From contig NZ_JBEPOH010000001.1 of NCBI RefSeq assembly GCF_040546685.1, positions 1,488,001-1,552,000 on the forward strand: a DNA stretch of 64,000 nt, given 5' to 3'. A program made the position numbers and the translations under genes. This stretch comes from Variovorax sp. OAS795. GTDB taxonomy: Bacteria > Pseudomonadota > Gammaproteobacteria > Burkholderiales > Burkholderiaceae_C. Positions 1-64,000 of this stretch are shown one piece after another. The notes below the pieces were generated by a model. It was not told where the DNA came from and searched no databases. It saw only the letters and a list, made by a program, of their open reading frames with translations. Position 1 is the stretch's first letter; every line of letters starts with the position of its first letter.

Positions 1-689
1 TCGAGCTCGCGCTCGTGGCTGCCGTGCTGGCGCTGTTCATCGGCATTCCGATGGGCGTCTACACGGCGCTTCGCCGCGGCACCTTCATGAGCCAGGTGTT
101 CATGACCGTGTCTCTGCTGGGCGTGTCGCTTCCCACCTTCCTGATCGGGATCCTGCTGATCCTCGTGTTTGCCGTGCTGCTGGGCTGGTTCCCGAGTTTC
201 GGACGCGGAGAGACGGTGCAGTTCGGCTGGTGGAGCAGCGGTCTGTTCCGTGCCGACGGCTGGCATCACATCATCCTGCCGGCCGTGACGCTCGCGATCT
301 TCCAGCTGACCCTGATCATGCGTCTGGTGCGTGCCGAGATGCTCGAGGTGCTGCGCACCGACTACATCAAGTTTGCGCGCGCCCGTGGCCTTTCCAACCG
401 CGCCATCCATTTCGGCCATGCGCTCAAGAACACGCTGGTGCCCGTGATGACCATCACCGGCCTGCAGCTCGGCGGCCTCATTGCCTTCGCGATCATCACC
501 GAGTCGGTGTTCCAGTGGCCCGGCATGGGGCTCCTGTTCATCCAGGCCGTGACCTTCGCCGACGTTCCCGTGATGGCGGCCTACCTGTGCCTCATCGCCC
601 TGATCTTCGTGGTGATCAATCTGGTGGTCGACCTGCTCTATTTCGTGGTCGATCCGAGGCTGCGCGTCGGCAAGGCGGGAGGACATTGA
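1..689 (+). CDS. Peptide-type ABC transporter permease (DppB-like), 5'-truncated
   Basis: Inner-membrane permease subunit of a dipeptide/oligopeptide-type ABC importer. The reading frame is open from base 3 and already inside a membrane helix at the window edge, so the true start lies upstream; the GTG at 15 is internal. Several hydrophobic helices are visible, and the EAA-type cytoplasmic loop contacting the ATPase is seen around DYIKFARARGL. The C-terminus VVDPRLRVGK is typical of DppB. The stop lies one base before the ATG of the next gene, so the two are surely co-transcribed. The partner permease C and both ATPases follow at 3651-6678. The substrate cannot be read from the sequence. Confidence 0.9.
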   Translation, partial: ELALVAAVLALFIGIPMGVYTALRRGTFMSQVFMTVSLLGVSLPTFLIGILLILVFAVLLGWFPSFGRGETVQFGWWSSGLFRADGWHHIILPAVTLAIFQLTLIMRLVRAEMLEVLRTDYIKFARARGLSNRAIHFGHALKNTLVPVMTITGLQLGGLIAFAIITESVFQWPGMGLLFIQAVTFADVPVMAAYLCLIALIFVVINLVVDLLYFVVDPRLRVGKAGGH

Positions 690-690
690 G

Positions 691-1959
691 ATGACTGTTG
701 CCGCGGCAGCTCCCCGGCTGAAAGCTTCCGGACGGGCGTTTGCGCACATCGCGAGCTTCTATCCGGAGATCACGGCGTTCCGCCGCGACCTGCACGCCCA
801 CCCGGAGCTCGGCTTCGAAGAGGTCTACACCGCAGGCCGCGTGCGCGAGGCATTGCGCGCCTGCGGCGTGGACGAGATCCACGACCGCATCGGCAAGACC
901 GGCGTGGTGGGCGTCGTGCGAGGCAAGTCGACGGCAAGCGGCCGGATGATCGGCCTGCGCGCCGACATGGACGCGCTGCCCATGCGCGAGGACAACGATT
1001 TCGGCTGGCGCTCCGCCAACGACGGCCTGATGCACGGCTGCGGCCACGACGGGCACACGGCCATGCTGGTCGGTGCAGCGCGCTACCTTGCCGAAACGCG
1101 CAACTTCGACGGCACCGCGGTGCTGATCTTCCAGCCCGGCGAAGAAGGATTTGCCGGCGCACGCGTGATGATCGAAGACGGCCTGTTCGACCGCTTCCCG
1201 GTGCAATCGGTCTATGCCATGCACAACTGGCCCGGCATGCCGGCCGGCACCGTGGGCATCAACCGCGGCGCCATGATGGCCGCGGCGGACCGCGTCACCA
1301 TCGAGATCAAGGGGAAGGGCGGGCATGGTGCCCATGCCTACCAGACCATCGATCCCGTCGTGGTGGCCGCGCACATCATCACGGCCGCGCAGACCATCGT
1401 GTCGCGCAGCGTGCGGCCCATCGACGCGGCGGTCGTCAGCATCTGCGCGGTGCAGGCGGGCGACCTGGGCGCGATGAGCGTGATCCCGGGCGAGGCCACC
1501 CTGGTCGGCACGGTGCGCACCTTCAGTGCGCGCGTGCAGGCGCAGGTCGAGCAGCGGCTCGGCGAGCTCTGCACGGCCATTGCCGCAGGCTTCGGCGCCA
1601 CCGCCACCATCAAGTACGAGCGCATCTATCCGGCCACCATCAACACCGCGCCCGAGGCGATGTTCGCGGCCGACGTGGCCGAGTCGCTGGTGGGCGCTTC
1701 CAATGTCGACCGCAGCATGGAGCCCAGCATGGGCGCGGAAGACTTCTCCTTCATGCTGCAGAAAAAAGCCGGCGCCTACCTGCGCGTCGGCCAGGACGCG
1801 CGCAACGGTGCCTTCCTGCACAACAGCCGCTACGACTTCAACGACGAGATCCTGCCGCTCGGCGCCGCATTGCATGCGGGGCTGGTCGAGCAGGGCATGC
1901 CGCTGGCTGCTACCCGCAGCGAGCAGCCGAGGAAAGACGCCGCTACCACGGCGCCTTGA
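691..1959 (+). CDS. M20 family amidohydrolase (hippurate hydrolase/aminoacylase-like)
   Basis: A 422-residue metallopeptidase/amidohydrolase of the M20D group (HipO, IAA-amino acid hydrolase, N-acyl-L-amino acid amidohydrolase). Visible hallmarks are RRDLHAHPELGFEE at residues 31-44, RADMDALP near 90, the metal motif HGCGHDGH at 115-122, the catalytic EEG at 151-153, and MGAEDFS near residue 350. No signal peptide is seen, so it is probably cytoplasmic. It begins one base after the permease stop, with GGGAGG upstream as ribosome binding site. Its place inside an ABC peptide-import operon suggests that it deacylates or cleaves the imported compound. The exact substrate (N-acyl amino acid, amidated peptide) is unknown. 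Confidence 0.88.
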   Translation: MTVAAAAPRLKASGRAFAHIASFYPEITAFRRDLHAHPELGFEEVYTAGRVREALRACGVDEIHDRIGKTGVVGVVRGKSTASGRMIGLRADMDALPMREDNDFGWRSANDGLMHGCGHDGHTAMLVGAARYLAETRNFDGTAVLIFQPGEEGFAGARVMIEDGLFDRFPVQSVYAMHNWPGMPAGTVGINRGAMMAAADRVTIEIKGKGGHGAHAYQTIDPVVVAAHIITAAQTIVSRSVRPIDAAVVSICAVQAGDLGAMSVIPGEATLVGTVRTFSARVQAQVEQRLGELCTAIAAGFGATATIKYERIYPATINTAPEAMFAADVAESLVGASNVDRSMEPSMGAEDFSFMLQKKAGAYLRVGQDARNGAFLHNSRYDFNDEILPLGAALHAGLVEQGMPLAATRSEQPRKDAATTAP

Positions 1960-1993
1960 TGTATTTCCGATTCCAACCCGAGGAGTGTTCCCA

Positions 1994-3580
1994 ATGAGTT
2001 TCCAGAAGAAGGCGGCCGCGGTCGCAGTTTTGTGCCTGCTGGGCGCCACCAGCCTCATGGCCGGTGCGCAAACCATCCGCATCGCGAACCAGGGAGATGC
2101 GCTGTCGCTCGACCCGCATTCGCTCAACGAATCGCTGCAGCTCAGCACCACCGCCAACGTCTATGAAACGCTGGCCGGCCGCAACAAGGACCTGAGCGTT
2201 GCGCCGCTCCTGGCCACCAGCTGGAAGCAGACCTCGCCCACCGTGTGGCGCTTCGAACTGCGCAAGAACGTGCAGTTCCACGACGGCACGCCTTTCACGG
2301 CCGACGACGTGCTCTTCAGCTTCGCGCGCGCCTCGGGCGACGGCTCTGACATGAAGTCCAACACCACCGACATCAAGGAAGTGCGCAAGGTCGATTCGCA
2401 CACCATCGAGATCGAGACCAAGGGCCCGTTCCCGATTCTTCCCGACGTGATCACGCAGCTCATGATCATGAGCAAGAAGTGGTGCGAAGAGAACAAGGCC
2501 GTGACGCCGGTAGACCGCCGCAAGGGCATCGAGAACACCGCCTCGTTCAAGGCCAACGGCACCGGCCCGTTCCGCGTGCGCGAGCGCCAGCCGAACGTGC
2601 GTACCGTCTTCACGCGCAATGCGACCTACTGGGGCAAGATCGAGGGCAACGCGCAGGAGATCATCTTCACGCCGATCGCCAACCCGGCCACGCGCGTCGC
2701 CGCGCTGATCTCGGGCGAGGTCGACGTCATGGAGCCGGTGCCCGTGCAGGACATCGCGCGCGTCAACGCCAGCCCCACGGCACGCGTCATCTCGGGCCCC
2801 GAGCTGCGCACCATCTTCCTGGGCATGGACCAGAAGCGCGACGAGCTGCTGTACTCCAGCGTCAAGGGCAAGAACCCGTTCAAGGACAAGCGCGTGCGCC
2901 AGGCCTTCTACCAGGCCATCGACATCGTCGGCATCCAGCGCACCGTGATGCGCGGGGCCTCGCGCCCCACCGCGCTGATGGTCGGCCCCGGCATCAACGG
3001 CTGGAACGAAGCGCAGGACAAGCGCCTGCCCTACGATGTCGAGGCGGCCAAGAAACTGTTGGCCGATGCCGGCTACCCGAACGGTTTCGAAGTGACGATG
3101 AACTGCCCGAACGACCGCTACGTGAACGACGGCCAGATCTGCCAGAGCGTGGCCTCCAACCTCGCGAAGGTCGGCGTCAAGATCAACCTCGCCGCCGAGA
3201 CCAAGGGCACGTATTTCCCGAAGGTGCTGCGCCGCGACACCAGCTTCTACATGCTGGGCTGGACGCCCACCACCTATGACTCGCACAACGCGCTCACCGC
3301 GCTGATGGCCTGCCCCGACGACAAGACCGGCGCGGGCCAGTTCAACCTGGGCGCCTACTGCAATCCCAAGGTCGACGAGCTGACCAAGAAGATCCAGTCG
3401 GAGACCGACAAGCCGAAGCGCGACGCCATGCTCAAGGAAGCCTTCGACCTGCACACGGCCGACATCGGCCACCTGCCGCTGCACCAGCAGACGCTCGCCT
3501 GGGGCGTGAGCAAGAAGGTGGCGCTGACGCAGATGGCCGACAACTACATGCCGTTCAAGTGGATGAGCATCAAGCCGTGA
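1994..3580 (+). CDS. ABC transporter substrate-binding protein, family 5 (peptide type)
   Basis: A 528-residue periplasmic solute-binding protein of the SBP_bac_5 family (DppA/OppA type). I chose the ATG at 1994 because it opens a clear signal peptide (basic start, hydrophobic core, cleavage near MAGAQ/TIRIA around residue 27) and follows AGGAG at 1981; the frame is open further upstream but overlaps the amidohydrolase in another frame. The mature start, IRIANQGDALSLDPHSLNE, is typical of the family. A strong stem-loop with a T-run (3612-3643) lies between this gene and the next permease and may let the binding protein accumulate above the membrane subunits. Confidence 0.9.
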   Translation: MSFQKKAAAVAVLCLLGATSLMAGAQTIRIANQGDALSLDPHSLNESLQLSTTANVYETLAGRNKDLSVAPLLATSWKQTSPTVWRFELRKNVQFHDGTPFTADDVLFSFARASGDGSDMKSNTTDIKEVRKVDSHTIEIETKGPFPILPDVITQLMIMSKKWCEENKAVTPVDRRKGIENTASFKANGTGPFRVRERQPNVRTVFTRNATYWGKIEGNAQEIIFTPIANPATRVAALISGEVDVMEPVPVQDIARVNASPTARVISGPELRTIFLGMDQKRDELLYSSVKGKNPFKDKRVRQAFYQAIDIVGIQRTVMRGASRPTALMVGPGINGWNEAQDKRLPYDVEAAKKLLADAGYPNGFEVTMNCPNDRYVNDGQICQSVASNLAKVGVKINLAAETKGTYFPKVLRRDTSFYMLGWTPTTYDSHNALTALMACPDDKTGAGQFNLGAYCNPKVDELTKKIQSETDKPKRDAMLKEAFDLHTADIGHLPLHQQTLAWGVSKKVALTQMADNYMPFKWMSIKP

Positions 3581-3611
3581 TCCCGTTGGCCGCCCGATGG
3601 GCGGCCAGACC

Positions 3612-3643
3612 ATGGGCCCGCTTCTTGCGGGCCCATCCTTTTT
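3612..3643 (+). terminator. Stem-loop plus T-run between binding protein and permease
   Basis: A perfect 10-bp stem (ATGGGCCCGC / GCGGGCCCAT) with the loop TTCTT spans 3612-3636 and is followed by CC and TTTTT at 3639-3643, the layout of an intrinsic terminator. It sits inside an operon, so partial termination or 3'-end protection of the binding-protein message is more likely than a full stop. Confidence 0.75.
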
Positions 3644-3650
3644 CTTCACG

Positions 3651-4562
3651 ATGAAAAAAACACTCGCCCGTTGGCTCGACAGCGATGTCGGCTACAGCTT
3701 TCGCAACTCGCCGGTGGCCATGGGGGCGGCGCTCATCGCGCTGGCCTGCCTGTTCTGCGCAGCCTTCGCGGGATGGGTCTCGCCGCACAACCCGTTCGAC
3801 CTTGCGACGCTCGAACTCGGCGACGCGCGCCTGCCGCCGGCCTGGAGCGCCGAAGGCTCCTCCAAGTACCTGCTCGGCACCGACGACCAGGGCCGCGACA
3901 TTCTCTCCGCCGTGATCTACGGCGCGCGCATCTCGCTGATCGTCGGCATCGTGTCGGTGCTGCTGTCGATCACGGTGGGCGTGGTGCTCGGCCTGCTGGC
4001 GGGTTTCCTCGGCGGCTGGCTCGATTCGTTCCTCATGCGCCTGTGCGACGTGATGCTGTCGTTCCCGCCCATCCTGGTGGCGCTGCTCATCGCCGGCGTG
4101 GGCCGCGCGCTGTTCCCCAACGCGCACGAGTCGCTGGCCTTCGGCGTGCTCATCATTTCCATCTCGCTGACCGGCTGGGTGCAGTACGCGCGCACGGTAC
4201 GCGGCTCCACGCTGGTGGAACGCAACAAGGAATACGTGCAGGCCGCGCGGGTCACCGGCGTGGCGCCGCTTCGCATCATGCTGCGCCACGTGCTGCCCAA
4301 CGTGATGGGGCCGGTGATGGTGCTCGCCACGATCCAGGTGGCCACGGCCATCATCACCGAGGCGACCTTGTCGTTCCTCGGCGTCGGCGTGCCGCCGACA
4401 TCGCCATCGCTGGGCACGCTGATCAGCATCGGCAACCAGTACCTGTTCTCGGGCGAGTGGTGGATCACCGTCTTTCCGGGCCTGATGCTGGTGCTGATCG
4501 CGCTCAGCGTGAACCTGCTCGGCGACTGGCTGCGCGACGCGCTCAACCCGCGCCTGCGCTGA
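3651..4562 (+). CDS. Peptide-type ABC transporter permease (DppC-like)
   Basis: A 303-residue inner-membrane permease, second membrane subunit of the importer. The start at 3651 is chosen because an upstream in-frame ATG at 3597 would place the terminator-like stem-loop within the coding region. The N-terminus carries the short OppC_N helix region (MKKTLARWLDSDVGYSF), and a DDQGRDILSAVIYGAR segment typical of DppC follows. The EAA loop is seen at EYVQAARVTGVAPLRIMLRH, and the C-terminus ends LRDALNPRLR as in the family. Pairs with the truncated DppB-like protein at the window start. Confidence 0.9.
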   Translation: MKKTLARWLDSDVGYSFRNSPVAMGAALIALACLFCAAFAGWVSPHNPFDLATLELGDARLPPAWSAEGSSKYLLGTDDQGRDILSAVIYGARISLIVGIVSVLLSITVGVVLGLLAGFLGGWLDSFLMRLCDVMLSFPPILVALLIAGVGRALFPNAHESLAFGVLIISISLTGWVQYARTVRGSTLVERNKEYVQAARVTGVAPLRIMLRHVLPNVMGPVMVLATIQVATAIITEATLSFLGVGVPPTSPSLGTLISIGNQYLFSGEWWITVFPGLMLVLIALSVNLLGDWLRDALNPRLR

Positions 4563-4582
4563 ACAAGAAGGACAACGCCACC

Positions 4583-5653
4583 ATGACGCTGCTCCAGGTC
4601 AACAACCTCGTCGTCGAGTTTCCGCACCGCCGCGGCACGCTGCGTGCGCTCGACGGCATTTCATTCGACATCGCGCCCGGCGAAATCCTGGGCGTGGTGG
4701 GCGAGTCGGGCGCCGGCAAGTCGCTCACCGGCGCGGCCATCATCGGCCTGCTCGAGCCGCCGGGCCGCGTGGCCAGCGGAGAGATCGTGCTCGAAGGCCG
4801 GCGCATCGACAACCTCGGTTTCGATGCGATGCGGCCCATCCGCGGCCGCAAGATCGGCGCCATCTTCCAGGACCCGCTGACCTCGCTGAACCCGCTCTAC
4901 ACCGTGGGCCGGCAGCTGGTGGAAACCATCCGCGCCCACCTGCCGGTGACCGACGCAGAGGCGCGGCGGCGCGCCATCGGCCTGCTGCAGGACACCGGCA
5001 TTCCGGCCGCCGAGCAGCGCATCGACCATTTTCCGCACCAGTTCTCGGGCGGCATGCGCCAGCGCGTGGTGATTGCACTGGCGCTGGCGGCAGAGCCCAA
5101 GCTCATCGTGGCCGACGAGCCGACCACGGCGCTCGACGTGTCGATCCAGGCGCAAATCATTCAGCTGCTCAAGCGCATCTGCAAGGAGCGCGGCGCGGCC
5201 GTGATGCTGATCACGCACGACATGGGCGTGATCGCCGAGACCTGCGACCGCGTCGCCGTGATGTATGCGGGCCGCATTGCCGAGATTGGCCCGGTGCACG
5301 AGGTGATCCACCAGCCGGCGCATCCCTATACCTCCGGCCTGATGGCGTCGATTCCCGACATGGCGAGCGACCGCGAGCGGCTCAACCAGATCGACGGCGC
5401 CATGCCCCGGCTCAATGCCATTCCGAAGGGCTGTGCCTACAACCCGCGCTGCCCGCGCACCTTCGCACGCTGCCTGACGGAGCGCCCGGAGCTGATGCAC
5501 GCGGGCGCCACGCGCGCCGCCTGCTGGCTCCATGACGCCGCGGACCCGCACGAGGGCCGGTCCGAGCTCGCGGCGCGGCACCACAGCGCGCAGCTTGCCG
5601 GCGAACGCGCCGTGCCCGATGCAGCCGCACCGATCGACGAGGTGACCCGATGA
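4583..5653 (+). CDS. Peptide-type ABC transporter ATPase (DppD-like)
   Basis: A 356-residue ATP-binding subunit. Walker A is GESGAGKS near residues 36-43, the signature SGGMRQR and Walker [13 protein letters not shown] follow, and the C-terminal oligopeptide/dipeptide-transporter extension contains the cysteine cluster [14 protein letters not shown]; such clusters are known in DppD/OppD proteins and may hold an Fe-S centre. The start at 4583 lies 20 nt after the permease stop. The last four bases overlap the next ATPase start (ATGA), implying translational coupling. Powers uptake with the DppF-like partner. Confidence 0.92.
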
Positions 5654-6678
5654 GCGCCGTCCTGGAACCCCGCAAGGCGCAAGGCGGCGAGCCGCTCGTG
5701 GTCGCCCACGACCTGGCCCGCACTTTCGACGTCTCGCCGCCCTGGCTCAACCGCGTGCTCGAACGCAAGCCGCGCGTGCTGCTGCATGCCGTGGACGGCG
5801 TGAGCTTTTCCATCGAGCGCGGCAAGACGCTGGCGCTGGTCGGCGAATCGGGCTGCGGCAAGAGCACCGTGGCCCGCCTCTTGGTCGGCCTGTATGCGCC
5901 GACACGTGGCGGACTGCAGTTCGACGGCCAGGACGCGCACGCCGCGTTCAAGACCGCCGAAGGCCGCAAGCTGCGCCGCCGCATCCAGATGATCTTCCAG
6001 GACCCCTACGCGAGCCTCAACCCGCGCTGGATCGTCGAGGACATCATCGGCGAGCCGCTGCGCGAGCACGGCATCCTGCGCGGCAAGGCCGAACTGCGCG
6101 AGCGCGTGGGCGAGCTGCTCAAGTCCGTCGGCCTCTCGCCGCTGGACATGAGCAAGTACCCGCACCAGTTCTCTGGCGGCCAGCGCCAGCGCATCTCGAT
6201 TGCGCGCGCCCTTGCCACCGAGCCCGAGTTCCTGGTGTGCGACGAGCCGACCTCTGCGCTCGACGTGAGCGTGCAGGCGCAGGTGCTCAACATCATGAAG
6301 GACCTGCAGCGCCAGCGGGGCCTGACCTATCTCTTCATCTCGCACAACCTCGCGGTGGTGCGCCACGTGGCCGACCAGGTCGGCGTGATGTACCTGGGCC
6401 GGCTGGTCGAGGTGGCCGACAAGCAGAAGCTCTTTGCCGAGCCGCAGCATCCGTATACGCGCATGCTGCTCGACGCGATCCCGCAGATGAAGCACACCGG
6501 CCGCTCGCGCACGCCGGTGCAGGGCGAGGTGCCGAATCCGCTCGATCCGCCCACGGGCTGTGCGTTTCATCCGCGCTGCCCGCATGCGAATGCGCGCTGC
6601 TCGTCCGAGCGGCCGCAGCTCCTGGCCATCAAGGGCGTGCAGGTGGCCTGCCATGCGGTGGAAGAGGGCCGCATCTAG
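5650..6678 (+). CDS. Peptide-type ABC transporter ATPase (DppF-like)
   Basis: A 342-residue second ATPase of the importer. Walker [10 protein letters not shown], signature SGGQRQR, Walker [13 protein letters not shown] and the C-terminal [14 protein letters not shown] cluster are visible. It overlaps the preceding ATPase gene by four bases and ends the import operon proper; the next gene starts 56 nt downstream and could still be co-transcribed. The first 30 residues, before the ABC domain, are longer than usual and include [16 protein letters not shown], a feature found in DppF relatives that act with permeases of this type. Confidence 0.92.
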
Positions 6679-6734
6679 CCCAAGGTGTGCGCAAACGCAC
6701 CGACAGACACGCGGAGGCGGTTCAGAGTGCGGCC

Positions 6735-7667
6735 ATGACCATGAAGAAGAACACCAGCGAAGGCAGCCGCCAGCCGATCTCCTCGGCGCTCGGCCGGCGC
6801 GGCTTTCTCATGGGCTCGGCAGTCGGCGCAACGGCGACGCTGGCGTCCCTGTGTTCGTTGTCGCATGCCGCCGCGGGTGCGCCTTTTCAGCGGATGCCGG
6901 TCATCTTCATCGGCCACGGCTCGCCGATGAATGCGCTGGCCGACAACGCGTTCACGCGCCGGCTGTCCGCGTGGGGCAGGGAGCTGCCGCGCCCCGCGGC
7001 CATCCTCAGCGTTTCAGCGCACTGGCTGAGCCGCGGCGCCACCGGCGTGGGCATGCAGGAGCGGCCGAAGACGATCCACGACTTCGGCGGTTTCCCGCAG
7101 GCGCTGTTCGACATCGAATACCCGGCGCCGGGCCACCCCGCACTGGCACGCGACACCATCGGCGCGGTCAGGCAGGCGGCCGTGGTCGGCACCCAGCAAT
7201 GGGGCCTGGACCACGGCACCTGGACGGTGCTCAAGCACCTCTATCCGAAGGCCGACATTCCCGTTTTCCAGCTCAGCATCGACTACGACAAGCCGGCGGC
7301 TTTTCACTACGCCATCGGCCGCGACCTTGCGGCGTTGCGCGACAAGGGCGTGCTTGTGATGGGGACCGGCAACGTGGTGCACAACCTGCGCGCCACGGAT
7401 CGCGGCACGCCCGATGGCCTGATGGCCAGCCGGCCGTGGGCGCAGTCCTTCGACGATGCGGTGAAGGCCGCGCTCGCGGGCCGGGACGACCGGGCGCTGG
7501 TCGCCTACGAGAAGCTCGAGGGCGCCGCCACCGCGGTCGCCATGCCGGACCACTACTACCCGTTTCTCTACGCCCTCGGCGCCGCGGGTGCGGGCGAACG
7601 CGCGAAGACCGTCTACGAGGGCTTTCAGTCAGGCACGCTGAGCATGCGCTGCCTGCAGTTCGGCTGA
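6735..7667 (+). CDS. Tat-exported class III extradiol dioxygenase (DODA/YgiD-like)
   Basis: A 310-residue LigB-superfamily protein of the 4,5-DOPA extradiol dioxygenase type, which cleave catecholic rings using a non-haem metal. Probable metal ligands are seen in FIGHGSPMNAL, SVSAHWLSRG, DHGTWTVLKH and GTGNVVHNLR. The N-terminus has a twin-arginine signal: GRRGFLM followed by a hydrophobic stretch and an Ala-rich cleavage region around residue 45-50, predicting folded export to the periplasm. Starts at 6735 or 6741 are possible. It lies 56 nt after the peptide-importer ATPase and ends only 4 nt from the convergent zwf stop, with no terminator visible between them. The natural substrate is unknown. 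Confidence 0.85.
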   Translation: MTMKKNTSEGSRQPISSALGRRGFLMGSAVGATATLASLCSLSHAAAGAPFQRMPVIFIGHGSPMNALADNAFTRRLSAWGRELPRPAAILSVSAHWLSRGATGVGMQERPKTIHDFGGFPQALFDIEYPAPGHPALARDTIGAVRQAAVVGTQQWGLDHGTWTVLKHLYPKADIPVFQLSIDYDKPAAFHYAIGRDLAALRDKGVLVMGTGNVVHNLRATDRGTPDGLMASRPWAQSFDDAVKAALAGRDDRALVAYEKLEGAATAVAMPDHYYPFLYALGAAGAGERAKTVYEGFQSGTLSMRCLQFG

Positions 7668-7671
7668 GGCG

Positions 7672-9135
7672 CTACTGCTCCTCGCCCCACGAGAAGCCGT
7701 CGCGCGCAATCATCGCGCTCGATGCGCTCGGCCCCCAGGTGCCGGCGGCGTACGGTCGCGGCGCGCCGTCCGAGGCCCAGCTGTCGATCAGCGGCTCGAC
7801 CCAGCGCCAGGCTTCTTCCTGCTCGTCGCTGCGCACGAACAGGTTCAGCCGGCCGTCGATCACGTCGAGCAGCAGCCGTTCGTAGGCACCCACGCGTTCG
7901 GCGCCGAAGCGCTTGTCGAAGTCGAGGTCCAGCTGCACCGGCGCCAGCTGCGCGGCGCTGTGGCCGTTGCGCTGGCGGTTGTCCTGCGCCTGCGCAAGCA
8001 TGTGCAGCTCCAGGCCGTCCTTGGGCTGGAGGTTGATCACCAGCTTGTTGACCGCTCCCGAAGGCGCACGGTAGATCGCATGCGGCGTGGGCCTGAAGTT
8101 GACTTCGATGCGCGCATCGCGCGACGCCAGCCGCTTGCCGGTGCGGATGTAGAGCGGCACGCCGGCCCAGCGCCAGTTGGCGATTTCGGTGCGCAGCGCC
8201 ACGAAGGTCTCGGTGCGGCTTTCCGGGTCAACGCCGGGTTCGTCCCGGTAGCCCGGCACGCGCTCGCCGTAGGCCGTGCCGGCCACGTACTGGCCGCGGA
8301 TGGCGTGCAGCCCCAGCGTCTCGGGCGTCCAGGGCTTGAGCGCGCGCAGCACCTTGAGCTTCTCGTCGCGGATGGCATCGGCATGCGAGTTGATCGGCGG
8401 CTCCATGCCGATGGCGCAGACCAGTTGCAGCGCATGGTTCTGCACCATGTCGCGCAGCGCGCCGGTCTGGTCGTAGAAGGCCCCGCGCTTCTCGACGCCC
8501 AGGTCTTCGGCGATGGTGATCTGGATGTTGGCGATGTGCTCGCGGCGCCAGATCGGCTCGAACAGCGCATTGCCGAAACGCATCGCGAACAGGTTCTGCA
8601 CCGACGGCTTGCCCAGGTAGTGGTCGATGCGGAAGACCTGCTTCTCCTCGAACACCTTGCACACCGCGGCGTTGATCGCGCGGTTGGACGCCAGGTCGTG
8701 GCCCAGCGGCTTCTCGAGCACGATGCGGGTCGCCGGCCCGTTCAGGCCCGCGGCGGCGACCTGTTCCACCACCTGGGTGAAAAGCGCCGGCGCCGTCGCC
8801 ACGTACATCACCACCGTGTCCGCATTGCGCTGTTTGAGCAGGTCGGCAAGCCGCGCGTAGTCGGCCGGCTTGGACAAGTCCATGCGCAGGTAGTACAGCA
8901 TCGAGGCGAACTTCTCGAACTCTTCGGCCGAAGGGCGCTTGGCGCCTTCCACCGCGTTGAAGCGCGACTGGATCAGCTCGCGGTACTGGTCGTCCGAGAG
9001 GTCGTCCCGCGCCACGCCCACGATGCGTCCGTCTTTCGGCAGGCTGCCGTGCCTGAAGGCCTGGAACAGCGCAGGCATCAGCTTGCGCCATGCAAGATCG
9101 CCAGTACCGCCGAACAGAACGAGATCGAAGCTCAT
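7672..9135 (-). CDS. zwf: Glucose-6-phosphate 1-dehydrogenase
   Basis: A 487-residue enzyme that oxidises glucose 6-phosphate to 6-phosphogluconolactone with reduction of NADP(+), at the entry of the Entner-Doudoroff and oxidative pentose phosphate routes. The nucleotide-binding motif FGGTGDLAWRKL lies at residues 8-19, EKPLGHD at 141-147, and the substrate/catalytic signature RIDHYLGK at 169-176. I chose the ATG at 9135, preceded by AAAGGAA; an in-frame extension of 32 residues upstream has no family resemblance. It is divergent from the AfuA-like gene across 140 bp that contains a small inverted repeat GGTAC-TT-GTACC near 9186. Confidence 0.97.
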   Translation of the reverse strand: MSFDLVLFGGTGDLAWRKLMPALFQAFRHGSLPKDGRIVGVARDDLSDDQYRELIQSRFNAVEGAKRPSAEEFEKFASMLYYLRMDLSKPADYARLADLLKQRNADTVVMYVATAPALFTQVVEQVAAAGLNGPATRIVLEKPLGHDLASNRAINAAVCKVFEEKQVFRIDHYLGKPSVQNLFAMRFGNALFEPIWRREHIANIQITIAEDLGVEKRGAFYDQTGALRDMVQNHALQLVCAIGMEPPINSHADAIRDEKLKVLRALKPWTPETLGLHAIRGQYVAGTAYGERVPGYRDEPGVDPESRTETFVALRTEIANWRWAGVPLYIRTGKRLASRDARIEVNFRPTPHAIYRAPSGAVNKLVINLQPKDGLELHMLAQAQDNRQRNGHSAAQLAPVQLDLDFDKRFGAERVGAYERLLLDVIDGRLNLFVRSDEQEEAWRWVEPLIDSWASDGAPRPYAAGTWGPSASSAMIARDGFSWGEEQ

Positions 9136-9275
9136 GTGTCGAATTTCCTTTTGTCTTGGTGCCGAGTGGCCTGTTTCAACCGAATGGTACTTGTACCGAT
9201 TCATGAAACCTGTACGAAAGCTACGCTGCACCCCGGCCGGGAGGCCTATTTTTGTTTTCGAGGCGAGGTTTTCAC

Positions 9276-10289
9276 ATGAAGAAGCTTTTCACTGCAGCGG
9301 TCCTGGCGGGTTTGTCGGCCGCCGCATCGGCCCAGGGCACGGTCAACGTCATCTGCTCGGTCCAGGCCGAATGGTGCAACGTGATCGCCACCGTCTATGC
9401 GCGCACCACCGGGACCCGCATCAACATGTCGCTCAAGGGCTCGGGCGAGGCGCTGGCGCAGCTCATCGCCGAGAAGGACAACCCCAAGACCGACGTCTGG
9501 TTCGGCGGCACCGGCGACCCGCACCTGCAGGCAGCCGAGCAGGGCCTCACGCTCGAGTACAAGTCGCCCACCCTGGCGCAGCTTCACCCCTGGGCGCAGC
9601 AGCAGGCCAGGCAGTCGGGCTACAAGACCGTGGGCATCTACTCCGGCCCGCTGGGCTTCGGCTACAACCCCGAGCTGCTCGCCAAGAAGAAGCTGCCTGT
9701 TCCCAAGACCTGGTCCGACCTGCTCAAGCCCGAATACAAGGGCGACATCCAGGTGGCCAACCCCGCGTCCAGCGGCACCGCCTACACCATGATCGCCACG
9801 CTGGTGCAGCTCATGGGCGAGGACAAGGCCTTCGACTACCTGAAGGCATTGCACAAGAATGTGGGCCAGTACACCCGCTCGGGCACCGGCCCCATCAAGG
9901 CGGTGGCGCGCGGCGAGACGGCTGTTTCGATCAGCTTCGTGCATGACGGCCCGGGCGAGAAGATGCAGGGCTTTCCGGTCGAGACCATCACGCCCAGCGA
10001 CGGCACCGGCGCCGAGATCGGCTCCATGAGCATCATCAAGGGCGCCCGCAACCTCGAGGCCGCCAAGAAGTTCTACGAATGGGCCCTGACGCCGAGCGCG
10101 CAGGAGCTGGGCGCCGCCAACAAGCAGTTCCAGCTGCCCAGCAACACGACGGCCAAGCTCGATCCGCGCATCCCGGACTTCAAGAAGATCAAGTTCATCA
10201 ACTACGACTACGCCAAGTACGGTGCCAGCGCCGAGCGCCGGCGCCTGATCGCGCGCTGGGAAAAAGACGTCAACTCGCTGCCGCGCTAA
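9276..10289 (+). CDS. ABC substrate-binding protein, AfuA/FbpA-like (sugar phosphate or iron)
   Basis: A 337-residue periplasmic binding protein with a signal peptide (residues 1-19, ending ASAQ). Families of this type are routinely annotated as ferric-iron binding, but the paired tyrosines of FbpA are not evident. The protein instead resembles AfuA, known to bind hexose phosphates: note DVWFGGTGDPH (residues 73-83), ANPASSGTAYT (161-171), the His-Asp pair 223-224 and Glu 247. The gene is divergent from zwf and close to tal and pgi, which fits a sugar-phosphate ligand. Start chosen at 9276 for the signal peptide; eight extra in-frame residues upstream are possible. The next gene's GTG directly abuts the stop. 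Confidence 0.8.
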   Translation: MKKLFTAAVLAGLSAAASAQGTVNVICSVQAEWCNVIATVYARTTGTRINMSLKGSGEALAQLIAEKDNPKTDVWFGGTGDPHLQAAEQGLTLEYKSPTLAQLHPWAQQQARQSGYKTVGIYSGPLGFGYNPELLAKKKLPVPKTWSDLLKPEYKGDIQVANPASSGTAYTMIATLVQLMGEDKAFDYLKALHKNVGQYTRSGTGPIKAVARGETAVSISFVHDGPGEKMQGFPVETITPSDGTGAEIGSMSIIKGARNLEAAKKFYEWALTPSAQELGAANKQFQLPSNTTAKLDPRIPDFKKIKFINYDYAKYGASAERRRLIARWEKDVNSLPR

Positions 10290-12551
10290 GTGGCCACCCC
10301 TGTCGCCGGCGCCGGGCCGGCCAACCCGGCCGCCGCGGCAGCGGCCCGGCGCTCGCAGCGCTGGATCTGGGCGTGGGTGGCGCTGGGCTTCGCGTCCTAC
10401 CTGCTGCTCCCTTGGTATGCGATCCAGGATGCGACGTGGTACGAGGCCATTCCGCAGGTGTTCGGGCAGGCCGAGGGTGCCAACGGCCTGATGCAGGCAG
10501 CCACGCAAGGGCGCAGCTGGCTCTTCATCGGCCTCGTGGGTCTGGCGATGTGCGCCATCGGTGCCTCGCTGCCGGCCGGCCGGGCGCAGGGGCGCTGGCT
10601 GCTGGCAGGCGGCGCGATCGGCGCCATCGGGCTTGCCGTAGCGGGCTTCACCATCGGTGCGCGCGGCTGGAGCTTCGCGGCGCTCAACACGCAATTCGGC
10701 GAACTGGCCCTCAACCAGTTCGGCATCGGCGCAGGCGGCTTCGTGGCGCTCACCGCACTCACGCTGCTCGCGGCCTTCGGCATCGCGCGGCTCGGGCTCT
10801 TCAAGGGCGACCTTTTCGTGGCTGCGGCGGTCATCGGCTGCGGCGTGCTGATGGCGCTGTTCATCGCCTATCCGGTGAGCAAGGCGCTGGCCGGCGCGTT
10901 CTTCGACGAAGACGGGCGATGGTCGATCACGGCGTTTGCCGCGCGCGTCTTCACCGAGCGCATCTGGGGGCTGGGCTGCATTGCGGGCGGTGTGCGCTGC
11001 GGCGTGGCCTGGAACACGCTGGTGCTGGCCTTGCTCACGGCCGCCGGCACCACCTTTCTCGGCACGCTGATGGCGCTCATGGCCGAGCGCGGCAGCAAGC
11101 GCGGGCAGGGTGCCTTGCGGGTGCTCGCGCTGCTGCCGATCATCACGCCGCCGTTCGTGGTGGGCCTCGGGCTCATCCTGCTGTTCGGCCGCGCGGGGAT
11201 CGTCAACCAGCTGCTCGAAAACGTCTTCGGCATCGAGCCGACGCGCTGGTTCTACGGCATGCCCGGCGTGCTGGTGGCGCAGCTTTTCGCGTTCACGCCC
11301 ATCGCCTTCATGATCATGCGCGGCGTGGTGCAGGGCATCGCCCCGAGCCTCGAAGAAGCCGCGCAGATGCTGCGCGCGGACCGGCGCCGCACTTTCTTCA
11401 CCATCACGCTGCCGCTCCTGAAGCCCGGCCTCGCCAATGCCTTCCTGGTCGGCTTCATCGAGAGCATTGCGGACTTCGGCAACCCGGTGGTGGTCGGCGG
11501 CCAGTTCTCCGTGCTCTCGACCGACATCTTCTTTGCCATCGTCGGCGCGCAGTACGACCAGGGCCGCGCGGCTTCGCTGGCCTGGGTGCTGACGATCTTC
11601 GCTCTGGGTGTTTTCGCGCTTCAGCGCGGTGTGCTGGGCAAGCAGAACTACACCACCGTGAGCGGCAAGGGCGACGCGGGCATTGCCATGGCGCTGCCCG
11701 ACGGCGTGCGCCGCACCATCCATTGCATCGCGCTCCCGTGGATCGCGTTCACCGCGGTGGTCTACCTGTTCGCCTTCGCGGGCGGCTTCGTGCAGACCTG
11801 GGGCCGCGACTACACCTTCACGCTCAACCATTTCAAGAGTGCATTCGCGCTCGAGTGGGGACAGTTCGGCCTGGTGTGGGCCGGCACCGCATGGAACTCG
11901 CTCATCACCACGCTCAAGCTCGCGGGCATCTCGGCGCCGATCACAGCGGCGCTCGGCCTGCTCATTGCCTGGCTGCTGGCGCGCAACGAGTTCAAGGGGC
12001 AGGGCGTGTTCGAGTTCGGCGCGCTGCTGGCCTTTGCCATCCCGGGCACGGTGCTGGGCGTGAGCTACATCCTGGCCTTCAATGTGCCGCCGTTCGAGCT
12101 CACGGGCACCGGCCTCATCATCGTGCTGTGCTTCATGTTCCGCAACCTGCCGGTGGGCGTGCGCGCCGGCACGGCGGCCTTCAAGCAACTCGACCGGTCC
12201 CTGGACGAAGCCTCGCTGATGCTGCGTGCCTCCACGTCGCAGACGCTCTTCAAGGTGGTGCTGCCGCTGCTGAAGCCGGCGCTGGTCGCTGCGCTGGTCT
12301 ACAGCTTCGTGCGTGCCATGACCACGGTGAGCGCGGTGATCTTCCTGGTCACGGCCGAGAACGAACTCGCCACCACCTACATCATCGGCCGCGTCGGCAA
12401 CGGCGACTACGGCATCGCGCTGGCCTACTGCACGGTGCTCATGATCCTGATGTCGCTGGCCATCGCGCTGGTGCAGTGGGTGGTGGGAGAGCGCAAGCTG
12501 GGGCGGCGCAAGGCGGGCGTGCCGATGGTGGCCGCGCCCGTGGTGCATTGA
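10290..12551 (+). CDS. Fused double-domain ABC permease (AfuB-like)
   Basis: A 753-residue inner-membrane permease containing two permease domains in one chain: EAA-type loops occur near residue 355 (EEAAQMLRADRRRTFFTITLPLLKP, split here as motif only) and near 639 (DEASLMLRAS). The first roughly 230 residues add about five extra hydrophobic helices absent from the shorter FbpB/SfuB permeases (about 500-550 aa), making the length closer to AfuB. The GTG start directly follows the binding-protein stop codon, implying coupled translation. It would form the whole membrane channel together with the downstream ATPase. Confidence 0.85.
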   Translation: MATPVAGAGPANPAAAAAARRSQRWIWAWVALGFASYLLLPWYAIQDATWYEAIPQVFGQAEGANGLMQAATQGRSWLFIGLVGLAMCAIGASLPAGRAQGRWLLAGGAIGAIGLAVAGFTIGARGWSFAALNTQFGELALNQFGIGAGGFVALTALTLLAAFGIARLGLFKGDLFVAAAVIGCGVLMALFIAYPVSKALAGAFFDEDGRWSITAFAARVFTERIWGLGCIAGGVRCGVAWNTLVLALLTAAGTTFLGTLMALMAERGSKRGQGALRVLALLPIITPPFVVGLGLILLFGRAGIVNQLLENVFGIEPTRWFYGMPGVLVAQLFAFTPIAFMIMRGVVQGIAPSLEEAAQMLRADRRRTFFTITLPLLKPGLANAFLVGFIESIADFGNPVVVGGQFSVLSTDIFFAIVGAQYDQGRAASLAWVLTIFALGVFALQRGVLGKQNYTTVSGKGDAGIAMALPDGVRRTIHCIALPWIAFTAVVYLFAFAGGFVQTWGRDYTFTLNHFKSAFALEWGQFGLVWAGTAWNSLITTLKLAGISAPITAALGLLIAWLLARNEFKGQGVFEFGALLAFAIPGTVLGVSYILAFNVPPFELTGTGLIIVLCFMFRNLPVGVRAGTAAFKQLDRSLDEASLMLRASTSQTLFKVVLPLLKPALVAALVYSFVRAMTTVSAVIFLVTAENELATTYIIGRVGNGDYGIALAYCTVLMILMSLAIALVQWVVGERKLGRRKAGVPMVAAPVVH

Positions 12552-12564
12552 CCGGAAAGAACAC

Positions 12565-13617
<1,053 letters not shown>

Positions 13618-13623
13618 AACAAT
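13618..13623 (+). promoter_or_regulatory. -10-like hexamer for a leaderless HAD message
   Basis: AACAAT ends six bases before the ATG at 13630, and no Shine-Dalgarno sequence precedes that ATG. This matches the spacing seen at tal, hemA, mscK-like, ubiE, ubiJ and folE and would place the transcript start at or next to the start codon. The hexamer overlaps the stop of the ATPase gene, so read-through from the operon is also possible. Confidence 0.35.
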
Positions 13624-13629
13624 GGCGCC

Positions 13630-14271
13630 ATGAATGTGGTTTTCGATCTTGGCGCCGTGCTCCTGGCCTGGGAGCCCACCCGGCTGGTGCAGGCCCATCT
13701 TCCCGAACACGCGCCCACTGAGCTTGCCGCGGCGGCGCTGGGCCGTGCGCTGTTCCACCATGACGACTGGCTGTGCTTCGACTGCGGCACCCGCTCGCTC
13801 GAAGACGCCATTGCGCGCATGTCGCAACGGCTGTCGCTGCCGGCTGCGCGGCTTGGCGACATGCTCGGGGACCTGGGCGAGCGCCTCGAGGCGATTCCCG
13901 TCACGCTCGAACTGCTGCAGGGGCTGTTCGCGCGGCGCGATGCCGGCGAGGCGCTGCGCCTCTACTACCTCTCGAACATGCCTTCGCCCTATGCGCGTGC
14001 CATCGAGCGGCGGCACGGCTTCATGCGTCGATTCGACGGCGGTGTCTTCTCCGGGGACGTGAAGTTCATCAAGCCGAATCGCGAGATCTACGAACTGCTG
14101 GCGGTGCGCCATGCGCTCGATCCGCAGCAGACGGTGTTCATCGACGACTCGGCCGCCAACGTGGAGGCGGCGCGCGCCTTCGGCTGGCACGCCATCCACT
14201 GCACGCACCCGGCCGCGCTGGCCGCGCAGCTGGGCCGCTACCTGCCGTCCGCCGCGGCTATTGGCCGGTGA
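13630..14271 (+). CDS. HAD-superfamily sugar-phosphate phosphatase (YihX-like)
   Basis: A 213-residue HAD hydrolase. Motif I is FDLGAVL with nucleophile Asp6; the glycine replacing the usual second aspartate (DLG instead of DxD) is also found in YihX, a glucose-1-phosphate phosphatase. Motif II is LSNM (Ser115), motif III Lys148 in KPNREIYELL, and motif IV FIDDSAANVEAA (Asp172-Asp173). It starts 12 nt after the AfuC-like ATPase, so an activity on imported or central sugar phosphates is a reasonable inference, not shown by sequence. Its 3' end overlaps the convergent lipocalin gene by 14 bp. Confidence 0.85.
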   Translation: MNVVFDLGAVLLAWEPTRLVQAHLPEHAPTELAAAALGRALFHHDDWLCFDCGTRSLEDAIARMSQRLSLPAARLGDMLGDLGERLEAIPVTLELLQGLFARRDAGEALRLYYLSNMPSPYARAIERRHGFMRRFDGGVFSGDVKFIKPNREIYELLAVRHALDPQQTVFIDDSAANVEAARAFGWHAIHCTHPAALAAQLGRYLPSAAAIGR

Positions 14272-14935
14272 GCACCACCTTCGCAGTGTCGAAGCCGAGG
14301 CTGGCGGCGTAGTCCAGCTCCGCCTGCAGCGCGGCATCTTCCAGTCGCGGTTCACGCGAAAGAACCCACAGGTACTCACGGTCTGGCGTGCCGACCAGCG
14401 ACACCTGGTAGTCGCGGTCGAGCTTCAGGATCCAGTAGTCTCCCCACACCATCGGCAGCCAGGAGAGCCATGAAGGCGCAAAGCGCACTTCGAGCCGGCC
14501 CGCGCCGGGCTGGCCCGCGACCGGCACCACGCGCGCCGTGCCCACGGCCTCGTCGAAGTTGCCGTCGGGCCGCACGCAGCGGTTGCGCACCTGCACGGTG
14601 CCGTCGGGCTGGGGAATGTATTCGGCGGTGACAGGGCCGGTGCACTGCTTCTGGAAGCGGTTGGGCAAGCGGGCCTGCTCGTGCCAGGTGCCGGCATAGC
14701 GCTGGATGTCGACCGGCGCCACCACCTGCAGCGGCGCCCGCATCAGCGGCGCGCCGTCGGCGGGACCTGCGAGTTGCGCACGCGCGGTGCGCCCCGCGCC
14801 CAGGGCGAGCCAGGTTGCCACGCCGCCGACGACAAAGGCGGTTGCCAGGGTGCCGATGGCGGCGCTGGTGCGGCGGTCGTCGAAAGGAGCGCGGCGGGCG
14901 GCAGCGGGCGCGGCGGTGCGGCGTCGAAGGGACAT
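14258..14935 (-). CDS. Lipocalin family protein (Blc-like) with N-terminal membrane anchor
   Basis: A 225-residue protein: a basic N-terminus, one hydrophobic segment (about residues 26-47) that could be a signal anchor, and a lipocalin domain beginning with the hallmark YAGTWHEQARLPNRFQ (Gly82-Thr-Trp84). Bacterial lipocalins bind lipophilic molecules and act at the envelope. E. coli Blc is a lipoprotein; here no lipobox cysteine is seen, so membrane anchoring is by the helix if at all. I chose the ATG at 14935, preceded by AGGAG ten bases upstream; the frame extends further to 14995. Convergent with the HAD gene, with 14 bp of 3' overlap. Confidence 0.85.
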   Translation of the reverse strand: MSLRRRTAAPAAARRAPFDDRRTSAAIGTLATAFVVGGVATWLALGAGRTARAQLAGPADGAPLMRAPLQVVAPVDIQRYAGTWHEQARLPNRFQKQCTGPVTAEYIPQPDGTVQVRNRCVRPDGNFDEAVGTARVVPVAGQPGAGRLEVRFAPSWLSWLPMVWGDYWILKLDRDYQVSLVGTPDREYLWVLSREPRLEDAALQAELDYAASLGFDTAKVVLTGQ

Positions 14936-15166
14936 GGGAAGGGCACTCCTGTAGTCGAAAGCATCAAGGCGAGACGCTGCAGGGTAGCCCGCCACCGGGG
15001 CGGGGCGCAGTCAGCGGCGGACCACAGCAGTTGTAGGGCAGCGGGGCGGGTGCATGCCCCTGCCGCTTACAGGCCGACGCAGCACGGTCGAAAAGCCGTG
15101 CTACGGTGCGCATGAAAACATCGGCCCCAGCGCAACTGCGTGCAGGACTTGTGATCACCCGCACAG

Positions 15167-15172
15167 AATAAT
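15167..15172 (+). promoter_or_regulatory. -10-like hexamer for a leaderless tal message
   Basis: AATAAT lies seven bases before the tal ATG at 15180, with no Shine-Dalgarno sequence in between. A small palindrome GTGATCAC (15151-15158) lies just upstream and could be an operator. The 244-bp gap 14936-15179 between the lipocalin and tal starts holds otherwise only GC-rich sequence with no gene I can support. Confidence 0.4.
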
Positions 15173-15179
15173 CTTCGAC

Positions 15180-16139
15180 ATGAATCAACTCGATGCTCTC
15201 CGCCAATGGACCACCGTGGTCGCCGACACCGGCGACTTCAAGCAACTCAGCATTTCCAGGCCGCAGGACGCGACCACCAACCCCTCGCTCATCCTGAAGG
15301 CGGTGCAGAAGCCCGAATACCGGCCGCTGCTCGACGAAGCCGTCAAGAAGCATGCGGGCAAGCCGCTGGACGAGGTCATCGACCGCCTGCTGGTGCGCTT
15401 CGGTGCCGAGATCCTCTCGATCATTCCCGGCCGCGTCTCCACCGAGGTCGACGCCCGCCTCTCGTTCGACACCGCCGCCACCATTGCGCGCGGCGAGCGC
15501 ATCGTGGCGCTCTACAAGGCCGAAGGCATCGACACCCAGAAGCGCCTGCTGATCAAGGTGGCCTCCACGTGGGAAGGCATCCAGGCGGCGCGTGCGCTCG
15601 AGCAGAAGGGCATCCGCACCAACCTGACGCTGCTGTTCTCGTTCGCGCAGGCCGTGGCCTGTGCCGAGGCCGGCGTGCAGCTCATCTCGCCCTTCGTGGG
15701 CCGCATCTACGACTGGTACAAGAAGTCGGCCGGCGCCAAGTGGGACGAAGCCGCGAGCGCGGGCCCGAACGACCCGGGCGTGAAGTCGGTGCGCGAGATC
15801 TTCAACTACTACAAGCAGCACGGCATCAAGACCGAGGTGATGGGCGCGAGCTTCCGCAACGTGGGGCAGATCCAGGCCCTGGCCGGCTGCGACCTGCTGA
15901 CCATCAGCCCCGAGCTCCTGGCCGAGCTGGCCGCCAGCGACGCGCCGCTCGACCACGCGCTCGACGCTGGCAAGGCCGCGGCAGCGGCCACCACGCAGAA
16001 GCTGGGCTACGACGAGCCGGGCTTCCGCTTCGCGCTCAACGAAGATGCCATGGCCACCGAGAAGCTGGCCGAAGGCATCCGCGCCTTCGCGGCCGATGCC
16101 GTGAAGCTCGAAAAACTCATGCAGGAAAGCGGCAAGTAG
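15180..16139 (+). CDS. tal: Transaldolase (TalB type)
   Basis: A 319-residue cytoplasmic enzyme of the non-oxidative pentose phosphate pathway, transferring a dihydroxyacetone unit from sedoheptulose 7-phosphate to glyceraldehyde 3-phosphate. DATTNPSL is at residues 30-37, and the Schiff-base lysine is Lys126 in [11 protein letters not shown]; length matches TalB (about 317). The start at 15180 gives the canonical [20 protein letters not shown]; the frame is open upstream but without similarity. pgi begins 2 nt after its stop, forming a tal-pgi operon. A second, FSA-type transaldolase is encoded at 25149-25820. Confidence 0.97.
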
Positions 16140-16141
16140 AC

Positions 16142-17707
16142 ATGGCCATGACCCTTCGCTGCGACCGCGCGCCCGCCTGGGCGCAACTGCGCAGCTACTT
16201 CGAGACCGCAGGCCGCCAGTTCGACGTGCGCCACGCCTTCGTGGACGACGCGGGACGCTTCGAGCGCTTCAGCCAGGAGGCGCCGCATGTGTTTGCCGAC
16301 CTGTCGAAGAACCTGGTCGACATGCGCATCGAGGAGCTGCTGCTCACGCTGGCCAAGGAGTGCGGCCTGGAGGCGCACCGCGACGCCATGTTTGCCGGCG
16401 AGCACATCAACAACACCGAAGACCGCGCCGTGCTGCACACGCTGCTGCGCGCACCGGCCGATGCGCCCGTGGGCAAGACCGCGGCCGAACTGCGCGAGGT
16501 GCACGCCACGCTCGATGCGATGCTGGCCTATGCCGAGAAGGTGCGCGGCGACCACACGATCACCGACGTGGTCAACATCGGCATCGGCGGCTCCGACCTG
16601 GGACCGCAGATGGCGGTGCTCGCGCTGGCCGAGTTTGCCGCACCGGGCAAGCGCTTCCATTTCGTCTCGAACGTCGATGGCCACGAACTGGCCGGCGTGC
16701 TGCGGGACCTGGCGCCCGAGCACACGCTGTTCCTCATCGCGTCCAAGACCTTCACCACGGCCGAGACGATGGCGAACGCGCACTCGGCCAGGCGCTGGTA
16801 CGCGCAGTCGGGCGGCACCGACATCGCGGGCCACTTCGCCGCGCTCACCACCAACGTCGAGGCAGCGAAGCAGTTCGGCATCGACACCACCTTCGGCTTC
16901 TGGGACTGGGTGGGCGGGCGCTATTCGCTGTGGTCGGCCATCGGCCTGCCGATCGCGCTGGCCATCGGGACCGACGGATTCCGCCGGCTGCTGGCGGGTG
17001 CGCACGCCATGGACGAGCACTTCCGCACCGCGCCGCTGGCGCAGAACCTGCCGGTGCGGCTCGGGCTGCTCGACGTCTGGTACCGCAACTTCCACGGCTT
17101 CACCAGCCGCGGCATTGCGCCGTACCACAGCGCGTTGAGGCGCCTGCCGGCCTACCTGCAGCAGCTGGAGATGGAGAGCAACGGCAAGCAGGTCGATGCG
17201 AGCGGCGCCCCGCTGCCCGCAGGCCTTGGCACCTCGCCGGTGCTCTGGGGTGAGCCCGGCACCAACGGCCAGCACGCCTACTTCCAGATGCTGCACCAGG
17301 GCACCGACGTGATCCCGCTCGAATTCGTGGCGGTGCGCGATGCCGCGCACGACCTGGAAGGCCACCACCCCAAGCTGCTGGCCAATGCGCTCGCGCAGGC
17401 GCAGGCTCTGATGGTCGGCAAGCTGGATGCTGGCGGCCACAAGAACTTTCCGGGCAACCGGCCGAGCACGTTCTTCGTGTTCGAGAAGCTCACGCCCGAG
17501 TCGCTCGGCGCATTCCTCGCGCTGTACGAGCACCGCGTGTTCACCAGCGGCGCGCTGTGGGGCATCAACAGTTTCGACCAGTGGGGCGTGGAACTGGGCA
17601 AGGTGCTCGCGAAAGACATCGAGCCGCGGCTCGCGTCCGGCGACATCATGGGGCTCGACGCCTCGACCGCGGGGCTGCTGCAGCGCCTGGGCGGCAGCCA
17701 GGCCTGA
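16142..17707 (+). CDS. pgi: Glucose-6-phosphate isomerase
   Basis: A 521-residue cytoplasmic enzyme interconverting glucose 6-phosphate and fructose 6-phosphate. The conserved IGIGGSDLGPQM segment (about residue 145) binds the phosphate; FGFWDWVGGRYSLWSAIG and QMLHQGTDVIPLEF are PGI signatures, and SFDQWGVELGK near the C-terminus is also typical. The start is ATG at 16142, 2 nt after the tal stop; the ribosome site AGGAAAG lies inside the end of tal, so translation is probably coupled. With zwf and tal it covers the hexose-phosphate node. A strong 11-bp hairpin follows the stop. Confidence 0.97.
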   Translation: MAMTLRCDRAPAWAQLRSYFETAGRQFDVRHAFVDDAGRFERFSQEAPHVFADLSKNLVDMRIEELLLTLAKECGLEAHRDAMFAGEHINNTEDRAVLHTLLRAPADAPVGKTAAELREVHATLDAMLAYAEKVRGDHTITDVVNIGIGGSDLGPQMAVLALAEFAAPGKRFHFVSNVDGHELAGVLRDLAPEHTLFLIASKTFTTAETMANAHSARRWYAQSGGTDIAGHFAALTTNVEAAKQFGIDTTFGFWDWVGGRYSLWSAIGLPIALAIGTDGFRRLLAGAHAMDEHFRTAPLAQNLPVRLGLLDVWYRNFHGFTSRGIAPYHSALRRLPAYLQQLEMESNGKQVDASGAPLPAGLGTSPVLWGEPGTNGQHAYFQMLHQGTDVIPLEFVAVRDAAHDLEGHHPKLLANALAQAQALMVGKLDAGGHKNFPGNRPSTFFVFEKLTPESLGAFLALYEHRVFTSGALWGINSFDQWGVELGKVLAKDIEPRLASGDIMGLDASTAGLLQRLGGSQA

Positions 17708-17714
17708 GGAACTA

Positions 17715-17740
17715 GGCCATTGGTTTGAGAACCAATGGCC
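17715..17740 (+). terminator. Perfect 11-bp hairpin downstream of pgi, no T-run
   Basis: GGCCATTGGTT and AACCAATGGCC form a perfect 11-bp stem with the loop TGAG, 7 nt after the pgi stop. There is no T-run (GAATTTGC follows), so it is not a classical intrinsic terminator. It may protect the 3' end, terminate weakly, or be a protein-binding palindrome just upstream of the next promoter. Confidence 0.5.
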
Positions 17741-17744
17741 GAAT

Positions 17745-17772
17745 TTGCAGTTGAAAGACCGGCCGATATGAT
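17745..17772 (+). promoter_or_regulatory. Probable sigma-70 promoter of the DUF805 gene
   Basis: TTGCAG (17745-17750), a 16-bp spacer and TATGAT (17767-17772) form a good sigma-70 match 44 nt before the DUF805 start. A small inverted repeat GGGAA-GT-TTCCC (17779-17790) lies in the expected 5' leader. Confidence 0.55.
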
Positions 17773-17816
17773 GGTCCGGGGAAGTTTCCCTGGGAACAAT
17801 CAAGAGGAGTCGATCA

Positions 17817-18146
17817 ATGGACTTTCAAACAGCGGTCAAGACCTGCTTCAGCAAGTACGCCGATTTCAGCGGGCGTGCTTCGCGTTCGGAGTACTGGTGG
17901 TTCGTGCTGGCGGAGATCGTCGTGCTCATCGTGGCGAGCCTGATCCATGAGTACGTGTATGTCATCGCGGCCCTGGGCTTTCTTTTGCCCGCGCTGGCCG
18001 TGGGCGCGCGCCGCCTGCACGACATCGGCAAGAGCGGCTGGCTGCAGCTCTTGATGATCATTCCGATCGTCAACCTCGTCTTGATCTATTTCTACGTGCA
18101 GCCCTCGCAGCCCGAGACCAATCCGCACGGCGTGCCCGCCACCTGA
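17817..18146 (+). CDS. DUF805 family small membrane protein
   Basis: A 109-residue inner-membrane protein of the DUF805 family (E. coli YhaH/YhaI type), function unknown. The N-terminal soluble stretch with the family motif FSGRASRSEYWWF (about residues 18-30) is followed by three hydrophobic helices and RRLHDIGKSGWLQL. The ATG at 17817 has AGAGGAG at a good distance. It is a single-gene unit with its own promoter and an intrinsic terminator at 18185. Family membership is clear; no role can be assigned. Confidence 0.9.
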   Translation: MDFQTAVKTCFSKYADFSGRASRSEYWWFVLAEIVVLIVASLIHEYVYVIAALGFLLPALAVGARRLHDIGKSGWLQLLMIIPIVNLVLIYFYVQPSQPETNPHGVPAT

Positions 18147-18184
18147 ACTTGCCCGGCGCCTGTGCGCCCGAGAGAACAGCCACC

Positions 18185-18208
18185 AAGGGCCGCGCAAGCG
18201 GCCCTTTT
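18185..18208 (+). terminator. Intrinsic terminator after the DUF805 gene
   Basis: AAGGGCCGC and GCGGCCCTT make a perfect 9-bp stem with the loop GCAA, followed by further T residues. It separates the DUF805 gene from the polyol operon promoter. The same stem sequence with another loop recurs at 29266-29287. Confidence 0.8.
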
Positions 18209-18239
18209 GCATGGGTGCTTCCATGCTGTATTGCGGTAA

Positions 18240-18325
18240 CTAGGGATTATCCTAGCCAATCGGTGCATCAAAGTACCATTCCGGCCTGACGCAGTACCAA
18301 AGCCGCAAGCGTGTTTCTCCAGAAT
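18240..18325 (+). promoter_or_regulatory. Polyol operon promoter with AraC-type direct repeats
   Basis: AGTACCA occurs at 18272-18278 and again at 18293-18299, exactly 21 bp (two helical turns) apart, as expected for a dimeric AraC-family activator. The distal copy overlaps the -35 position relative to a weak -10 CAGAAT at 18320-18325 with 17-bp spacing. Upstream, CTAGG-N6-CCTAG (18240-18255) is an additional inverted repeat. The activator is probably the AraC-family protein encoded at 26824. The assignment is by pattern only. Confidence 0.5.
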
Positions 18326-18375
18326 CCAGGCCACGGCGACCCGGCACAGGGCGTCGCTCACCTCTAGGAGACAAC

Positions 18376-19686
18376 ATGAAGCGTTTTCTGAAAGCGGGCC
18401 TCGTCCTCGCACTCGCCGGCACGGGGCTCGTGTCCCAGGCCGCCACCGAACTCGTGATTGCCACCGTCAACAACGGCCACATGATCGAGATGCAGAAGCT
18501 CACGCCCTTCTTCGAGAAAGCCAATCCCGACATCAAGCTCAAGTGGGTGACCCTGGAAGAAGGCACGCTGCGCCAGCGCGTGACGACCGACATCGCCACC
18601 AAGGGCGGCCAGTTCGACGTGATGACCATCGGCCTGTACGAAGCACCGATCTGGTCGAAGAAAGGCTGGCTCCAGCCGATCGCCACCGACGCCGCCTACG
18701 ATGCCGACGACCTGCTGCCCGCCATCCGCGGCGGCCTGTCCTACGAAGGCAAGCTCTACGCCGCGCCGTTCTACGGCGAGAGCTCGATGCTCATGTACCG
18801 CAAGGACCTGGCGGACAAGGCCGGCTTCCAGATGCCCGAGCAGCCCACCTGGGCCCAGGTGAAGGAACTGGCCGGCAAGATCCACGACCCGAAGGCCGGC
18901 GTGTACGGCATGTGCCTGCGCGGCAAGCCCGGCTGGGGCGACAACATGGCGTTTTTGACCACGCTGGTCAACACCAACGGCGGCCAGTGGTTCGACATGC
19001 AGTGGAAGCCGCAGATCGACACCAAGCCGTGGAAGGACGCGATCAACTTCTACGTCGACCTGATGAAGTCCTACGGCCCGCCCGGTGCCTCGGCCAACAG
19101 CTTCAACGAGAACCTCGCTCTCTTCAACGAAGGCAAGTGCGGCATGTGGGTGGATGCGACCATCGCGGCCTCGTTCATCAGCGACCCGAAGCAGTCGAAG
19201 GTGGCCGACAAGGTCGCGTTCGCACAAGCCCCGGTGGCCGTCACGCCCAAGGGTGCCAACTGGCTGTGGACCTGGAACCTGGCCATTCCCGCCAGCTCGA
19301 CCAAGGGCGCGGCCGCGCAGACCTTCGTGAAGTGGGCCACCTCCAAGGACTACGTGAACCTGGTCGCCAAGGAGCATGGCTGGGCCACGGTGCCCACCGG
19401 CACGCGCAAGTCGACCTATGCGAACCCGGAGTTCCAGAAGGTCGCCAAGTTCGCCGCGGCCGAGAAGAAGGCGATCGACACCGCCAACCTCAGCGACAGC
19501 ACCTTGCCCAAGTCGCCCTACGTGGGCGTGCAGTACGCGGCCATTCCGGAATTCCAAGCCATCGGCGTGGCGGTCGGCCAGCAGATGAGCGCGGCGCTGT
19601 CGGGCAAGGTCACGGTCGACCAGGCGCTGAAGACATCGCAGACGGCGGCCGAGCGGGAGATGAAGAAGGCCGGGTACTACAAGTAG
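18376..19686 (+). CDS. mtlE: Polyol ABC transporter substrate-binding protein (MtlE/SmoE-like)
   Basis: A 436-residue periplasmic binding protein of the extracellular solute-binding family 1. The signal peptide covers residues 1-22 (ending VSQA). The sequence style (ELVIATVNNGHMIEMQKLTPFFEK, FYGESSMLMYRKDL) is that of the mannitol/sorbitol proteins MtlE and SmoE. TAGGAG precedes the ATG at 18376. It is the first gene of the polyol operon and is followed by a pair of stem-loops before the first permease gene. Mannitol, sorbitol and arabitol are the likely ligands, from operon content. Confidence 0.88.
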   Translation: MKRFLKAGLVLALAGTGLVSQAATELVIATVNNGHMIEMQKLTPFFEKANPDIKLKWVTLEEGTLRQRVTTDIATKGGQFDVMTIGLYEAPIWSKKGWLQPIATDAAYDADDLLPAIRGGLSYEGKLYAAPFYGESSMLMYRKDLADKAGFQMPEQPTWAQVKELAGKIHDPKAGVYGMCLRGKPGWGDNMAFLTTLVNTNGGQWFDMQWKPQIDTKPWKDAINFYVDLMKSYGPPGASANSFNENLALFNEGKCGMWVDATIAASFISDPKQSKVADKVAFAQAPVAVTPKGANWLWTWNLAIPASSTKGAAAQTFVKWATSKDYVNLVAKEHGWATVPTGTRKSTYANPEFQKVAKFAAAEKKAIDTANLSDSTLPKSPYVGVQYAAIPEFQAIGVAVGQQMSAALSGKVTVDQALKTSQTAAEREMKKAGYYK

Positions 19687-19698
19687 AAAGCTGTCTTT

Positions 19699-19798
19699 CC
19701 CCTCTCCCGCTCGGGGAGAGGGCAGGGTGAGGGGGCGGCGTGCCCATGACAGCCGCCGCATGCCCTCACCCCAACCCTCTCCCGCAAGCGGGAGAGGG
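19699..19798. repeat. REP-like double stem-loop between mtlE and mtlF
   Basis: Two related hairpins face each other: CCCTCTCCC/GGGAGAGGG with loop GCTCG (19700-19722) and a perfect 11-bp CCCTCTCCCGC/GCGGGAGAGGG (19775-19798). Between them AGGGTGAGGGG and CCCTCACCCC form a further inverted pair. This paired CCCTCTCCC architecture is typical of dispersed bacterial REP-like elements. Located directly after the binding-protein gene, it may stabilise that message or reduce read-through. Confidence 0.7.
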
Positions 19799-19822
19799 GG
19801 CAACAGCCTGAGAGGAACCAAG

Positions 19823-20680
19823 ATGAACCGACTCCTGCCCCGGGCCCTGATGGCGCCCGCCGTGCTCACGCTCCTCCTGTGGATGATCGTGCCGCTCGCG
19901 ATGACGTTGTACTTCTCGCTCGTGAACTACAACCTCATGCAGCCCGGCGAGCGCACGTTCGCGGGCATCGAGAACTTTCACTATTTCGTCACCGACCCGG
20001 ACTTCTGGCCCGCCACCTGGAACACGCTGATGCTGATCGGCAGCGTGATCGGCATCACGGTGGTGTTCGGCGTGCTGCTCGCGCTGCTGGTGAACGAGCC
20101 CTTCCCGGGCCGCGGCATCGTGCGGGTGCTGCTCATCTCGCCGTTCTTCGTCATGCCCGCGGTCAACGCGCTGCTTTGGAAGCACATGATGATGAACCCC
20201 ATCTACGGCATCCTGGCCGACGTGTGGCGCTTCTTCGGCGCGCAGCCTGTCGACTGGCTCACCGATGTGCCCCTGTTCTCGGTGATCGTCATGGTGGCCT
20301 GGCAGTGGCTGCCCTTCGCGTGCCTGATCTTCATCACCTCGCTGCAGTCGCTCGACCGCGAGCAGATGGAGGCCGCGCGCATGGACGGCGCCAGCGCGTT
20401 CCAGCGCTTCTTCTACCTGACCATTCCACACCTCGGCCGGCCGATGGCGGTGGTGATCATGATCGAGATGATCTTCCTGCTCAGCGTGTTCGCCGAGATC
20501 GCCATCACCACCAATGGCGGGCCGGGCAACGAGAGCACCAACATGACCTACCTGATCTTCAAGCAGTCGCTGATGAACTTCGACGTGGGCGTGGCTTCGG
20601 CCGGTGCGCTGTTCGCGGTGGTGCTGGCGAACATCGTGGCGGTGTTCCTCATCCGCATCATCGGCAAGAACCTGGACTGA
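19823..20680 (+). CDS. mtlF: Polyol ABC transporter permease (MtlF/SmoF-like)
   Basis: A 285-residue inner-membrane permease of the MalF/UgpA class with about six helices; the EAA loop is EQMEAARMDGASAFQRFFYLTIPHLGRP (only the core EAARMDGA is diagnostic). The start at 19823 follows AGAGGAA; the frame continues upstream across the repeat, which is not plausible coding sequence. It pairs with the MtlG-like permease encoded 10 nt downstream. Confidence 0.9.
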   Translation: MNRLLPRALMAPAVLTLLLWMIVPLAMTLYFSLVNYNLMQPGERTFAGIENFHYFVTDPDFWPATWNTLMLIGSVIGITVVFGVLLALLVNEPFPGRGIVRVLLISPFFVMPAVNALLWKHMMMNPIYGILADVWRFFGAQPVDWLTDVPLFSVIVMVAWQWLPFACLIFITSLQSLDREQMEAARMDGASAFQRFFYLTIPHLGRPMAVVIMIEMIFLLSVFAEIAITTNGGPGNESTNMTYLIFKQSLMNFDVGVASAGALFAVVLANIVAVFLIRIIGKNLD

Positions 20681-20690
20681 GGGAACGACC

Positions 20691-21515
20691 ATGCAACCCG
20701 GCAATTTCCTTCCGCAACTCTTGCGCACCGTGGGGGCGTGGGCCGCGGCGCTGCTCCTGTTCTTTCCGCTCGGCTGGCTGTTCCTCACAGCCTTCAAGAC
20801 GGAGCTGCAGGCGATCCACGTACCGCCGCTCTTCATCTTCGAGCCCACGCTGGACAACTTCGGCGAAGTGCAGCGCCGCAGCGACTACCTGCTGTATGCG
20901 CGCAACTCGCTCATCACCAGCCTGGGTTCGACCGTCATCGGCCTCCTGATCGCAGCGCCGGCCGCGTACTCGATGGCCTTCTTCCGCACGAAGAAGACGC
21001 GCGACATCCTGATGTGGATGCTCTCCACCAAGATGATGCCGGCCGTCGGCGCGCTGGTGCCGATCTACGTGCTCGCGCAGACCGCGGGCCTCTTGGATTC
21101 GCTCACCGCGCTCACGGTCGTGTTCACGCTGTCGAACCTGCCGATCATGGTGTGGATGCTCTACAGCGCCTACAAGGACATTCCGAACGAGATCCTCGAG
21201 GCCGCGCGCATGGACGGCGCCAGACTGTGGACCGAGTTCCGCCATGTGGTGCTGCCGCTGTCCGTCGGTGGGCTCGCATCGACCGGCCTCCTGTGCCTGG
21301 TCCTGAGCTGGAACGAGGCCTTCTGGGCACTCAACCTGAGCTCCGCCAAGGCCGGCACGCTGGCCACGCTCATTGCCTCCTACTCCAGCCCCGAGGGCCT
21401 GTTCTGGGCCAAGCTGTCGGCCGCTTCGCTGATGGCCATCGCGCCCATCGTGGTGTTCGGCTGGTTCAGCCAGAAGCAGCTCGTCCAGGGCCTGACCTTC
21501 GGCGCCGTCAAGTAA
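20691..21515 (+). CDS. mtlG: Polyol ABC transporter permease (MtlG/SmoG-like)
   Basis: A 274-residue inner-membrane permease of the MalG/UgpE class, second membrane subunit of the polyol importer. EILEAARMDGARLWTEF is the EAA loop that contacts the ATPase, and the C-terminal QKQLVQGLTFGAVK is the usual end of this family. The ATG at 20691 follows GAGGGAACGACC, giving an acceptable ribosome site. It lies 10 nt after mtlF and 17 nt before the ATPase gene. Confidence 0.9.
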   Translation: MQPGNFLPQLLRTVGAWAAALLLFFPLGWLFLTAFKTELQAIHVPPLFIFEPTLDNFGEVQRRSDYLLYARNSLITSLGSTVIGLLIAAPAAYSMAFFRTKKTRDILMWMLSTKMMPAVGALVPIYVLAQTAGLLDSLTALTVVFTLSNLPIMVWMLYSAYKDIPNEILEAARMDGARLWTEFRHVVLPLSVGGLASTGLLCLVLSWNEAFWALNLSSAKAGTLATLIASYSSPEGLFWAKLSAASLMAIAPIVVFGWFSQKQLVQGLTFGAVK

Positions 21516-21532
21516 AGAAAGGGAGACACCTC

Positions 21533-22570
<1,038 letters not shown>

Positions 22571-22599
22571 GCCTTTCCATTTTCTTCCGGACGTTTCCC

Positions 22600-24048
22600 G
22601 TGATCCCTGCAGCTGCGCCCCTTGTCGCGCCTTCTCCACCGGCTCCTTCGGAGTTCACGGTGCTCCACCTCGGCCTCGGCTCCTTCCATCGGGCCCACCA
22701 GGCCGTCTACCTCCAGCGCCTGATCGATGCGGGCGACACCCGCTGGTCGCTGTCGGGCGCTAACATCCGGCCCGACATGGCCGATGTGGTTGCCGCCCTG
22801 CAGGCGCAGGGCGGGCGCTACACGCTCGAAACCGTGTCGCCCGCGGGCGAGTACCGCTACGAAGAGATCGAAGCCATCCGCGAAGTGCTGGCTTGGGAGC
22901 CCTCGCTGTCCGCGGTGATCGCACGCGGTGCGGCGCCGTCCACGCGCATCGTGTCCTTCACCGTGACCGAGGCGGGCTATTACCTCGACACGAAGGGCAA
23001 GCTGGACCTGACGTTCGCCGACCTGTCGGCCGACATCGAGCGCGCGCGCCGCAGCGAGCCGGGCGGCGAAGGCGTGACCATCTACGGCGCCGTCTGCGCG
23101 ATCCTGCGCGCGCGCAAGGCCGCGCAGGCCGGCGCCGTGACGCTGCTGAACTGCGACAACCTGCGCCACAACGGCGATCGTTTCCGTGCCGGGCTGCTCC
23201 AATTCATCGAGCGCGCAGGAGACGCCGATCTGCTCGCATGGGTGCAGGCGAACACCGCCTGCCCCAACGCGATGGTGGACCGCATCACGCCCCGCCCGCC
23301 GCCCGAACTGCGCGCGCGCGTGCAGGCCGCCACGGGCCGCGACGATGCGGCCGCGATCACCGGCGAGAGCTTCATCCAGTGGGTGATCGAAGACAACTTC
23401 GCGGCCGGCCGACCCGACTGGGCGCGCGTGGGCGTGGAACTGGTCGCATCGGTGCAGCCCTATGAAGAAGCCAAGATCCGCATCCTCAATGCCACGCACA
23501 GCTGCATCGCCTGGGCCGGCACGCTGGCCGGGCTGGGCTTCATCCACGAGGGCACGCACCACGCCGCGATCCGCAAGGTGGCCTTCGACTACGTGACCGA
23601 CGACGTCATCCCGTGCCTCAGTCCGAGCCCGATCGATCTTGCGGCGTATCGCGACGTGGTGCTCGAGCGCTTCGGCAATCCCGCGATCCGCGACACCAAC
23701 CAGCGGGTCGCGGCCGACGGGTTCTCGAAGATCCCGGGCTTCATCGCGCCCACGGTACGCGAGCGGCTCGCTGCGGGTCAGCCGATCTCGAGCGTCGCCA
23801 TGCTGCCCGCGCTGTTCCTCGCCTTCCTGCAGCTCTGGCATCGCGGGGCACTGCCCTATGCGTACCAGGACCAGGGCATGGACGAGGCGGTGGCGCGTGC
23901 GATCTGCGGCGCGGCCGATCCGGTGCTCGCGCTGTGCTCGGACGCCGGACTTTGGGGCCCTGTCGCGGGCGATGCGCGGCTGGTCGATGCCGTGCGCGGT
24001 GCGAGCGCGCGGGTGAAGAATCTTGTGAATGGGGGAACAAAGGTATGA
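22600..24048 (+). CDS. Long-chain polyol dehydrogenase (mannitol/D-arabinitol dehydrogenase)
   Basis: A 482-residue NAD-dependent member of the polyol-specific long-chain dehydrogenase family, oxidising mannitol to fructose or D-arabinitol to D-xylulose. The N-terminal nucleotide site is VLHLGLGSFHRAHQAVY, and the family catalytic motif K-x4-N-x2-H is present as AKIRILNATHS. Family members MtlD and DalD both fit; the xylulokinase gene in the operon favours at least some arabinitol activity. A GTG start at 22600, 29 nt after mtlK, is used, with only a weak ribosome site (TTCCGGACG). The stop overlaps the next ATG by four bases. Confidence 0.88.
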   Translation: MIPAAAPLVAPSPPAPSEFTVLHLGLGSFHRAHQAVYLQRLIDAGDTRWSLSGANIRPDMADVVAALQAQGGRYTLETVSPAGEYRYEEIEAIREVLAWEPSLSAVIARGAAPSTRIVSFTVTEAGYYLDTKGKLDLTFADLSADIERARRSEPGGEGVTIYGAVCAILRARKAAQAGAVTLLNCDNLRHNGDRFRAGLLQFIERAGDADLLAWVQANTACPNAMVDRITPRPPPELRARVQAATGRDDAAAITGESFIQWVIEDNFAAGRPDWARVGVELVASVQPYEEAKIRILNATHSCIAWAGTLAGLGFIHEGTHHAAIRKVAFDYVTDDVIPCLSPSPIDLAAYRDVVLERFGNPAIRDTNQRVAADGFSKIPGFIAPTVRERLAAGQPISSVAMLPALFLAFLQLWHRGALPYAYQDQGMDEAVARAICGAADPVLALCSDAGLWGPVAGDARLVDAVRGASARVKNLVNGGTKV

Positions 24049-24833
24049 GCGAACGTCTGAAGAACCGCCACGTGCTGCTGACCGGCGCGGGCGGCGGCAT
24101 CGGCCTGGCCGTGGCCGAGGCCTGTATGGCGGAAGGTGCGCGCTGCAGCGTGATCGACCGTGCAACGGCGGCGCCCGACGCCGTGCGTGCGCTGCAGCAA
24201 GGCCATCCCGACAAGCTCGCCTACATTGCGGCCGACGTGACCGACACGCAGGCCATCGCGCACATGCTGGCCGAGGCGCAGGTCGCGTTCGGGCCGGTCC
24301 ACACGCTGTTCAACAACGCAGCCGTGTTCGACCTGGCGCCGCTGCTCGACAGCGACGAGGCTTCGTTCGACAGGCTGTTCGCGGTCAACGTAAAGGGCAT
24401 GTTCTTCGTGATGCAGGCCGTGCTGCGCCACATGGTCGAGACCGGCGCCCAGGGTGCCTCGGTCATCAACATGGCGTCGCAGGCCGGGCGCCGCGGCGAA
24501 GCGCTGGTGTCGCACTACTGCGCGACCAAGGCGGCGGTGATCAGCTACACCCAGAGCGCCGCGCTGGCCATGGCGCCGCACGGCATTCGCGTCAACGGCA
24601 TTGCACCGGGCGTGGTCGACACGCCGATGTGGGACCATGTCGACAGCCTCTTCGCCAAGGCCGAAGGCTTGCCGCCGGGAGAGAAGAAGCGCCGCGTGGG
24701 CCTGGAGGTGCCGCTCGGCCGCATGGGGCTGCCCAGCGACATCGCGGGGGCGGCGGTGTTCCTTGCCAGCGACGAGGCGCGCTACATCACGGCGCAGACC
24801 TTGAATGTCGATGGTGGCAATGTGATGAGCTGA
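24045..24833 (+). CDS. SDR polyol dehydrogenase (SmoS sorbitol dehydrogenase-like)
   Basis: A 262-residue short-chain dehydrogenase. The cofactor motif TGAGGGIG (about residues 13-20), NNAA, catalytic Ser in NMASQAGRRGEA, and Tyr-x3-Lys in YCATK are all present. The stretches FDLAPLL, INMASQAGRRGEALV, APGVVDTPMWD and VDGGN closely resemble SmoS, which oxidises D-glucitol to D-fructose and L-iditol/galactitol. The start overlaps the previous stop (ATGA). It gives the operon a second polyol specificity beside the long-chain dehydrogenase. A 258-bp inverted repeat follows its stop. Confidence 0.9.
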   Translation: MSERLKNRHVLLTGAGGGIGLAVAEACMAEGARCSVIDRATAAPDAVRALQQGHPDKLAYIAADVTDTQAIAHMLAEAQVAFGPVHTLFNNAAVFDLAPLLDSDEASFDRLFAVNVKGMFFVMQAVLRHMVETGAQGASVINMASQAGRRGEALVSHYCATKAAVISYTQSAALAMAPHGIRVNGIAPGVVDTPMWDHVDSLFAKAEGLPPGEKKRRVGLEVPLGRMGLPSDIAGAAVFLASDEARYITAQTLNVDGGNVMS

Positions 24834-24862
24834 GATGAAGTTTGCTGTGCATGAGGTGCCGC

Positions 24863-25120
24863 GTTCAGGGCGCGCTCCCGCCGACGGGGTACCTTTCTCC
24901 GCGAACGTCCCCCGGCCTGCGGCCTCCTCCTTTATTTCGCTGCGCAAGGCACCCCGCCAGCGGGTGCGTTGGGCAGAGCACCGGTTGATCGGCGAGCACG
25001 AGAGCCGCGCCCGGTGTGCGCAGGGCGCCGGGTGCTCCCCGCAGCGAAATAAAGGTGGAGCAGAAGGCGGGGGACATTCGCGGAGGGGAGTACCCGGTGG
25101 CCTGTGCACGCGCCCTGAAC
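24863..25120. repeat. 258-bp imperfect inverted-repeat element inside the polyol operon
   Basis: The gap 24834-25148 holds no gene. Its ends are the perfect terminal inverted repeats GTTCAGGGCGCG (24863-24874) and CGCGCCCTGAAC (25109-25120). Arms of about 80 bp match in inverted orientation with roughly four identities in five, and their inner ends are a perfect 16-bp pair (24929-24944 with 25040-25055, containing TTTATTTCGCTGCG). About 95 bp lie in the loop. As RNA the region could fold into a very long hairpin. It looks like a non-coding miniature mobile element or a large REP-type repeat; no transposase is nearby. Confidence 0.75.
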
Positions 25121-25148
25121 ACACTGCTGCTTTTGAAGCAACCCATCC

Positions 25149-25820
25149 ATGAATCAAGATTTCCACCTCTACCTGGACAGCGCCGACCTGGCAGAGCTGA
25201 AGACCTGCCTCCCGCATCCGGTCGTGCACGGCGTGACGACCAATCCCACGCTGCTGCGGCGCGCCGGCATCGGCCGGGGCGAATTGCCGGGCTTGCTCAA
25301 GCGCTGCATCGACCTGGGCGCCCGCCAGGTGCAGGCGCAGGTGCATGAGAGCGAGGTCGACGGCATGCTCGAAGACGCGCGCGCCTTGCTGTCGCACTTC
25401 GACCCGGGCCAACTGGTCGTCAAGATTCCCGCCACGCGCCAAGGGCTGGATGCCGGTGCAAGGCTCATCGCGCAAGGCGTGCCGGTGACATGGACCGCGG
25501 TGTACGCGCCCGAACAGGCGCACTTCGCGTCGCAGCTCGGCGCGGCCTATGCGGCGCCTTACCTCGGGCGGCTCGAAGATGTCGGCATCGACGGACTCGC
25601 GTTGATCGCCCGGATGCAGGCCCTGGTCTCCCAGCGGCCTTCGTCCGGCACACGCCTCCTGGTCGCCAGCGTCCGCTCGCGCGAGGCGTATCTTTCGTTG
25701 CTGGAACTGGGCGTGCGGGCCATCACGATTCCGCCGCGCCTGTTGGCCGAACTGCTCGACCATCCCGCCACGCTGGCCGCGGAGCGCGGCTTCCTGGCCG
25801 ACGCGCGCGCCTTGTCCTGA
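25149..25820 (+). CDS. Transaldolase/fructose-6-phosphate aldolase family protein (FSA/TalC-like)
   Basis: A 223-residue protein of the small transaldolase subfamily, which includes fructose-6-phosphate aldolase (cleaves fructose 6-phosphate to dihydroxyacetone and glyceraldehyde 3-phosphate) and TalC. LYLDSADLAELK opens the chain, GVTTNPTLL follows, and the Schiff-base lysine is in LVVKIPATRQGL. The later segments TAVYAPEQ, AAPYLGRLEDVG and ITIPP match FSA positions. Length equals FSA (about 220). It lies in a polyol operon together with fructokinase. Whether it is an aldolase or a transaldolase cannot be decided by eye. It starts 28 nt after the inverted-repeat element; no strong ribosome site is seen. 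Confidence 0.82.
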   Translation: MNQDFHLYLDSADLAELKTCLPHPVVHGVTTNPTLLRRAGIGRGELPGLLKRCIDLGARQVQAQVHESEVDGMLEDARALLSHFDPGQLVVKIPATRQGLDAGARLIAQGVPVTWTAVYAPEQAHFASQLGAAYAAPYLGRLEDVGIDGLALIARMQALVSQRPSSGTRLLVASVRSREAYLSLLELGVRAITIPPRLLAELLDHPATLAAERGFLADARALS

Positions 25821-25840
25821 AAGAAGAGAATCCGAGAACC

Positions 25841-26809
25841 ATGCGCATTGCACTCACGGGCGAAGCCCTGATCGATTTCACCGCCAGCGAGCCCGGCACG
25901 CTCGCATTCCTGGGCCACGAAGGCGGCTCGCCGCTCAACACGGCCGTGGCCTGCGCGCGGCTGGGCGAGCCGACCGGCTTTCTCACGCAGCTGTCGAACG
26001 ACCTGTTCGGCGAACGGCTGCTGTGTTTTCTCGAACGCAACGGGGTGGACACCAGCTACATCCTGCGCAGCGATGCGCCCTCGACCCTGGCCTTTGTCGA
26101 GCGCACGCCGCAGACCAACCGCTACGCGTTCTACACCCGCGGCAGCGCCGACGCGACCTGGGCGCCCGAGCCGCTGCCGCAGCTGCCCGCGGACTGCCGC
26201 TTTCTTCATTTCGGTTCCATCTCGCTGCTGCAGGAACCCGCGGCCACGCGCATCGCCGAGCTGGTCACGGCCAATGCCGGGCGCCGTGTGATCGTGTTCG
26301 ATCCCAACGTCCGGCCCAGCCTCATTCCCGACATGGCGGCGTATCGCGTGCGTGTCATGGACTGGCTGGCCATGGCCGACCTCGTCAAGCTCAGCGATGA
26401 AGACGCCGAGCTGCTGGCGCCCGGCCGGCCGGTCGATGCGCTGGCCGCGGAGTGCCTGCAAGCCGGCGCGCATGCGGTCATCGTCACGCGCGGCGGCGCG
26501 GGGGCCACGCTCTGGCGCACGGGGCACGAGCCGCTCACCGTCGCTGCGCCGCGCGTCCAGGTGGTCGACACCATCGGCGCGGGCGACACTTTCACGGCGG
26601 GGCTGTCGGTCGCGCTGCTGGCGCAGGGCGTCGACCATCCGGCGCAGCTCGGCCAGCTGGCGGACGAGACCTGGCGCGAGGTGATGGGCTTCGCGGCCAC
26701 GGCCGCCGCGTTGAACTGCACCCGCGAAGGGGCCGATCCACCCACGCTCGAAGCGGTGCGCGCCGCGCTCGCGCAGCAAGACCACGGGCCGGTCCTGTCC
26801 CGGTCCTGA
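25841..26809 (+). CDS. mtlZ: Fructokinase, PfkB family (MtlZ-like)
   Basis: A 322-residue PfkB-family sugar kinase, probably phosphorylating the fructose made from mannitol or sorbitol to fructose 6-phosphate. The opening ALTGEALIDF, GGSPLNTAVACARLG (substrate region) and the C-terminal signature DTIGAGDTFTAGL with catalytic Asp are present. The ATG at 25841 follows AAGAAGAGAA. The name follows the Pseudomonas mtlEFGKDYZ operon, whose last gene encodes fructokinase; there is no direct proof of specificity here. Confidence 0.88.
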   Translation: MRIALTGEALIDFTASEPGTLAFLGHEGGSPLNTAVACARLGEPTGFLTQLSNDLFGERLLCFLERNGVDTSYILRSDAPSTLAFVERTPQTNRYAFYTRGSADATWAPEPLPQLPADCRFLHFGSISLLQEPAATRIAELVTANAGRRVIVFDPNVRPSLIPDMAAYRVRVMDWLAMADLVKLSDEDAELLAPGRPVDALAAECLQAGAHAVIVTRGGAGATLWRTGHEPLTVAAPRVQVVDTIGAGDTFTAGLSVALLAQGVDHPAQLGQLADETWREVMGFAATAAALNCTREGADPPTLEAVRAALAQQDHGPVLSRS

Positions 26810-26823
26810 AATCCCGTGCTGCC

Positions 26824-27762
26824 ATGACCACGACCAGCCGCAAACGCGCGATCCCGCGCCAGCGCCAGCCCGAACTGGAGCGCGACATCGCGCGCTCTCC
26901 GTCACTGGGCTACGAAGCTCCTGAAACCGGCCTGGTGCGCTGCCTTGCGCACGGCTTCCCGAGCCCGCTGGTGCGATGGCATTTCCATGAGGACTACGAG
27001 CTGCACCTGATCACCGAGACCTCGGGCAAGGCCTTCATCGGCGACTGGATCGGGCCGTTCCAGCCCGGGCACCTGGTGCTCTGCGGGCCCCGCCTGCCGC
27101 ACAACTGGATCTCGCTCGACGTGCCCGAAGGCGGCGCAGCAGGGCGAGACCGCGTGATTCAGTTCCGCCACGAGCCCATCGAACGCGCGGCAGCGGAGAT
27201 TCCCGAACTGCGCGAGGTGATGCAGCTGTTCGAGCGGGCGCGGCACGGCATCGAGTTCTTCGGCATGTCGCAGCAGGCGCAATCGCACTGGGACAGCATC
27301 AAGGCCGCGCGCGGCACACGCCGGCTCGGGCTGTTCCTGGAATTCATGGCCGACCTTGCGCAATGCACCGACTACCGGCTGTTGTCGAGCGTGCAGATGC
27401 AGGGCGCGCAAGGCGCCGACGGCGACGCGCAGGTCGACCAGATCAACGAAATCGTCAACCGCCTCACGGCCAACCTCGCGGACTCGATCTCGATGTCCGA
27501 CGTGGCGGCCGAGCTCGGCATGAGTGAGAGCCGCTTCAGCCGCTTCTTCCGGCGCTCCACCGGCAACAGCTTCACCGATTTCGTCAACCGCGTGCGCATC
27601 AACAGTGCCTGCCACCTGCTCATGCAGACCGACCACTACGTCACCGACATCTGCTACCAGGTGGGCTTCAACAACGTCGCCAATTTCAACCGGCGCTTTC
27701 TCGAAATCAAGGGCATGACGCCCAGCGAGTTCCGACGCCAGGCCGACACGCGCTTCGGCTGA
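26824..27762 (+). CDS. mtlR: AraC-family transcriptional activator (MtlR-like)
   Basis: A 312-residue regulator: an N-terminal cupin-like sensing domain (HFHEDYELHLITETSGKAF near residues 55-75) and a C-terminal pair of helix-turn-helix motifs typical of AraC/XylS proteins (SMSDVAAELGMSESRFSRFF, then YVTDICYQVGFNNVANFNRR, then MTPSEFRR). The Pseudomonas MtlR controlling the mannitol operon has this layout. Encoded inside the operon it probably controls, between fructokinase and xylulokinase, it would be co-expressed with its targets and bind the 21-bp spaced repeats at 18272-18299. Confidence 0.88.
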   Translation: MTTTSRKRAIPRQRQPELERDIARSPSLGYEAPETGLVRCLAHGFPSPLVRWHFHEDYELHLITETSGKAFIGDWIGPFQPGHLVLCGPRLPHNWISLDVPEGGAAGRDRVIQFRHEPIERAAAEIPELREVMQLFERARHGIEFFGMSQQAQSHWDSIKAARGTRRLGLFLEFMADLAQCTDYRLLSSVQMQGAQGADGDAQVDQINEIVNRLTANLADSISMSDVAAELGMSESRFSRFFRRSTGNSFTDFVNRVRINSACHLLMQTDHYVTDICYQVGFNNVANFNRRFLEIKGMTPSEFRRQADTRFG

Positions 27763-27778
27763 ACCAAGGAGCACCCAC

Positions 27779-29263
27779 TTGTATCTGGGACTCGACCTCG
27801 GCACCTCCGAGCTCAAGGCGCTGCTGCTCGCAGGCGATCACCGCATCGTCGGCGTGGCGCGCGCGCCGCTCACGGTCGACCGGCCGCAACCGCTCTGGTC
27901 GGAACAGTCGCCGAGCCAATGGTGGCAGGCGCTGGAACAGGTCATGGCCGAGCTGCGGCAGGCGCATGCCGGCGCGCTCGCCGCCGTGCGCGCCATCGGC
28001 CTCTCGGGCCAGATGCACGGCGCCACGCTGCTCGATGCGGCGGGCGCGGTGCTGCGGCCCGCCATCCTCTGGAACGACGGGCGCAGCGGCGCGCAGTGCG
28101 AGGCGATCACCCGGGCCGTGCCGCGCCTGGGAGAGATCGCGGGCAACCTGGCGATGCCGGGATTCACCGCGCCCAAGCTGCTGTGGGTGCGCGAACACGA
28201 GCCTGACATCTTCAAGCGCACCGCGCGCGTGCTGTTGCCGAAGGACTGGCTGCGCTTCATGCTCAGCGGCGAGGCGGTCAGCGAGATGTCCGACGCCGCC
28301 GGCACGCTGTGGCTCGACGTGGGCGCGCGCGACTGGTCCGACGAGCTGCTCGCCGCCACGGGTCTCACGCGCGACCACATGCCGCGGCTGGTCGAAGGCA
28401 GCGAGGTGTCGGCGCAGCTCAAGCCCGAACTTGCGGCGCGCTGGGGCGTTGGCAACGGGACCGTGCTGATTGCAGGCGGCGCGGGCGACAACGCCGCGAG
28501 CGCCGTCGGCATGGGGCTTGTCGAGCCGGGGCAGGGCTTCGTCTCGCTCGGCACATCGGGCGTGGTGTTCGTATCGACCGACCGCTTTCTTCCGAACCCG
28601 GCGCAGGCGATGCATGCCTTTTGCCATGCACTGCCGAAGCGCTGGCACCAGATGTCGGTGATGCTCTCGGCCGCGAGCGCGGTGAGCTGGGCTGCCAAGG
28701 CATTCAGGTTTGCCGACGAGGCTGCGCTGCTCGAAGCGGCCGCATCGGTCGAGACGGCGCAGCGCGAGCGCTGCCCGTTGTTCCTGCCCTACCTGTCGGG
28801 TGAGCGTTCGCCGCACAACAACCCCCATGCGCAGGGCGTGCTGTTCGGATTGACGCATGCGCATGGCCCGGCGGAGATCGCCTATGCCGTGGTCGAGGGC
28901 GTGAGCTGCGGCCTGCGCGACGGCTTCGACACCCTGCGCCTGCCGGCCGGCATGCCGCTGCGCGAAGTCGCGCTGGTGGGCGGCGGCGCTCGCAGCGCGT
29001 GGTGGGGCCAGTTGCTGGCCGACATCTTCCAGCTGCCGCTCACGCTCTATGCGGGCAGCGAGACGGGCGGTGCGCTGGGTGCGGCGCGCCTGGCCTGGCT
29101 GGCCGACGGCGGCACCGTGGCCGAGGTGTGCACGCTGCCGCCCGTCAAACAGCAACTGACGCCCTCGGCCGAGCAAGCAGGTGCGCACAAGATTCGCCAT
29201 GCACGATTCCAGGGGCTGTACGCCGCATTGCAACGCCAATTCAGCAATTCCGACGTGCAATGA
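27779..29263 (+). CDS. xylB: Xylulokinase (MtlY/XylB)
   Basis: A 494-residue FGGY-family kinase that phosphorylates D-xylulose, the product of D-arabinitol oxidation, to xylulose 5-phosphate. The opening YLGLDLGTSELKALLL is the xylulokinase phosphate-binding motif; GQMHGATLLD, ILWNDGRS and VALVGGGARSAWWGQLLADI are further family hallmarks. It starts with TTG at 27779: AAGGAG lies eight bases upstream and the motif begins at once, so the rare start is well supported. It is the last gene of the operon; its stop codon touches a terminator hairpin shared with the groEL side. Confidence 0.92.
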   Translation: MYLGLDLGTSELKALLLAGDHRIVGVARAPLTVDRPQPLWSEQSPSQWWQALEQVMAELRQAHAGALAAVRAIGLSGQMHGATLLDAAGAVLRPAILWNDGRSGAQCEAITRAVPRLGEIAGNLAMPGFTAPKLLWVREHEPDIFKRTARVLLPKDWLRFMLSGEAVSEMSDAAGTLWLDVGARDWSDELLAATGLTRDHMPRLVEGSEVSAQLKPELAARWGVGNGTVLIAGGAGDNAASAVGMGLVEPGQGFVSLGTSGVVFVSTDRFLPNPAQAMHAFCHALPKRWHQMSVMLSAASAVSWAAKAFRFADEAALLEAAASVETAQRERCPLFLPYLSGERSPHNNPHAQGVLFGLTHAHGPAEIAYAVVEGVSCGLRDGFDTLRLPAGMPLREVALVGGGARSAWWGQLLADIFQLPLTLYAGSETGGALGAARLAWLADGGTVAEVCTLPPVKQQLTPSAEQAGAHKIRHARFQGLYAALQRQFSNSDVQ

Positions 29264-29287
29264 AAAAGGGCCGCTTTCGCGGCCCTT
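29263..29287 (-). terminator. Intrinsic terminator between xylB and groEL
   Basis: AAGGGCCGC/GCGGCCCTT with loop TTTC forms a perfect 9-bp stem (29266-29287). On the minus strand it is followed by TTTTT (the A-run 29263-29267), so it is a good terminator for groESL; in the plus direction the T-content is poor but the stem may still serve xylB. Confidence 0.8.
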
Positions 29288-29316
29288 CTGGTTGGTGAGC
29301 AGTGCTCAGCCGGGCA

Positions 29317-30975
<1,659 letters not shown>

Positions 30976-31004
30976 TTACTCCGAAATCAGTTATTAATCA
31001 CTTG

Positions 31005-31047
31005 GGGACAGAGCAGTCAGCCGCTTCGCGCCTGCCTGGTCTGTCCC
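31005..31047 (-). other. Hairpin in the groES-groEL intergenic region
   Basis: GGGACAGAGCAG (31005-31016) pairs with CTGGTCTGTCCC (31036-31047), 12 bp with one mismatch. There is no T-run in the minus direction. Such groESL intergenic stems are known mRNA processing sites in some proteobacteria; that role here is inference. Confidence 0.5.
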
Positions 31048-31053
31048 GCAAAA

Positions 31054-31347
31054 TCACTTCGCTTCGACAACCGCAAAGAGGTCGTCTTCCTTCATGACCA
31101 GCAGTTCGTCGCCATCGACCTTGACGGTCTGGCCGCTGTACTTGCCGAACAGGACGCGGTCGCCGACCTTGACGGTCAGTGCGGTCAGGTCGCCCTTGTC
31201 GGTGCGCTTGCCGGGGCCCACGGCCAGGACTTCACCCTGATCGGGCTTTTCGGCGGCTGCGTCGGGGATGACGATGCCAGAGGCGGTCTTGGTTTCGCTG
31301 TCAACACGCTTGACGATCACGCGATCGGCCAAAGGACGAAGTTTCAT
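31054..31347 (-). CDS. groES: 10 kDa co-chaperonin GroES
   Basis: A 96-residue (after start choice at 31347) co-chaperonin that caps Gro[17 protein letters not shown] opens the chain, the mobile loop is near [15 protein letters not shown], and the [11 protein letters not shown] segment is conserved. AGGAGA precedes the ATG at the right distance; an in-frame upstream extension to 31410 has no family similarity. First gene of the groESL operon. Confidence 0.97.
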
Positions 31348-31428
31348 TGCATCTCCTGAATAAGAAACGGGGTTGTGGTCGGGCACCGATCGGGGAGGCC
31401 GGCGGCCCATCGACTGGGCGAGGGCTTG

Positions 31429-31455
31429 TTAGCACTCATCTGCAGCGAGTGCTAA
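31429..31455 (-). promoter_or_regulatory. CIRCE operator (HrcA binding site)
   Basis: TTAGCACTC-N9-GAGTGCTAA, an exact match to the CIRCE consensus, lies about 80 nt upstream of groES. It is the known binding site of the HrcA repressor, which itself needs GroEL for activity and so provides feedback control. hrcA is not in this window. Confidence 0.95.
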
Positions 31456-31483
31456 TGATAAGGGCAAACGGGGGAGTTTCAAG
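31455..31483 (-). promoter_or_regulatory. Probable heat-shock (sigma-32-like) promoter of groESL
   Basis: On the minus strand CTTGAAA (31477-31483) is followed after 13 bp by CCTTATCAT (31455-31463), close to the sigma-32 consensus CTTGAAA / CCCATnT. The -10 directly abuts CIRCE, so HrcA and heat-shock sigma factor would act on the same promoter. Confidence 0.6.
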
Positions 31484-31576
31484 TGCGGCGGTGTGGCCGT
31501 CAGCGGTGCTCCTTGCCGGTCCACCCGGAACCGACCGCGCGCGGCTGGGAACTGCACGATCGTGCTTTTTGGGGCG

Positions 31577-32860
31577 CTAGGTCTTCGTCACCATCACCTG
31601 GTCGATCCGGTAGCTGTCGACGTCCATCACCTCGAAGGTGTAGCCGCCCCAGCTCACGCTGTCGGTGCGCTTGGGCACCCGGCGCAGCATCACCATCAAA
31701 AAGCCTGCCAGCGTCTCGTATTCGTCGGGATGGGGCAGCTCGTCGATGTGCAGCGCGCGCTGGACGTCCTGGATCGGCGTGATGCCGTCGATCAGCCACG
31801 AGTTTTCGTCGCGCTTGACGATCTGTTCCTCGTCGGGCGTGGAGACGAGGTCGCCCATCACCGTGCTCATCACGTCGTTGAGCGTGATCACGCCGACCAC
31901 GAGGCTGTATTCGTTGACGATGATCGCGAAGTCTTCACGCGCCTGCTGGAACTGCTCGAGCACCTCGGTGAGCGAGAGCCGGTCGGGGATGACCAGCGCC
32001 TTGTGCAGCGTGAGGCCCTGGTCGAAGGCCAGCGGCTGGCCGCCCAGCACGCGCTGGAACATCTCCTTCGCGTCGACATAGCCGAGCACGTGGTCGATGT
32101 CGCCGTCGCACACCGGGTAGGCCGAGAAAGGCTCCGCCATGATGCGCGCCCGCAGCACCGACTCGGGATCGTCGTGCAGGAACCAGGCGATGTTGTCGCG
32201 CACGGTCATGACGCTGCTGACCAGCCGCGTGTCGAGCTCGAACACGTTGGCGATCACCTGCTGCTCGCGCACCGCGAGCACGCCCGCGAGCGCGCCGGCT
32301 TCGGTCATGGCCAGGATGTCGGCCGAGGTGATCTTGTCGTCGCGCACCAGCGGCATGCCGAGCAGCTTGAAGAGCATGTCGGTCGAGCGCGTGAACAGCC
32401 ACACCAGCGGCTTGAAGGCGGTGATCAGCAGCAGCATCGGCCCGACCATGCGCACCGCGATGCGTTCCGGGTTGCTCATGCCGAGCCGCTTGGGAAAGAG
32501 ATCGGCGAACACCAGGAACACCGCGATGACGATCACGAACGAGCACAGGAAAGCCAGGTTGCCCGAAGCCTCCACGCTCATCCAGTGCTCGAAGAAACGC
32601 GCAAAGTACGGGCTGAGCGAGCCCTCGCCCACCACGCCGCCGAGAATCGCCACGGCATTGAGGCCGATCTGCACCACGGTGAAGTAGTGGCCGGGCTGCT
32701 CCTGCACGCGCAGCACTTTTTCCGCCCGCGCATCGCCATCGTCGGCCATCTGGCGAAGGCGCAGGCGCCGCGAGGCGGCAAGGGTGATTTCGGCAATCGA
32801 GAAGAACGCGCTCATCGCGATCAGCAACACGATGATGAGCAGGCTTTGGGTCAGGGTCAT
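31577..32860 (-). CDS. Hemolysin/CorC-type membrane protein (DUF21-CBS-CorC_HlyC, YtfL-like)
   Basis: A 427-residue inner-membrane protein: an N-terminal DUF21/CNNM domain with four hydrophobic segments (residues 1-190, including ADLFPKRLGMSNPERIA), a CBS-domain pair (about 205-330), and a C-terminal CorC_HlyC domain (about 345-427, SWLIDGITPIQDV). E. coli YtfL and YfjD are relatives; the family is linked to magnesium/cobalt efflux or polyamine tolerance, and the older name hemolysin is misleading. It is a separate unit between the groESL promoter and the cupin gene. The upper limit of certainty is the domain family; transport is inferred. Confidence 0.88.
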   Translation of the reverse strand: MTLTQSLLIIVLLIAMSAFFSIAEITLAASRRLRLRQMADDGDARAEKVLRVQEQPGHYFTVVQIGLNAVAILGGVVGEGSLSPYFARFFEHWMSVEASGNLAFLCSFVIVIAVFLVFADLFPKRLGMSNPERIAVRMVGPMLLLITAFKPLVWLFTRSTDMLFKLLGMPLVRDDKITSADILAMTEAGALAGVLAVREQQVIANVFELDTRLVSSVMTVRDNIAWFLHDDPESVLRARIMAEPFSAYPVCDGDIDHVLGYVDAKEMFQRVLGGQPLAFDQGLTLHKALVIPDRLSLTEVLEQFQQAREDFAIIVNEYSLVVGVITLNDVMSTVMGDLVSTPDEEQIVKRDENSWLIDGITPIQDVQRALHIDELPHPDEYETLAGFLMVMLRRVPKRTDSVSWGGYTFEVMDVDSYRIDQVMVTKT

Positions 32861-32902
32861 GGCGGCACGTCGAAGTGCGCCATCGTGCCATGACTGAGGG
32901 GG

Positions 32903-33427
32903 CTAGACGCCGCCGTGCGGATGCGTGGGGTCGACCCAGAGCACCGATTCCGGTTTTTCCACCGGCTCGATATCGAGATTGACCGCGACCGCCTCGCCGT
33001 CGCTGCGGCACAGCACGCATTCGAGCGGCTCGGTCGGGCTGGCGTTGATTTCCTGGTGCGGCACGTAGGGTGGCACGTAGATGAAGTCGCCCGGCCCGGC
33101 CTCGGCCGTGAACTCGAGCTTCTCGCCCCATCGCATGCGCGCCCGGCCGCGCACCACGTAGATCACCGACTCGAGGTGCCCGTGGTGGTGGGCGCCGGTC
33201 TTGGCGTCGGCATGGATGGTGACGGTGCCGGCCCAGAGCTTCTGCGCGCCCACGCGCGCGAAGTTGATCGCTGCCGCCCGGTTCATGCCGGGCGTCTGTG
33301 CGGTGTTGGTGTCGAGCTGGTTGGCCGCGACCACGCGCACGCCGTCGTGCTTCCAGGCCGGCGCGGACTCGCCGCCGTGGGAACGGCCGTCGTGCGAATG
33401 GCCGTCCTGGCCGTGCGCGTGGCTCAT
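32903..33427 (-). CDS. Cupin-domain protein with histidine-rich N-terminus
   Basis: A 174-residue protein. The first 19 residues hold five histidines (MSHAHGQDGHSHDGRSHGG), followed by a cupin domain with metal-binding-like residues in GAHHHGHLESVIYVVRGRAR and DFIYVPPYVPHQE. No signal peptide is seen. The tail also carries DPTHPHGG. Cupins include enzymes and small-molecule binding proteins, so no reaction can be named; the histidine-rich ends suggest metal binding. It ends 42 nt upstream of the convergent-less CorC-type gene and starts 16 nt after grxD on the same strand, so the two may be co-transcribed. Confidence 0.75.
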   Translation of the reverse strand: MSHAHGQDGHSHDGRSHGGESAPAWKHDGVRVVAANQLDTNTAQTPGMNRAAAINFARVGAQKLWAGTVTIHADAKTGAHHHGHLESVIYVVRGRARMRWGEKLEFTAEAGPGDFIYVPPYVPHQEINASPTEPLECVLCRSDGEAVAVNLDIEPVEKPESVLWVDPTHPHGGV

Positions 33428-33443
33428 GGGGCGTGCCGGGAAT

Positions 33444-33773
33444 TCAGGCCGGGTTGCTGCCGCCCAGGACCTGCTGCAGCTCGCCCGACTCGTACATCTC
33501 CATCATGATGTCCGAGCCGCCGACGAATTCGCCCTTCACGTAGAGCTGGGGAATGGTGGGCCAGTTGCTGTATTCCTTGATGCCCTGGCGGATGCCGTCG
33601 TCTTCGAGCACGTTGACGGTCTTGAGCGTCTTGGTGTCGACGCCGACCGCCTTGAGGATCTGGATCGCGCGGCCGGAGAAACCGCACATCGGGAAGCTCG
33701 CATTCCCCTTCATGAAGAGCACGAGTTCGTTGGATTTGACGAGATCGTCGATGCGTTGCTGGGCGTCGGACAT
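33444..33773 (-). CDS. grxD: Monothiol glutaredoxin Grx4
   Basis: A 109-residue monothiol glutaredoxin with the CGFS active site (Cys30 in [10 protein letters not shown]), [19 protein letters not shown], and the family length. Grx4 binds a bridging [2Fe-2S] cluster and passes it to apo-proteins together with BolA-type partners. The start at 33773 follows AGGAGT; a long upstream in-frame extension is a shadow of prmC. It sits 29 nt downstream of prmC in the hemA-prfA-prmC-grxD cluster. Confidence 0.95.
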
Positions 33774-33802
33774 GGGGACTCCTGAAAAGTGGGCTGGGGG
33801 GA

Positions 33803-34657
33803 TTATTTCACCGTGCGCCAGACTCCGCCGGAGCAGCGCTGGATGCCGGCAAGGTCGACGCGGCTTTGGACTTCGGCAAACCCGCGCGCTTCGAGCAGCC
33901 GGCGCACGGCCGGGGCCTGGTCGTGCCCGTGTTCGAGCAGCAGCCAGCCGCCTTCTGCAAGGTGCGAGGGGCCGTCCCGCACGATCTGGCGGATGTCGTC
34001 GAGCCCGTCGGCCCCGGCCACCAGCGCGGACGCGGGCTCGTGCCGGAGCGCCGGCAGGTGCGGATCGCCGGCGGCAATGTAGGGCGGATTGCTGGCGATG
34101 ACGGCGTAGCCGCTCGCGGCGCCATCGAGCCAGTGGGCCTGGCTGAAACCTACCGGCAGCCGGAGGCGCTGGGCGTTGGCCTTGGCGACGGCCAGTGCAT
34201 CGGCACTCGCATCGACCGCGTCGACCCGGGCATCGGCCCGCGCATGCTGCAGCGCCAGTGCGATGGCGCCGCTGCCGGTGCCCAGGTCGAGCACGCGCGG
34301 CTTCTCGCGGCCTTCGAGGCATTGCAGGGCCCAGTCGACCAGCGTCTCGGTGTCCGGGCGCGGCACCAGCACGCGCGCGTCGACGTGCAGGCGGAGGCCG
34401 TGAAATTCCTTTTCGCCGAGCAGGTACGCCACCGGCTCCCCCGCCAGCCGGCGCGACAGCTGCGCCGACAGACTTGCCCATGCCGTGCCTGCGATGGCAT
34501 CGGTGTCGTGCGCCAGCAGCCACGCACGGTCGTGCGGCGCGCGCCCCAGCGCATGCAGCAGCAGCAACTGGGCGTCGAGCCGGTCGACGCCCCGCGCCAC
34601 GGCCGCAGCCAGGGCCTGCGCCACGGTGGCGGGTGCGGTCGGGGCCGTGGGCGTCAT
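33803..34657 (-). CDS. prmC: Release factor glutamine methyltransferase
   Basis: A 284-residue S-adenosylmethionine-dependent enzyme that methylates the glutamine of the GGQ motif in release factors RF1 and RF2. The SAM motif [13 protein letters not shown] is near residues 122-134 and the catalytic NPPY at 190-193. It starts at 34657 and overlaps the end of prfA by four bases (ATGA), so enzyme and substrate are translationally coupled. The long upstream reading frame is not coding. Confidence 0.96.
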
Positions 34658-35742
34658 GCCGGCAGGCTCGACTCCAGCTCGGCGAGCTGCTCGGCCTCTC
34701 GCGCCGCGCGCAGGGCCTCCAGCACATCCCCCAGGTCGCCTTCCATGATGGCGAGCAGCTTGTAGAGCGTGAGGTTGATGCGGTGGTCGGTGAGCCGGCC
34801 CTGCGGAAAGTTGTAGGTGCGGATGCGGTCCGAGCGGTCGCCGCTGCCGATCAGCCCCTTGCGCATGGCGGCGTCCTTGGCGGCGCGCTCGCTGCGCTCC
34901 TTTTCCTGGATGCGTGCGGAGAGCACCTGCAGTGCCTTGGCCTTGTTGCGGTGCTGGCTGCGGTCGTCCTGGCATTCGGCCACGATGCCCGTGGGGATGT
35001 GCGTGATGCGCACGGCCGAGTCGGTCTTGTTGATGTGCTGGCCGCCCGCACCGCTCGCGCGGTAGGTGTCGATGCGCAGGTCGGCCGGGTTGATCTGCAC
35101 CGCCACGGTTTCGTCGGGCTCGGCAAGCACGGCCACTGTGCAGGCGCTGGTGTGGATGCGGCCCTGGGTTTCGGTGGCCGGCACGCGCTGCACGCGGTGC
35201 CCGCCCGACTCGAAGCGCAGGTGGCCGAACACGTCGGTGCCGACGATGCGGATCACCACTTCCTTGTAGCCGCCGAGCTCGCTTTCGCTTTCGCTCACCA
35301 CCTCGCAGCGCCAGCCGGCGCGCTCGCAGTAGCGCGTGTACATGCGCAGCAGATCGCCCGCGAACAGGGCCGATTCGTCGCCGCCCGTGCCGGCGCGGAT
35401 TTCGAGGAAGGCATTGCGCGCGTCGTCGGGGTCCTTGGGCAGCAGGAGGCGCTGCAGTTCTTCCTCGAGCTGCACCAGCTCGGCCTCGGCGCCTGCGATC
35501 TCTTCGCGTGCCATCTCGGCCATGTCGGGATCGTCGAGCATCTCGTTCGCGCCGGCGATGTCGGCCTCGCGCTGCCTGTAGCGCTCGTAGCGGCCCGCGA
35601 TCTGCGTGACCTCGGCATGCTCGCGCGAGATGGTGCGGTACTGCGCCATGTCGCTCATGATGTCTTCGCGCGAAAGCAGGAAGTCGAGTTCGCCCAGGCG
35701 TGCGGCGTAGCGTTCGAGTTGATGGCGGAGAAAGGGTTTCAC
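34654..35742 (-). CDS. prfA: Peptide chain release factor 1
   Basis: A 362-residue release factor recognising UAA and UAG. With the GTG start at 35742 the codon-recognition tripeptide PAT falls at residues 188-190 and GGQ at 233-235, exactly the E. coli RF1 positions, and the start reads [16 protein letters not shown]. The frame is open 17 codons further upstream but those codons lie in a repeat-containing gap. The gene follows hemA after 144 bp with interleaved inverted repeats and overlaps prmC downstream. Confidence 0.97.
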
Positions 35743-35773
35743 TGGGGTCTGGGATCGGGTCCCTTGGAAGCAA

Positions 35774-35880
35774 GAGTCGCCAAGGTTTCGCAAGAGGCGC
35801 AGAAGAAGCCGGATGGTTCGGGAATCCCTTTGCGATCCCTCGGAAACCTTGGCGACTCCTGCGTTCGGAAGTCCGGCTTC
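35774..35880 (-). repeat. Interleaved inverted repeats in the hemA-prfA gap
   Basis: GAGTCGCCAAGGTTTC (35774-35789) has a perfect 16-bp inverted partner at 35843-35858. A second pair, GAAGCCGGA (35805-35813) with TCCGGCTTC (35872-35880), interleaves with it, so the two stems cannot be nested: they would compete or form a pseudoknot. The element fills nearly the whole gap. It could be a dispersed repeat or a leader structure for prfA. Confidence 0.6.
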
Positions 35881-35886
35881 GCGTCG

Positions 35887-37158
35887 CTAACGCTCTTTGC
35901 GCAGGAACAGGCGCGAGATGGTCTGCGCGGTGTGCTCGCGCGAGGTCGCATCGCCCGCGTGGAGTTCGGCCAGCGCGCCGTGCAGCATCTTTTGCGTGAG
36001 CCCGCGCGCCATGGCTTCGAGCACCGCATCGACCGATTCGCCCTTGGCCAGCAGCTTGCGCGCGCGTGCGATCTCGGCGGCGCGCCACTCGTCGGTCTGG
36101 GCATTGAGCTGCTGAATCAGCGGCACCGTGCCACGCTGGCCCAGCCAGTGCATGAAGCTCTGCACGCCGGCGTCGATGATGACCTCGGCCTGCGCCACCG
36201 CGGCCTGGCGGTTGGCCTGGCCCTGCTGCACCACCTGGGCAAGGTCGTCCACCGTGTAGAGATAGATGTCTTCGAGCGCCTTCACCTCGAGCTCGATATC
36301 GCGCGGGACGGCCAGGTCGACCATGAACATCGGGCGGTGCTTGCGCGTCTTGAGCGCCCGTTCGACCGCGCCCAGCCCGATGATCGGCAGCGTGCTGGCC
36401 GTGCAACTCACCACGATGTCGAACTCGGCCAGCCGGTTCGGCAGGTCGGCGAGCCGCATGGCTTCTCCGCCGAAGCGGGAGGCGAGTTTTTCGCCGCGTT
36501 CGAGCGTGCGGTTGGCAATCGCGATCGACTTCGGGTCCTTGGCCGCGAAGTGCGTGGCGGCCAGGTCGATCATTTCGCCCGCGCCCACGAACAGCACGCG
36601 CGTCTGGTGCAAATCTTCGAACAGCTGGCCCGCCAGCCGCACGGCCGCGGCCGCCATGCTGATGGAATGGGCGCCGATCTCGGTGGCGGTGCGCACTTCC
36701 TTGGCGACCGCGAAGGAGCGCTGGAACAACTGATTGAGCGTGCTGCCGAGCGCGCCGGCGGTCTCGGCCGCGCGCACGGCGTCCTTCATCTGGCCGAGGA
36801 TCTGGGCCTCGCCGAGCACCATGGAGTCGAGCCCGCTGGCCACGCGGAACACATGGCGCGCGGCCTCGTCGTCCTGCAGCGTGTAGGCATGCGAGCGCAG
36901 CAGGGCGGGCGCCACGCCGCCGCTTTCGGCCAGCCAGCCCACGGTGTGCTCCAGCGCCGCGTGCTCGGCGGCGCAGTAGATCTCGGTGCGATTGCAGGTC
37001 GAGATGATCGCGGCCTCGACCTGGGGGTGCCGGCCGGTGGGGAACGAGTTGCGCAGGCTGTGCAGCGTGGGAGCCAGCTGGTCGAGCGCGAACGCGAAAC
37101 GGCCGCGCAGGTCGAGCGGCGCGGTCGTGTGGTTCAACCCGAGGGCCCAGACTGACAT
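35887..37158 (-). CDS. hemA: Glutamyl-tRNA reductase
   Basis: A 423-residue enzyme reducing glutamyl-tRNA(Glu) to glutamate 1-semialdehyde, the first step of C5 tetrapyrrole synthesis. The catalytic cysteine is Cys55 in [27 protein letters not shown] and the NADPH domain [13 protein letters not shown] with ANRTLERGE are present. It begins [19 protein letters not shown] at 37158. A TATAAT lies eight bases before the ATG and no Shine-Dalgarno is visible, suggesting a leaderless message. It heads the hemA-prfA-prmC(-grxD) cluster seen in many bacteria. Confidence 0.97.
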
Positions 37159-37163
37159 ATCCG

Positions 37164-37179
37164 CTGATTATAAAATCAG
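37164..37179. promoter_or_regulatory. Palindromic bidirectional -10 between hemA and a divergent small gene
   Basis: CTGATT-ATAA-AATCAG is a perfect palindrome. On the minus strand it contains TATAAT (37167-37172), eight bases before the hemA ATG; on the plus strand it contains TATAAA (37169-37174), about 30 bases before the ATG at 37206. One element may serve both directions. Confidence 0.5.
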
Positions 37180-37205
37180 CAGGAGCGCTGCGGCTGCCGA
37201 GGGGT

Positions 37206-37520
37206 ATGGCCGCTTTCGCTTCTCTTCACCCGCTTCCCCACCCCATGTCCCTGCCGGCTCTCCTCAACCACCTGCTCAACTTCCTGGCACCCGCCCTGGC
37301 GGTGGGCTTTGCCTGCGCATTGGCGGGTGGAGGCCTGGCCCGGAAGGCGGGTGCGCCCGCCTGGTGGATCCAGGCGGCGGTCAATTCCGGCGCCGGCGCG
37401 CTGGCGCTCCTGGGCGGGCTGGTCCTGTCGGGTCGGGACGGCACGATGGGCGCCTACGCGGCGCTGGTGCTGGCCTGCGGCACGAGCCAATGGCTCGTGT
37501 CCCGCGGCTGGCGAGGGTAG
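37206..37520 (+). CDS. Hypothetical small membrane protein
   Basis: A 104-residue protein with about three hydrophobic segments (LLNFLAPALAVGFACALAGGG; WWIQAAVNSGAGALALLGGLVLSG; GAYAALVLACGTSQWLV). I do not recognise the family. Either ATG 37206 or ATG 37245 (MSLPALLNHLL) could be the start; the latter gives 91 residues and a more typical membrane N-terminus. It is divergent from hemA and shares the palindromic -10 region. The composition supports a real gene, but the function is unknown. Confidence 0.6.
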   Translation: MAAFASLHPLPHPMSLPALLNHLLNFLAPALAVGFACALAGGGLARKAGAPAWWIQAAVNSGAGALALLGGLVLSGRDGTMGAYAALVLACGTSQWLVSRGWRG

Positions 37521-37591
37521 GCGCCGGTCGGTGAAGCGCGTTTCAGGATGTTGCTTCAGCCAACCCAGGGTCCGGGGAGCGGATGCGGCAA

Positions 37592-39985
37592 CTAGGCGGC
37601 GACCGGCCCGGTCTGGCCGGCAACGGCGGGCGGTGGCATGGCCGCATAGGGCACGAGTTCGATCTGCTCCGCGCGCATGCGGTCGAGAATCGTGAACAGC
37701 AGGTCGCTGCGCACCCCGCCCGCGAGCCGCGGGCTCGGCACATAGGCAATCGCCTGGAAGATCAGCAGGCCGCCCTCGACACCTTCGAGCGTGAGTGAAG
37801 GGGCGGGGGTTTCCAGCACACCCTCGTGCGCGCGGCAGGCTTCCAGGATGAGGTCGCGCACGCGCTGCGCGTCGGTGGTCAGCGGCATCGGCAGGCGGAT
37901 GAGCACCCGTCCTTCCGCATTGGTCAGCGTCATGTTGCGCACGGTCTTGGTGATGAACTCGGAGTTGGGCACGATCACCGTCGAGCGGTCCCCGAGCTGG
38001 ATCTCCGTGGCGCGCACGTTGATGCGCCGCACGTCGCCCTCCGTGGTGCCCAGCACCACCCAGTCGCCCACCTTCACCGGCTGCTCGGCCAGGAGGATGA
38101 GGCCCGAGATGAAGTTCTGCACGATCGCCTGCAGCCCGAAGCCGATGCCCACCGACAGCGCGCTGGCCACCCATGCGATGCGCTCCACGCCGATGCCCAG
38201 CGCCGAGAGGGAGAACGCGACCACGAGGATGCCGCCGACATAGCCGAGCAGCGTGGTGATCGAGCTCTGCATGCCGGGCTCGAACTGTGTGCTGGGCAGG
38301 TAGCTGCGCGAGAGCCAGCGCTTGAAGACCCTGAGCACGATGAAGCCGATCACGGCCACCGCGATGGCGCTCAGGATGGCGCCCGGCACCAGCTGGAACT
38401 CGCCGACCTTCACGCCGGTGCCGAACTTGCCGCTGCGCTGGAACACCTCGCTGGGCCCGGTGCCCAGGGGCGCCGCGAGCGCAATCAGCATGTAGAAGAA
38501 CAGCCCCACGCGGCTCAGGCCGGACAGCACGGTCGCGGCTTGGTCGAGCGTCTGCGGCGCGAACCCGAAGCTCTTCTGCAGGCGTTGGCCGAAGGTGCTG
38601 CGCGACGACACGCCAGCCATGAAGACGTCGTCGGCAAACTTGAACAGCACGTAGAACGCGGCCGCGACGATGCCGCTCCAGGTCAGCTGCGAGGCCAGGA
38701 AGCTCGCGAGCGCCACGTAGCCCAGGCCCACCAGGACCCATATCGCCACCATCAGGATGCCGATGCAGGCCACCAGCAGGCCCACCCACATCGGCCGCTC
38801 CGGCAGGTCGGCGTCGGGCGTGTCGGCGCGCAGGGGCCGCAGCCGCTGCAGCACCGCGGCGACCAGCGCGGTGAGCACCAGCGCGGTGAGCACGTGGGTG
38901 GCGACCACCGCCGCAAAGCTCGCTTCGACCAGCGCATTGATCTCCACCGGCGCCCAGGCCAGCGCAGCCACCGCGGCCACCAGCCACGGCAGCGGTGCCA
39001 ACCGGACCGCCATGGCATCGGGTATCGGCGGCAGCCGCCACGAAGGCCGGCGGGTGGCCAGGAGGCCGCGGCCCAGCCCGATCACGAAGGCCATGAACAC
39101 CAGCGCCTGCGCCATGGAGCGCATCGCCTTGCGCGCCTGCGGCTCCCAGGTGGCGTATTCCTCGAGCACGCGCACGAAGCCGTGCGCCGCCGCCGCGACC
39201 AGCAGCACGTGGCTCGCGACGATCGCGATCACCAGGAGCGAGCGCCGAAGCCGCCCCGCGGGCAGCAGCCGTGCGGCGATGCGCGTCAGCAGGTGCTCGG
39301 CCACCCAGGTACCCAGCACCGCGAACAGCAGGGCCACGGCCAGTGCCCCGAGCACCGCGACCCGCGTGCCTTGCTGCAGGGCCTGTGCGAGTCCGTCGCG
39401 CAGGCTGCCCACCATCGCCTTGAAGCGCGCCAGGTCGTTCGGCCATGCGGCTTGCAGGTCGGTCCAGAACTCGCCGGTCAGCGGCGAGGCCGCCCGCTCG
39501 GTGATCTGCGCCTCGAAGAGTTCGCGGCGCTGCGTCACCAGTTCGGTGGCGCGCTGCCGCACGTCGATGGACAGCAGGCGCGCCAGCCGGATGTCCGCGT
39601 CCAGCGCATTGCGTTCCTTCGTGAGCCGGCTGCGCTGGCGCGTGATGTCCGGATCTTCGGTGGCACCGGCGGCCGGCGGATTGCCGAGTTCACCGAGGCG
39701 CGCATTCAGGTCGGCCAGCTCGCCGGTGCGCGCCGCCACGAACTTGTCAGCCTGCGTGCCGATGTCGCTGATCTGCGCCAGCAGCTTGCGCATGTCCGCG
39801 CTGGAATCGGCCGCGGCGGTGATCTTGGTGAGCTGCTCGCGCAGCTCGGCGACGGTGGGTTCGGGTTCAGGGGCCGTGGCGGTGGTGCTGCTGGTGCTGG
39901 TGCCGCTGTCGGGCTGTGCCATCGCAGGGCCGCACGACAGCATGGCGGCCAGGCAAAGGGCCATCAGGCGTGGGATCAAACTCAT
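37592..39985 (-). CDS. Large MscS-family mechanosensitive channel (MscK/DUF3772 type)
   Basis: A 797-residue inner-membrane protein. A signal peptide (residues 1-24, ending AMAQ) leads to a periplasmic DUF3772-like region with helical, charge-rich sequence (TVAELREQLTKITAAADSS), then about ten membrane helices and a C-terminal MscS domain (ALGIGVERIAWVASALSVGIGFGLQAIVQNF region as pore helix, then VKVGDWVVLGTTEGDVRRINVRATEI). Such channels release solutes on hypo-osmotic shock. Start chosen at 39985 for the signal peptide. TATGAT lies seven bases before this ATG (leaderless candidate). Its C-terminal gene neighbour is the small membrane protein on the opposite strand. Confidence 0.88.
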   Translation of the reverse strand: MSLIPRLMALCLAAMLSCGPAMAQPDSGTSTSSTTATAPEPEPTVAELREQLTKITAAADSSADMRKLLAQISDIGTQADKFVAARTGELADLNARLGELGNPPAAGATEDPDITRQRSRLTKERNALDADIRLARLLSIDVRQRATELVTQRRELFEAQITERAASPLTGEFWTDLQAAWPNDLARFKAMVGSLRDGLAQALQQGTRVAVLGALAVALLFAVLGTWVAEHLLTRIAARLLPAGRLRRSLLVIAIVASHVLLVAAAAHGFVRVLEEYATWEPQARKAMRSMAQALVFMAFVIGLGRGLLATRRPSWRLPPIPDAMAVRLAPLPWLVAAVAALAWAPVEINALVEASFAAVVATHVLTALVLTALVAAVLQRLRPLRADTPDADLPERPMWVGLLVACIGILMVAIWVLVGLGYVALASFLASQLTWSGIVAAAFYVLFKFADDVFMAGVSSRSTFGQRLQKSFGFAPQTLDQAATVLSGLSRVGLFFYMLIALAAPLGTGPSEVFQRSGKFGTGVKVGEFQLVPGAILSAIAVAVIGFIVLRVFKRWLSRSYLPSTQFEPGMQSSITTLLGYVGGILVVAFSLSALGIGVERIAWVASALSVGIGFGLQAIVQNFISGLILLAEQPVKVGDWVVLGTTEGDVRRINVRATEIQLGDRSTVIVPNSEFITKTVRNMTLTNAEGRVLIRLPMPLTTDAQRVRDLILEACRAHEGVLETPAPSLTLEGVEGGLLIFQAIAYVPSPRLAGGVRSDLLFTILDRMRAEQIELVPYAAMPPPAVAGQTGPVAA

Positions 39986-39992
39986 GGCTGCC

Positions 39993-39998
39993 ATCATA
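39993..39998 (-). promoter_or_regulatory. -10-like hexamer for the mscK-like gene
   Basis: TATGAT on the minus strand ends seven bases before the ATG at 39985, and no Shine-Dalgarno sequence is visible. This fits the leaderless pattern found at several genes of the window. Confidence 0.35.
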
Positions 39999-40070
39999 GA
40001 AGGCAGCATTCCAGGGGCCCGGCGCGGCGCGTGACAGCGTGTGTCAGGCCGTCGCGGCCCGCTGCGGAGG

Positions 40071-40817
40071 TCAACCGGCGGGACTGAACAGGTCGACGCG
40101 GTCGGTGATGATGCCGTCGGTGCCGAGCACGATCAGCCGCTCTGCGGCCCATTCGTCGTTGACGGTGTAGCTCAGCGCGCGCATCCCGGCATCGTGCACC
40201 TGCGCCACCGTGGCGGCATTCCAGAGCGCGTGGTTGCAGACGACGGCGGCGCAGTCGAGCCCGGTCGCAGCCGCAAGCCAGCCGTCCTGGAGCGTATCGA
40301 GCAGCAACCCGCGCGGCAGCTCGGGCTGGACGGCCTGGGCTCCCGCCAGCGATTCGGCCTTGAACGACGTGAGCAGAGGCGGCGTGGCAGCGCCCTGCCA
40401 CAGCCGGGCCGCGAGCCGCGCCACCGCTTCGCCGGTTTCGCGCTCGGTCCCGGGCGTGGGCTTGATCTCGATGTTGAGCAGATGGCCGTTGGCCAGGCAG
40501 TAGCGCGCAAGGTTTTCCAGCGTGGCGAGCGGCTCACCCGCGAAGGCGCGCGAATGCCAGCTGCCCGCGTCGAGCTGCGAGAGCGCGCTCCAGGGCTGCG
40601 TGCCGCCGGTGCCCTGGCCGCTGGTGGTGCGGTCGAGCGTGGCGTCGTGCATCAGGAAGGCCACGCCGTCGGCGCTGAGCTTGGCGTCGCACTCGAACAT
40701 GCGGTAGCCGTGCGCGGCGCCGAGCCTGAAGGCCGCCAGCGTGTTCTCCGGCGCCAGCTTGCCGGCGCCGCGGTGGGCGATCCAGCGCGGGTAGGGCCAG
40801 GGTTTCAGCGCCGCCAT
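40071..40817 (-). CDS. ugpQ: Glycerophosphodiester phosphodiesterase (UgpQ)
   Basis: A 248-residue cytoplasmic enzyme hydrolysing glycerophosphodiesters to glycerol 3-phosphate and an alcohol. IAHRGAGKLAPENT (His15-Arg16), FECDAKLS (Glu42, Asp44), MHDATLDRTT (His57) and NIEIKP are the GDPD catalytic/metal motifs. No signal peptide is present, as in cytoplasmic UgpQ. It begins three bases after the ugpC stop, so it belongs to the ugpBAEC operon and acts on diesters entering through that importer. The downstream gap to the mscK-like gene (39986-40070) has no recognisable terminator. Confidence 0.95.
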   Translation of the reverse strand: MAALKPWPYPRWIAHRGAGKLAPENTLAAFRLGAAHGYRMFECDAKLSADGVAFLMHDATLDRTTSGQGTGGTQPWSALSQLDAGSWHSRAFAGEPLATLENLARYCLANGHLLNIEIKPTPGTERETGEAVARLAARLWQGAATPPLLTSFKAESLAGAQAVQPELPRGLLLDTLQDGWLAAATGLDCAAVVCNHALWNAATVAQVHDAGMRALSYTVNDEWAAERLIVLGTDGIITDRVDLFSPAG

Positions 40818-40820
40818 TCT

Positions 40821-41828
<1,008 letters not shown>

Positions 41829-41849
41829 GTTGTCTGTTCTGAATATCGG

Positions 41850-41964
41850 GTTGTGGCTGGCAGGCCTGTCCGGGGAAACACCGCGGAACCGGCTTCGCCG
41901 GGCCGCCGGTGTTGCCCCCTGGAGGGGGAGGCGGCCACACGAAGTGAGCCGCTTCGGAGGTGGG
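41850..41964. repeat. GC-rich palindromic repeat filling the ugpE-ugpC gap
   Basis: Three consecutive stem-loops fill the gap: a nested hairpin 41876-41913 (AACACCG...CCGGTGTT enclosing CCGGC-TTC-GCCGG), CCCCCT-GG-AGGGGG (41915-41928), and CGAAG...CTTCG (41940-41956). The arrangement is typical of a dispersed non-coding repeat of Comamonadaceae genomes, an attribution from memory that needs a search. On the ugp transcript it may alter ugpC expression. Confidence 0.55.
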
Positions 41965-42813
41965 CTACTTCTCGGTGTCGACCAGGCCCTTGACGAACCA
42001 GCGCTGCATCAGCACCACGACGATGGCCGGCGGAATGAGCGCCAGAATGGCCGTGGCCATCACGAGGTTCCAGTCGACCGCGGCGTCGCCCGAGGCGATC
42101 ATCCGCTTGATGCCGATGACCACCGGGTACATGTCCTCGGTGGTGGTGGCCAGGAGCGGCCAGAGGTACTGGTTCCAGCCGTAGATGAACTGGATCACGA
42201 AGAGCGCGGCGATCGACGTCTGCGACAACGGCACCAGGATGTCCTTGAAGAAGCGCATCGGCCCCGCGCCGTCTATTCGCGCGGCCTCGACCAGCTCGTC
42301 GGGCACCGAGAGAAAGAACTGCCGGAACAGGAAGGTCGCCGTGGCCGAGGCGATCAGCGGGATGGTCAGGCCCGCGTAGGTGTTGAGCATGTTCAGGTCG
42401 GCCAGGACCTTGTAGGTGGGCAGGATGCGCACCTCCACCGGCAGCATCAGCGTCACGAAGATCATCCAGAAGACGATCTTCTTGAACGGAAAGCGGAAGT
42501 ACACGATGGCAAAGGCGGAGAGCAGCGAGATCGCGATCTTGCCGATGCTGATGACCAGCGCCGTGACCAGGCTGATCCACATCATCCGGCCCACCACCAC
42601 GCGCGCGCCCTGCGTTTCGGTGCCGAGCAGGGCCGCGGTGTAGTTCTCGACCATGTGCGTGCCAGGCACGAGCGGCATTGGCACGCGCAGGATCTCGTCG
42701 CGCGTGTGGGTCGAGGCGACGAAGGCCAGGTAGATCGGAAAGACCACGATGGCGATCCCCAGGATCAGTACCACGTGCGACAGGACGGTGAGGCCGGGCC
42801 TGCGTTCAATCAT
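41965..42813 (-). CDS. ugpE: sn-glycerol-3-phosphate ABC transporter permease (UgpE)
   Basis: A 282-residue inner-membrane permease of the MalG class. [17 protein letters not shown] is the EAA loop; six hydrophobic segments are visible, the first directly after [13 protein letters not shown]. Pairs with UgpA (45 nt upstream). The last residues [13 protein letters not shown] are the usual end of the family. Confidence 0.93.
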
Positions 42814-42858
42814 GGCGGGTACTCCGGAAGAAGAAAGCAGAGAAGAAAGGATGCGCCA

Positions 42859-43740
42859 TCAGTACTGGACCTTCTTTTCGACGTAGCGGAACTGGATCAC
42901 CGTGAGCACGACCACGATCACCATCAGCACCACCGATTGCGCGGCCGAGCCGCCCAGGTCGAGCGCCCGGAAGCCGTCGTGCCAGACCTTGTAGACCAGG
43001 ATCGCGGTGTCGCGGCCCGGGCCGCCTTCGGTGGTGGCATGCACGATCGCGAAGGTGTCGAAGAAGGCGTACACCACGTTGATCACCAGCAGGAAGAAGG
43101 TGGTGGGCGACAGCAGCGGGAACTGGATGGTCATGAAGCGGCGCAGCGGTCCGGCGCCATCGATGGCCGCGGCCTCGATCAGCGCCTTGGGAATCGACTG
43201 CAGCCCGGCCAGGAAGAACAGGAAGTTGTAGGAAATCTGCTTCCAGATCGCGGCCACCACGATCAGCGACAGCGCCTGGTTGGAATTGAGCAGGTGGTTC
43301 CAGTCCATGCCCATCTTGCGCAGGCCATAGCTCACGACGCCGATGCTGGGCGAGAACATGAACACCCACAGCACGCCCGCGATCGCCGGGGCCACCGCGT
43401 ACGGAATGATCAGGAAGGTCTTGTAGAACAGCGAACCGCGCAGGATGCGGTCGGCAAAGATCGCCAGCAGCAGCGATATCGAGATGCCGATGCCGGCCAC
43501 CAGCACGGAGAACAGCGCGGTGACCTTGAACGACTCGATGTAGGCCGGATCATCGAACAGGGTCTTGAAGTTCTCAAGGCCCACGAAGGCGGTGGAGGTG
43601 CCGAAGGCGTCCTCGGTCTGCATCGACTGCCAGATCGCCTGGCTGGCGGGCCAGAAGAAGAACACCAGGATCACCGCCATCTGCGGCGCGATCAGCAGCC
43701 ATGGCAGCCATGCCGATCGGAATAGAACGCGTTTTTCCAT
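42859..43740 (-). CDS. ugpA: sn-glycerol-3-phosphate ABC transporter permease (UgpA)
   Basis: A 293-residue inner-membrane permease of the MalF class, with six hydrophobic segments and the EAA loop [18 protein letters not shown]. The opening [20 protein letters not shown] is typical of UgpA. A terminator-like hairpin lies upstream, between it and ugpB (43758-43802). It forms the membrane pore with UgpE. Confidence 0.93.
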
Positions 43741-43757
43741 AGCCCCTCGAATCCCTC

Positions 43758-43802
43758 AAAAACGAAACGCCCGCCCACGGCCTTTGCAGTGGCGGGCGGG
43801 CG
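43758..43802 (-). terminator. Terminator-like stem between ugpB and ugpA
   Basis: On the minus strand CGCCCGCCC (with CAC) pairs with GGGCGGGCG around a GC-rich loop (43768-43778 with 43789-43802, small bulge), followed by TTTCGTTTTTG. It has the layout of a partial intrinsic terminator placed between the binding-protein gene and the permease gene. Confidence 0.6.
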
Positions 43803-43832
43803 AGTCTACTCGGCGCCGAGCCGATCGGGGCT

Positions 43833-45143
43833 TCAGCCCTTGTTTGCCTTCTCGAAGCGTTCGAGCTGCTCGTTGCCGCGCTTGACGGCGGCATCGAGGG
43901 CTTCCTTGGCGGAACGCTTGCCGTTCCAGATCTGTTCGGTTTCCTCGTCGATGATGGTCCGGATCTGCACGAAGCTGCCCAGGCGCACGCCGCGCGACTT
44001 GTCGGTGGTCTTGCGGATCATCTGCGTCACGGCCACGTCGGTGCCGGGGTTGTCCTTGTAGAAGCCCGAGGCGTCCGTCAGCTTGTAGGCCGCCGTGGTG
44101 ATGGGCAGGTAGCCCGTGCGCTTGTGGCTTTCAGACTGCACCTTGGTGTCGGACAGGAAGGTGAAGAAGTTGGCCACGCCCTTGTAGTGGTCGGCCGGCT
44201 TGCCGGACATGACCCAGAGGCTGGCGCCGCCGATCACGGTGTTCTGGGGCGCGCCCTTCACGTCGGGGTAGTAGGGCAGGGTGGAGATGCCGTACTTGAA
44301 CTTGGCGTCCTTGGCCACGCGTGCGTACAGGCCGGAGGAGCCCGTCATCATCGCGCACTCGCCCGAGGGGAAGGCGGCGTCGGCCGTGTTGTTGCGGCCC
44401 TTGTAGACGAAGGTGCCGTCCTTCGACATCCTGGCCAGGTTCTCGAAGTGCTTCACGTGCAGCGGCGAGTTGAAGGCCAGGCGCGCCGAGGTGCCGCCGA
44501 AGCCGTTGTTCTGCGTCGCATAGAGCGTGTTGTGCCAGGCCGAGAAGCTCTCGAGCTGGGTCCAGCTCATCCAGCTGGTGGTGAAGGGGCACTTGTGGCC
44601 GCTGGCCTTGAGCTTGTCGGCCGCGGCCATGACTTCGGGCCAGGTGGTGGGCGCCTTCTCGGGGTCCAGGCCGGCCGCCTTGAAGGCGTCCTTGTTGTAA
44701 TAGAAGATGGTCGTCGAGCTGTTGAACGGGAAGCTCAGCATCTGGCCATTGGGCGCGGTGTAGTAGCCCGACACGGCGGGCACGTAGACGCTGGGGTCGA
44801 ACTTGGCACCGCCCGAGTTCATCACCTCGCCCACGGGCTTGATCGCGCCCTTGGAGGCCATCATGGTGGCGGTGCCGACCTCGAACACCTGCAGGATGTC
44901 CGGCGCATTGCCGGCGCGGAAGGCCGCGATCGCGGCAGTCATCGATTCGTCGTACTGGCCCTTGTAGGTCGCGACGACCTTGAATTCCTTCTGGCTGGCG
45001 TTGTACTGCTTGGCGAGGTCGTTGACCCATTCGCCGAGCGGGCCGCTCATGGAATGCCACCACTGGATCTCGGTCTGGGCCTGGGCCGGGTTGAACAGCG
45101 TGGCGGCCAGCGCCGAGGCCAGCGCGAGCGTCTTGAATCGCAT
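43833..45143 (-). CDS. ugpB: sn-glycerol-3-phosphate-binding protein (UgpB)
   Basis: A 436-residue periplasmic binding protein. The signal peptide is residues 1-22 (ending AQAQ); TEIQWWHSMSGPLGEWVND, YKGQYDESMTAAIAAFRAG and NSSTTIFYYNKDAFK match UgpB. The ATG at 45143 has AGGAG nine bases upstream; the frame extends to 45218 without similarity. It is the first gene of the operon; a candidate Pho box and -10 lie upstream. Ugp imports glycerol 3-phosphate and glycerophosphodiesters, mainly under phosphate limitation in the well-studied cases. Confidence 0.95.
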   Translation of the reverse strand: MRFKTLALASALAATLFNPAQAQTEIQWWHSMSGPLGEWVNDLAKQYNASQKEFKVVATYKGQYDESMTAAIAAFRAGNAPDILQVFEVGTATMMASKGAIKPVGEVMNSGGAKFDPSVYVPAVSGYYTAPNGQMLSFPFNSSTTIFYYNKDAFKAAGLDPEKAPTTWPEVMAAADKLKASGHKCPFTTSWMSWTQLESFSAWHNTLYATQNNGFGGTSARLAFNSPLHVKHFENLARMSKDGTFVYKGRNNTADAAFPSGECAMMTGSSGLYARVAKDAKFKYGISTLPYYPDVKGAPQNTVIGGASLWVMSGKPADHYKGVANFFTFLSDTKVQSESHKRTGYLPITTAAYKLTDASGFYKDNPGTDVAVTQMIRKTTDKSRGVRLGSFVQIRTIIDEETEQIWNGKRSAKEALDAAVKRGNEQLERFEKANKG

Positions 45144-45174
45144 GAAGACTCCTGAAGGGAAAATGAAAGCGCGG

Positions 45175-45209
45175 ATGCTAGGGCATGTGCATGACACAGC
45201 CGCGTCACA
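45175..45209 (-). promoter_or_regulatory. Candidate Pho box and -10 of the ugp operon
   Basis: On the minus strand TGTGAC-N5-TGTGTCAT (45191-45209) shows two PhoB-like half-sites 11 bp apart, and TAGCAT (45175-45180) follows ten bases downstream, the usual position of a -10 beside a Pho box. The site is an imperfect match to the consensus. Confidence 0.45.
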
Positions 45210-45369
45210 TTGGCGCACGGACCGCTGTCATCTTCCAATCGGGAAAACCCCTTTGGCGCAAGGCTTCCGGCGGGGCGCGTCCCCTCGTGTTGCGCCGCAG
45301 CATGCTAGCATCGCATTCGCCTTTTTCGGCCTAGCCTGTTGCCGCGGCCGGGGCTTCCGAGAGTACGTC

Positions 45370-46602
45370 ATGAGCAGCAAAACCTCCCTCGAAAAAAGCC
45401 GGATCAAGTTCCTCTTGCTGGAGGGCATCCACCCCTCGGCGGTGGAGGTGCTGCGCGGCGCGGGCTACACCAACATCGAGTCGCTGCCCGGCGCGCTGCC
45501 CGACGCGGAGCTCAAGGCCAAGATCGCCGACGTCCACTTCCTGGGCATCCGTTCGCGCACGCAATTGACGGCCGAGGTGTTCGCGGCCGCCCACAAGCTG
45601 GTGGCAGCGGGTTGCTTCTGCATCGGCACCAACCAGGTCGACCTGGAAGCCGCGCGCGAACATGGCGTGGCGGTGTTCAACGCGCCTTATTCCAATACCC
45701 GCTCGGTGGCCGAACTGGTGCTGGCCGAAGCCATCCTGCTGCTGCGCGGCGTGCCTGAGAAAAGCGCCGTGGCCCACCGCGGCGGCTGGCTCAAGTCGGC
45801 CGAGAACGCCTTCGAGATCCGCGGCAAGACGCTGGGCATCGTGGGCTACGGCTCCATCGGCGCGCAGTTGTCGGTGCTGGCCGAGGCGCTGGGCATGCAC
45901 GTGGCCTTCTACGACGTGGTGACCAAGCTGCCGCTGGGCAATGCGCGCCAGGTGCGCGAGCTGCACCAGCTGCTGGCCCAGAGCGACATCGTGACCCTGC
46001 ACGTGCCCGAGACGCAGGCCACGCAGTGGATGATCGGCGAGGCGGAAATCGCCGCCATGAAGCCGGGTTCGATCCTGATCAACGCCTCGCGCGGCACGGT
46101 CGTCAAGATCGAGCCGCTGGCCGAGGCGCTGAAGCAGAAGAAGCTGCTGGGCGCCGCGATCGACGTCTTCCCCGTCGAGCCGCGCACCAACAAGGATGAG
46201 TTCCAGTCGCCGCTGCGCGGCCTGGACAACGTGCTCCTCACGCCCCACATCGGCGGCTCGACCATGGAGGCGCAGGCCAATATCGGCCTGGAGGTGGCGG
46301 AAAAGCTGGTGAAGTACAGCGACAACGGCACCTCGACCTCGTCGGTCAACTTTCCCGAGGTGGCGCTGCCGGCCCACCCCGGCAAGCACCGGCTGCTGCA
46401 CATCCACCGCAACGTGCCGGGCGTGCTGTCGGAGATCAACAAGATCTTCTCGGACAACAACATCAACATCTCCTCGCAGTTCCTGCAGACCAACGAGAAG
46501 ATCGGCTATGTGGTGATGGACATCGATGCGGCGTACTCCGACCTTGCGCTGGAAAAGCTGGCCAAGGTGAACGGGACGATCCGCAGCCGCGTGCTGTTCT
46601 GA
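45370..46602 (+). CDS. serA: D-3-phosphoglycerate dehydrogenase
   Basis: A 410-residue enzyme starting serine synthesis by oxidising 3-phosphoglycerate; length equals E. coli SerA. The substrate region is followed by the nucleotide motif [13 protein letters not shown], the catalytic arginine region INASRGTVV, and [14 protein letters not shown] (His). A C-terminal ACT domain ([17 protein letters not shown]) binds serine in the E. coli enzyme. The ATG at 45370 is chosen by the [19 protein letters not shown] opening typical of the family; the frame continues upstream. The next gene begins 88 bp downstream and encodes a large FAD/Fe-S oxidoreductase. Confidence 0.96.
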
Positions 46603-46634
46603 GGCACCTCCGGGCAAACCCCCGGGCGCTGGCC

Positions 46635-46640
46635 TAAAAT
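46635..46640 (+). promoter_or_regulatory. Possible -10 for the FAD/Fe-S oxidoreductase gene
   Basis: TAAAAT lies 50 bases before the ATG at 46691; no good -35 is seen at the usual distance. A hairpin GGGCGC-GCA-GCGCCC (46657-46671) lies in the leader, just before the ribosome site GAGGTG. Co-transcription with serA is equally possible. Confidence 0.35.
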
Positions 46641-46690
46641 CCCCACCCCCGGCTATGGGCGCGCAGCGCCCGGCCGAGGTGCCACCCCCG

Positions 46691-49600
46691 ATGAATGCTC
46701 CGACCGCGTTGACCACGCTGTTGTCGCAGGCCGCAGAGCCTGTACGACTGCGCGAGATCCCCTATAACTACACCAGCTTCTCCGATCGCGAGATCGTGAT
46801 CCGCCTCTTGGGCGAGCGCGGCTGGGAACTGCTCCAGACGCTGCGCGCCGAGCGCCGCACCGGCCGGTCGGCGCGCATGCTGTACGAAGTGCTCGGCGAC
46901 ATCTGGGTGGTGCAGCGCAACCCCTATCTCGTCGACGACCTGCTCGACAACCCCCGCCGCCGCGGCCAGTTGGTCGATGCACTCAGGCACCGCCTGGCCG
47001 AGGTGCAGAAGCGCCGTACCCCCGACAGCGACCTGCCGCGCGACCAGCTGGTGGGCGAACTCACCGCCCTCGTCGGCCAGGCCGTTGCCGCCTTCGATAC
47101 CGCTTTCCGCGACGTGGCCGCGCTGCGGCGCAAGGCCACGCGCGTGCTGGGCCGCCTGACGGCCAAGGACAACATCAAGTTCGACGGCCTCTCGCGGGTG
47201 TCGCACGTGACCGACGCCACCGACTGGCGCGTGGAATACCCCTTCGTGGTGCTGTGCCCCGACACCGAGGCCGAGATGGCGCTGCTGGTCAAGGGCTGCA
47301 TCGAGCTGGGACTCACCATCATTCCGCGCGGCGGCGGCACCGGCTACACCGGCGGCGCGATTCCGCTCACATGGAAGAGCGTGGTCATCAACACCGAGAA
47401 GCTCGAGGCCATGACCGAGGTCGAGATGGTCTCGCTGGCGGGCCTCGACAACCCCGTGCCGACCATCTGGACCGAAGCCGGCGTGGTCACGCAGCGCGTG
47501 GCCGATGCGGCCGAACGCGCGGGCTTCGTGTTCGCGGTCGACCCGACGTCGGCCGAAGCCTCCTGCGTCGGCGGCAACGTGGCGATGAACGCGGGCGGCA
47601 AGAAAGCCGTGCTCTGGGGCACGGCGCTCGACAACCTGGCCTCGTGGCGCATGGTCACGCCGCAGGCCGAATGGCTCGAGGTCACGCGCATCGGCCACAA
47701 CCTGGGCAAGATCCACGATGCCGAGAGCGCCGTCTTCGAGCTGCAGTACTACGCCGCCGACGGCAAGACGAGATTGCGCACCGAGCGCCTCGACATTCCA
47801 GGCCGCACCTTCCGCAAGGAGGGCCTCGGCAAGGACGTGACCGACAAGTTCCTCTCGGGCCTGCCCGGTATCCAGAAAGAGGGCTGCGACGGCCTCATCA
47901 CCAGCTGCCGCTGGGTGGTGCACCGCATGCCGGCGCACACGCGCACCGTCTGCCTGGAGTTCTTCGGCAATGCCAAGGATGCGGTGCCGAGCATCGTCGA
48001 GATCAAGGACTTCATGTTCGCCGAGCAGAAGCGCTCCGGCGTGCTGCTGGCGGGGCTCGAACACCTGGACGACCGCTACCTGAAGGCGGTGGGCTACGCC
48101 ACCAAGTCGAAGAAGCACGGCGGCCTGCCCAAGATGGTGCTGTTCGGCGACATCGCGGGCGACGATGCCGACGCCGTGGCGCGCGTCACCTCCGAAGTGG
48201 TGCGCATCGCCAACTCGCGCAGCGGCGAAGGCTTCATTGCCATCAGCCCCGAGGCGCGCAAGAAATTCTGGCTCGACCGCAAGCGCACGGCGGCCATCAG
48301 CAAGCACACCAACGCCTTCAAGATCAACGAAGACGTGGTGATTCCGCTGCCGCGCATGGCCGAATACAGCGACGGCATCGAGCGCATCAACATCGAGCTC
48401 TCGCTCCAGAACAAGCTGGAGCTCACCGATGCGCTCGAGGCCTTCCTGCTGCGCGGCAACCTGCCGCTCGGCAAGAGCGACGATGCGCACGAGATCCCGG
48501 CGGCCGAGATGCTCGAAGACCGCGTGGCGCAGGCCGTGGCGCTGGTGCAGGGCGTGCGTGGGCTCTGGGCCGAATGGCTGCGCGACGTGGACACGCTGTT
48601 TCCGCAGCTGCAGGACCACACCCTGCGCGCCAGCTGGAAGACCCAGCTGCGCCAGCCGCTGCAGGAGATCTTCAGCGGCGCCGAGTTCGCGCCCATCGTG
48701 GACGAATGCGTGGCCATCCACAAGCGCGTGCTCAAGGGCCGCGTGTGGGTGGCGCTGCACATGCATGCGGGCGACGGCAACGTGCACACCAACATCCCGG
48801 TCAACAGCGACAACTACGACATGCTGCAGACCGCGCACGCCGCGGTGGTGCGCATCATGGCCTTGGCGCGCAGCCTCGACGGCGTGATCTCGGGCGAGCA
48901 CGGCATCGGCATCACCAAGCTCGAGTTCCTCAGCGACGAAGAGCTCAAGCCCTTCATGGACTACAAGCAGCGCGTCGACCCCGAAGGCCGCTTCAACAAG
49001 GGCAAGCTGCTGCGTGCGCCCGCGGGCGAAGCCGCCCTGCTGCACGCCGACCTGACCAACGCCTACACGCCGAGCTTCGGCCTCATGGGCCACGAGTCGC
49101 TGATCATGCAGCAGAGCGACATCGGCGCCATTGCCGACAGCGTGAAGGACTGCCTGCGCTGCGGCAAGTGCAAGCCGGTGTGCGCCACCCATGTGCCGCG
49201 CGCCAACCTGCTGTACAGCCCGCGCAACAAGATCCTCGCCACCTCGCTGCTGGTGGAGGCCTTTCTCTACGAAGAGCAGACGCGGCGGGGCATCAGCATC
49301 AAGCACTGGGAAGAGTTCGAGGACGTGGCCGACCACTGCACCGTGTGCCACAAGTGCCTCACGCCGTGCCCGGTGAAGATCGACTTCGGCGACGTGTCGA
49401 TGAACATGCGCAACCTGCTGCGCAAGATGGGGCAGAAGAGCTTCCGCCCCGGCAACGCGGCCGCGATGTTCTTCCTCAACGCGACCAACCCGCAGACCAT
49501 CAAGGCGGTGCGCGCGGGCATGGTGGGCATCGGCTTCAAGGCGCAGCGCCTGGCCAACGACCTGCTGCGCGGGCTCGCAAGGAAGCAGACCGCCGCGCCG

Positions 49601-50569
49601 CCGGCCACGCTGGGCCCGGCACCGATCAAGGAGCAGGTGATCCACTTCATCAACAAGAAGATGCCGGGCAACCTGCCGAAGAAGACGGCGCGCGCACTGC
49701 TCGACATCGAGGATGCCGACTACGTGCCGATCATCCGCGACCCGAAGGGCACCACGCCGGAAACCGAGGCGGTGTTCTACTTTCCGGGCTGCGGCTCGGA
49801 GCGGCTGTTCTCGCAGGTGGGGCTCGCCACGCAGGCCATGCTCTGGCACGCGGGCGTGCAGACGGTGCTGCCGCCGGGTTATCTGTGCTGCGGCTATCCG
49901 CAGCGCGGCAGCGGCCAGTTCGACAAGGCCGAGAAGATGATCACGGACAACCGCGTGCTCTTCCACCGCGTCGCCAACACGCTCAACTACCTGGACATCA
50001 AGACCGTGGTGGTGAGCTGCGGCACCTGCTACGACCAGCTGCAGGGCTACCAGTTCGACAAGATCTTTCCGGGCTGCCGCATCATCGACATCCACGAGTA
50101 CCTGCTCGAGAAGGGCATCACGCTCGCGGGTGCAAGCGGCGGCGGCTACCTCTACCACGACCCCTGCCACAGCCCCATGAAGCTGCAGGACCCGATGAAG
50201 ACGGTGAAGGCGCTGGTCGGCGATAACGTGCTGAAGAACGACCGCTGCTGCGGCGAATCGGGCACGCTGGGCGTGTCGCGGCCCGACATCTCCACCCAGA
50301 TCCGCTTCCGCAAGGAAGAAGAGCTGAAGAAGGGCGAGGCCGCATTGCGCGAGAGCGGCCAGGTCGGCGAGAAGGACAACGTGAAGATCCTGACCAGCTG
50401 CCCGAGCTGCCTGCAGGGCCTTTCGCGCTACGGCAACGACCTGGACAACGGCCTGCTCGAAGCCGACTACATCGTGGTCGAGATGGCCAACAAGATCCTC
50501 GGCAAGGACTGGATGCCGGAATACGTGGCTGCCGCCAACAACGGCGGCATCGAGCGGGTGCTGGTATGA
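46691..50569 (+). CDS. Large FAD/Fe-S oxidoreductase with DUF3683 (YdiJ-like, candidate D-2-hydroxyglutarate dehydrogenase)
   Basis: A 1292-residue fusion. In order: an N-terminal DUF3683 region (1-190), a VAO-type FAD-binding domain ([12 protein letters not shown] near residue 213), the FAD-oxidase C-terminal domain ([15 protein letters not shown] near 695), a double [4Fe-4S] ferredoxin-like region ([11 protein letters not shown] near 820 and [12 protein letters not shown] near 883), and two CCG (heterodisulfide-reductase-like) motifs ([10 protein letters not shown] near 1065; CCGESG near 1187). E. coli YdiJ has a related shorter layout and has been described as a D-2-hydroxyglutarate dehydrogenase. 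I chose the ATG at 46691 because GAGGTG lies nine bases upstream; ATG 46655 is an alternative. Position next to serA supports the D-2-hydroxyglutarate role. Confidence 0.9.
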
Positions 50570-51006
50570 CCAGTCAACAAGGCTGCCCCTTCTGCGAAGG
50601 CCCCGGCGGCCGCGTCGTGTTCGAAGGCGCGAAGCTCCGCGTCGTCCATGCGGAAGAGGCGGGCTTCCCGGCCTTCTACCGCGTCATCTGGCGCGCACAC
50701 GCGGCCGAATTCTCGGACCTCGATGCGGCCGACCGCGTGCTGTGCATGGAAGCGGTGACGGTCGTCGAGCAGTGCCTGCGCGAGCACCTGTCGCCGGACA
50801 AGATCAACCTGGCGGCGCTGGGCAACATGGTGCCGCACCTGCACTGGCACGTGATCGCGCGCTTTGCCGGCGACACCCATTTTCCGGGCTCCGTCTGGGC
50901 TCCGGTGCAGCGCCAGGCGAATGCCGTGCAGGTGGCCGCCGTGGCCGCGCGCCTGCCTGGACTGGAGCGTGAGATGATGGGCCGACTGGGCACAAGGAGC
51001 TTCTGA
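50566..51006 (+). CDS. HIT-family protein (histidine triad)
   Basis: A 146-residue HIT-domain protein. The triad motif HLHWHVI is at residues 91-97, with the start CPFCEG supplying a possible zinc-binding CxxC. HIT proteins hydrolyse nucleoside phosphoramidates or related nucleotide conjugates. It overlaps the end of the preceding oxidoreductase gene by four bases, so it is translationally coupled. The frame of its stop overlaps the next gene's ATG by one base (TGATG). Confidence 0.9.
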
Positions 51007-51422
51007 TGGCAGGTTTGCAAGCCGGCGCACCGACGCCGCAATCGATCACCGTGCATGGCCAGTCGCGCGTGCTCGAGGTCGGTTTTTCCGACGGCGCCAC
51101 CTTCCGCATTCCTTTCGAGCTGATGCGCATCTACTCGCCGTCCGCCGAGGTCCAGGGCCATGGCCCGGGGCAGGAGATCCTGCAGACCGGCAAGCGCGAA
51201 GTCGAACTGGTCGACCTCAAGCCCGTGGGCAACTACGCCGTGCAGCCGGTCTTCAGCGATGGGCACGACACCGGCATCTTCTCGTGGGACCTGCTGTACG
51301 ACCTGGGCGCGAGGCAGGCCGAGCGCTGGGCCGAGTACGAACGCCGGCTCGCCGCCGCGGGGGCCGACCGCGATGCGCCGATGATCGAGAAGGGCGGCGG
51401 TGGCGCCTGCGGCAGCCACTGA
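51006..51422 (+). CDS. DUF971 protein (GBBH-like N-terminal domain)
   Basis: A 138-residue protein of the DUF971 family, related to the N-terminal domain of gamma-butyrobetaine hydroxylases. The family's core is seen in SRVLEVGFSDGATFRIPFELMRIYSPSAEVQG and SDGHDTGIFSWDLLYDLG. No catalytic residues for a hydroxylase are present. Many bacteria keep this gene near ubiE or Fe-S genes; its role is unknown. It starts one base within the HIT stop. Confidence 0.85.
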   Translation: MAGLQAGAPTPQSITVHGQSRVLEVGFSDGATFRIPFELMRIYSPSAEVQGHGPGQEILQTGKREVELVDLKPVGNYAVQPVFSDGHDTGIFSWDLLYDLGARQAERWAEYERRLAAAGADRDAPMIEKGGGGACGSH

Positions 51423-51564
51423 CGGCGCCGACAGCCTCCGCTCCTGAAAATATAGCCTCGGGCCAAGGCACGGCGCGCCTCCTGGCGCCCCGCTATTCGA
51501 AGAAAAAGCAACGAATGCCCGCCGTCTTTGGAGGGTTGCGTTCTTGAGGTGTGTGCTTCCGCCC

Positions 51565-51570
51565 TAATAT
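51565..51570 (+). promoter_or_regulatory. -10-like hexamer for a leaderless ubiE message
   Basis: TAATAT lies seven bases before the ubiE ATG at 51578 with no Shine-Dalgarno between; TTCTTG (51541-51546, 18-bp spacer) or TTGAGG are possible -35 elements. The gap 51423-51577 holds no other feature I can support. Confidence 0.5.
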
Positions 51571-51577
51571 CGGGCAC

Positions 51578-52309
51578 ATGAGCACCACCCACTTCGGCTT
51601 CGAAAAGGTCGACGAAAGCGAGAAAGCGCAACGTGTCCGCGGCGTCTTCGATTCCGTCGCCACGCGCTACGACCTCATGAACGACCTGATGTCGATGGGG
51701 CTGCACCGCGCCTGGAAGAGCTACACCGTGATGGTGGCCAACGTGGGCGAAGGCTCGCGCGTGCTCGACATCGCAGGCGGCACCGGCGACCTCGCACTGG
51801 CCTTCTCGAAGAAGGTCGGCGCCAGCGGCCAGGTGGTGCACACCGACATCAACGAAGCCATGCTGCGCACCGGCCGCGACCGCCTGCTCGATGCCGGCGT
51901 GGCGCTGCCCACGCTGGTGTGCGACGCAGAAAAACTGCCGTTCCCCAGCGACCACTTCGACGTGGTGACCGTGGCGTTCGGCCTGCGCAACATGACGCAC
52001 AAGGACCTTGCCCTGAAGGAGATGAACCGCGTTCTCAAGCCGCGCGGCAAGCTCCTGGTGCTCGAGTTCTCGAAGGTCGCCAAGCCGCTTGCCAAGGCCT
52101 ACGACTGGTATTCGTTCAACGTCCTGCCGCGGCTGGGCAAGCTGGTGGCGGGCGATGACGCGAGCTACCGCTACCTGGCCGAATCCATCCGGATGCACCC
52201 CGCGCAGGACGAGCTCAAGACCCTCATGAAAGAGGGCGGTTTCGGGCATGTGGACTATCACAACATGACGGGTGGCGTGGTTGCCCTTCATGTTGGAATC
52301 AAGTGTTGA
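51578..52309 (+). CDS. ubiE: Ubiquinone/menaquinone biosynthesis C-methyltransferase
   Basis: A 243-residue SAM-dependent methyltransferase of ubiquinone synthesis (C-2 methylation). [35 protein letters not shown] is the opening region; the SAM motif is [12 protein letters not shown] and the conserved FGLRNMTH and LVLEFSK follow. The ATG at 51578 gives the usual N-terminus; the frame runs nine codons further upstream. It heads a group with a Tim44-like protein, ubiJ and ubiB. Confidence 0.97.
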
Positions 52310-52343
52310 TGACGCGAATTCTTCGCTCTAAAGAGGAGACGAC

Positions 52344-53369
52344 ATGAAAAGTTTGAGTTCTTTGTTCCTGGCATGCGTGCTGGCCCTGGTCAGCGTGCAG
52401 GCCGATGCAGCGCGCATCGGCGGCGGCAAATCGGTCGGCCGCCAGTCGTCCAACGTGACGCAGCGCGAATCCGCATCGCCCACCGCGCCCACGCAGCAAA
52501 GCGCGACCAACGCAGCGCCCCGGCCGGCCACGCCGGCGCCTGCCGCCGCGGCACCGAAGCGCCCGTGGGGCGCCATGCTCGGCGGCCTGGCCGCGGGCCT
52601 CGGCCTCGCCTGGCTCGCGAATTCGCTCGGCCTTGGCGCTGGCTTTGCCAACATCCTGCTGATCGGTCTGCTGGTGATGGCCGCACTGTTCGCCTGGCGC
52701 CTGTTCAAGGCGCGGTCGGCGGCGTCGTCGGGTGCCAACCGTCCGGGCGGCTTCGCCTTCGAAGGCGCGGGCAACCCCGCCAATGCCAGCTCTCCGGCGC
52801 AGTACAGCCCGAACAACGTCGGCAATGACGCATCGGCCCGTCCCTGGGAGCGCAATGCCAGCGCCTTCGAGGCCACGCCGGCACCCGCCGACGAGCGGCA
52901 CGGCAGCAGCCTTTCCGCAGCGGGCGCCGCGGCCGGCGGCAGCATGATCGGCTCGGCGCTGTCGGGTTCGCAGTCCTGGGGCATCCCGGTCGGCTTCGAC
53001 GTGGACGGCTTCCTGGCCGCGGCCAAGCGCAATTTCGTGACGCTGCAGGACGCCTGGGACCGCGCCGACGTCAGCACCCTGCGTTCGATGATGACCGACG
53101 GCATGGTCGACGAGATCCGTGCCCAGCTGGCCGATCGCGCCAGCCACACCGGCGGCGCCTCGAACAAGACCGAAGTCGTGATGCTCGATGCCAAGCTGCT
53201 CGGCATCGAGGAACTGGCCGACGTCTACATGGCGAGCGTGGAGTTCTCCGGCATGATCCGCGAAGACGCTTCGGCCGGCCCGGGCCCGTTCCGCGAAGTC
53301 TGGAACATGACCAAGCCGACGAGCGGCAACAGCGGCTGGCTGGTGGCCGGCGTGCAGGCGCTGCAGTAA
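52344..53369 (+). CDS. Tim44-like domain protein, exported or membrane-anchored
   Basis: A 341-residue protein: a signal peptide (residues 1-22, ending ADAA), a low-complexity Ala/Pro/Thr stretch, a hydrophobic pair (about 78-120, GGLAAGLGLAWLANSLGLGAGFANILLIGLLVMAALFAW region), a second disordered segment, and a C-terminal Tim44-like domain (about 220-341, VDGFLAAAKRNFVTLQDAWDRAD). The Tim44-like fold binds membranes in mitochondria. AAGAGGAG precedes the ATG. Its position between ubiE and ubiJ suggests a connection with the membrane side of quinone synthesis, which is inference only. Confidence 0.85.
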   Translation: MKSLSSLFLACVLALVSVQADAARIGGGKSVGRQSSNVTQRESASPTAPTQQSATNAAPRPATPAPAAAAPKRPWGAMLGGLAAGLGLAWLANSLGLGAGFANILLIGLLVMAALFAWRLFKARSAASSGANRPGGFAFEGAGNPANASSPAQYSPNNVGNDASARPWERNASAFEATPAPADERHGSSLSAAGAAAGGSMIGSALSGSQSWGIPVGFDVDGFLAAAKRNFVTLQDAWDRADVSTLRSMMTDGMVDEIRAQLADRASHTGGASNKTEVVMLDAKLLGIEELADVYMASVEFSGMIREDASAGPGPFREVWNMTKPTSGNSGWLVAGVQALQ

Positions 53370-53405
53370 GCGCATTCCGGCGGCCGGATGGCCGCCCGCA
53401 GAACC

Positions 53406-53411
53406 GATAAT
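53406..53411 (+). promoter_or_regulatory. -10-like hexamer for ubiJ
   Basis: GATAAT ends six bases before the ubiJ ATG at 53418, again with no Shine-Dalgarno sequence (GGGGAC is too close and weak). It fits the leaderless pattern of the window. Confidence 0.4.
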
Positions 53412-53417
53412 GGGGAC

Positions 53418-53987
53418 ATGGCCACACCATCGTCCCCATTTTCTTTTCTCGACGATCTGTTCAATCGCATCGGCGAACGTCTGCAGCCGCCCGCCTGGGC
53501 GGTGCACGAGATCCAGCACCGGGCGGTGCTGTTCCTGAACCATGTGCTGCAGCAGGAACCCGAAGCCCAGCAGCGCCTGCTCCGGCAGCAGGGCCGCGTG
53601 GTCCGCTTCCAGTGGCGCTTCGTGACCATGGAACTGGTCGCCACGCCCGCGGGCCTGCTCGACCTGGCGCCTGCCGGATCGGTGCCCGAGCTCACGCTCA
53701 CCGTCACCGACGAATCCCCCTTCGAGCTAGCCCGCAACACCCTGCGCGGCGGCAAGCCATCGGTGCAGATCATCGGCGACGTGCAGCTCGCGGCCGAGGT
53801 CAACTGGCTGGTGGACCACGTGCGCTGGGATGTCGAGGACGACCTCGCCCGCCTGATCGGCGACGTGCCGGCACACACCGTTGCCAATGGCGCGCGCCGC
53901 GCCGTGGGGGCATTGCGCCAGTTCGTCGGCGATCGCAAGCCCCAGGCCGGCGGTCCGGCGGCCGGCCCGGCGAGCACGCCCGAATGA
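53418..53987 (+). CDS. ubiJ: Ubiquinone biosynthesis accessory factor UbiJ (SCP2 domain)
   Basis: A 189-residue SCP2-domain protein. UbiJ binds the lipid tail of ubiquinone intermediates within the cytosolic Ubi complex in E. coli. [25 protein letters not shown] is the opening region, with [34 protein letters not shown] near the end. Start at 53418; ATG 53388 is upstream in frame. The stop overlaps the ubiB ATG (ATGA). Identification rests on domain style plus the ubiE...ubiB context. Confidence 0.88.
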
Positions 53988-55549
53988 GGCGCTTCTACCG
54001 CGGGCTGTTCATCGTCTGGGTCGCGCTGCGCTACGGCCTGGACGAGCTGGTGCTCACGAGCTTCCAGAAGCCCTGGCTGCGCGTGGTGGCGCGGGTCGTC
54101 TCCATCGGCCGCAACCTCGATGCGCCGCGCGGCCAGCGCCTGCGCGAGGCGCTCGAGCGGCTGGGCCCGATCTTCGTCAAGTTCGGCCAGGTGCTGTCGA
54201 CCCGGCGCGACCTGCTGCCGCCCGACATCGCCGACGAACTCGCGTTCCTGCAGGACCGGGTGCCGCCATTCCCCTCGGCGGTGGCCATTGCGACCATCGA
54301 ACGGGCTTTCCGCCGCCCTGTGGGCGACGTGTTCGTGCAGTTCGACGAGACACCGATCGCCAGCGCGTCCATCGCGCAGGTGCACTTTGCGACCATCCGC
54401 ACCAACGAGGGCGAAGTGCGCGAGGTCGCGGTCAAGGTGCTGCGTCCCAACATGCGCGGCGTGATCGAGAAAGACCTCGCGCTCATGGCCATGATGGCCG
54501 GCTGGGTCGAGAGCCTCTCGGCCGACGGCAAGCGCCTGAAGCCGCGCGAAGTGGTCGGCGAGTTCGACAAGTACCTGCACGACGAGCTCGACCTGGTGCG
54601 CGAGGCGGCCAACGCGGCCCAGCTGCGCCGCAACATGGCTTCGCTCGAACTGGTGCTGATTCCCGAGATGTTCTGGGACTTCTGCCACCCCGAGGTGATC
54701 GTGATGGAGCGCATGAACGGCGTGCCCATTGCCCAGCTCGACCGCCTGCGCGCGGCCGGGGTCGACATTCCGAAGCTGGCGCGCGACGGGGTCACGATCT
54801 TCTTCACGCAGGTGTTCCGCGACGGCTTCTTCCATGCCGACATGCACCCGGGCAACATCCAGGTGAGCCTGGAGCCCGCGACTTTCGGGCGCTACATCTC
54901 GCTCGACTTCGGGATCATCGGCACGCTCACCGAGTCGGACAAGGAATACCTGGCGCAGAACTTCGTGGCCTTTTTCCGGCGCGACTACAAGCGCGTGGCC
55001 GAGCTCCACCTCGAAAGCGGCTGGGTGCCCGAAGGCACCCGCATCGATGAGCTGGAGGCGGCGATCCGCACCGTCTGCGAGCCGTACTTCGACCGGCCGC
55101 TGCGCGAAATCTCGCTCGGCATGGTGCTGATGCGCCTGTTCCAGACCTCGCGCCGCTTCCACGTCGAGATCCAGCCGCAGCTGGTGCTGCTGCAGAAGAC
55201 CCTGCTCAACATCGAGGGACTGGGCCGCCAGCTCGACCCCGAGCTCGATCTCTGGCACACGGCCAAGCCGTTTCTCGAGAAGTGGATGGTCGACCAGATC
55301 GGCCCGAGGAAGCTGTTCGAGCAGCTCAAGGCAGAGGCGCCGCGCTACGCAAAATTGCTTCCGCAATTGCCGCGCCTGCTGCACGATTTCCTTGAGAATC
55401 GGCCCGCCGACAACCGCCGCGAGCTGCTGGAACTGCTGGCCGCGCAAAAGCGCACCAACCGGCTGCTGCAGGCCATCGTCTACGGAGGCTTGGGTTTTGT
55501 ATTGGGCTTGCTCGCCATGCAGGTGCTGGTGCGCGTGAAGTTGTTCTAG
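53984..55549 (+). CDS. ubiB: Probable ubiquinone biosynthesis protein UbiB (ABC1/ADCK family)
   Basis: A 521-residue atypical kinase-like ATPase of ubiquinone synthesis. The family KxGQ motif is in [23 protein letters not shown] supplies the ATP-site lysine, and HADMHPGNI plus LDFGIIGTL are the kinase-like catalytic and metal motifs. Two hydrophobic segments at the C-terminus ([18 protein letters not shown]) anchor it in the inner membrane. It overlaps ubiJ by four bases. Confidence 0.96.
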
Positions 55550-55561
55550 AGGAGAGTCCCC

Positions 55562-57010
55562 GTGCTGTTGACGCTGGTTGTCGTTTATCTGCTGGTCACC
55601 ATCGCGATCGGCCTGTACGCCGCCAAGCGGGTGAAGAACACCACCGACTTCGCCATTGCGGGCCGGCACCTGCCGCTCTTCATGATCGTGACCACCACCT
55701 TCGCGACCTGGTTCGGTTCCGAGACGGTGCTCGGCATCCCGGCCAAGTTCATCGAGGGCGGCCTGAACGGCGTGATCGAAGACCCCTTCGGCGCGGGCAC
55801 CTGCCTGATCCTGGTGGGCCTGTTCTTCGCGGGCAAGCTCTACCGCATGACGCTTTTGACCATCAGCGACTACTACCGCGAGCGCTATGGCCGGACGGTG
55901 GAGGTGGCCTGTTCGCTCATCATCATGCTGAGCTACCTGGGCTGGGTCTCTGCGCAGGTCACGGCGCTCGGGCTGGTGTTCAACGTGCTGTCGGCCGGCG
56001 CCATCAGCATTCCGGTGGGCATGGTGATCGGGGTGGTCTCGATCCTGGCGTACACGCTGTTCGGCGGCATGTGGTCGGTGGCGGTGACCGACTTCATCCA
56101 GATGATCATCCTGGTCGCGGGGCTGGCCATCATCGCGGTGTTCGCGGGCAACATGGCCGGCGGTGCCGACAAGGTGGTGGCCTTTGCCGTCAGCAAGGAT
56201 CTTTTCAAGTTCTGGCCCGAGCCCAACTGGCACGACATGGTGTTCTTCTTTGCCGCGGCCATCACGATGATGCTGGGCTCCATTCCGCAGCAGGACGTGT
56301 TCCAGCGCGTCATGTCGGCCAACAGCACCAAGGCCGCGACCCGGGGTCCCGTGATCGGCGGCATCGCATACATCCTCTTTGCTTCCGTGCCGATGTTCCT
56401 GGTGGCGAGCGCGCTCCTGATCATGCCGGAGCAGACTGCCGCGCTGCTCAAGGACGATCCACAGAAGGTGCTGCCCACGCTGGTGCTCGAGAAGATGCCG
56501 TTCGTGATGCAGGTGCTGTTCTTCGGCGCGCTGCTGTCGGCCATCAAGTCGACCGCCTCGGCCACCCTGCTGGCGCCCAGCGTCACGTTCACCGAGAACA
56601 TCTGGCGCCAGTTCCGCCCCGCGGGAACCGACCGCCAGAACCTCATGACCATGCGCATCACGGTGCTGGTCTTCAGCGCGGCCGTGCTGGCCTATGCCAT
56701 CCGCATGCAGGGCACGCCCATCTACGAACTGGTGTCGGGCGCCTACCAGGTGCCGCTGGTGGGGGCCTTCGTGCCGCTGGTGTGCGGCCTCTACTGGCGC
56801 CGCGCCACCACCCAGGGCGCCATCGCCTCGATCCTGCTGGGCATCGGCGCCTGGCTGCTGTTCCTCGCGATGCCCTGGGGTGCGGCGTTCCCGGCCCAGC
56901 TGGCCGGCGTGCTGGCGTCCTTTACCGGGATGGTGGCCGGATCGCTGGCGCCGCAATGGGTGGCCAACACCCGCACGCCGCACCGGCTGCTGGCCACCGA
57001 AGCCGCCTGA
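55562..57010 (+). CDS. Sodium:solute symporter family protein
   Basis: A 482-residue SSS-family transporter with about 13 hydrophobic helices. FATWFGSETVLGIPAKFIEGGLNG is the family-type first core helix, and later GAYQVPLVGAFVPLVCGLYWRR occurs. Relatives include proline, pantothenate and other symporters; the substrate cannot be told. GAGGAGAG precedes the GTG start at 55562. It lies 12 nt after ubiB, so it may be co-transcribed, though there is no functional link. Confidence 0.88.
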   Translation: MLLTLVVVYLLVTIAIGLYAAKRVKNTTDFAIAGRHLPLFMIVTTTFATWFGSETVLGIPAKFIEGGLNGVIEDPFGAGTCLILVGLFFAGKLYRMTLLTISDYYRERYGRTVEVACSLIIMLSYLGWVSAQVTALGLVFNVLSAGAISIPVGMVIGVVSILAYTLFGGMWSVAVTDFIQMIILVAGLAIIAVFAGNMAGGADKVVAFAVSKDLFKFWPEPNWHDMVFFFAAAITMMLGSIPQQDVFQRVMSANSTKAATRGPVIGGIAYILFASVPMFLVASALLIMPEQTAALLKDDPQKVLPTLVLEKMPFVMQVLFFGALLSAIKSTASATLLAPSVTFTENIWRQFRPAGTDRQNLMTMRITVLVFSAAVLAYAIRMQGTPIYELVSGAYQVPLVGAFVPLVCGLYWRRATTQGAIASILLGIGAWLLFLAMPWGAAFPAQLAGVLASFTGMVAGSLAPQWVANTRTPHRLLATEAA

Positions 57011-57038
57011 GGGCGCGCGCTGTTGGCGGGGCGGCCCT

Positions 57039-57044
57039 TATAAT
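57039..57044 (+). promoter_or_regulatory. -10 element upstream of the fmdB-type gene
   Basis: An exact TATAAT lies 79 bases before the ATG at 57124. No convincing -35 is seen in the GC-rich sequence upstream. It may start a transcript covering the FmdB, DUF502 and aspS genes. Confidence 0.45.
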
Positions 57045-57123
57045 CGAGGGCTTTGCGAGCGGCCTTCGCCGGGTTTTTGCCCAGCGTCTTGCCCGGTCCG
57101 CGCCGCTTTTCCTCTCAATTCCA

Positions 57124-57465
57124 ATGCCCATTTACGCCTACAAGTGCAGCGCCTGCGGCTTTGCCAAGGACGCCCTGCAAAAAATGTCCGATGCGCCGCT
57201 CACGGTGTGCCCGGCGTGCGGCGCGAGTGCGTTCGAGAAGCAGGTCACCGCCGCCGGTTTCCAGCTCAAGGGTTCCGGCTGGTACGTGACCGATTTCCGC
57301 GAAGGCAGCGGCAAGAAGGCCGAGCCTGCAACAGCGGCCCCCGCGGCAAGCAACGGCGACGCCGCCGCGCCGGCCCCCGCTGCCAAGCCCGCGGAAGCCT
57401 CCAGCCCCGCACCGGCCCCCGCGCCCAGCCCTGCGCCAGCCCCGGCCCCCGCCAAGGGCGCCTGA
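57124..57465 (+). CDS. FmdB-family zinc-ribbon protein
   Basis: A 113-residue regulatory-type protein. The N-terminal zinc ribbon has CSAC (residues 9-12) and CPAC (about 33-36) with the family opening MPIYAYKCSACG; GFQLKGSGWYVTDF follows. The last 50 residues are a low-complexity Ala-Pro tail (APAPAPSPAPAPAPA), much longer than in many homologues. The family is named after the formamidase regulator FmdB, yet most members have no known role. It opens a group with DUF502 and aspS. Confidence 0.88.
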   Translation: MPIYAYKCSACGFAKDALQKMSDAPLTVCPACGASAFEKQVTAAGFQLKGSGWYVTDFREGSGKKAEPATAAPAASNGDAAAPAPAAKPAEASSPAPAPAPSPAPAPAPAKGA

Positions 57466-57475
57466 GACCACGCAC

Positions 57476-58096
57476 ATGCTCGCCCTGCGCAAATGGCTGT
57501 TCTCCGGCTTGCTGGTGATCGTTCCGCTGTTCATCACCCTGGCGGTGCTGAAGTGGATCATCGACACGCTGGACCAGACGCTCTGGGTGCTGCCTTCGGT
57601 CTGGCAGAAATGGCTGTACGACAACAACGTGCGCGGGCTCGGCGTGCTGCTCACGCTGGCCATCCTGCTGGGCGTGGGCGCCATCGCGAGCAATTTCGTG
57701 GGCAAGCGCCTGCTCGGCTGGGGCGACGCGGTGGTGCGGCGCATCCCGGTCGTGCGCTCCATCTACTCGAGCGTCAAGCAGGTTTCCGACACGCTGTTTT
57801 CCGAGAACGGCAACGCCTTTCGAACGGCCGTGCTGGTGCAATGGCCGCGCGAGGGCGTCTGGACCATCGCCTTCGTGACCGGCGCGCCGGGTAGCGACGT
57901 GGTCGAGCACCTGGGCGGCGGCGACTACCTCAGCGTCTACGTGCCGACCACGCCCAATCCCACGGGCGGCTATTTCGTGATGCTCAAGCGCAGCGACTGC
58001 ATCGAACTCAAGATGAGCGTGGACGAAGCGCTCAAGTACATCGTCTCGATGGGGGTGGTCGTTCCCGGCGGCCCCTCGTCCATCGCGAACAAGTAG
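57476..58096 (+). CDS. DUF502 family membrane protein
   Basis: A 206-residue inner-membrane protein of the DUF502 family. Two hydrophobic helices (LFSGLLVIVPLFITLAVLKWII; GLGVLLTLAILLGVGAIASNFV) precede a soluble domain with the family motif RIPVVRSIYSSVKQVSDTL. The function is unknown. It begins 10 nt after the FmdB-type gene and ends 33 nt before aspS, a conserved neighbourhood in betaproteobacteria. Confidence 0.88.
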   Translation: MLALRKWLFSGLLVIVPLFITLAVLKWIIDTLDQTLWVLPSVWQKWLYDNNVRGLGVLLTLAILLGVGAIASNFVGKRLLGWGDAVVRRIPVVRSIYSSVKQVSDTLFSENGNAFRTAVLVQWPREGVWTIAFVTGAPGSDVVEHLGGGDYLSVYVPTTPNPTGGYFVMLKRSDCIELKMSVDEALKYIVSMGVVVPGGPSSIANK

Positions 58097-58129
58097 GAAA
58101 CGCGCCTTCGCGGCGCTGGAATTCAAGAT

Positions 58130-59935
58130 ATGGCCATGCGTACTCACTATTGCGGTCTTGTGACCGAAGCCCTGATGGGCCAAACCGTCACCCTGTGCGG
58201 CTGGGTCAACCGCCGCCGCGACCACGGCGGCGTGATCTTCGTCGACGTGCGCGACCGCGAAGGCTACGTGCAGGTGGTGTGCGATCCCGACCGGGCCGCC
58301 ACCTTCGCGGTGGCCGAGAACCTGCGCAACGAGTTCTGCGTGCAGATCACCGGCCTGGTGCGCTCGCGCCCCGAAGGCACGACCAACGACCAGCTCAAGA
58401 GCGGCAAGATCGAAGTGCTCTGCCACGAGCTCAAGGTGCTCAATCCCTCGGTCACGCCGCCGTTCCTCCTGGACGACGACAACCTGTCGGAAACCACCCG
58501 CCTCACGCACCGCGTGCTCGACCTGCGCCGCCCCGTCATGCAGCGCAACATGATGCTGCGCTACAAGGTGACGATGGAGACGCGCAAGTTCCTCGACGCC
58601 AATGGCTTCATCGACATCGAGACGCCGATGCTCGGCAAGTCCACGCCCGAGGGCGCGCGCGACTACCTCGTGCCCAGCCGCGTGCACGACGGCAGCTTCT
58701 TCGCACTGCCGCAGTCGCCCCAGCTCTTCAAGCAGCTGCTGATGGTGGCCGGCTACGACCGCTACTACCAGATCGTGAAGTGCTTCCGCGACGAAGACCT
58801 GCGCGCCGACCGCCAGCCCGAATTCACGCAGATCGACATCGAGACCTCGTTCCTCGCCGAAGAAGAAATCCGCGAGATGTTCGAGGGCATGATCCGCACC
58901 GTGTTCCGCAATGCCGCGGGCATCGACCTGCCGGTGTTCCCGACCATGAGCTACGCCGACGCGATGTTCAAGTACGGCTCCGACAAGCCCGACCTGCGCG
59001 TGAAGCTCGAGTTCACCGAACTCACCGAACTGATGAAGCGCGTGGATTTCAAGGTGTTCTCGAACGCAGCCACCATGCAGGGCGGCCGCGTGGTCGCGCT
59101 GCGTGTGCCGGGCGGCGGTGCCGAAGGCGGCCTCTCGCGCGGCGAGATCGACGCCTACCAGGAGTTCGTCAAGATCTACGGCGCCAAGGGCCTGGCCTAC
59201 ATCAAGGTCAACGACGCAGCCGCCGGCCGCGAAGGCCTGCAGAGCCCGATCGTCAAGAACCTCGACGACGCCTCGCTGGCCGAGATCATCGCCCGGACCG
59301 GCGCCCGCAACGGCGACATCCTGTTCTTCGGTGCCGACAAGGAAAAGGTCGTCAACGATGCCATCGGCGCGCTGCGCGTGAAGATCGGCCACAGCGCCTT
59401 CGGCAAGAAGAGCGGCCTGTTCGAGGACCGCTGGGCGCCGCTGTGGGTGGTCGATTTCCCGATGTTCGAGTTCGACGAGGAAGGCCAGCGCTGGTCGGCC
59501 GTGCACCATCCGTTCACCGCACCGAAGGACGGCCATGAAGACCTCATGGACACCGCGCCCGAGAAGTGCATTGCCAAGGCCTACGACATGGTGCTGAACG
59601 GCATCGAGATGGGCGGCGGCTCGGTGCGTATCCACCGGGAGGAAGTGCAGAGCAAGGTGTTCCGCGCACTCAAGATCAACGCCGAGGACGCGCAGCTCAA
59701 GTTCGGCTTCCTGCTGGACGCGCTGCAGTACGGCGCGCCGCCGCACGGCGGCATCGCCATCGGGCTGGACCGCCTCGTCATGCTCATGACCGGCGCCGAA
59801 TCGATCCGCGACGTCATCGCCTTCCCCAAGACCCAACGCGCGCAAGACCTGCTGACGCAGGCGCCGAGCCCGGTCGACGAGAAGCAGCTGCGCGAGCTGC
59901 ATATCCGCCTCCGCAACGTCCAGCAACCCGCCTGA
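58130..59935 (+). CDS. aspS: Aspartyl-tRNA synthetase
   Basis: A 601-residue class II synthetase. The anticodon-binding OB-fold opens with [20 protein letters not shown], class II motif 2 is [18 protein letters not shown], motif 3 [16 protein letters not shown]; the bacterial GAD insert lies between residues 290 and 410. A second ATG at 58136 would give MRTHYCGL, resembling the E. coli start MRTEYCG, and has the -10-like CAAGAT six bases upstream, so it may be the real start. Whether the enzyme is discriminating for tRNA(Asp) or also charges tRNA(Asn) cannot be read here. Confidence 0.97.
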
Positions 59936-59942
59936 TGCGCCC

Positions 59943-60416
59943 ATGACGACCATCGCCCGGCCCTGGAAGATTCCGGAGTCGGTGCTGGTCGTCATCCACA
60001 CGCCGGCGCTCGAGGTGCTGCTGATCCGGCGCGCCGATGCCGACGAGTTCTGGCAGTCGGTCACCGGCAGCAAGGACGCGGCCGACGAGCCGCTCGCCCT
60101 CACCGCGGCCCGCGAAGTGGCCGAGGAAACCGGCATCCAGTGCGGGCAGGGCAGCGCACTGGCAAGCAGGCTGGTCGACTGGCAGCTGCGCAACGTCTAT
60201 GAAATATATCCGGGCTGGCGCGCGCGCTACGAACCCGGCATCACGCACAACACCGAGCACCTGTTCGGGCTTTGCGTGCCCGAACGCGTGGTGCCCGCGC
60301 TCCACCCCCGCGAGCACACCGCCTGGAAATGGCTGCCCTATCGCGAGGCCGCCGATGCGTGTTTTTCCCCATCGAATGCCGAAGCCATCCTGTTGCTGCC
60401 AGAATTTGCCCGATGA
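59943..60416 (+). CDS. nudB: Dihydroneopterin triphosphate diphosphatase (NudB)
   Basis: A 157-residue Nudix hydrolase that removes pyrophosphate from 7,8-dihydroneopterin triphosphate in folate synthesis. ESVLVVIHTP opens the domain, TGSKDAADEPLALTAAREVAEETG is the Nudix box (with one extra residue before the first Glu compared with the strict pattern, cut here to the core), and WLPYREAADACFSPSNAEA ends it as in NudB. It starts seven bases after aspS, overlaps the next gene by four bases (ATGA), and lies close to folE, the preceding step of the pathway. Confidence 0.9.
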   Translation: MTTIARPWKIPESVLVVIHTPALEVLLIRRADADEFWQSVTGSKDAADEPLALTAAREVAEETGIQCGQGSALASRLVDWQLRNVYEIYPGWRARYEPGITHNTEHLFGLCVPERVVPALHPREHTAWKWLPYREAADACFSPSNAEAILLLPEFAR

Positions 60417-61168
60417 ACCTGCCGGCACACACGCTCCGGGTCGCGACCTACAACATCCACAAGGGTGTGCAGGGCATCGGGCCTGCCCGGCGGCTCGAGA
60501 TCCATAACCTCGGGCATGCCATCGAGCAGCTCGACGCCGACATCGTCTGCCTGCAAGAGGTGCGCAAGATGAACCGGCAGGCCCAGGCGCGCTTCGCGCG
60601 CTGGCCCGAGATGCCGCAGGCCGATTTTCTCGCGCCCGAGGGCTACACCGCGGTCTACGAAACCAACGCCGTCACGCGCCATGGAGAGCATGGCAATGCG
60701 CTGCTCACGCGCTGGCCGGTGATCCGCACCGGCCACCAGGACATTTCGGACCATCGCTTCGAACAGCGTGGCCTGCTGCACGCCGTGATCGAGGTGGAGG
60801 GCCGTCCGGTGCACGCCATCGTGGTGCACCTGGGGCTCATCAAGGGCAGCCGCGTGCGGCAGGTGGCGCGGCTGCGCGAGTTCATCGAGCGCGAAGTGCC
60901 GGCGGGCGAGGCGGTGGTCGTGGCGGGCGACTTCAACGACTGGGGTGCGCGCATGCGCCACGCCATGAACGCCATGGGCCTGCGCGACACCAGTGACCTG
61001 CGCGGCCCGCCGACGCTCACCTATCCCTCGCGCCTGCCGGTGGCGCAGCTCGATTTCATCTACGCGCGGCAGCTGGCGCCAGCGGCCTGCTCGGTGCCGC
61101 GCGGGCCGATCTGGGCACGCATGTCCGACCACCTGCCGCTGGTCGCCGATTTCGCGCTCCCGGCCTGA
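60413..61168 (+). CDS. Endonuclease/exonuclease/phosphatase family protein (YbhP-like)
   Basis: A 251-residue EEP-superfamily hydrolase. Motifs are VATYNIHKGV, DIVCLQEVRKMN (Glu metal ligand), VVAGDFNDWG, and the C-terminal MSDHLPLVADF (catalytic His). Relatives cleave nucleic acids, phospholipids or phosphoinositides; E. coli YbhP is the nearest by appearance. The start overlaps the nudB stop. No signal peptide is seen. Confidence 0.88.
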   Translation: MNLPAHTLRVATYNIHKGVQGIGPARRLEIHNLGHAIEQLDADIVCLQEVRKMNRQAQARFARWPEMPQADFLAPEGYTAVYETNAVTRHGEHGNALLTRWPVIRTGHQDISDHRFEQRGLLHAVIEVEGRPVHAIVVHLGLIKGSRVRQVARLREFIEREVPAGEAVVVAGDFNDWGARMRHAMNAMGLRDTSDLRGPPTLTYPSRLPVAQLDFIYARQLAPAACSVPRGPIWARMSDHLPLVADFALPA

Positions 61169-61228
61169 GGCCGCGGGGTGGGGGCGGCGGGCCTTCTCCC
61201 GCCCCGGCGGCGTGAATGCGTTCGCTGA

Positions 61229-61234
61229 TACCAT
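61229..61234 (+). promoter_or_regulatory. -10-like hexamer for folE
   Basis: TACCAT ends six bases before the folE ATG at 61241 and no Shine-Dalgarno sequence is visible (GCGCGG lies between). It fits the leaderless pattern. Confidence 0.4.
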
Positions 61235-61240
61235 GCGCGG

Positions 61241-61972
61241 ATGCTGAGGAAAACCGACGTGCCACCGCGCCCTGATGGCAACAACGACGACGAGGGCACG
61301 CCCGTCTCGGTGAAGATCCGCGAGCGCCTGACCGCGGCGCGCAAGCGCTTCAACGCCAACGACAACATCGCCGAGTTCATCGAGCCCGGCGAGCTCGAGT
61401 CCTTGCTCGACGAAGTCGAAGTCAAGATGAAGGGCGTGCTCGAGAGCCTGGTGATCGATCTCGAGAACGATCACAACACCGGCAATACCGCGCGCCGCGT
61501 CGCCAAGATGTACCTCAACGAAGTGTTCAGGGGCCGCTACGTGGCGCCGCCGTCGCTCACCGAGTTTCCCAACGCCGAGCACCTGAACGAGCTGATGATC
61601 GTCGGCCCGATCACCGTGCGCAGCGCCTGCTCGCACCATTTCTGCCCCATCATCGGCAAGCTGTGGATCGGCATCATGCCGAACGAGCACACCAACGTGA
61701 TCGGCCTGTCGAAGTACGCGCGCCTCGCCGAATGGGTCATGGGCCGTCCGCAGATCCAGGAAGAAGCCGTGGTGCAGCTGGCCGACCTGATCCAGGAAAA
61801 GACGCAGCCCGACGGCCTGGCGCTGGTGATGGAAGCCGAGCATTTCTGCATGGCGTGGCGCGGTGTGAAGGAAATGGACAGCAAGATGATCAACTCCGTG
61901 ATGCGCGGCGTGTTCCTCAAGGACCCGAGCCTGCGCCGCGAATTCCTTTCCCTCTTGCCCAGAAAGAGCTGA
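61241..61972 (+). CDS. folE: GTP cyclohydrolase I (FolE type)
   Basis: A 243-residue enzyme converting GTP to 7,8-dihydroneopterin triphosphate, the first step of folate synthesis. Zinc ligands are Cys130, His133 (in SACSHHFCP) and Cys203 (MEAEHFCMAWRG); VIGLSKYARLAEW and RPQIQEE follow the family. An extra N-terminal stretch of about 25 residues is acidic and variable. nudB, encoding the next enzyme, is 825 bp upstream. A BLUF photoreceptor gene follows after two bases. Confidence 0.96.
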   Translation: MLRKTDVPPRPDGNNDDEGTPVSVKIRERLTAARKRFNANDNIAEFIEPGELESLLDEVEVKMKGVLESLVIDLENDHNTGNTARRVAKMYLNEVFRGRYVAPPSLTEFPNAEHLNELMIVGPITVRSACSHHFCPIIGKLWIGIMPNEHTNVIGLSKYARLAEWVMGRPQIQEEAVVQLADLIQEKTQPDGLALVMEAEHFCMAWRGVKEMDSKMINSVMRGVFLKDPSLRREFLSLLPRKS

Positions 61973-61974
61973 AC

Positions 61975-62397
61975 ATGCTCGTTCGACTCCTCTATGCCAG
62001 CCGGGCCGTCGACAACAGCCCCGCGGCCATCGAAGACATCCTCGCGCAATCGCGCACGCACAACACCGCCTGCGGCATCACCGGCATTCTTTGCTACGGT
62101 GCCGGCACCTTCCTGCAAGCCATCGAAGGCGGGCGCACGGCCATCAGCGAGCTGTATGGCCACATCCAGCGCGATGCGCGCCACAAGGACGTGGTGCTGC
62201 TGCACTACGAAGAGATTTCCGAGCGCCGCTTCGGCGGCTGGACCATGGGCCAGGTCAATCTCTCCAAGCTCAACGCCTCGACCCTGCTCAAGTATTCGGA
62301 GAAGCCCGAACTCAACCCGTACGCGGTGTCGGGCAAGGTCTCACTGGCGCTGCTCGAAGAACTGATGGCCACAGCCGCCATCGTCGGCCGCCACTGA
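61975..62397 (+). CDS. BLUF-domain blue-light photoreceptor (stand-alone)
   Basis: A 140-residue flavin-binding photoreceptor made of a single BLUF domain plus a short C-terminal helix region. The signature residues are all present: Tyr7 (LLYASRA), Asn30, Gln48 (TFLQAIEG), Trp89 and Met91 (GGWTMG). BLUF proteins bind FAD and change hydrogen bonding on blue-light absorption; short ones such as PixD signal through partner proteins. The ATG at 61975 lies two bases after the folE stop. Translational coupling with folE is likely; the partner is not identified. Confidence 0.9.
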   Translation: MLVRLLYASRAVDNSPAAIEDILAQSRTHNTACGITGILCYGAGTFLQAIEGGRTAISELYGHIQRDARHKDVVLLHYEEISERRFGGWTMGQVNLSKLNASTLLKYSEKPELNPYAVSGKVSLALLEELMATAAIVGRH

Positions 62398-62453
62398 AGA
62401 GCGTGGCGCTCGCGGCCGGCACTTGGCTTTCTTCCTGCCTCGCCTGAGCCGAG

Positions 62454-63335
62454 GTGCCACTCTCCGCCTTCGGACTGATCCTGCTGGCCGGGATCATCCA
62501 CGCCAGCTGGAACATCGCCGCGAAGAAGGCGAACGGCGATGCGCGCTTCGCCTTCCAGAGCGGCGTGTTCATGGCCGTCGTGTGGGCGCCCGTGGGCATT
62601 GCCCTGGGCTGGCGCGTGGTGCCGGGGTGGGGCCTCACGGAGTGGGGCTTCGTTGCGCTGAGCGGCGTGCTGCACGTCTTCTACTACGTCATCCTGCTGC
62701 GCGGCTACCGCAAGTCGGACCTCACCGTGGTCTATCCGCTGGCCCGCGGTTCGGGGCCGCTGCTGTCGTCGCTGGTGGCGATCCTCTTCCTTGGCGAGCG
62801 CATCAGCCTCATTGGCGTGGCGGGCATCGCGGGCGTCGTGCTCGGCGTGTTCCTGGTCGCCGGCGGACCGGGCCTGTGGCGCAAGAAGCACGATCCCGTG
62901 CAGCGCGCGCGGGTGGAGAAGGGCATTCGCTACGGCGTGCTGACGGGCGCCTTCATTGCGGCCTACACCGTGGCCGACAGCTATGCGGTCAAGTTCCTCG
63001 CGATGTCGCCGATCCTGCTCGACTACTTCAGCAACTTCGTGCGCGTGGGCCTCTTGCTGCCCGCGGCGCTGCACGACCGCGCCACCACGGCGCGCATGTG
63101 GCGCGCGCAGTGGAAGTACGCGCTGCTGGTGGCGGCGATCAGCCCGGTCTCTTACGTGCTGGTGCTCTATGCGGTGCAGCAGGCGCCCATTTCGCACGTC
63201 GCACCCGCGCGCGAGGTCTCGATGCTCTTTGCGGCGCTGATCGGCGGCCACCTGCTGCGCGAAGGCGACCGCCTGCTGCGCCTGCTCGGCGCCGCCTTCA
63301 TTGCGGCTGGCGTGGTCGCGCTCGCGCTGGGGTAG
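62454..63335 (+). CDS. EamA-family transporter (DMT superfamily)
   Basis: A 293-residue inner-membrane protein with about ten helices in two EamA repeats (FGLILLAGIIHASWNIAAKKAN first, GVLTGAFIAAYTVADSYAVK second). Drug/metabolite transporters of this kind export amino acids, nucleotide sugars or other metabolites; the substrate is unknown. A GTG start at 62454 is used (reading MPLSAFGLIL). The BLUF gene ends 56 bp upstream. No promoter stands out. Confidence 0.85.
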   Translation: MPLSAFGLILLAGIIHASWNIAAKKANGDARFAFQSGVFMAVVWAPVGIALGWRVVPGWGLTEWGFVALSGVLHVFYYVILLRGYRKSDLTVVYPLARGSGPLLSSLVAILFLGERISLIGVAGIAGVVLGVFLVAGGPGLWRKKHDPVQRARVEKGIRYGVLTGAFIAAYTVADSYAVKFLAMSPILLDYFSNFVRVGLLLPAALHDRATTARMWRAQWKYALLVAAISPVSYVLVLYAVQQAPISHVAPAREVSMLFAALIGGHLLREGDRLLRLLGAAFIAAGVVALALG

Positions 63336-63344
63336 GAAGGCACG

Positions 63345-64000
63345 ATGCTGCTTTTCGGCTGCGATTTTTCGTGCGCTCCCACGCCGCGCAAGCCGATCGT
63401 CGTCGCGAGCGGCACCGACAGCGGGGAGGGCACGCTCGCGCTGGCCGGGCTGCAGCGCTTCACGACGATCGATGACTGGGCCGTGTGGCTGCGCACCGAG
63501 CCCGAGTGGATCGGCGGCTTCGACTTTCCGTTCGGTCTTCCGCGCGAGCTGGTGGCGCATCTGGGCTGGCCGACGCAATGGAACGCGCTCATGGCCCACT
63601 ACGCAGGCCTTGGCCGCGCAGAAATCCGCGCCACCTTTGCCGCGTTCTGCGCCGCCCGCCCGGTCGGCGGCAAGTTCGCGCACCGGGCGACCGACGGACC
63701 GGCCGGTTCGAGCACGTCGATGAAGTGGGTCAACCCGCCCGTTGCCTTCATGCTCCACGCGGGGGTGCCGCCGCTCCTGGCCGCGGGCGCGAGCCTGCCG
63801 GGCCTGCACGCCGGGTGCAACCCGAACCGCGTGGCGCTGGAGGCCTACCCGGGGCTGCTGGCGCGCGAGCTGATCGGGCGCCGCAGCTACAAGAGCGATG
63901 ACGCGGCCAGGCAGACGGCCGAGCGGCTCGCGGCCCGGAGCGACCTGCTCGCCGCGCTCGAGGCGGGCACCTCGCGGCTGGGCCTGCGGCTCGCGCTCAC
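63345..64000 (+). CDS. DUF429 family protein, 3'-truncated by the window
   Basis: An open frame from the ATG at 63345 through base 64000 (218 codons visible, no stop). The reading MLLFGCDFSCAPTPRKPIVV followed by GFDFPFGLPRELVAHLGW is typical of DUF429, a predicted nuclease-like family with an RNase H-like fold and acidic residues (Asp7 and the Asp in FDFPFG). EAYPGLLAREL near residue 166 is a further conserved segment. It follows the EamA gene by nine bases with GGAAGG upstream of the ATG, so it is probably co-transcribed. Confidence 0.8.
   Translation, partial: MLLFGCDFSCAPTPRKPIVVASGTDSGEGTLALAGLQRFTTIDDWAVWLRTEPEWIGGFDFPFGLPRELVAHLGWPTQWNALMAHYAGLGRAEIRATFAAFCAARPVGGKFAHRATDGPAGSSTSMKWVNPPVAFMLHAGVPPLLAAGASLPGLHAGCNPNRVALEAYPGLLARELIGRRSYKSDDAARQTAERLAARSDLLAALEAGTSRLGLRLAL

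Follow-up and report, generated by a model that had tools for sequence, protein, structure and literature searches.

The window analysed here, a 64,000-nucleotide stretch (C1:1488001-1552000) of a 5.27 Mb contig in a genome of two contigs, holds an ABC transporter operon between genes for sugar-phosphate enzymes. The minus-strand gene zwf (7672-9135) encodes the glucose 6-phosphate (G6P) consumer glucose-6-phosphate dehydrogenase (TIGR00871, 544.4 bits against a cut-off of 400.6). Its divergent partner, 140 bp away, encodes a 337 aa periplasmic binding protein (9276-10289, plus strand), which from the gene call, its relatedness and its pocket contacts we call afuA-like and predict to bind hexose or heptose phosphates. 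Directly abutting it, with a gap of 0 bp, is an afuB-like gene with a GTG start for a fused permease of 753 aa (10290-12551, plus strand), followed after 13 bp by a gene for a 350 aa afuC-like ATPase with a TOBE domain (12565-13617, plus strand; PF00005 and PF08402, with Walker A GPSGCGKT, LSGGQQQR and Walker B). A gene for a 213 aa HAD-IA phosphatase begins 12 bp further on (13630-14271, plus strand; TIGR01509, 56.4 bits against a cut-off of 29.4), and the 908 bp between this gene and tal contain a convergent gene for a Blc-type lipocalin (14258-14995, minus strand; PF08212, 142.4 bits); both are lineage-specific neighbours. The transaldolase gene tal (15180-16139, plus strand; TIGR00874, 441.2 bits against 396.2) and the glucose-6-phosphate isomerase gene pgi (16142-17707, plus strand; NF001211, 704.5 bits against 492) are 2 bp apart. 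As assigned, the substrates of Zwf, Pgi and Tal are G6P, fructose 6-phosphate (F6P) and sedoheptulose 7-phosphate (S7P), with G6P and F6P used by Pgi, and S7P and F6P by Tal. The gene calls agree with the original prediction in order, coordinates and gaps, including the divergent zwf, the HAD gene at 12 bp and the nearby tal and pgi. The nearest named locus is that of Variovorax paradoxus DS1452, with 99% identity for both the binding protein and Zwf. Another sugar-type ABC importer, with a binding protein and a permease recognized by eye, lies at 18376-20680, beginning 0.7 kb past pgi.

Curated NCBIfam cut-offs are exceeded by zwf, tal and pgi; among the matches listed, the binding protein, the permease and the ATPase all stay below theirs (0/3). 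Of the 120 rows listed, those named by JGI carry "iron(III) transport system substrate-binding protein", whereas those named by NCBI have the generic "ABC transporter substrate-binding protein". The top NCBIfam match of the ATPase is likewise a ferric model, although below its cut-off (368.5 of 496 bits), and ferric binding proteins share the superfamily fold. The models for PhnS2 (TIGR03261), PhnU2 and PhnT2, components of a 2-aminoethylphosphonate importer, are also among the best matches, but their scores all fall short (209.6 of 392.75, 268.7 of 593.25 and 352 of 457.7 bits, respectively), and we consider import of 2-aminoethylphosphonate extremely unlikely.

The binding protein is 46% identical to AfuA and 16-20% identical to the ferric binding proteins FbpA and HitA, and in a VIA-align comparison its structural model is closest in fold to AfuA with ligand. 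In the alignment, it keeps 17 of the 19 AfuA ligand contacts (S28, G55, S56, G57, G78, T79, Y122, S166, G167, T168, S202, G203, F221, H223, D224, E247 and Q286), differing by Q30 in place of AfuA T11 and T204 in place of AfuA I186. The sugar-coordinating triad H205, D206 and E229 of AfuA corresponds to H223, D224 and E247, the phosphate contacts S37 and T150 correspond to S56 and T168, and all five AfuA residues that have been mutagenised are intact. FbpA-type ferric binding proteins carry adjacent iron-ligating tyrosines, a motif represented among the structural matches by chain titles naming Y195A and Y196A mutants; no Tyr-Tyr dipeptide occurs in the 337 aa of the window protein, which has a sugar pocket instead. 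The predicted H223-D224 pair and E247 are thus present as described, the tyrosine pair is absent, and both the relatives and the pocket residues fit AfuA, not FbpA. With sequence and structure grouping the binding protein with AfuA, an intact sugar pocket and sugar-phosphate enzymes as neighbours, the import of ferric iron that some database names imply is very unlikely.

Similar to AfuA in fold and in the phosphate end of its pocket, P5PA (PDB 6wce; PMC8427247) binds a different ligand, pyridoxal phosphate (PLP, vitamin B6), although at 53% identity it is closer to AfuA than the window protein is at 46%, a point that counts against the AfuABC assignment. It has alanines in place of D206 and E229 and agrees with AfuA at 12 of 19 contacts, against 17 of 19 for the window protein, which keeps the Asp and the Glu and is 42% identical to P5PA, where membership of the P5PA group would go with both alanines and over 65% identity. 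PMC8427247 reports P5PA motifs only in Pasteurellaceae, and we regard a PLP importer as highly improbable here.

The two contacts that differ from AfuA, Q at contact 11 and T at contact 186, are found in all 80 close loci (the best 80 of at least 561), and the ligand range may therefore differ from that of AfuA. A farther relative (L123) has V at contact 186, and VcA0625 (PDB 8x1a, a G6P binding protein by its title) has T at contact 11 and V at contact 186. The ring contacts also vary among related binding proteins, in FHEE tandem copies, FFGE orphans and G36S groups. A rival reading, in which the fold is shared but a different phosphorylated metabolite is imported, such as M6P, 6-phosphogluconate or a plant or soil aldose phosphate, would accommodate these differences; it is nevertheless unlikely given the five intact mutagenised residues and flanking enzymes that suit AfuA's measured ligands.

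The permease contains two BPD_transp_1 halves, with EAA loops at residues about 356 and 640, preceded by about 240 extra N-terminal residues with four hydropathy-predicted spans. A fused two-domain permease with one ATPase, in the order binding protein, permease, ATPase, is the AfuABC arrangement, and the window permease is the only AfuB match in this genome at E 1e-20. The fusion and its length of 753 aa were predicted correctly, but size is weak evidence for the AfuB type. The permease frame is 704 aa at L184, a locus whose binding protein is 80% identical to AfuA and within 17 kb of which the zwf, tal, pgi and HAD queries found no match. The window operon differs in lying beside zwf and tal-pgi.

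We compared this arrangement across the best 80 of at least 561 confirmed loci in named genomes, which include Variovorax, Ramlibacter, Caenimonas, Rhodoferax, Polaromonas, Pseudacidovorax, Rubrivivax and others, counting zwf, tal, pgi and HAD neighbours above identity thresholds of 45-50%. A divergent zwf lies within 2.5 kb in 65 of these 80 loci; of the 74 loci whose upstream sequence is long enough to tell, 12 have none. Downstream, 54 of the 69 loci that could be assessed carry tal and/or pgi in the same orientation, and 15 carry neither. One linkage or the other is found at 67 of the best 80 loci. In an evenly drawn family sample of 150 genomes, 29 have the binding protein at 66% identity or more, and reading two tables by eye places a divergent zwf beside the main gene or a tandem copy in 16 of them, the tandem copy sitting between zwf and the main gene in G103 and G144. 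Eight of the other 13 adjoin tal and/or pgi (L150, L151, L152, L153, L154, L156, L157 and L161), and in five (G108, G105, G125, G174 and G132) the transporter is away from zwf, tal and pgi, with altered pockets in two of these (FQDEH in G125 and FGDET in G132). In G188, G089 and G094, three genomes with no zwf match at E 1e-100, afuABC lies beside pgi. In a class sample, the Actinobacillus pleuropneumoniae AfuA query matched only 6 of 276 genomes at E 1e-65, the genome of the window included. These neighbourhood counts are phylogenetically non-independent, and one ancestral insertion followed by descent could explain most of them. Among the open-access titles and abstract openings listed, we found no description of afu linkage to zwf, tal or pgi.

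To see the locus without the cassette, we hand-picked 20 zwf loci lacking it at that site from the 113 family-sample genomes with a zwf match; four of these genomes (G105, G125, G132 and G174) have afuABC elsewhere, and three (G083, G121 and G193) have a 52-58% relative elsewhere. In all 20, zwf faces tal, with pgi after tal. In one of them, L140, the gap between zwf and tal holds a lipocalin gene and an afuB-like fragment (about 6543-6950, 139 residues at 41% identity), which we interpret as the trace of a lost cassette. With zwf facing tal-pgi where the cassette is absent, and with the L140 remnant, we read the cassette as having been inserted into a pre-existing zwf|tal-pgi locus and afterwards lost or relocated in places. 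In part of the Comamonadaceae/Rubrivivax group, an ancestor's cassette would have come between zwf and tal-pgi and taken over the divergent regulatory region there.

The zwf|afuA intergenic region was examined in the window and in 60 loci with a 60-400 bp gap. It contains a conserved candidate operator, the pseudo-palindrome ATGGTACTTGTACCGAT (9184-9200, plus strand), the Variovorax word, which has only one site in this genome with up to 3 mismatches. A second word, TGTAACTTAGTTTCA, marks a site with a superficial resemblance to HexR sites. Counted in the same sequences from which both words were derived, and with up to 3 mismatches allowed, 34 of 61 zwf|afuA intergenics contain ATGGTACTTGTACCGAT and 22 of 61 contain TGTAACTTAGTTTCA, which is also present in the zwf-tal gap of 17 of the 20 cassette-free loci; the two never occur together, 5 of 61 intergenics have neither, and 1830 mononucleotide shuffles gave 3 hits for TGTAACTTAGTTTCA and 1 for ATGGTACTTGTACCGAT. 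Since TGTAACTTAGTTTCA is common to the zwf|tal and zwf|afuA gaps and ATGGTACTTGTACCGAT is found in Variovorax, the divergent promoter region was probably taken over by the cassette and later rewired, which would allow co-regulation of the operon with zwf. Control by HexR was considered and set aside: the genome's two RpiR-family regulators adjoin genes that, by eye from translations, are of D-amino-acid and isoaspartyl-peptidase types. A regular-expression match at 9235-9253 (plus strand) marks a GGCC-GNRA-GGCC hairpin with a T run in the afuA leader, a candidate leader hairpin or attenuator; 27 of the 61 intergenics have such a hairpin, 20-40 nt ahead of afuA and mostly with a loop of the GNRA type.

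In 31 of the 80 close loci, which have at least 45% identity, the HAD gene directly follows afuC (afuA in L062); 30 of the 31 are titled Variovorax and one is a MAG. Seven of the 20 cassette-free loci have a HAD relative beside pgi or downstream of it. The phosphatase thus belongs with tal-pgi and not with the transporter, and we treat its contact with afuC here as a feature of the lineage. Of the proposed zwf-afu-HAD linkage, then, the zwf-afu part recurs, whereas the HAD part is seen almost only in Variovorax among these loci. The HAD assignment itself holds, but the likeness to YihX is weak (the glucose-1-phosphatase model scores 34.5 bits where 295 are required). Among ten loci with binding proteins at 49-58% identity (L163, L164, L166, L167 and L186-L191), scanned over one to four neighbours each, seven have an inositol-monophosphatase-family and/or HAD gene; at L188, L190 and L191 the one neighbour scanned was no phosphatase gene. 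Recurrence of phosphatases beside distant AfuABC relatives fits phosphorylated-sugar import in general. At L190 (6697-7440) and L191 (6608-7339), response-regulator genes adjoin AfuABC relatives in another family, possibly as part of a sugar-phosphate two-component system.

AfuABC of Actinobacillus pleuropneumoniae was described in 2015 as a G6P, F6P and S7P importer despite its "ferric" name, with a transport assay in delta-uhpT E. coli on G6P or F6P, and a motif search for AfuA gave 121 alpha- and betaproteobacterial matches (PMC4546632); PMC8427247 counts the AfuA pattern in 468 non-Pasteurellaceae sequences. The nearest relatives, the pocket residues, the structural model and the recurring linkage support the original proposal that sugar phosphates, not iron, are imported, and we put the probability that the operon encodes an AfuABC-type importer of cyclic hexose and heptose phosphates (G6P, F6P and probably S7P) at roughly 0.85. 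In such a system, the periplasmic protein would capture its ligand at nanomolar affinity, as judged from AfuABC; the S56/T168 side is predicted to hold the phosphate, and H223, D224 and E247 the sugar ring. ATP-driven import through the fused permease and its ATPase would leave the phosphate on the sugar, making it directly usable by Zwf, Pgi and Tal, so that G6P would enter through Zwf or Pgi, F6P through Pgi or Tal, and S7P through Tal. A missing glucokinase was rejected as a rationale for the importer: the genome has no PF02685 match, yet ROK-family and PFK genes are present. Transporters of this type have been described before, and the known family together with the 2015 motif survey limits the surprise; the informative part is the position of the operon among genes that use exactly these sugar phosphates. 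The three flanking enzymes match the three main ligands, so that gene order gives independent support for the ligand set measured in vitro for AfuA. The assignment also re-labels a group of proteins named as iron transporters in some sources, and makes sugar-phosphate scavenging by free-living bacteria testable in harmless strains, where the AfuABC work cited here concerns pathogens.

A 51% identical paralogue of the binding protein is encoded elsewhere in the same genome (L118 9143-10309, i.e. C1:192145-193125, minus strand), between genes that by eye are htpG-like and aqpZ-like, with no permease beside it. In its pocket, F and G replace the H and D while the E is kept (FFGE), a pattern that recurs in the genus, and this orphan therefore probably binds another ligand. 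A hit at 49-54% identity co-occurs with the main protein in 17 of 20 sampled genomes (Fisher p 4e-12, kinship ignored), a count made on identity, with pocket residues read at a part of the loci. An additional binding-protein gene, placed either in tandem with afuA or immediately downstream of afuC, occurs in L082 (about 8946, FHEE), L092 (about 8973, FHEE), L095 (about 2112, FHNS) and L085 (about 14413, FFGE), which reads as one permease serving several binding proteins. It is a tentative and rather doubtful extension that the Comamonadaceae have a hub, in which one AfuBC within the pentose-phosphate locus receives ligands from several binding proteins whose ring pockets have been re-tuned (HDE, the HEE tandem copies and the FFGE orphan). 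The paralogue copy directly after afuC in L085 speaks for sharing of AfuBC, but G166 (100% complete, FFGE in L168) and G018 (89% complete) have the paralogue and no AfuB at E 1e-60, which argues against obligatory sharing. If the hub were real, soil and rhizosphere bacteria would scavenge varied phosphorylated sugars with the phosphate retained.

We also considered the binding protein as a lone sensor and rejected this as a general function: with contig-end loci set aside, only 2 of the 80 loci have no permease beside the binding protein (L062 and L069), the pocket is altered in L062, and the L069 genome has a 70% identical permease elsewhere (with one stop in the match) as well as a 50% one. 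In L062, from Variovorax ZS18.2.2, the permease and ATPase are missing between afuA (10001-11008) and the HAD gene, and a search of the rest of the genome gave no permease above 31% identity. In its binding protein, Asp replaces the conserved phosphate-site residue Gly38, the sole case among the best 80; the protein also has, in a tree of binding proteins with rows picked by hand, a branch of 0.10 against 0 to 0.032 in the nearest rows. In this one case, the pocket change and long branch would look like relaxed constraint after loss of the transporter.
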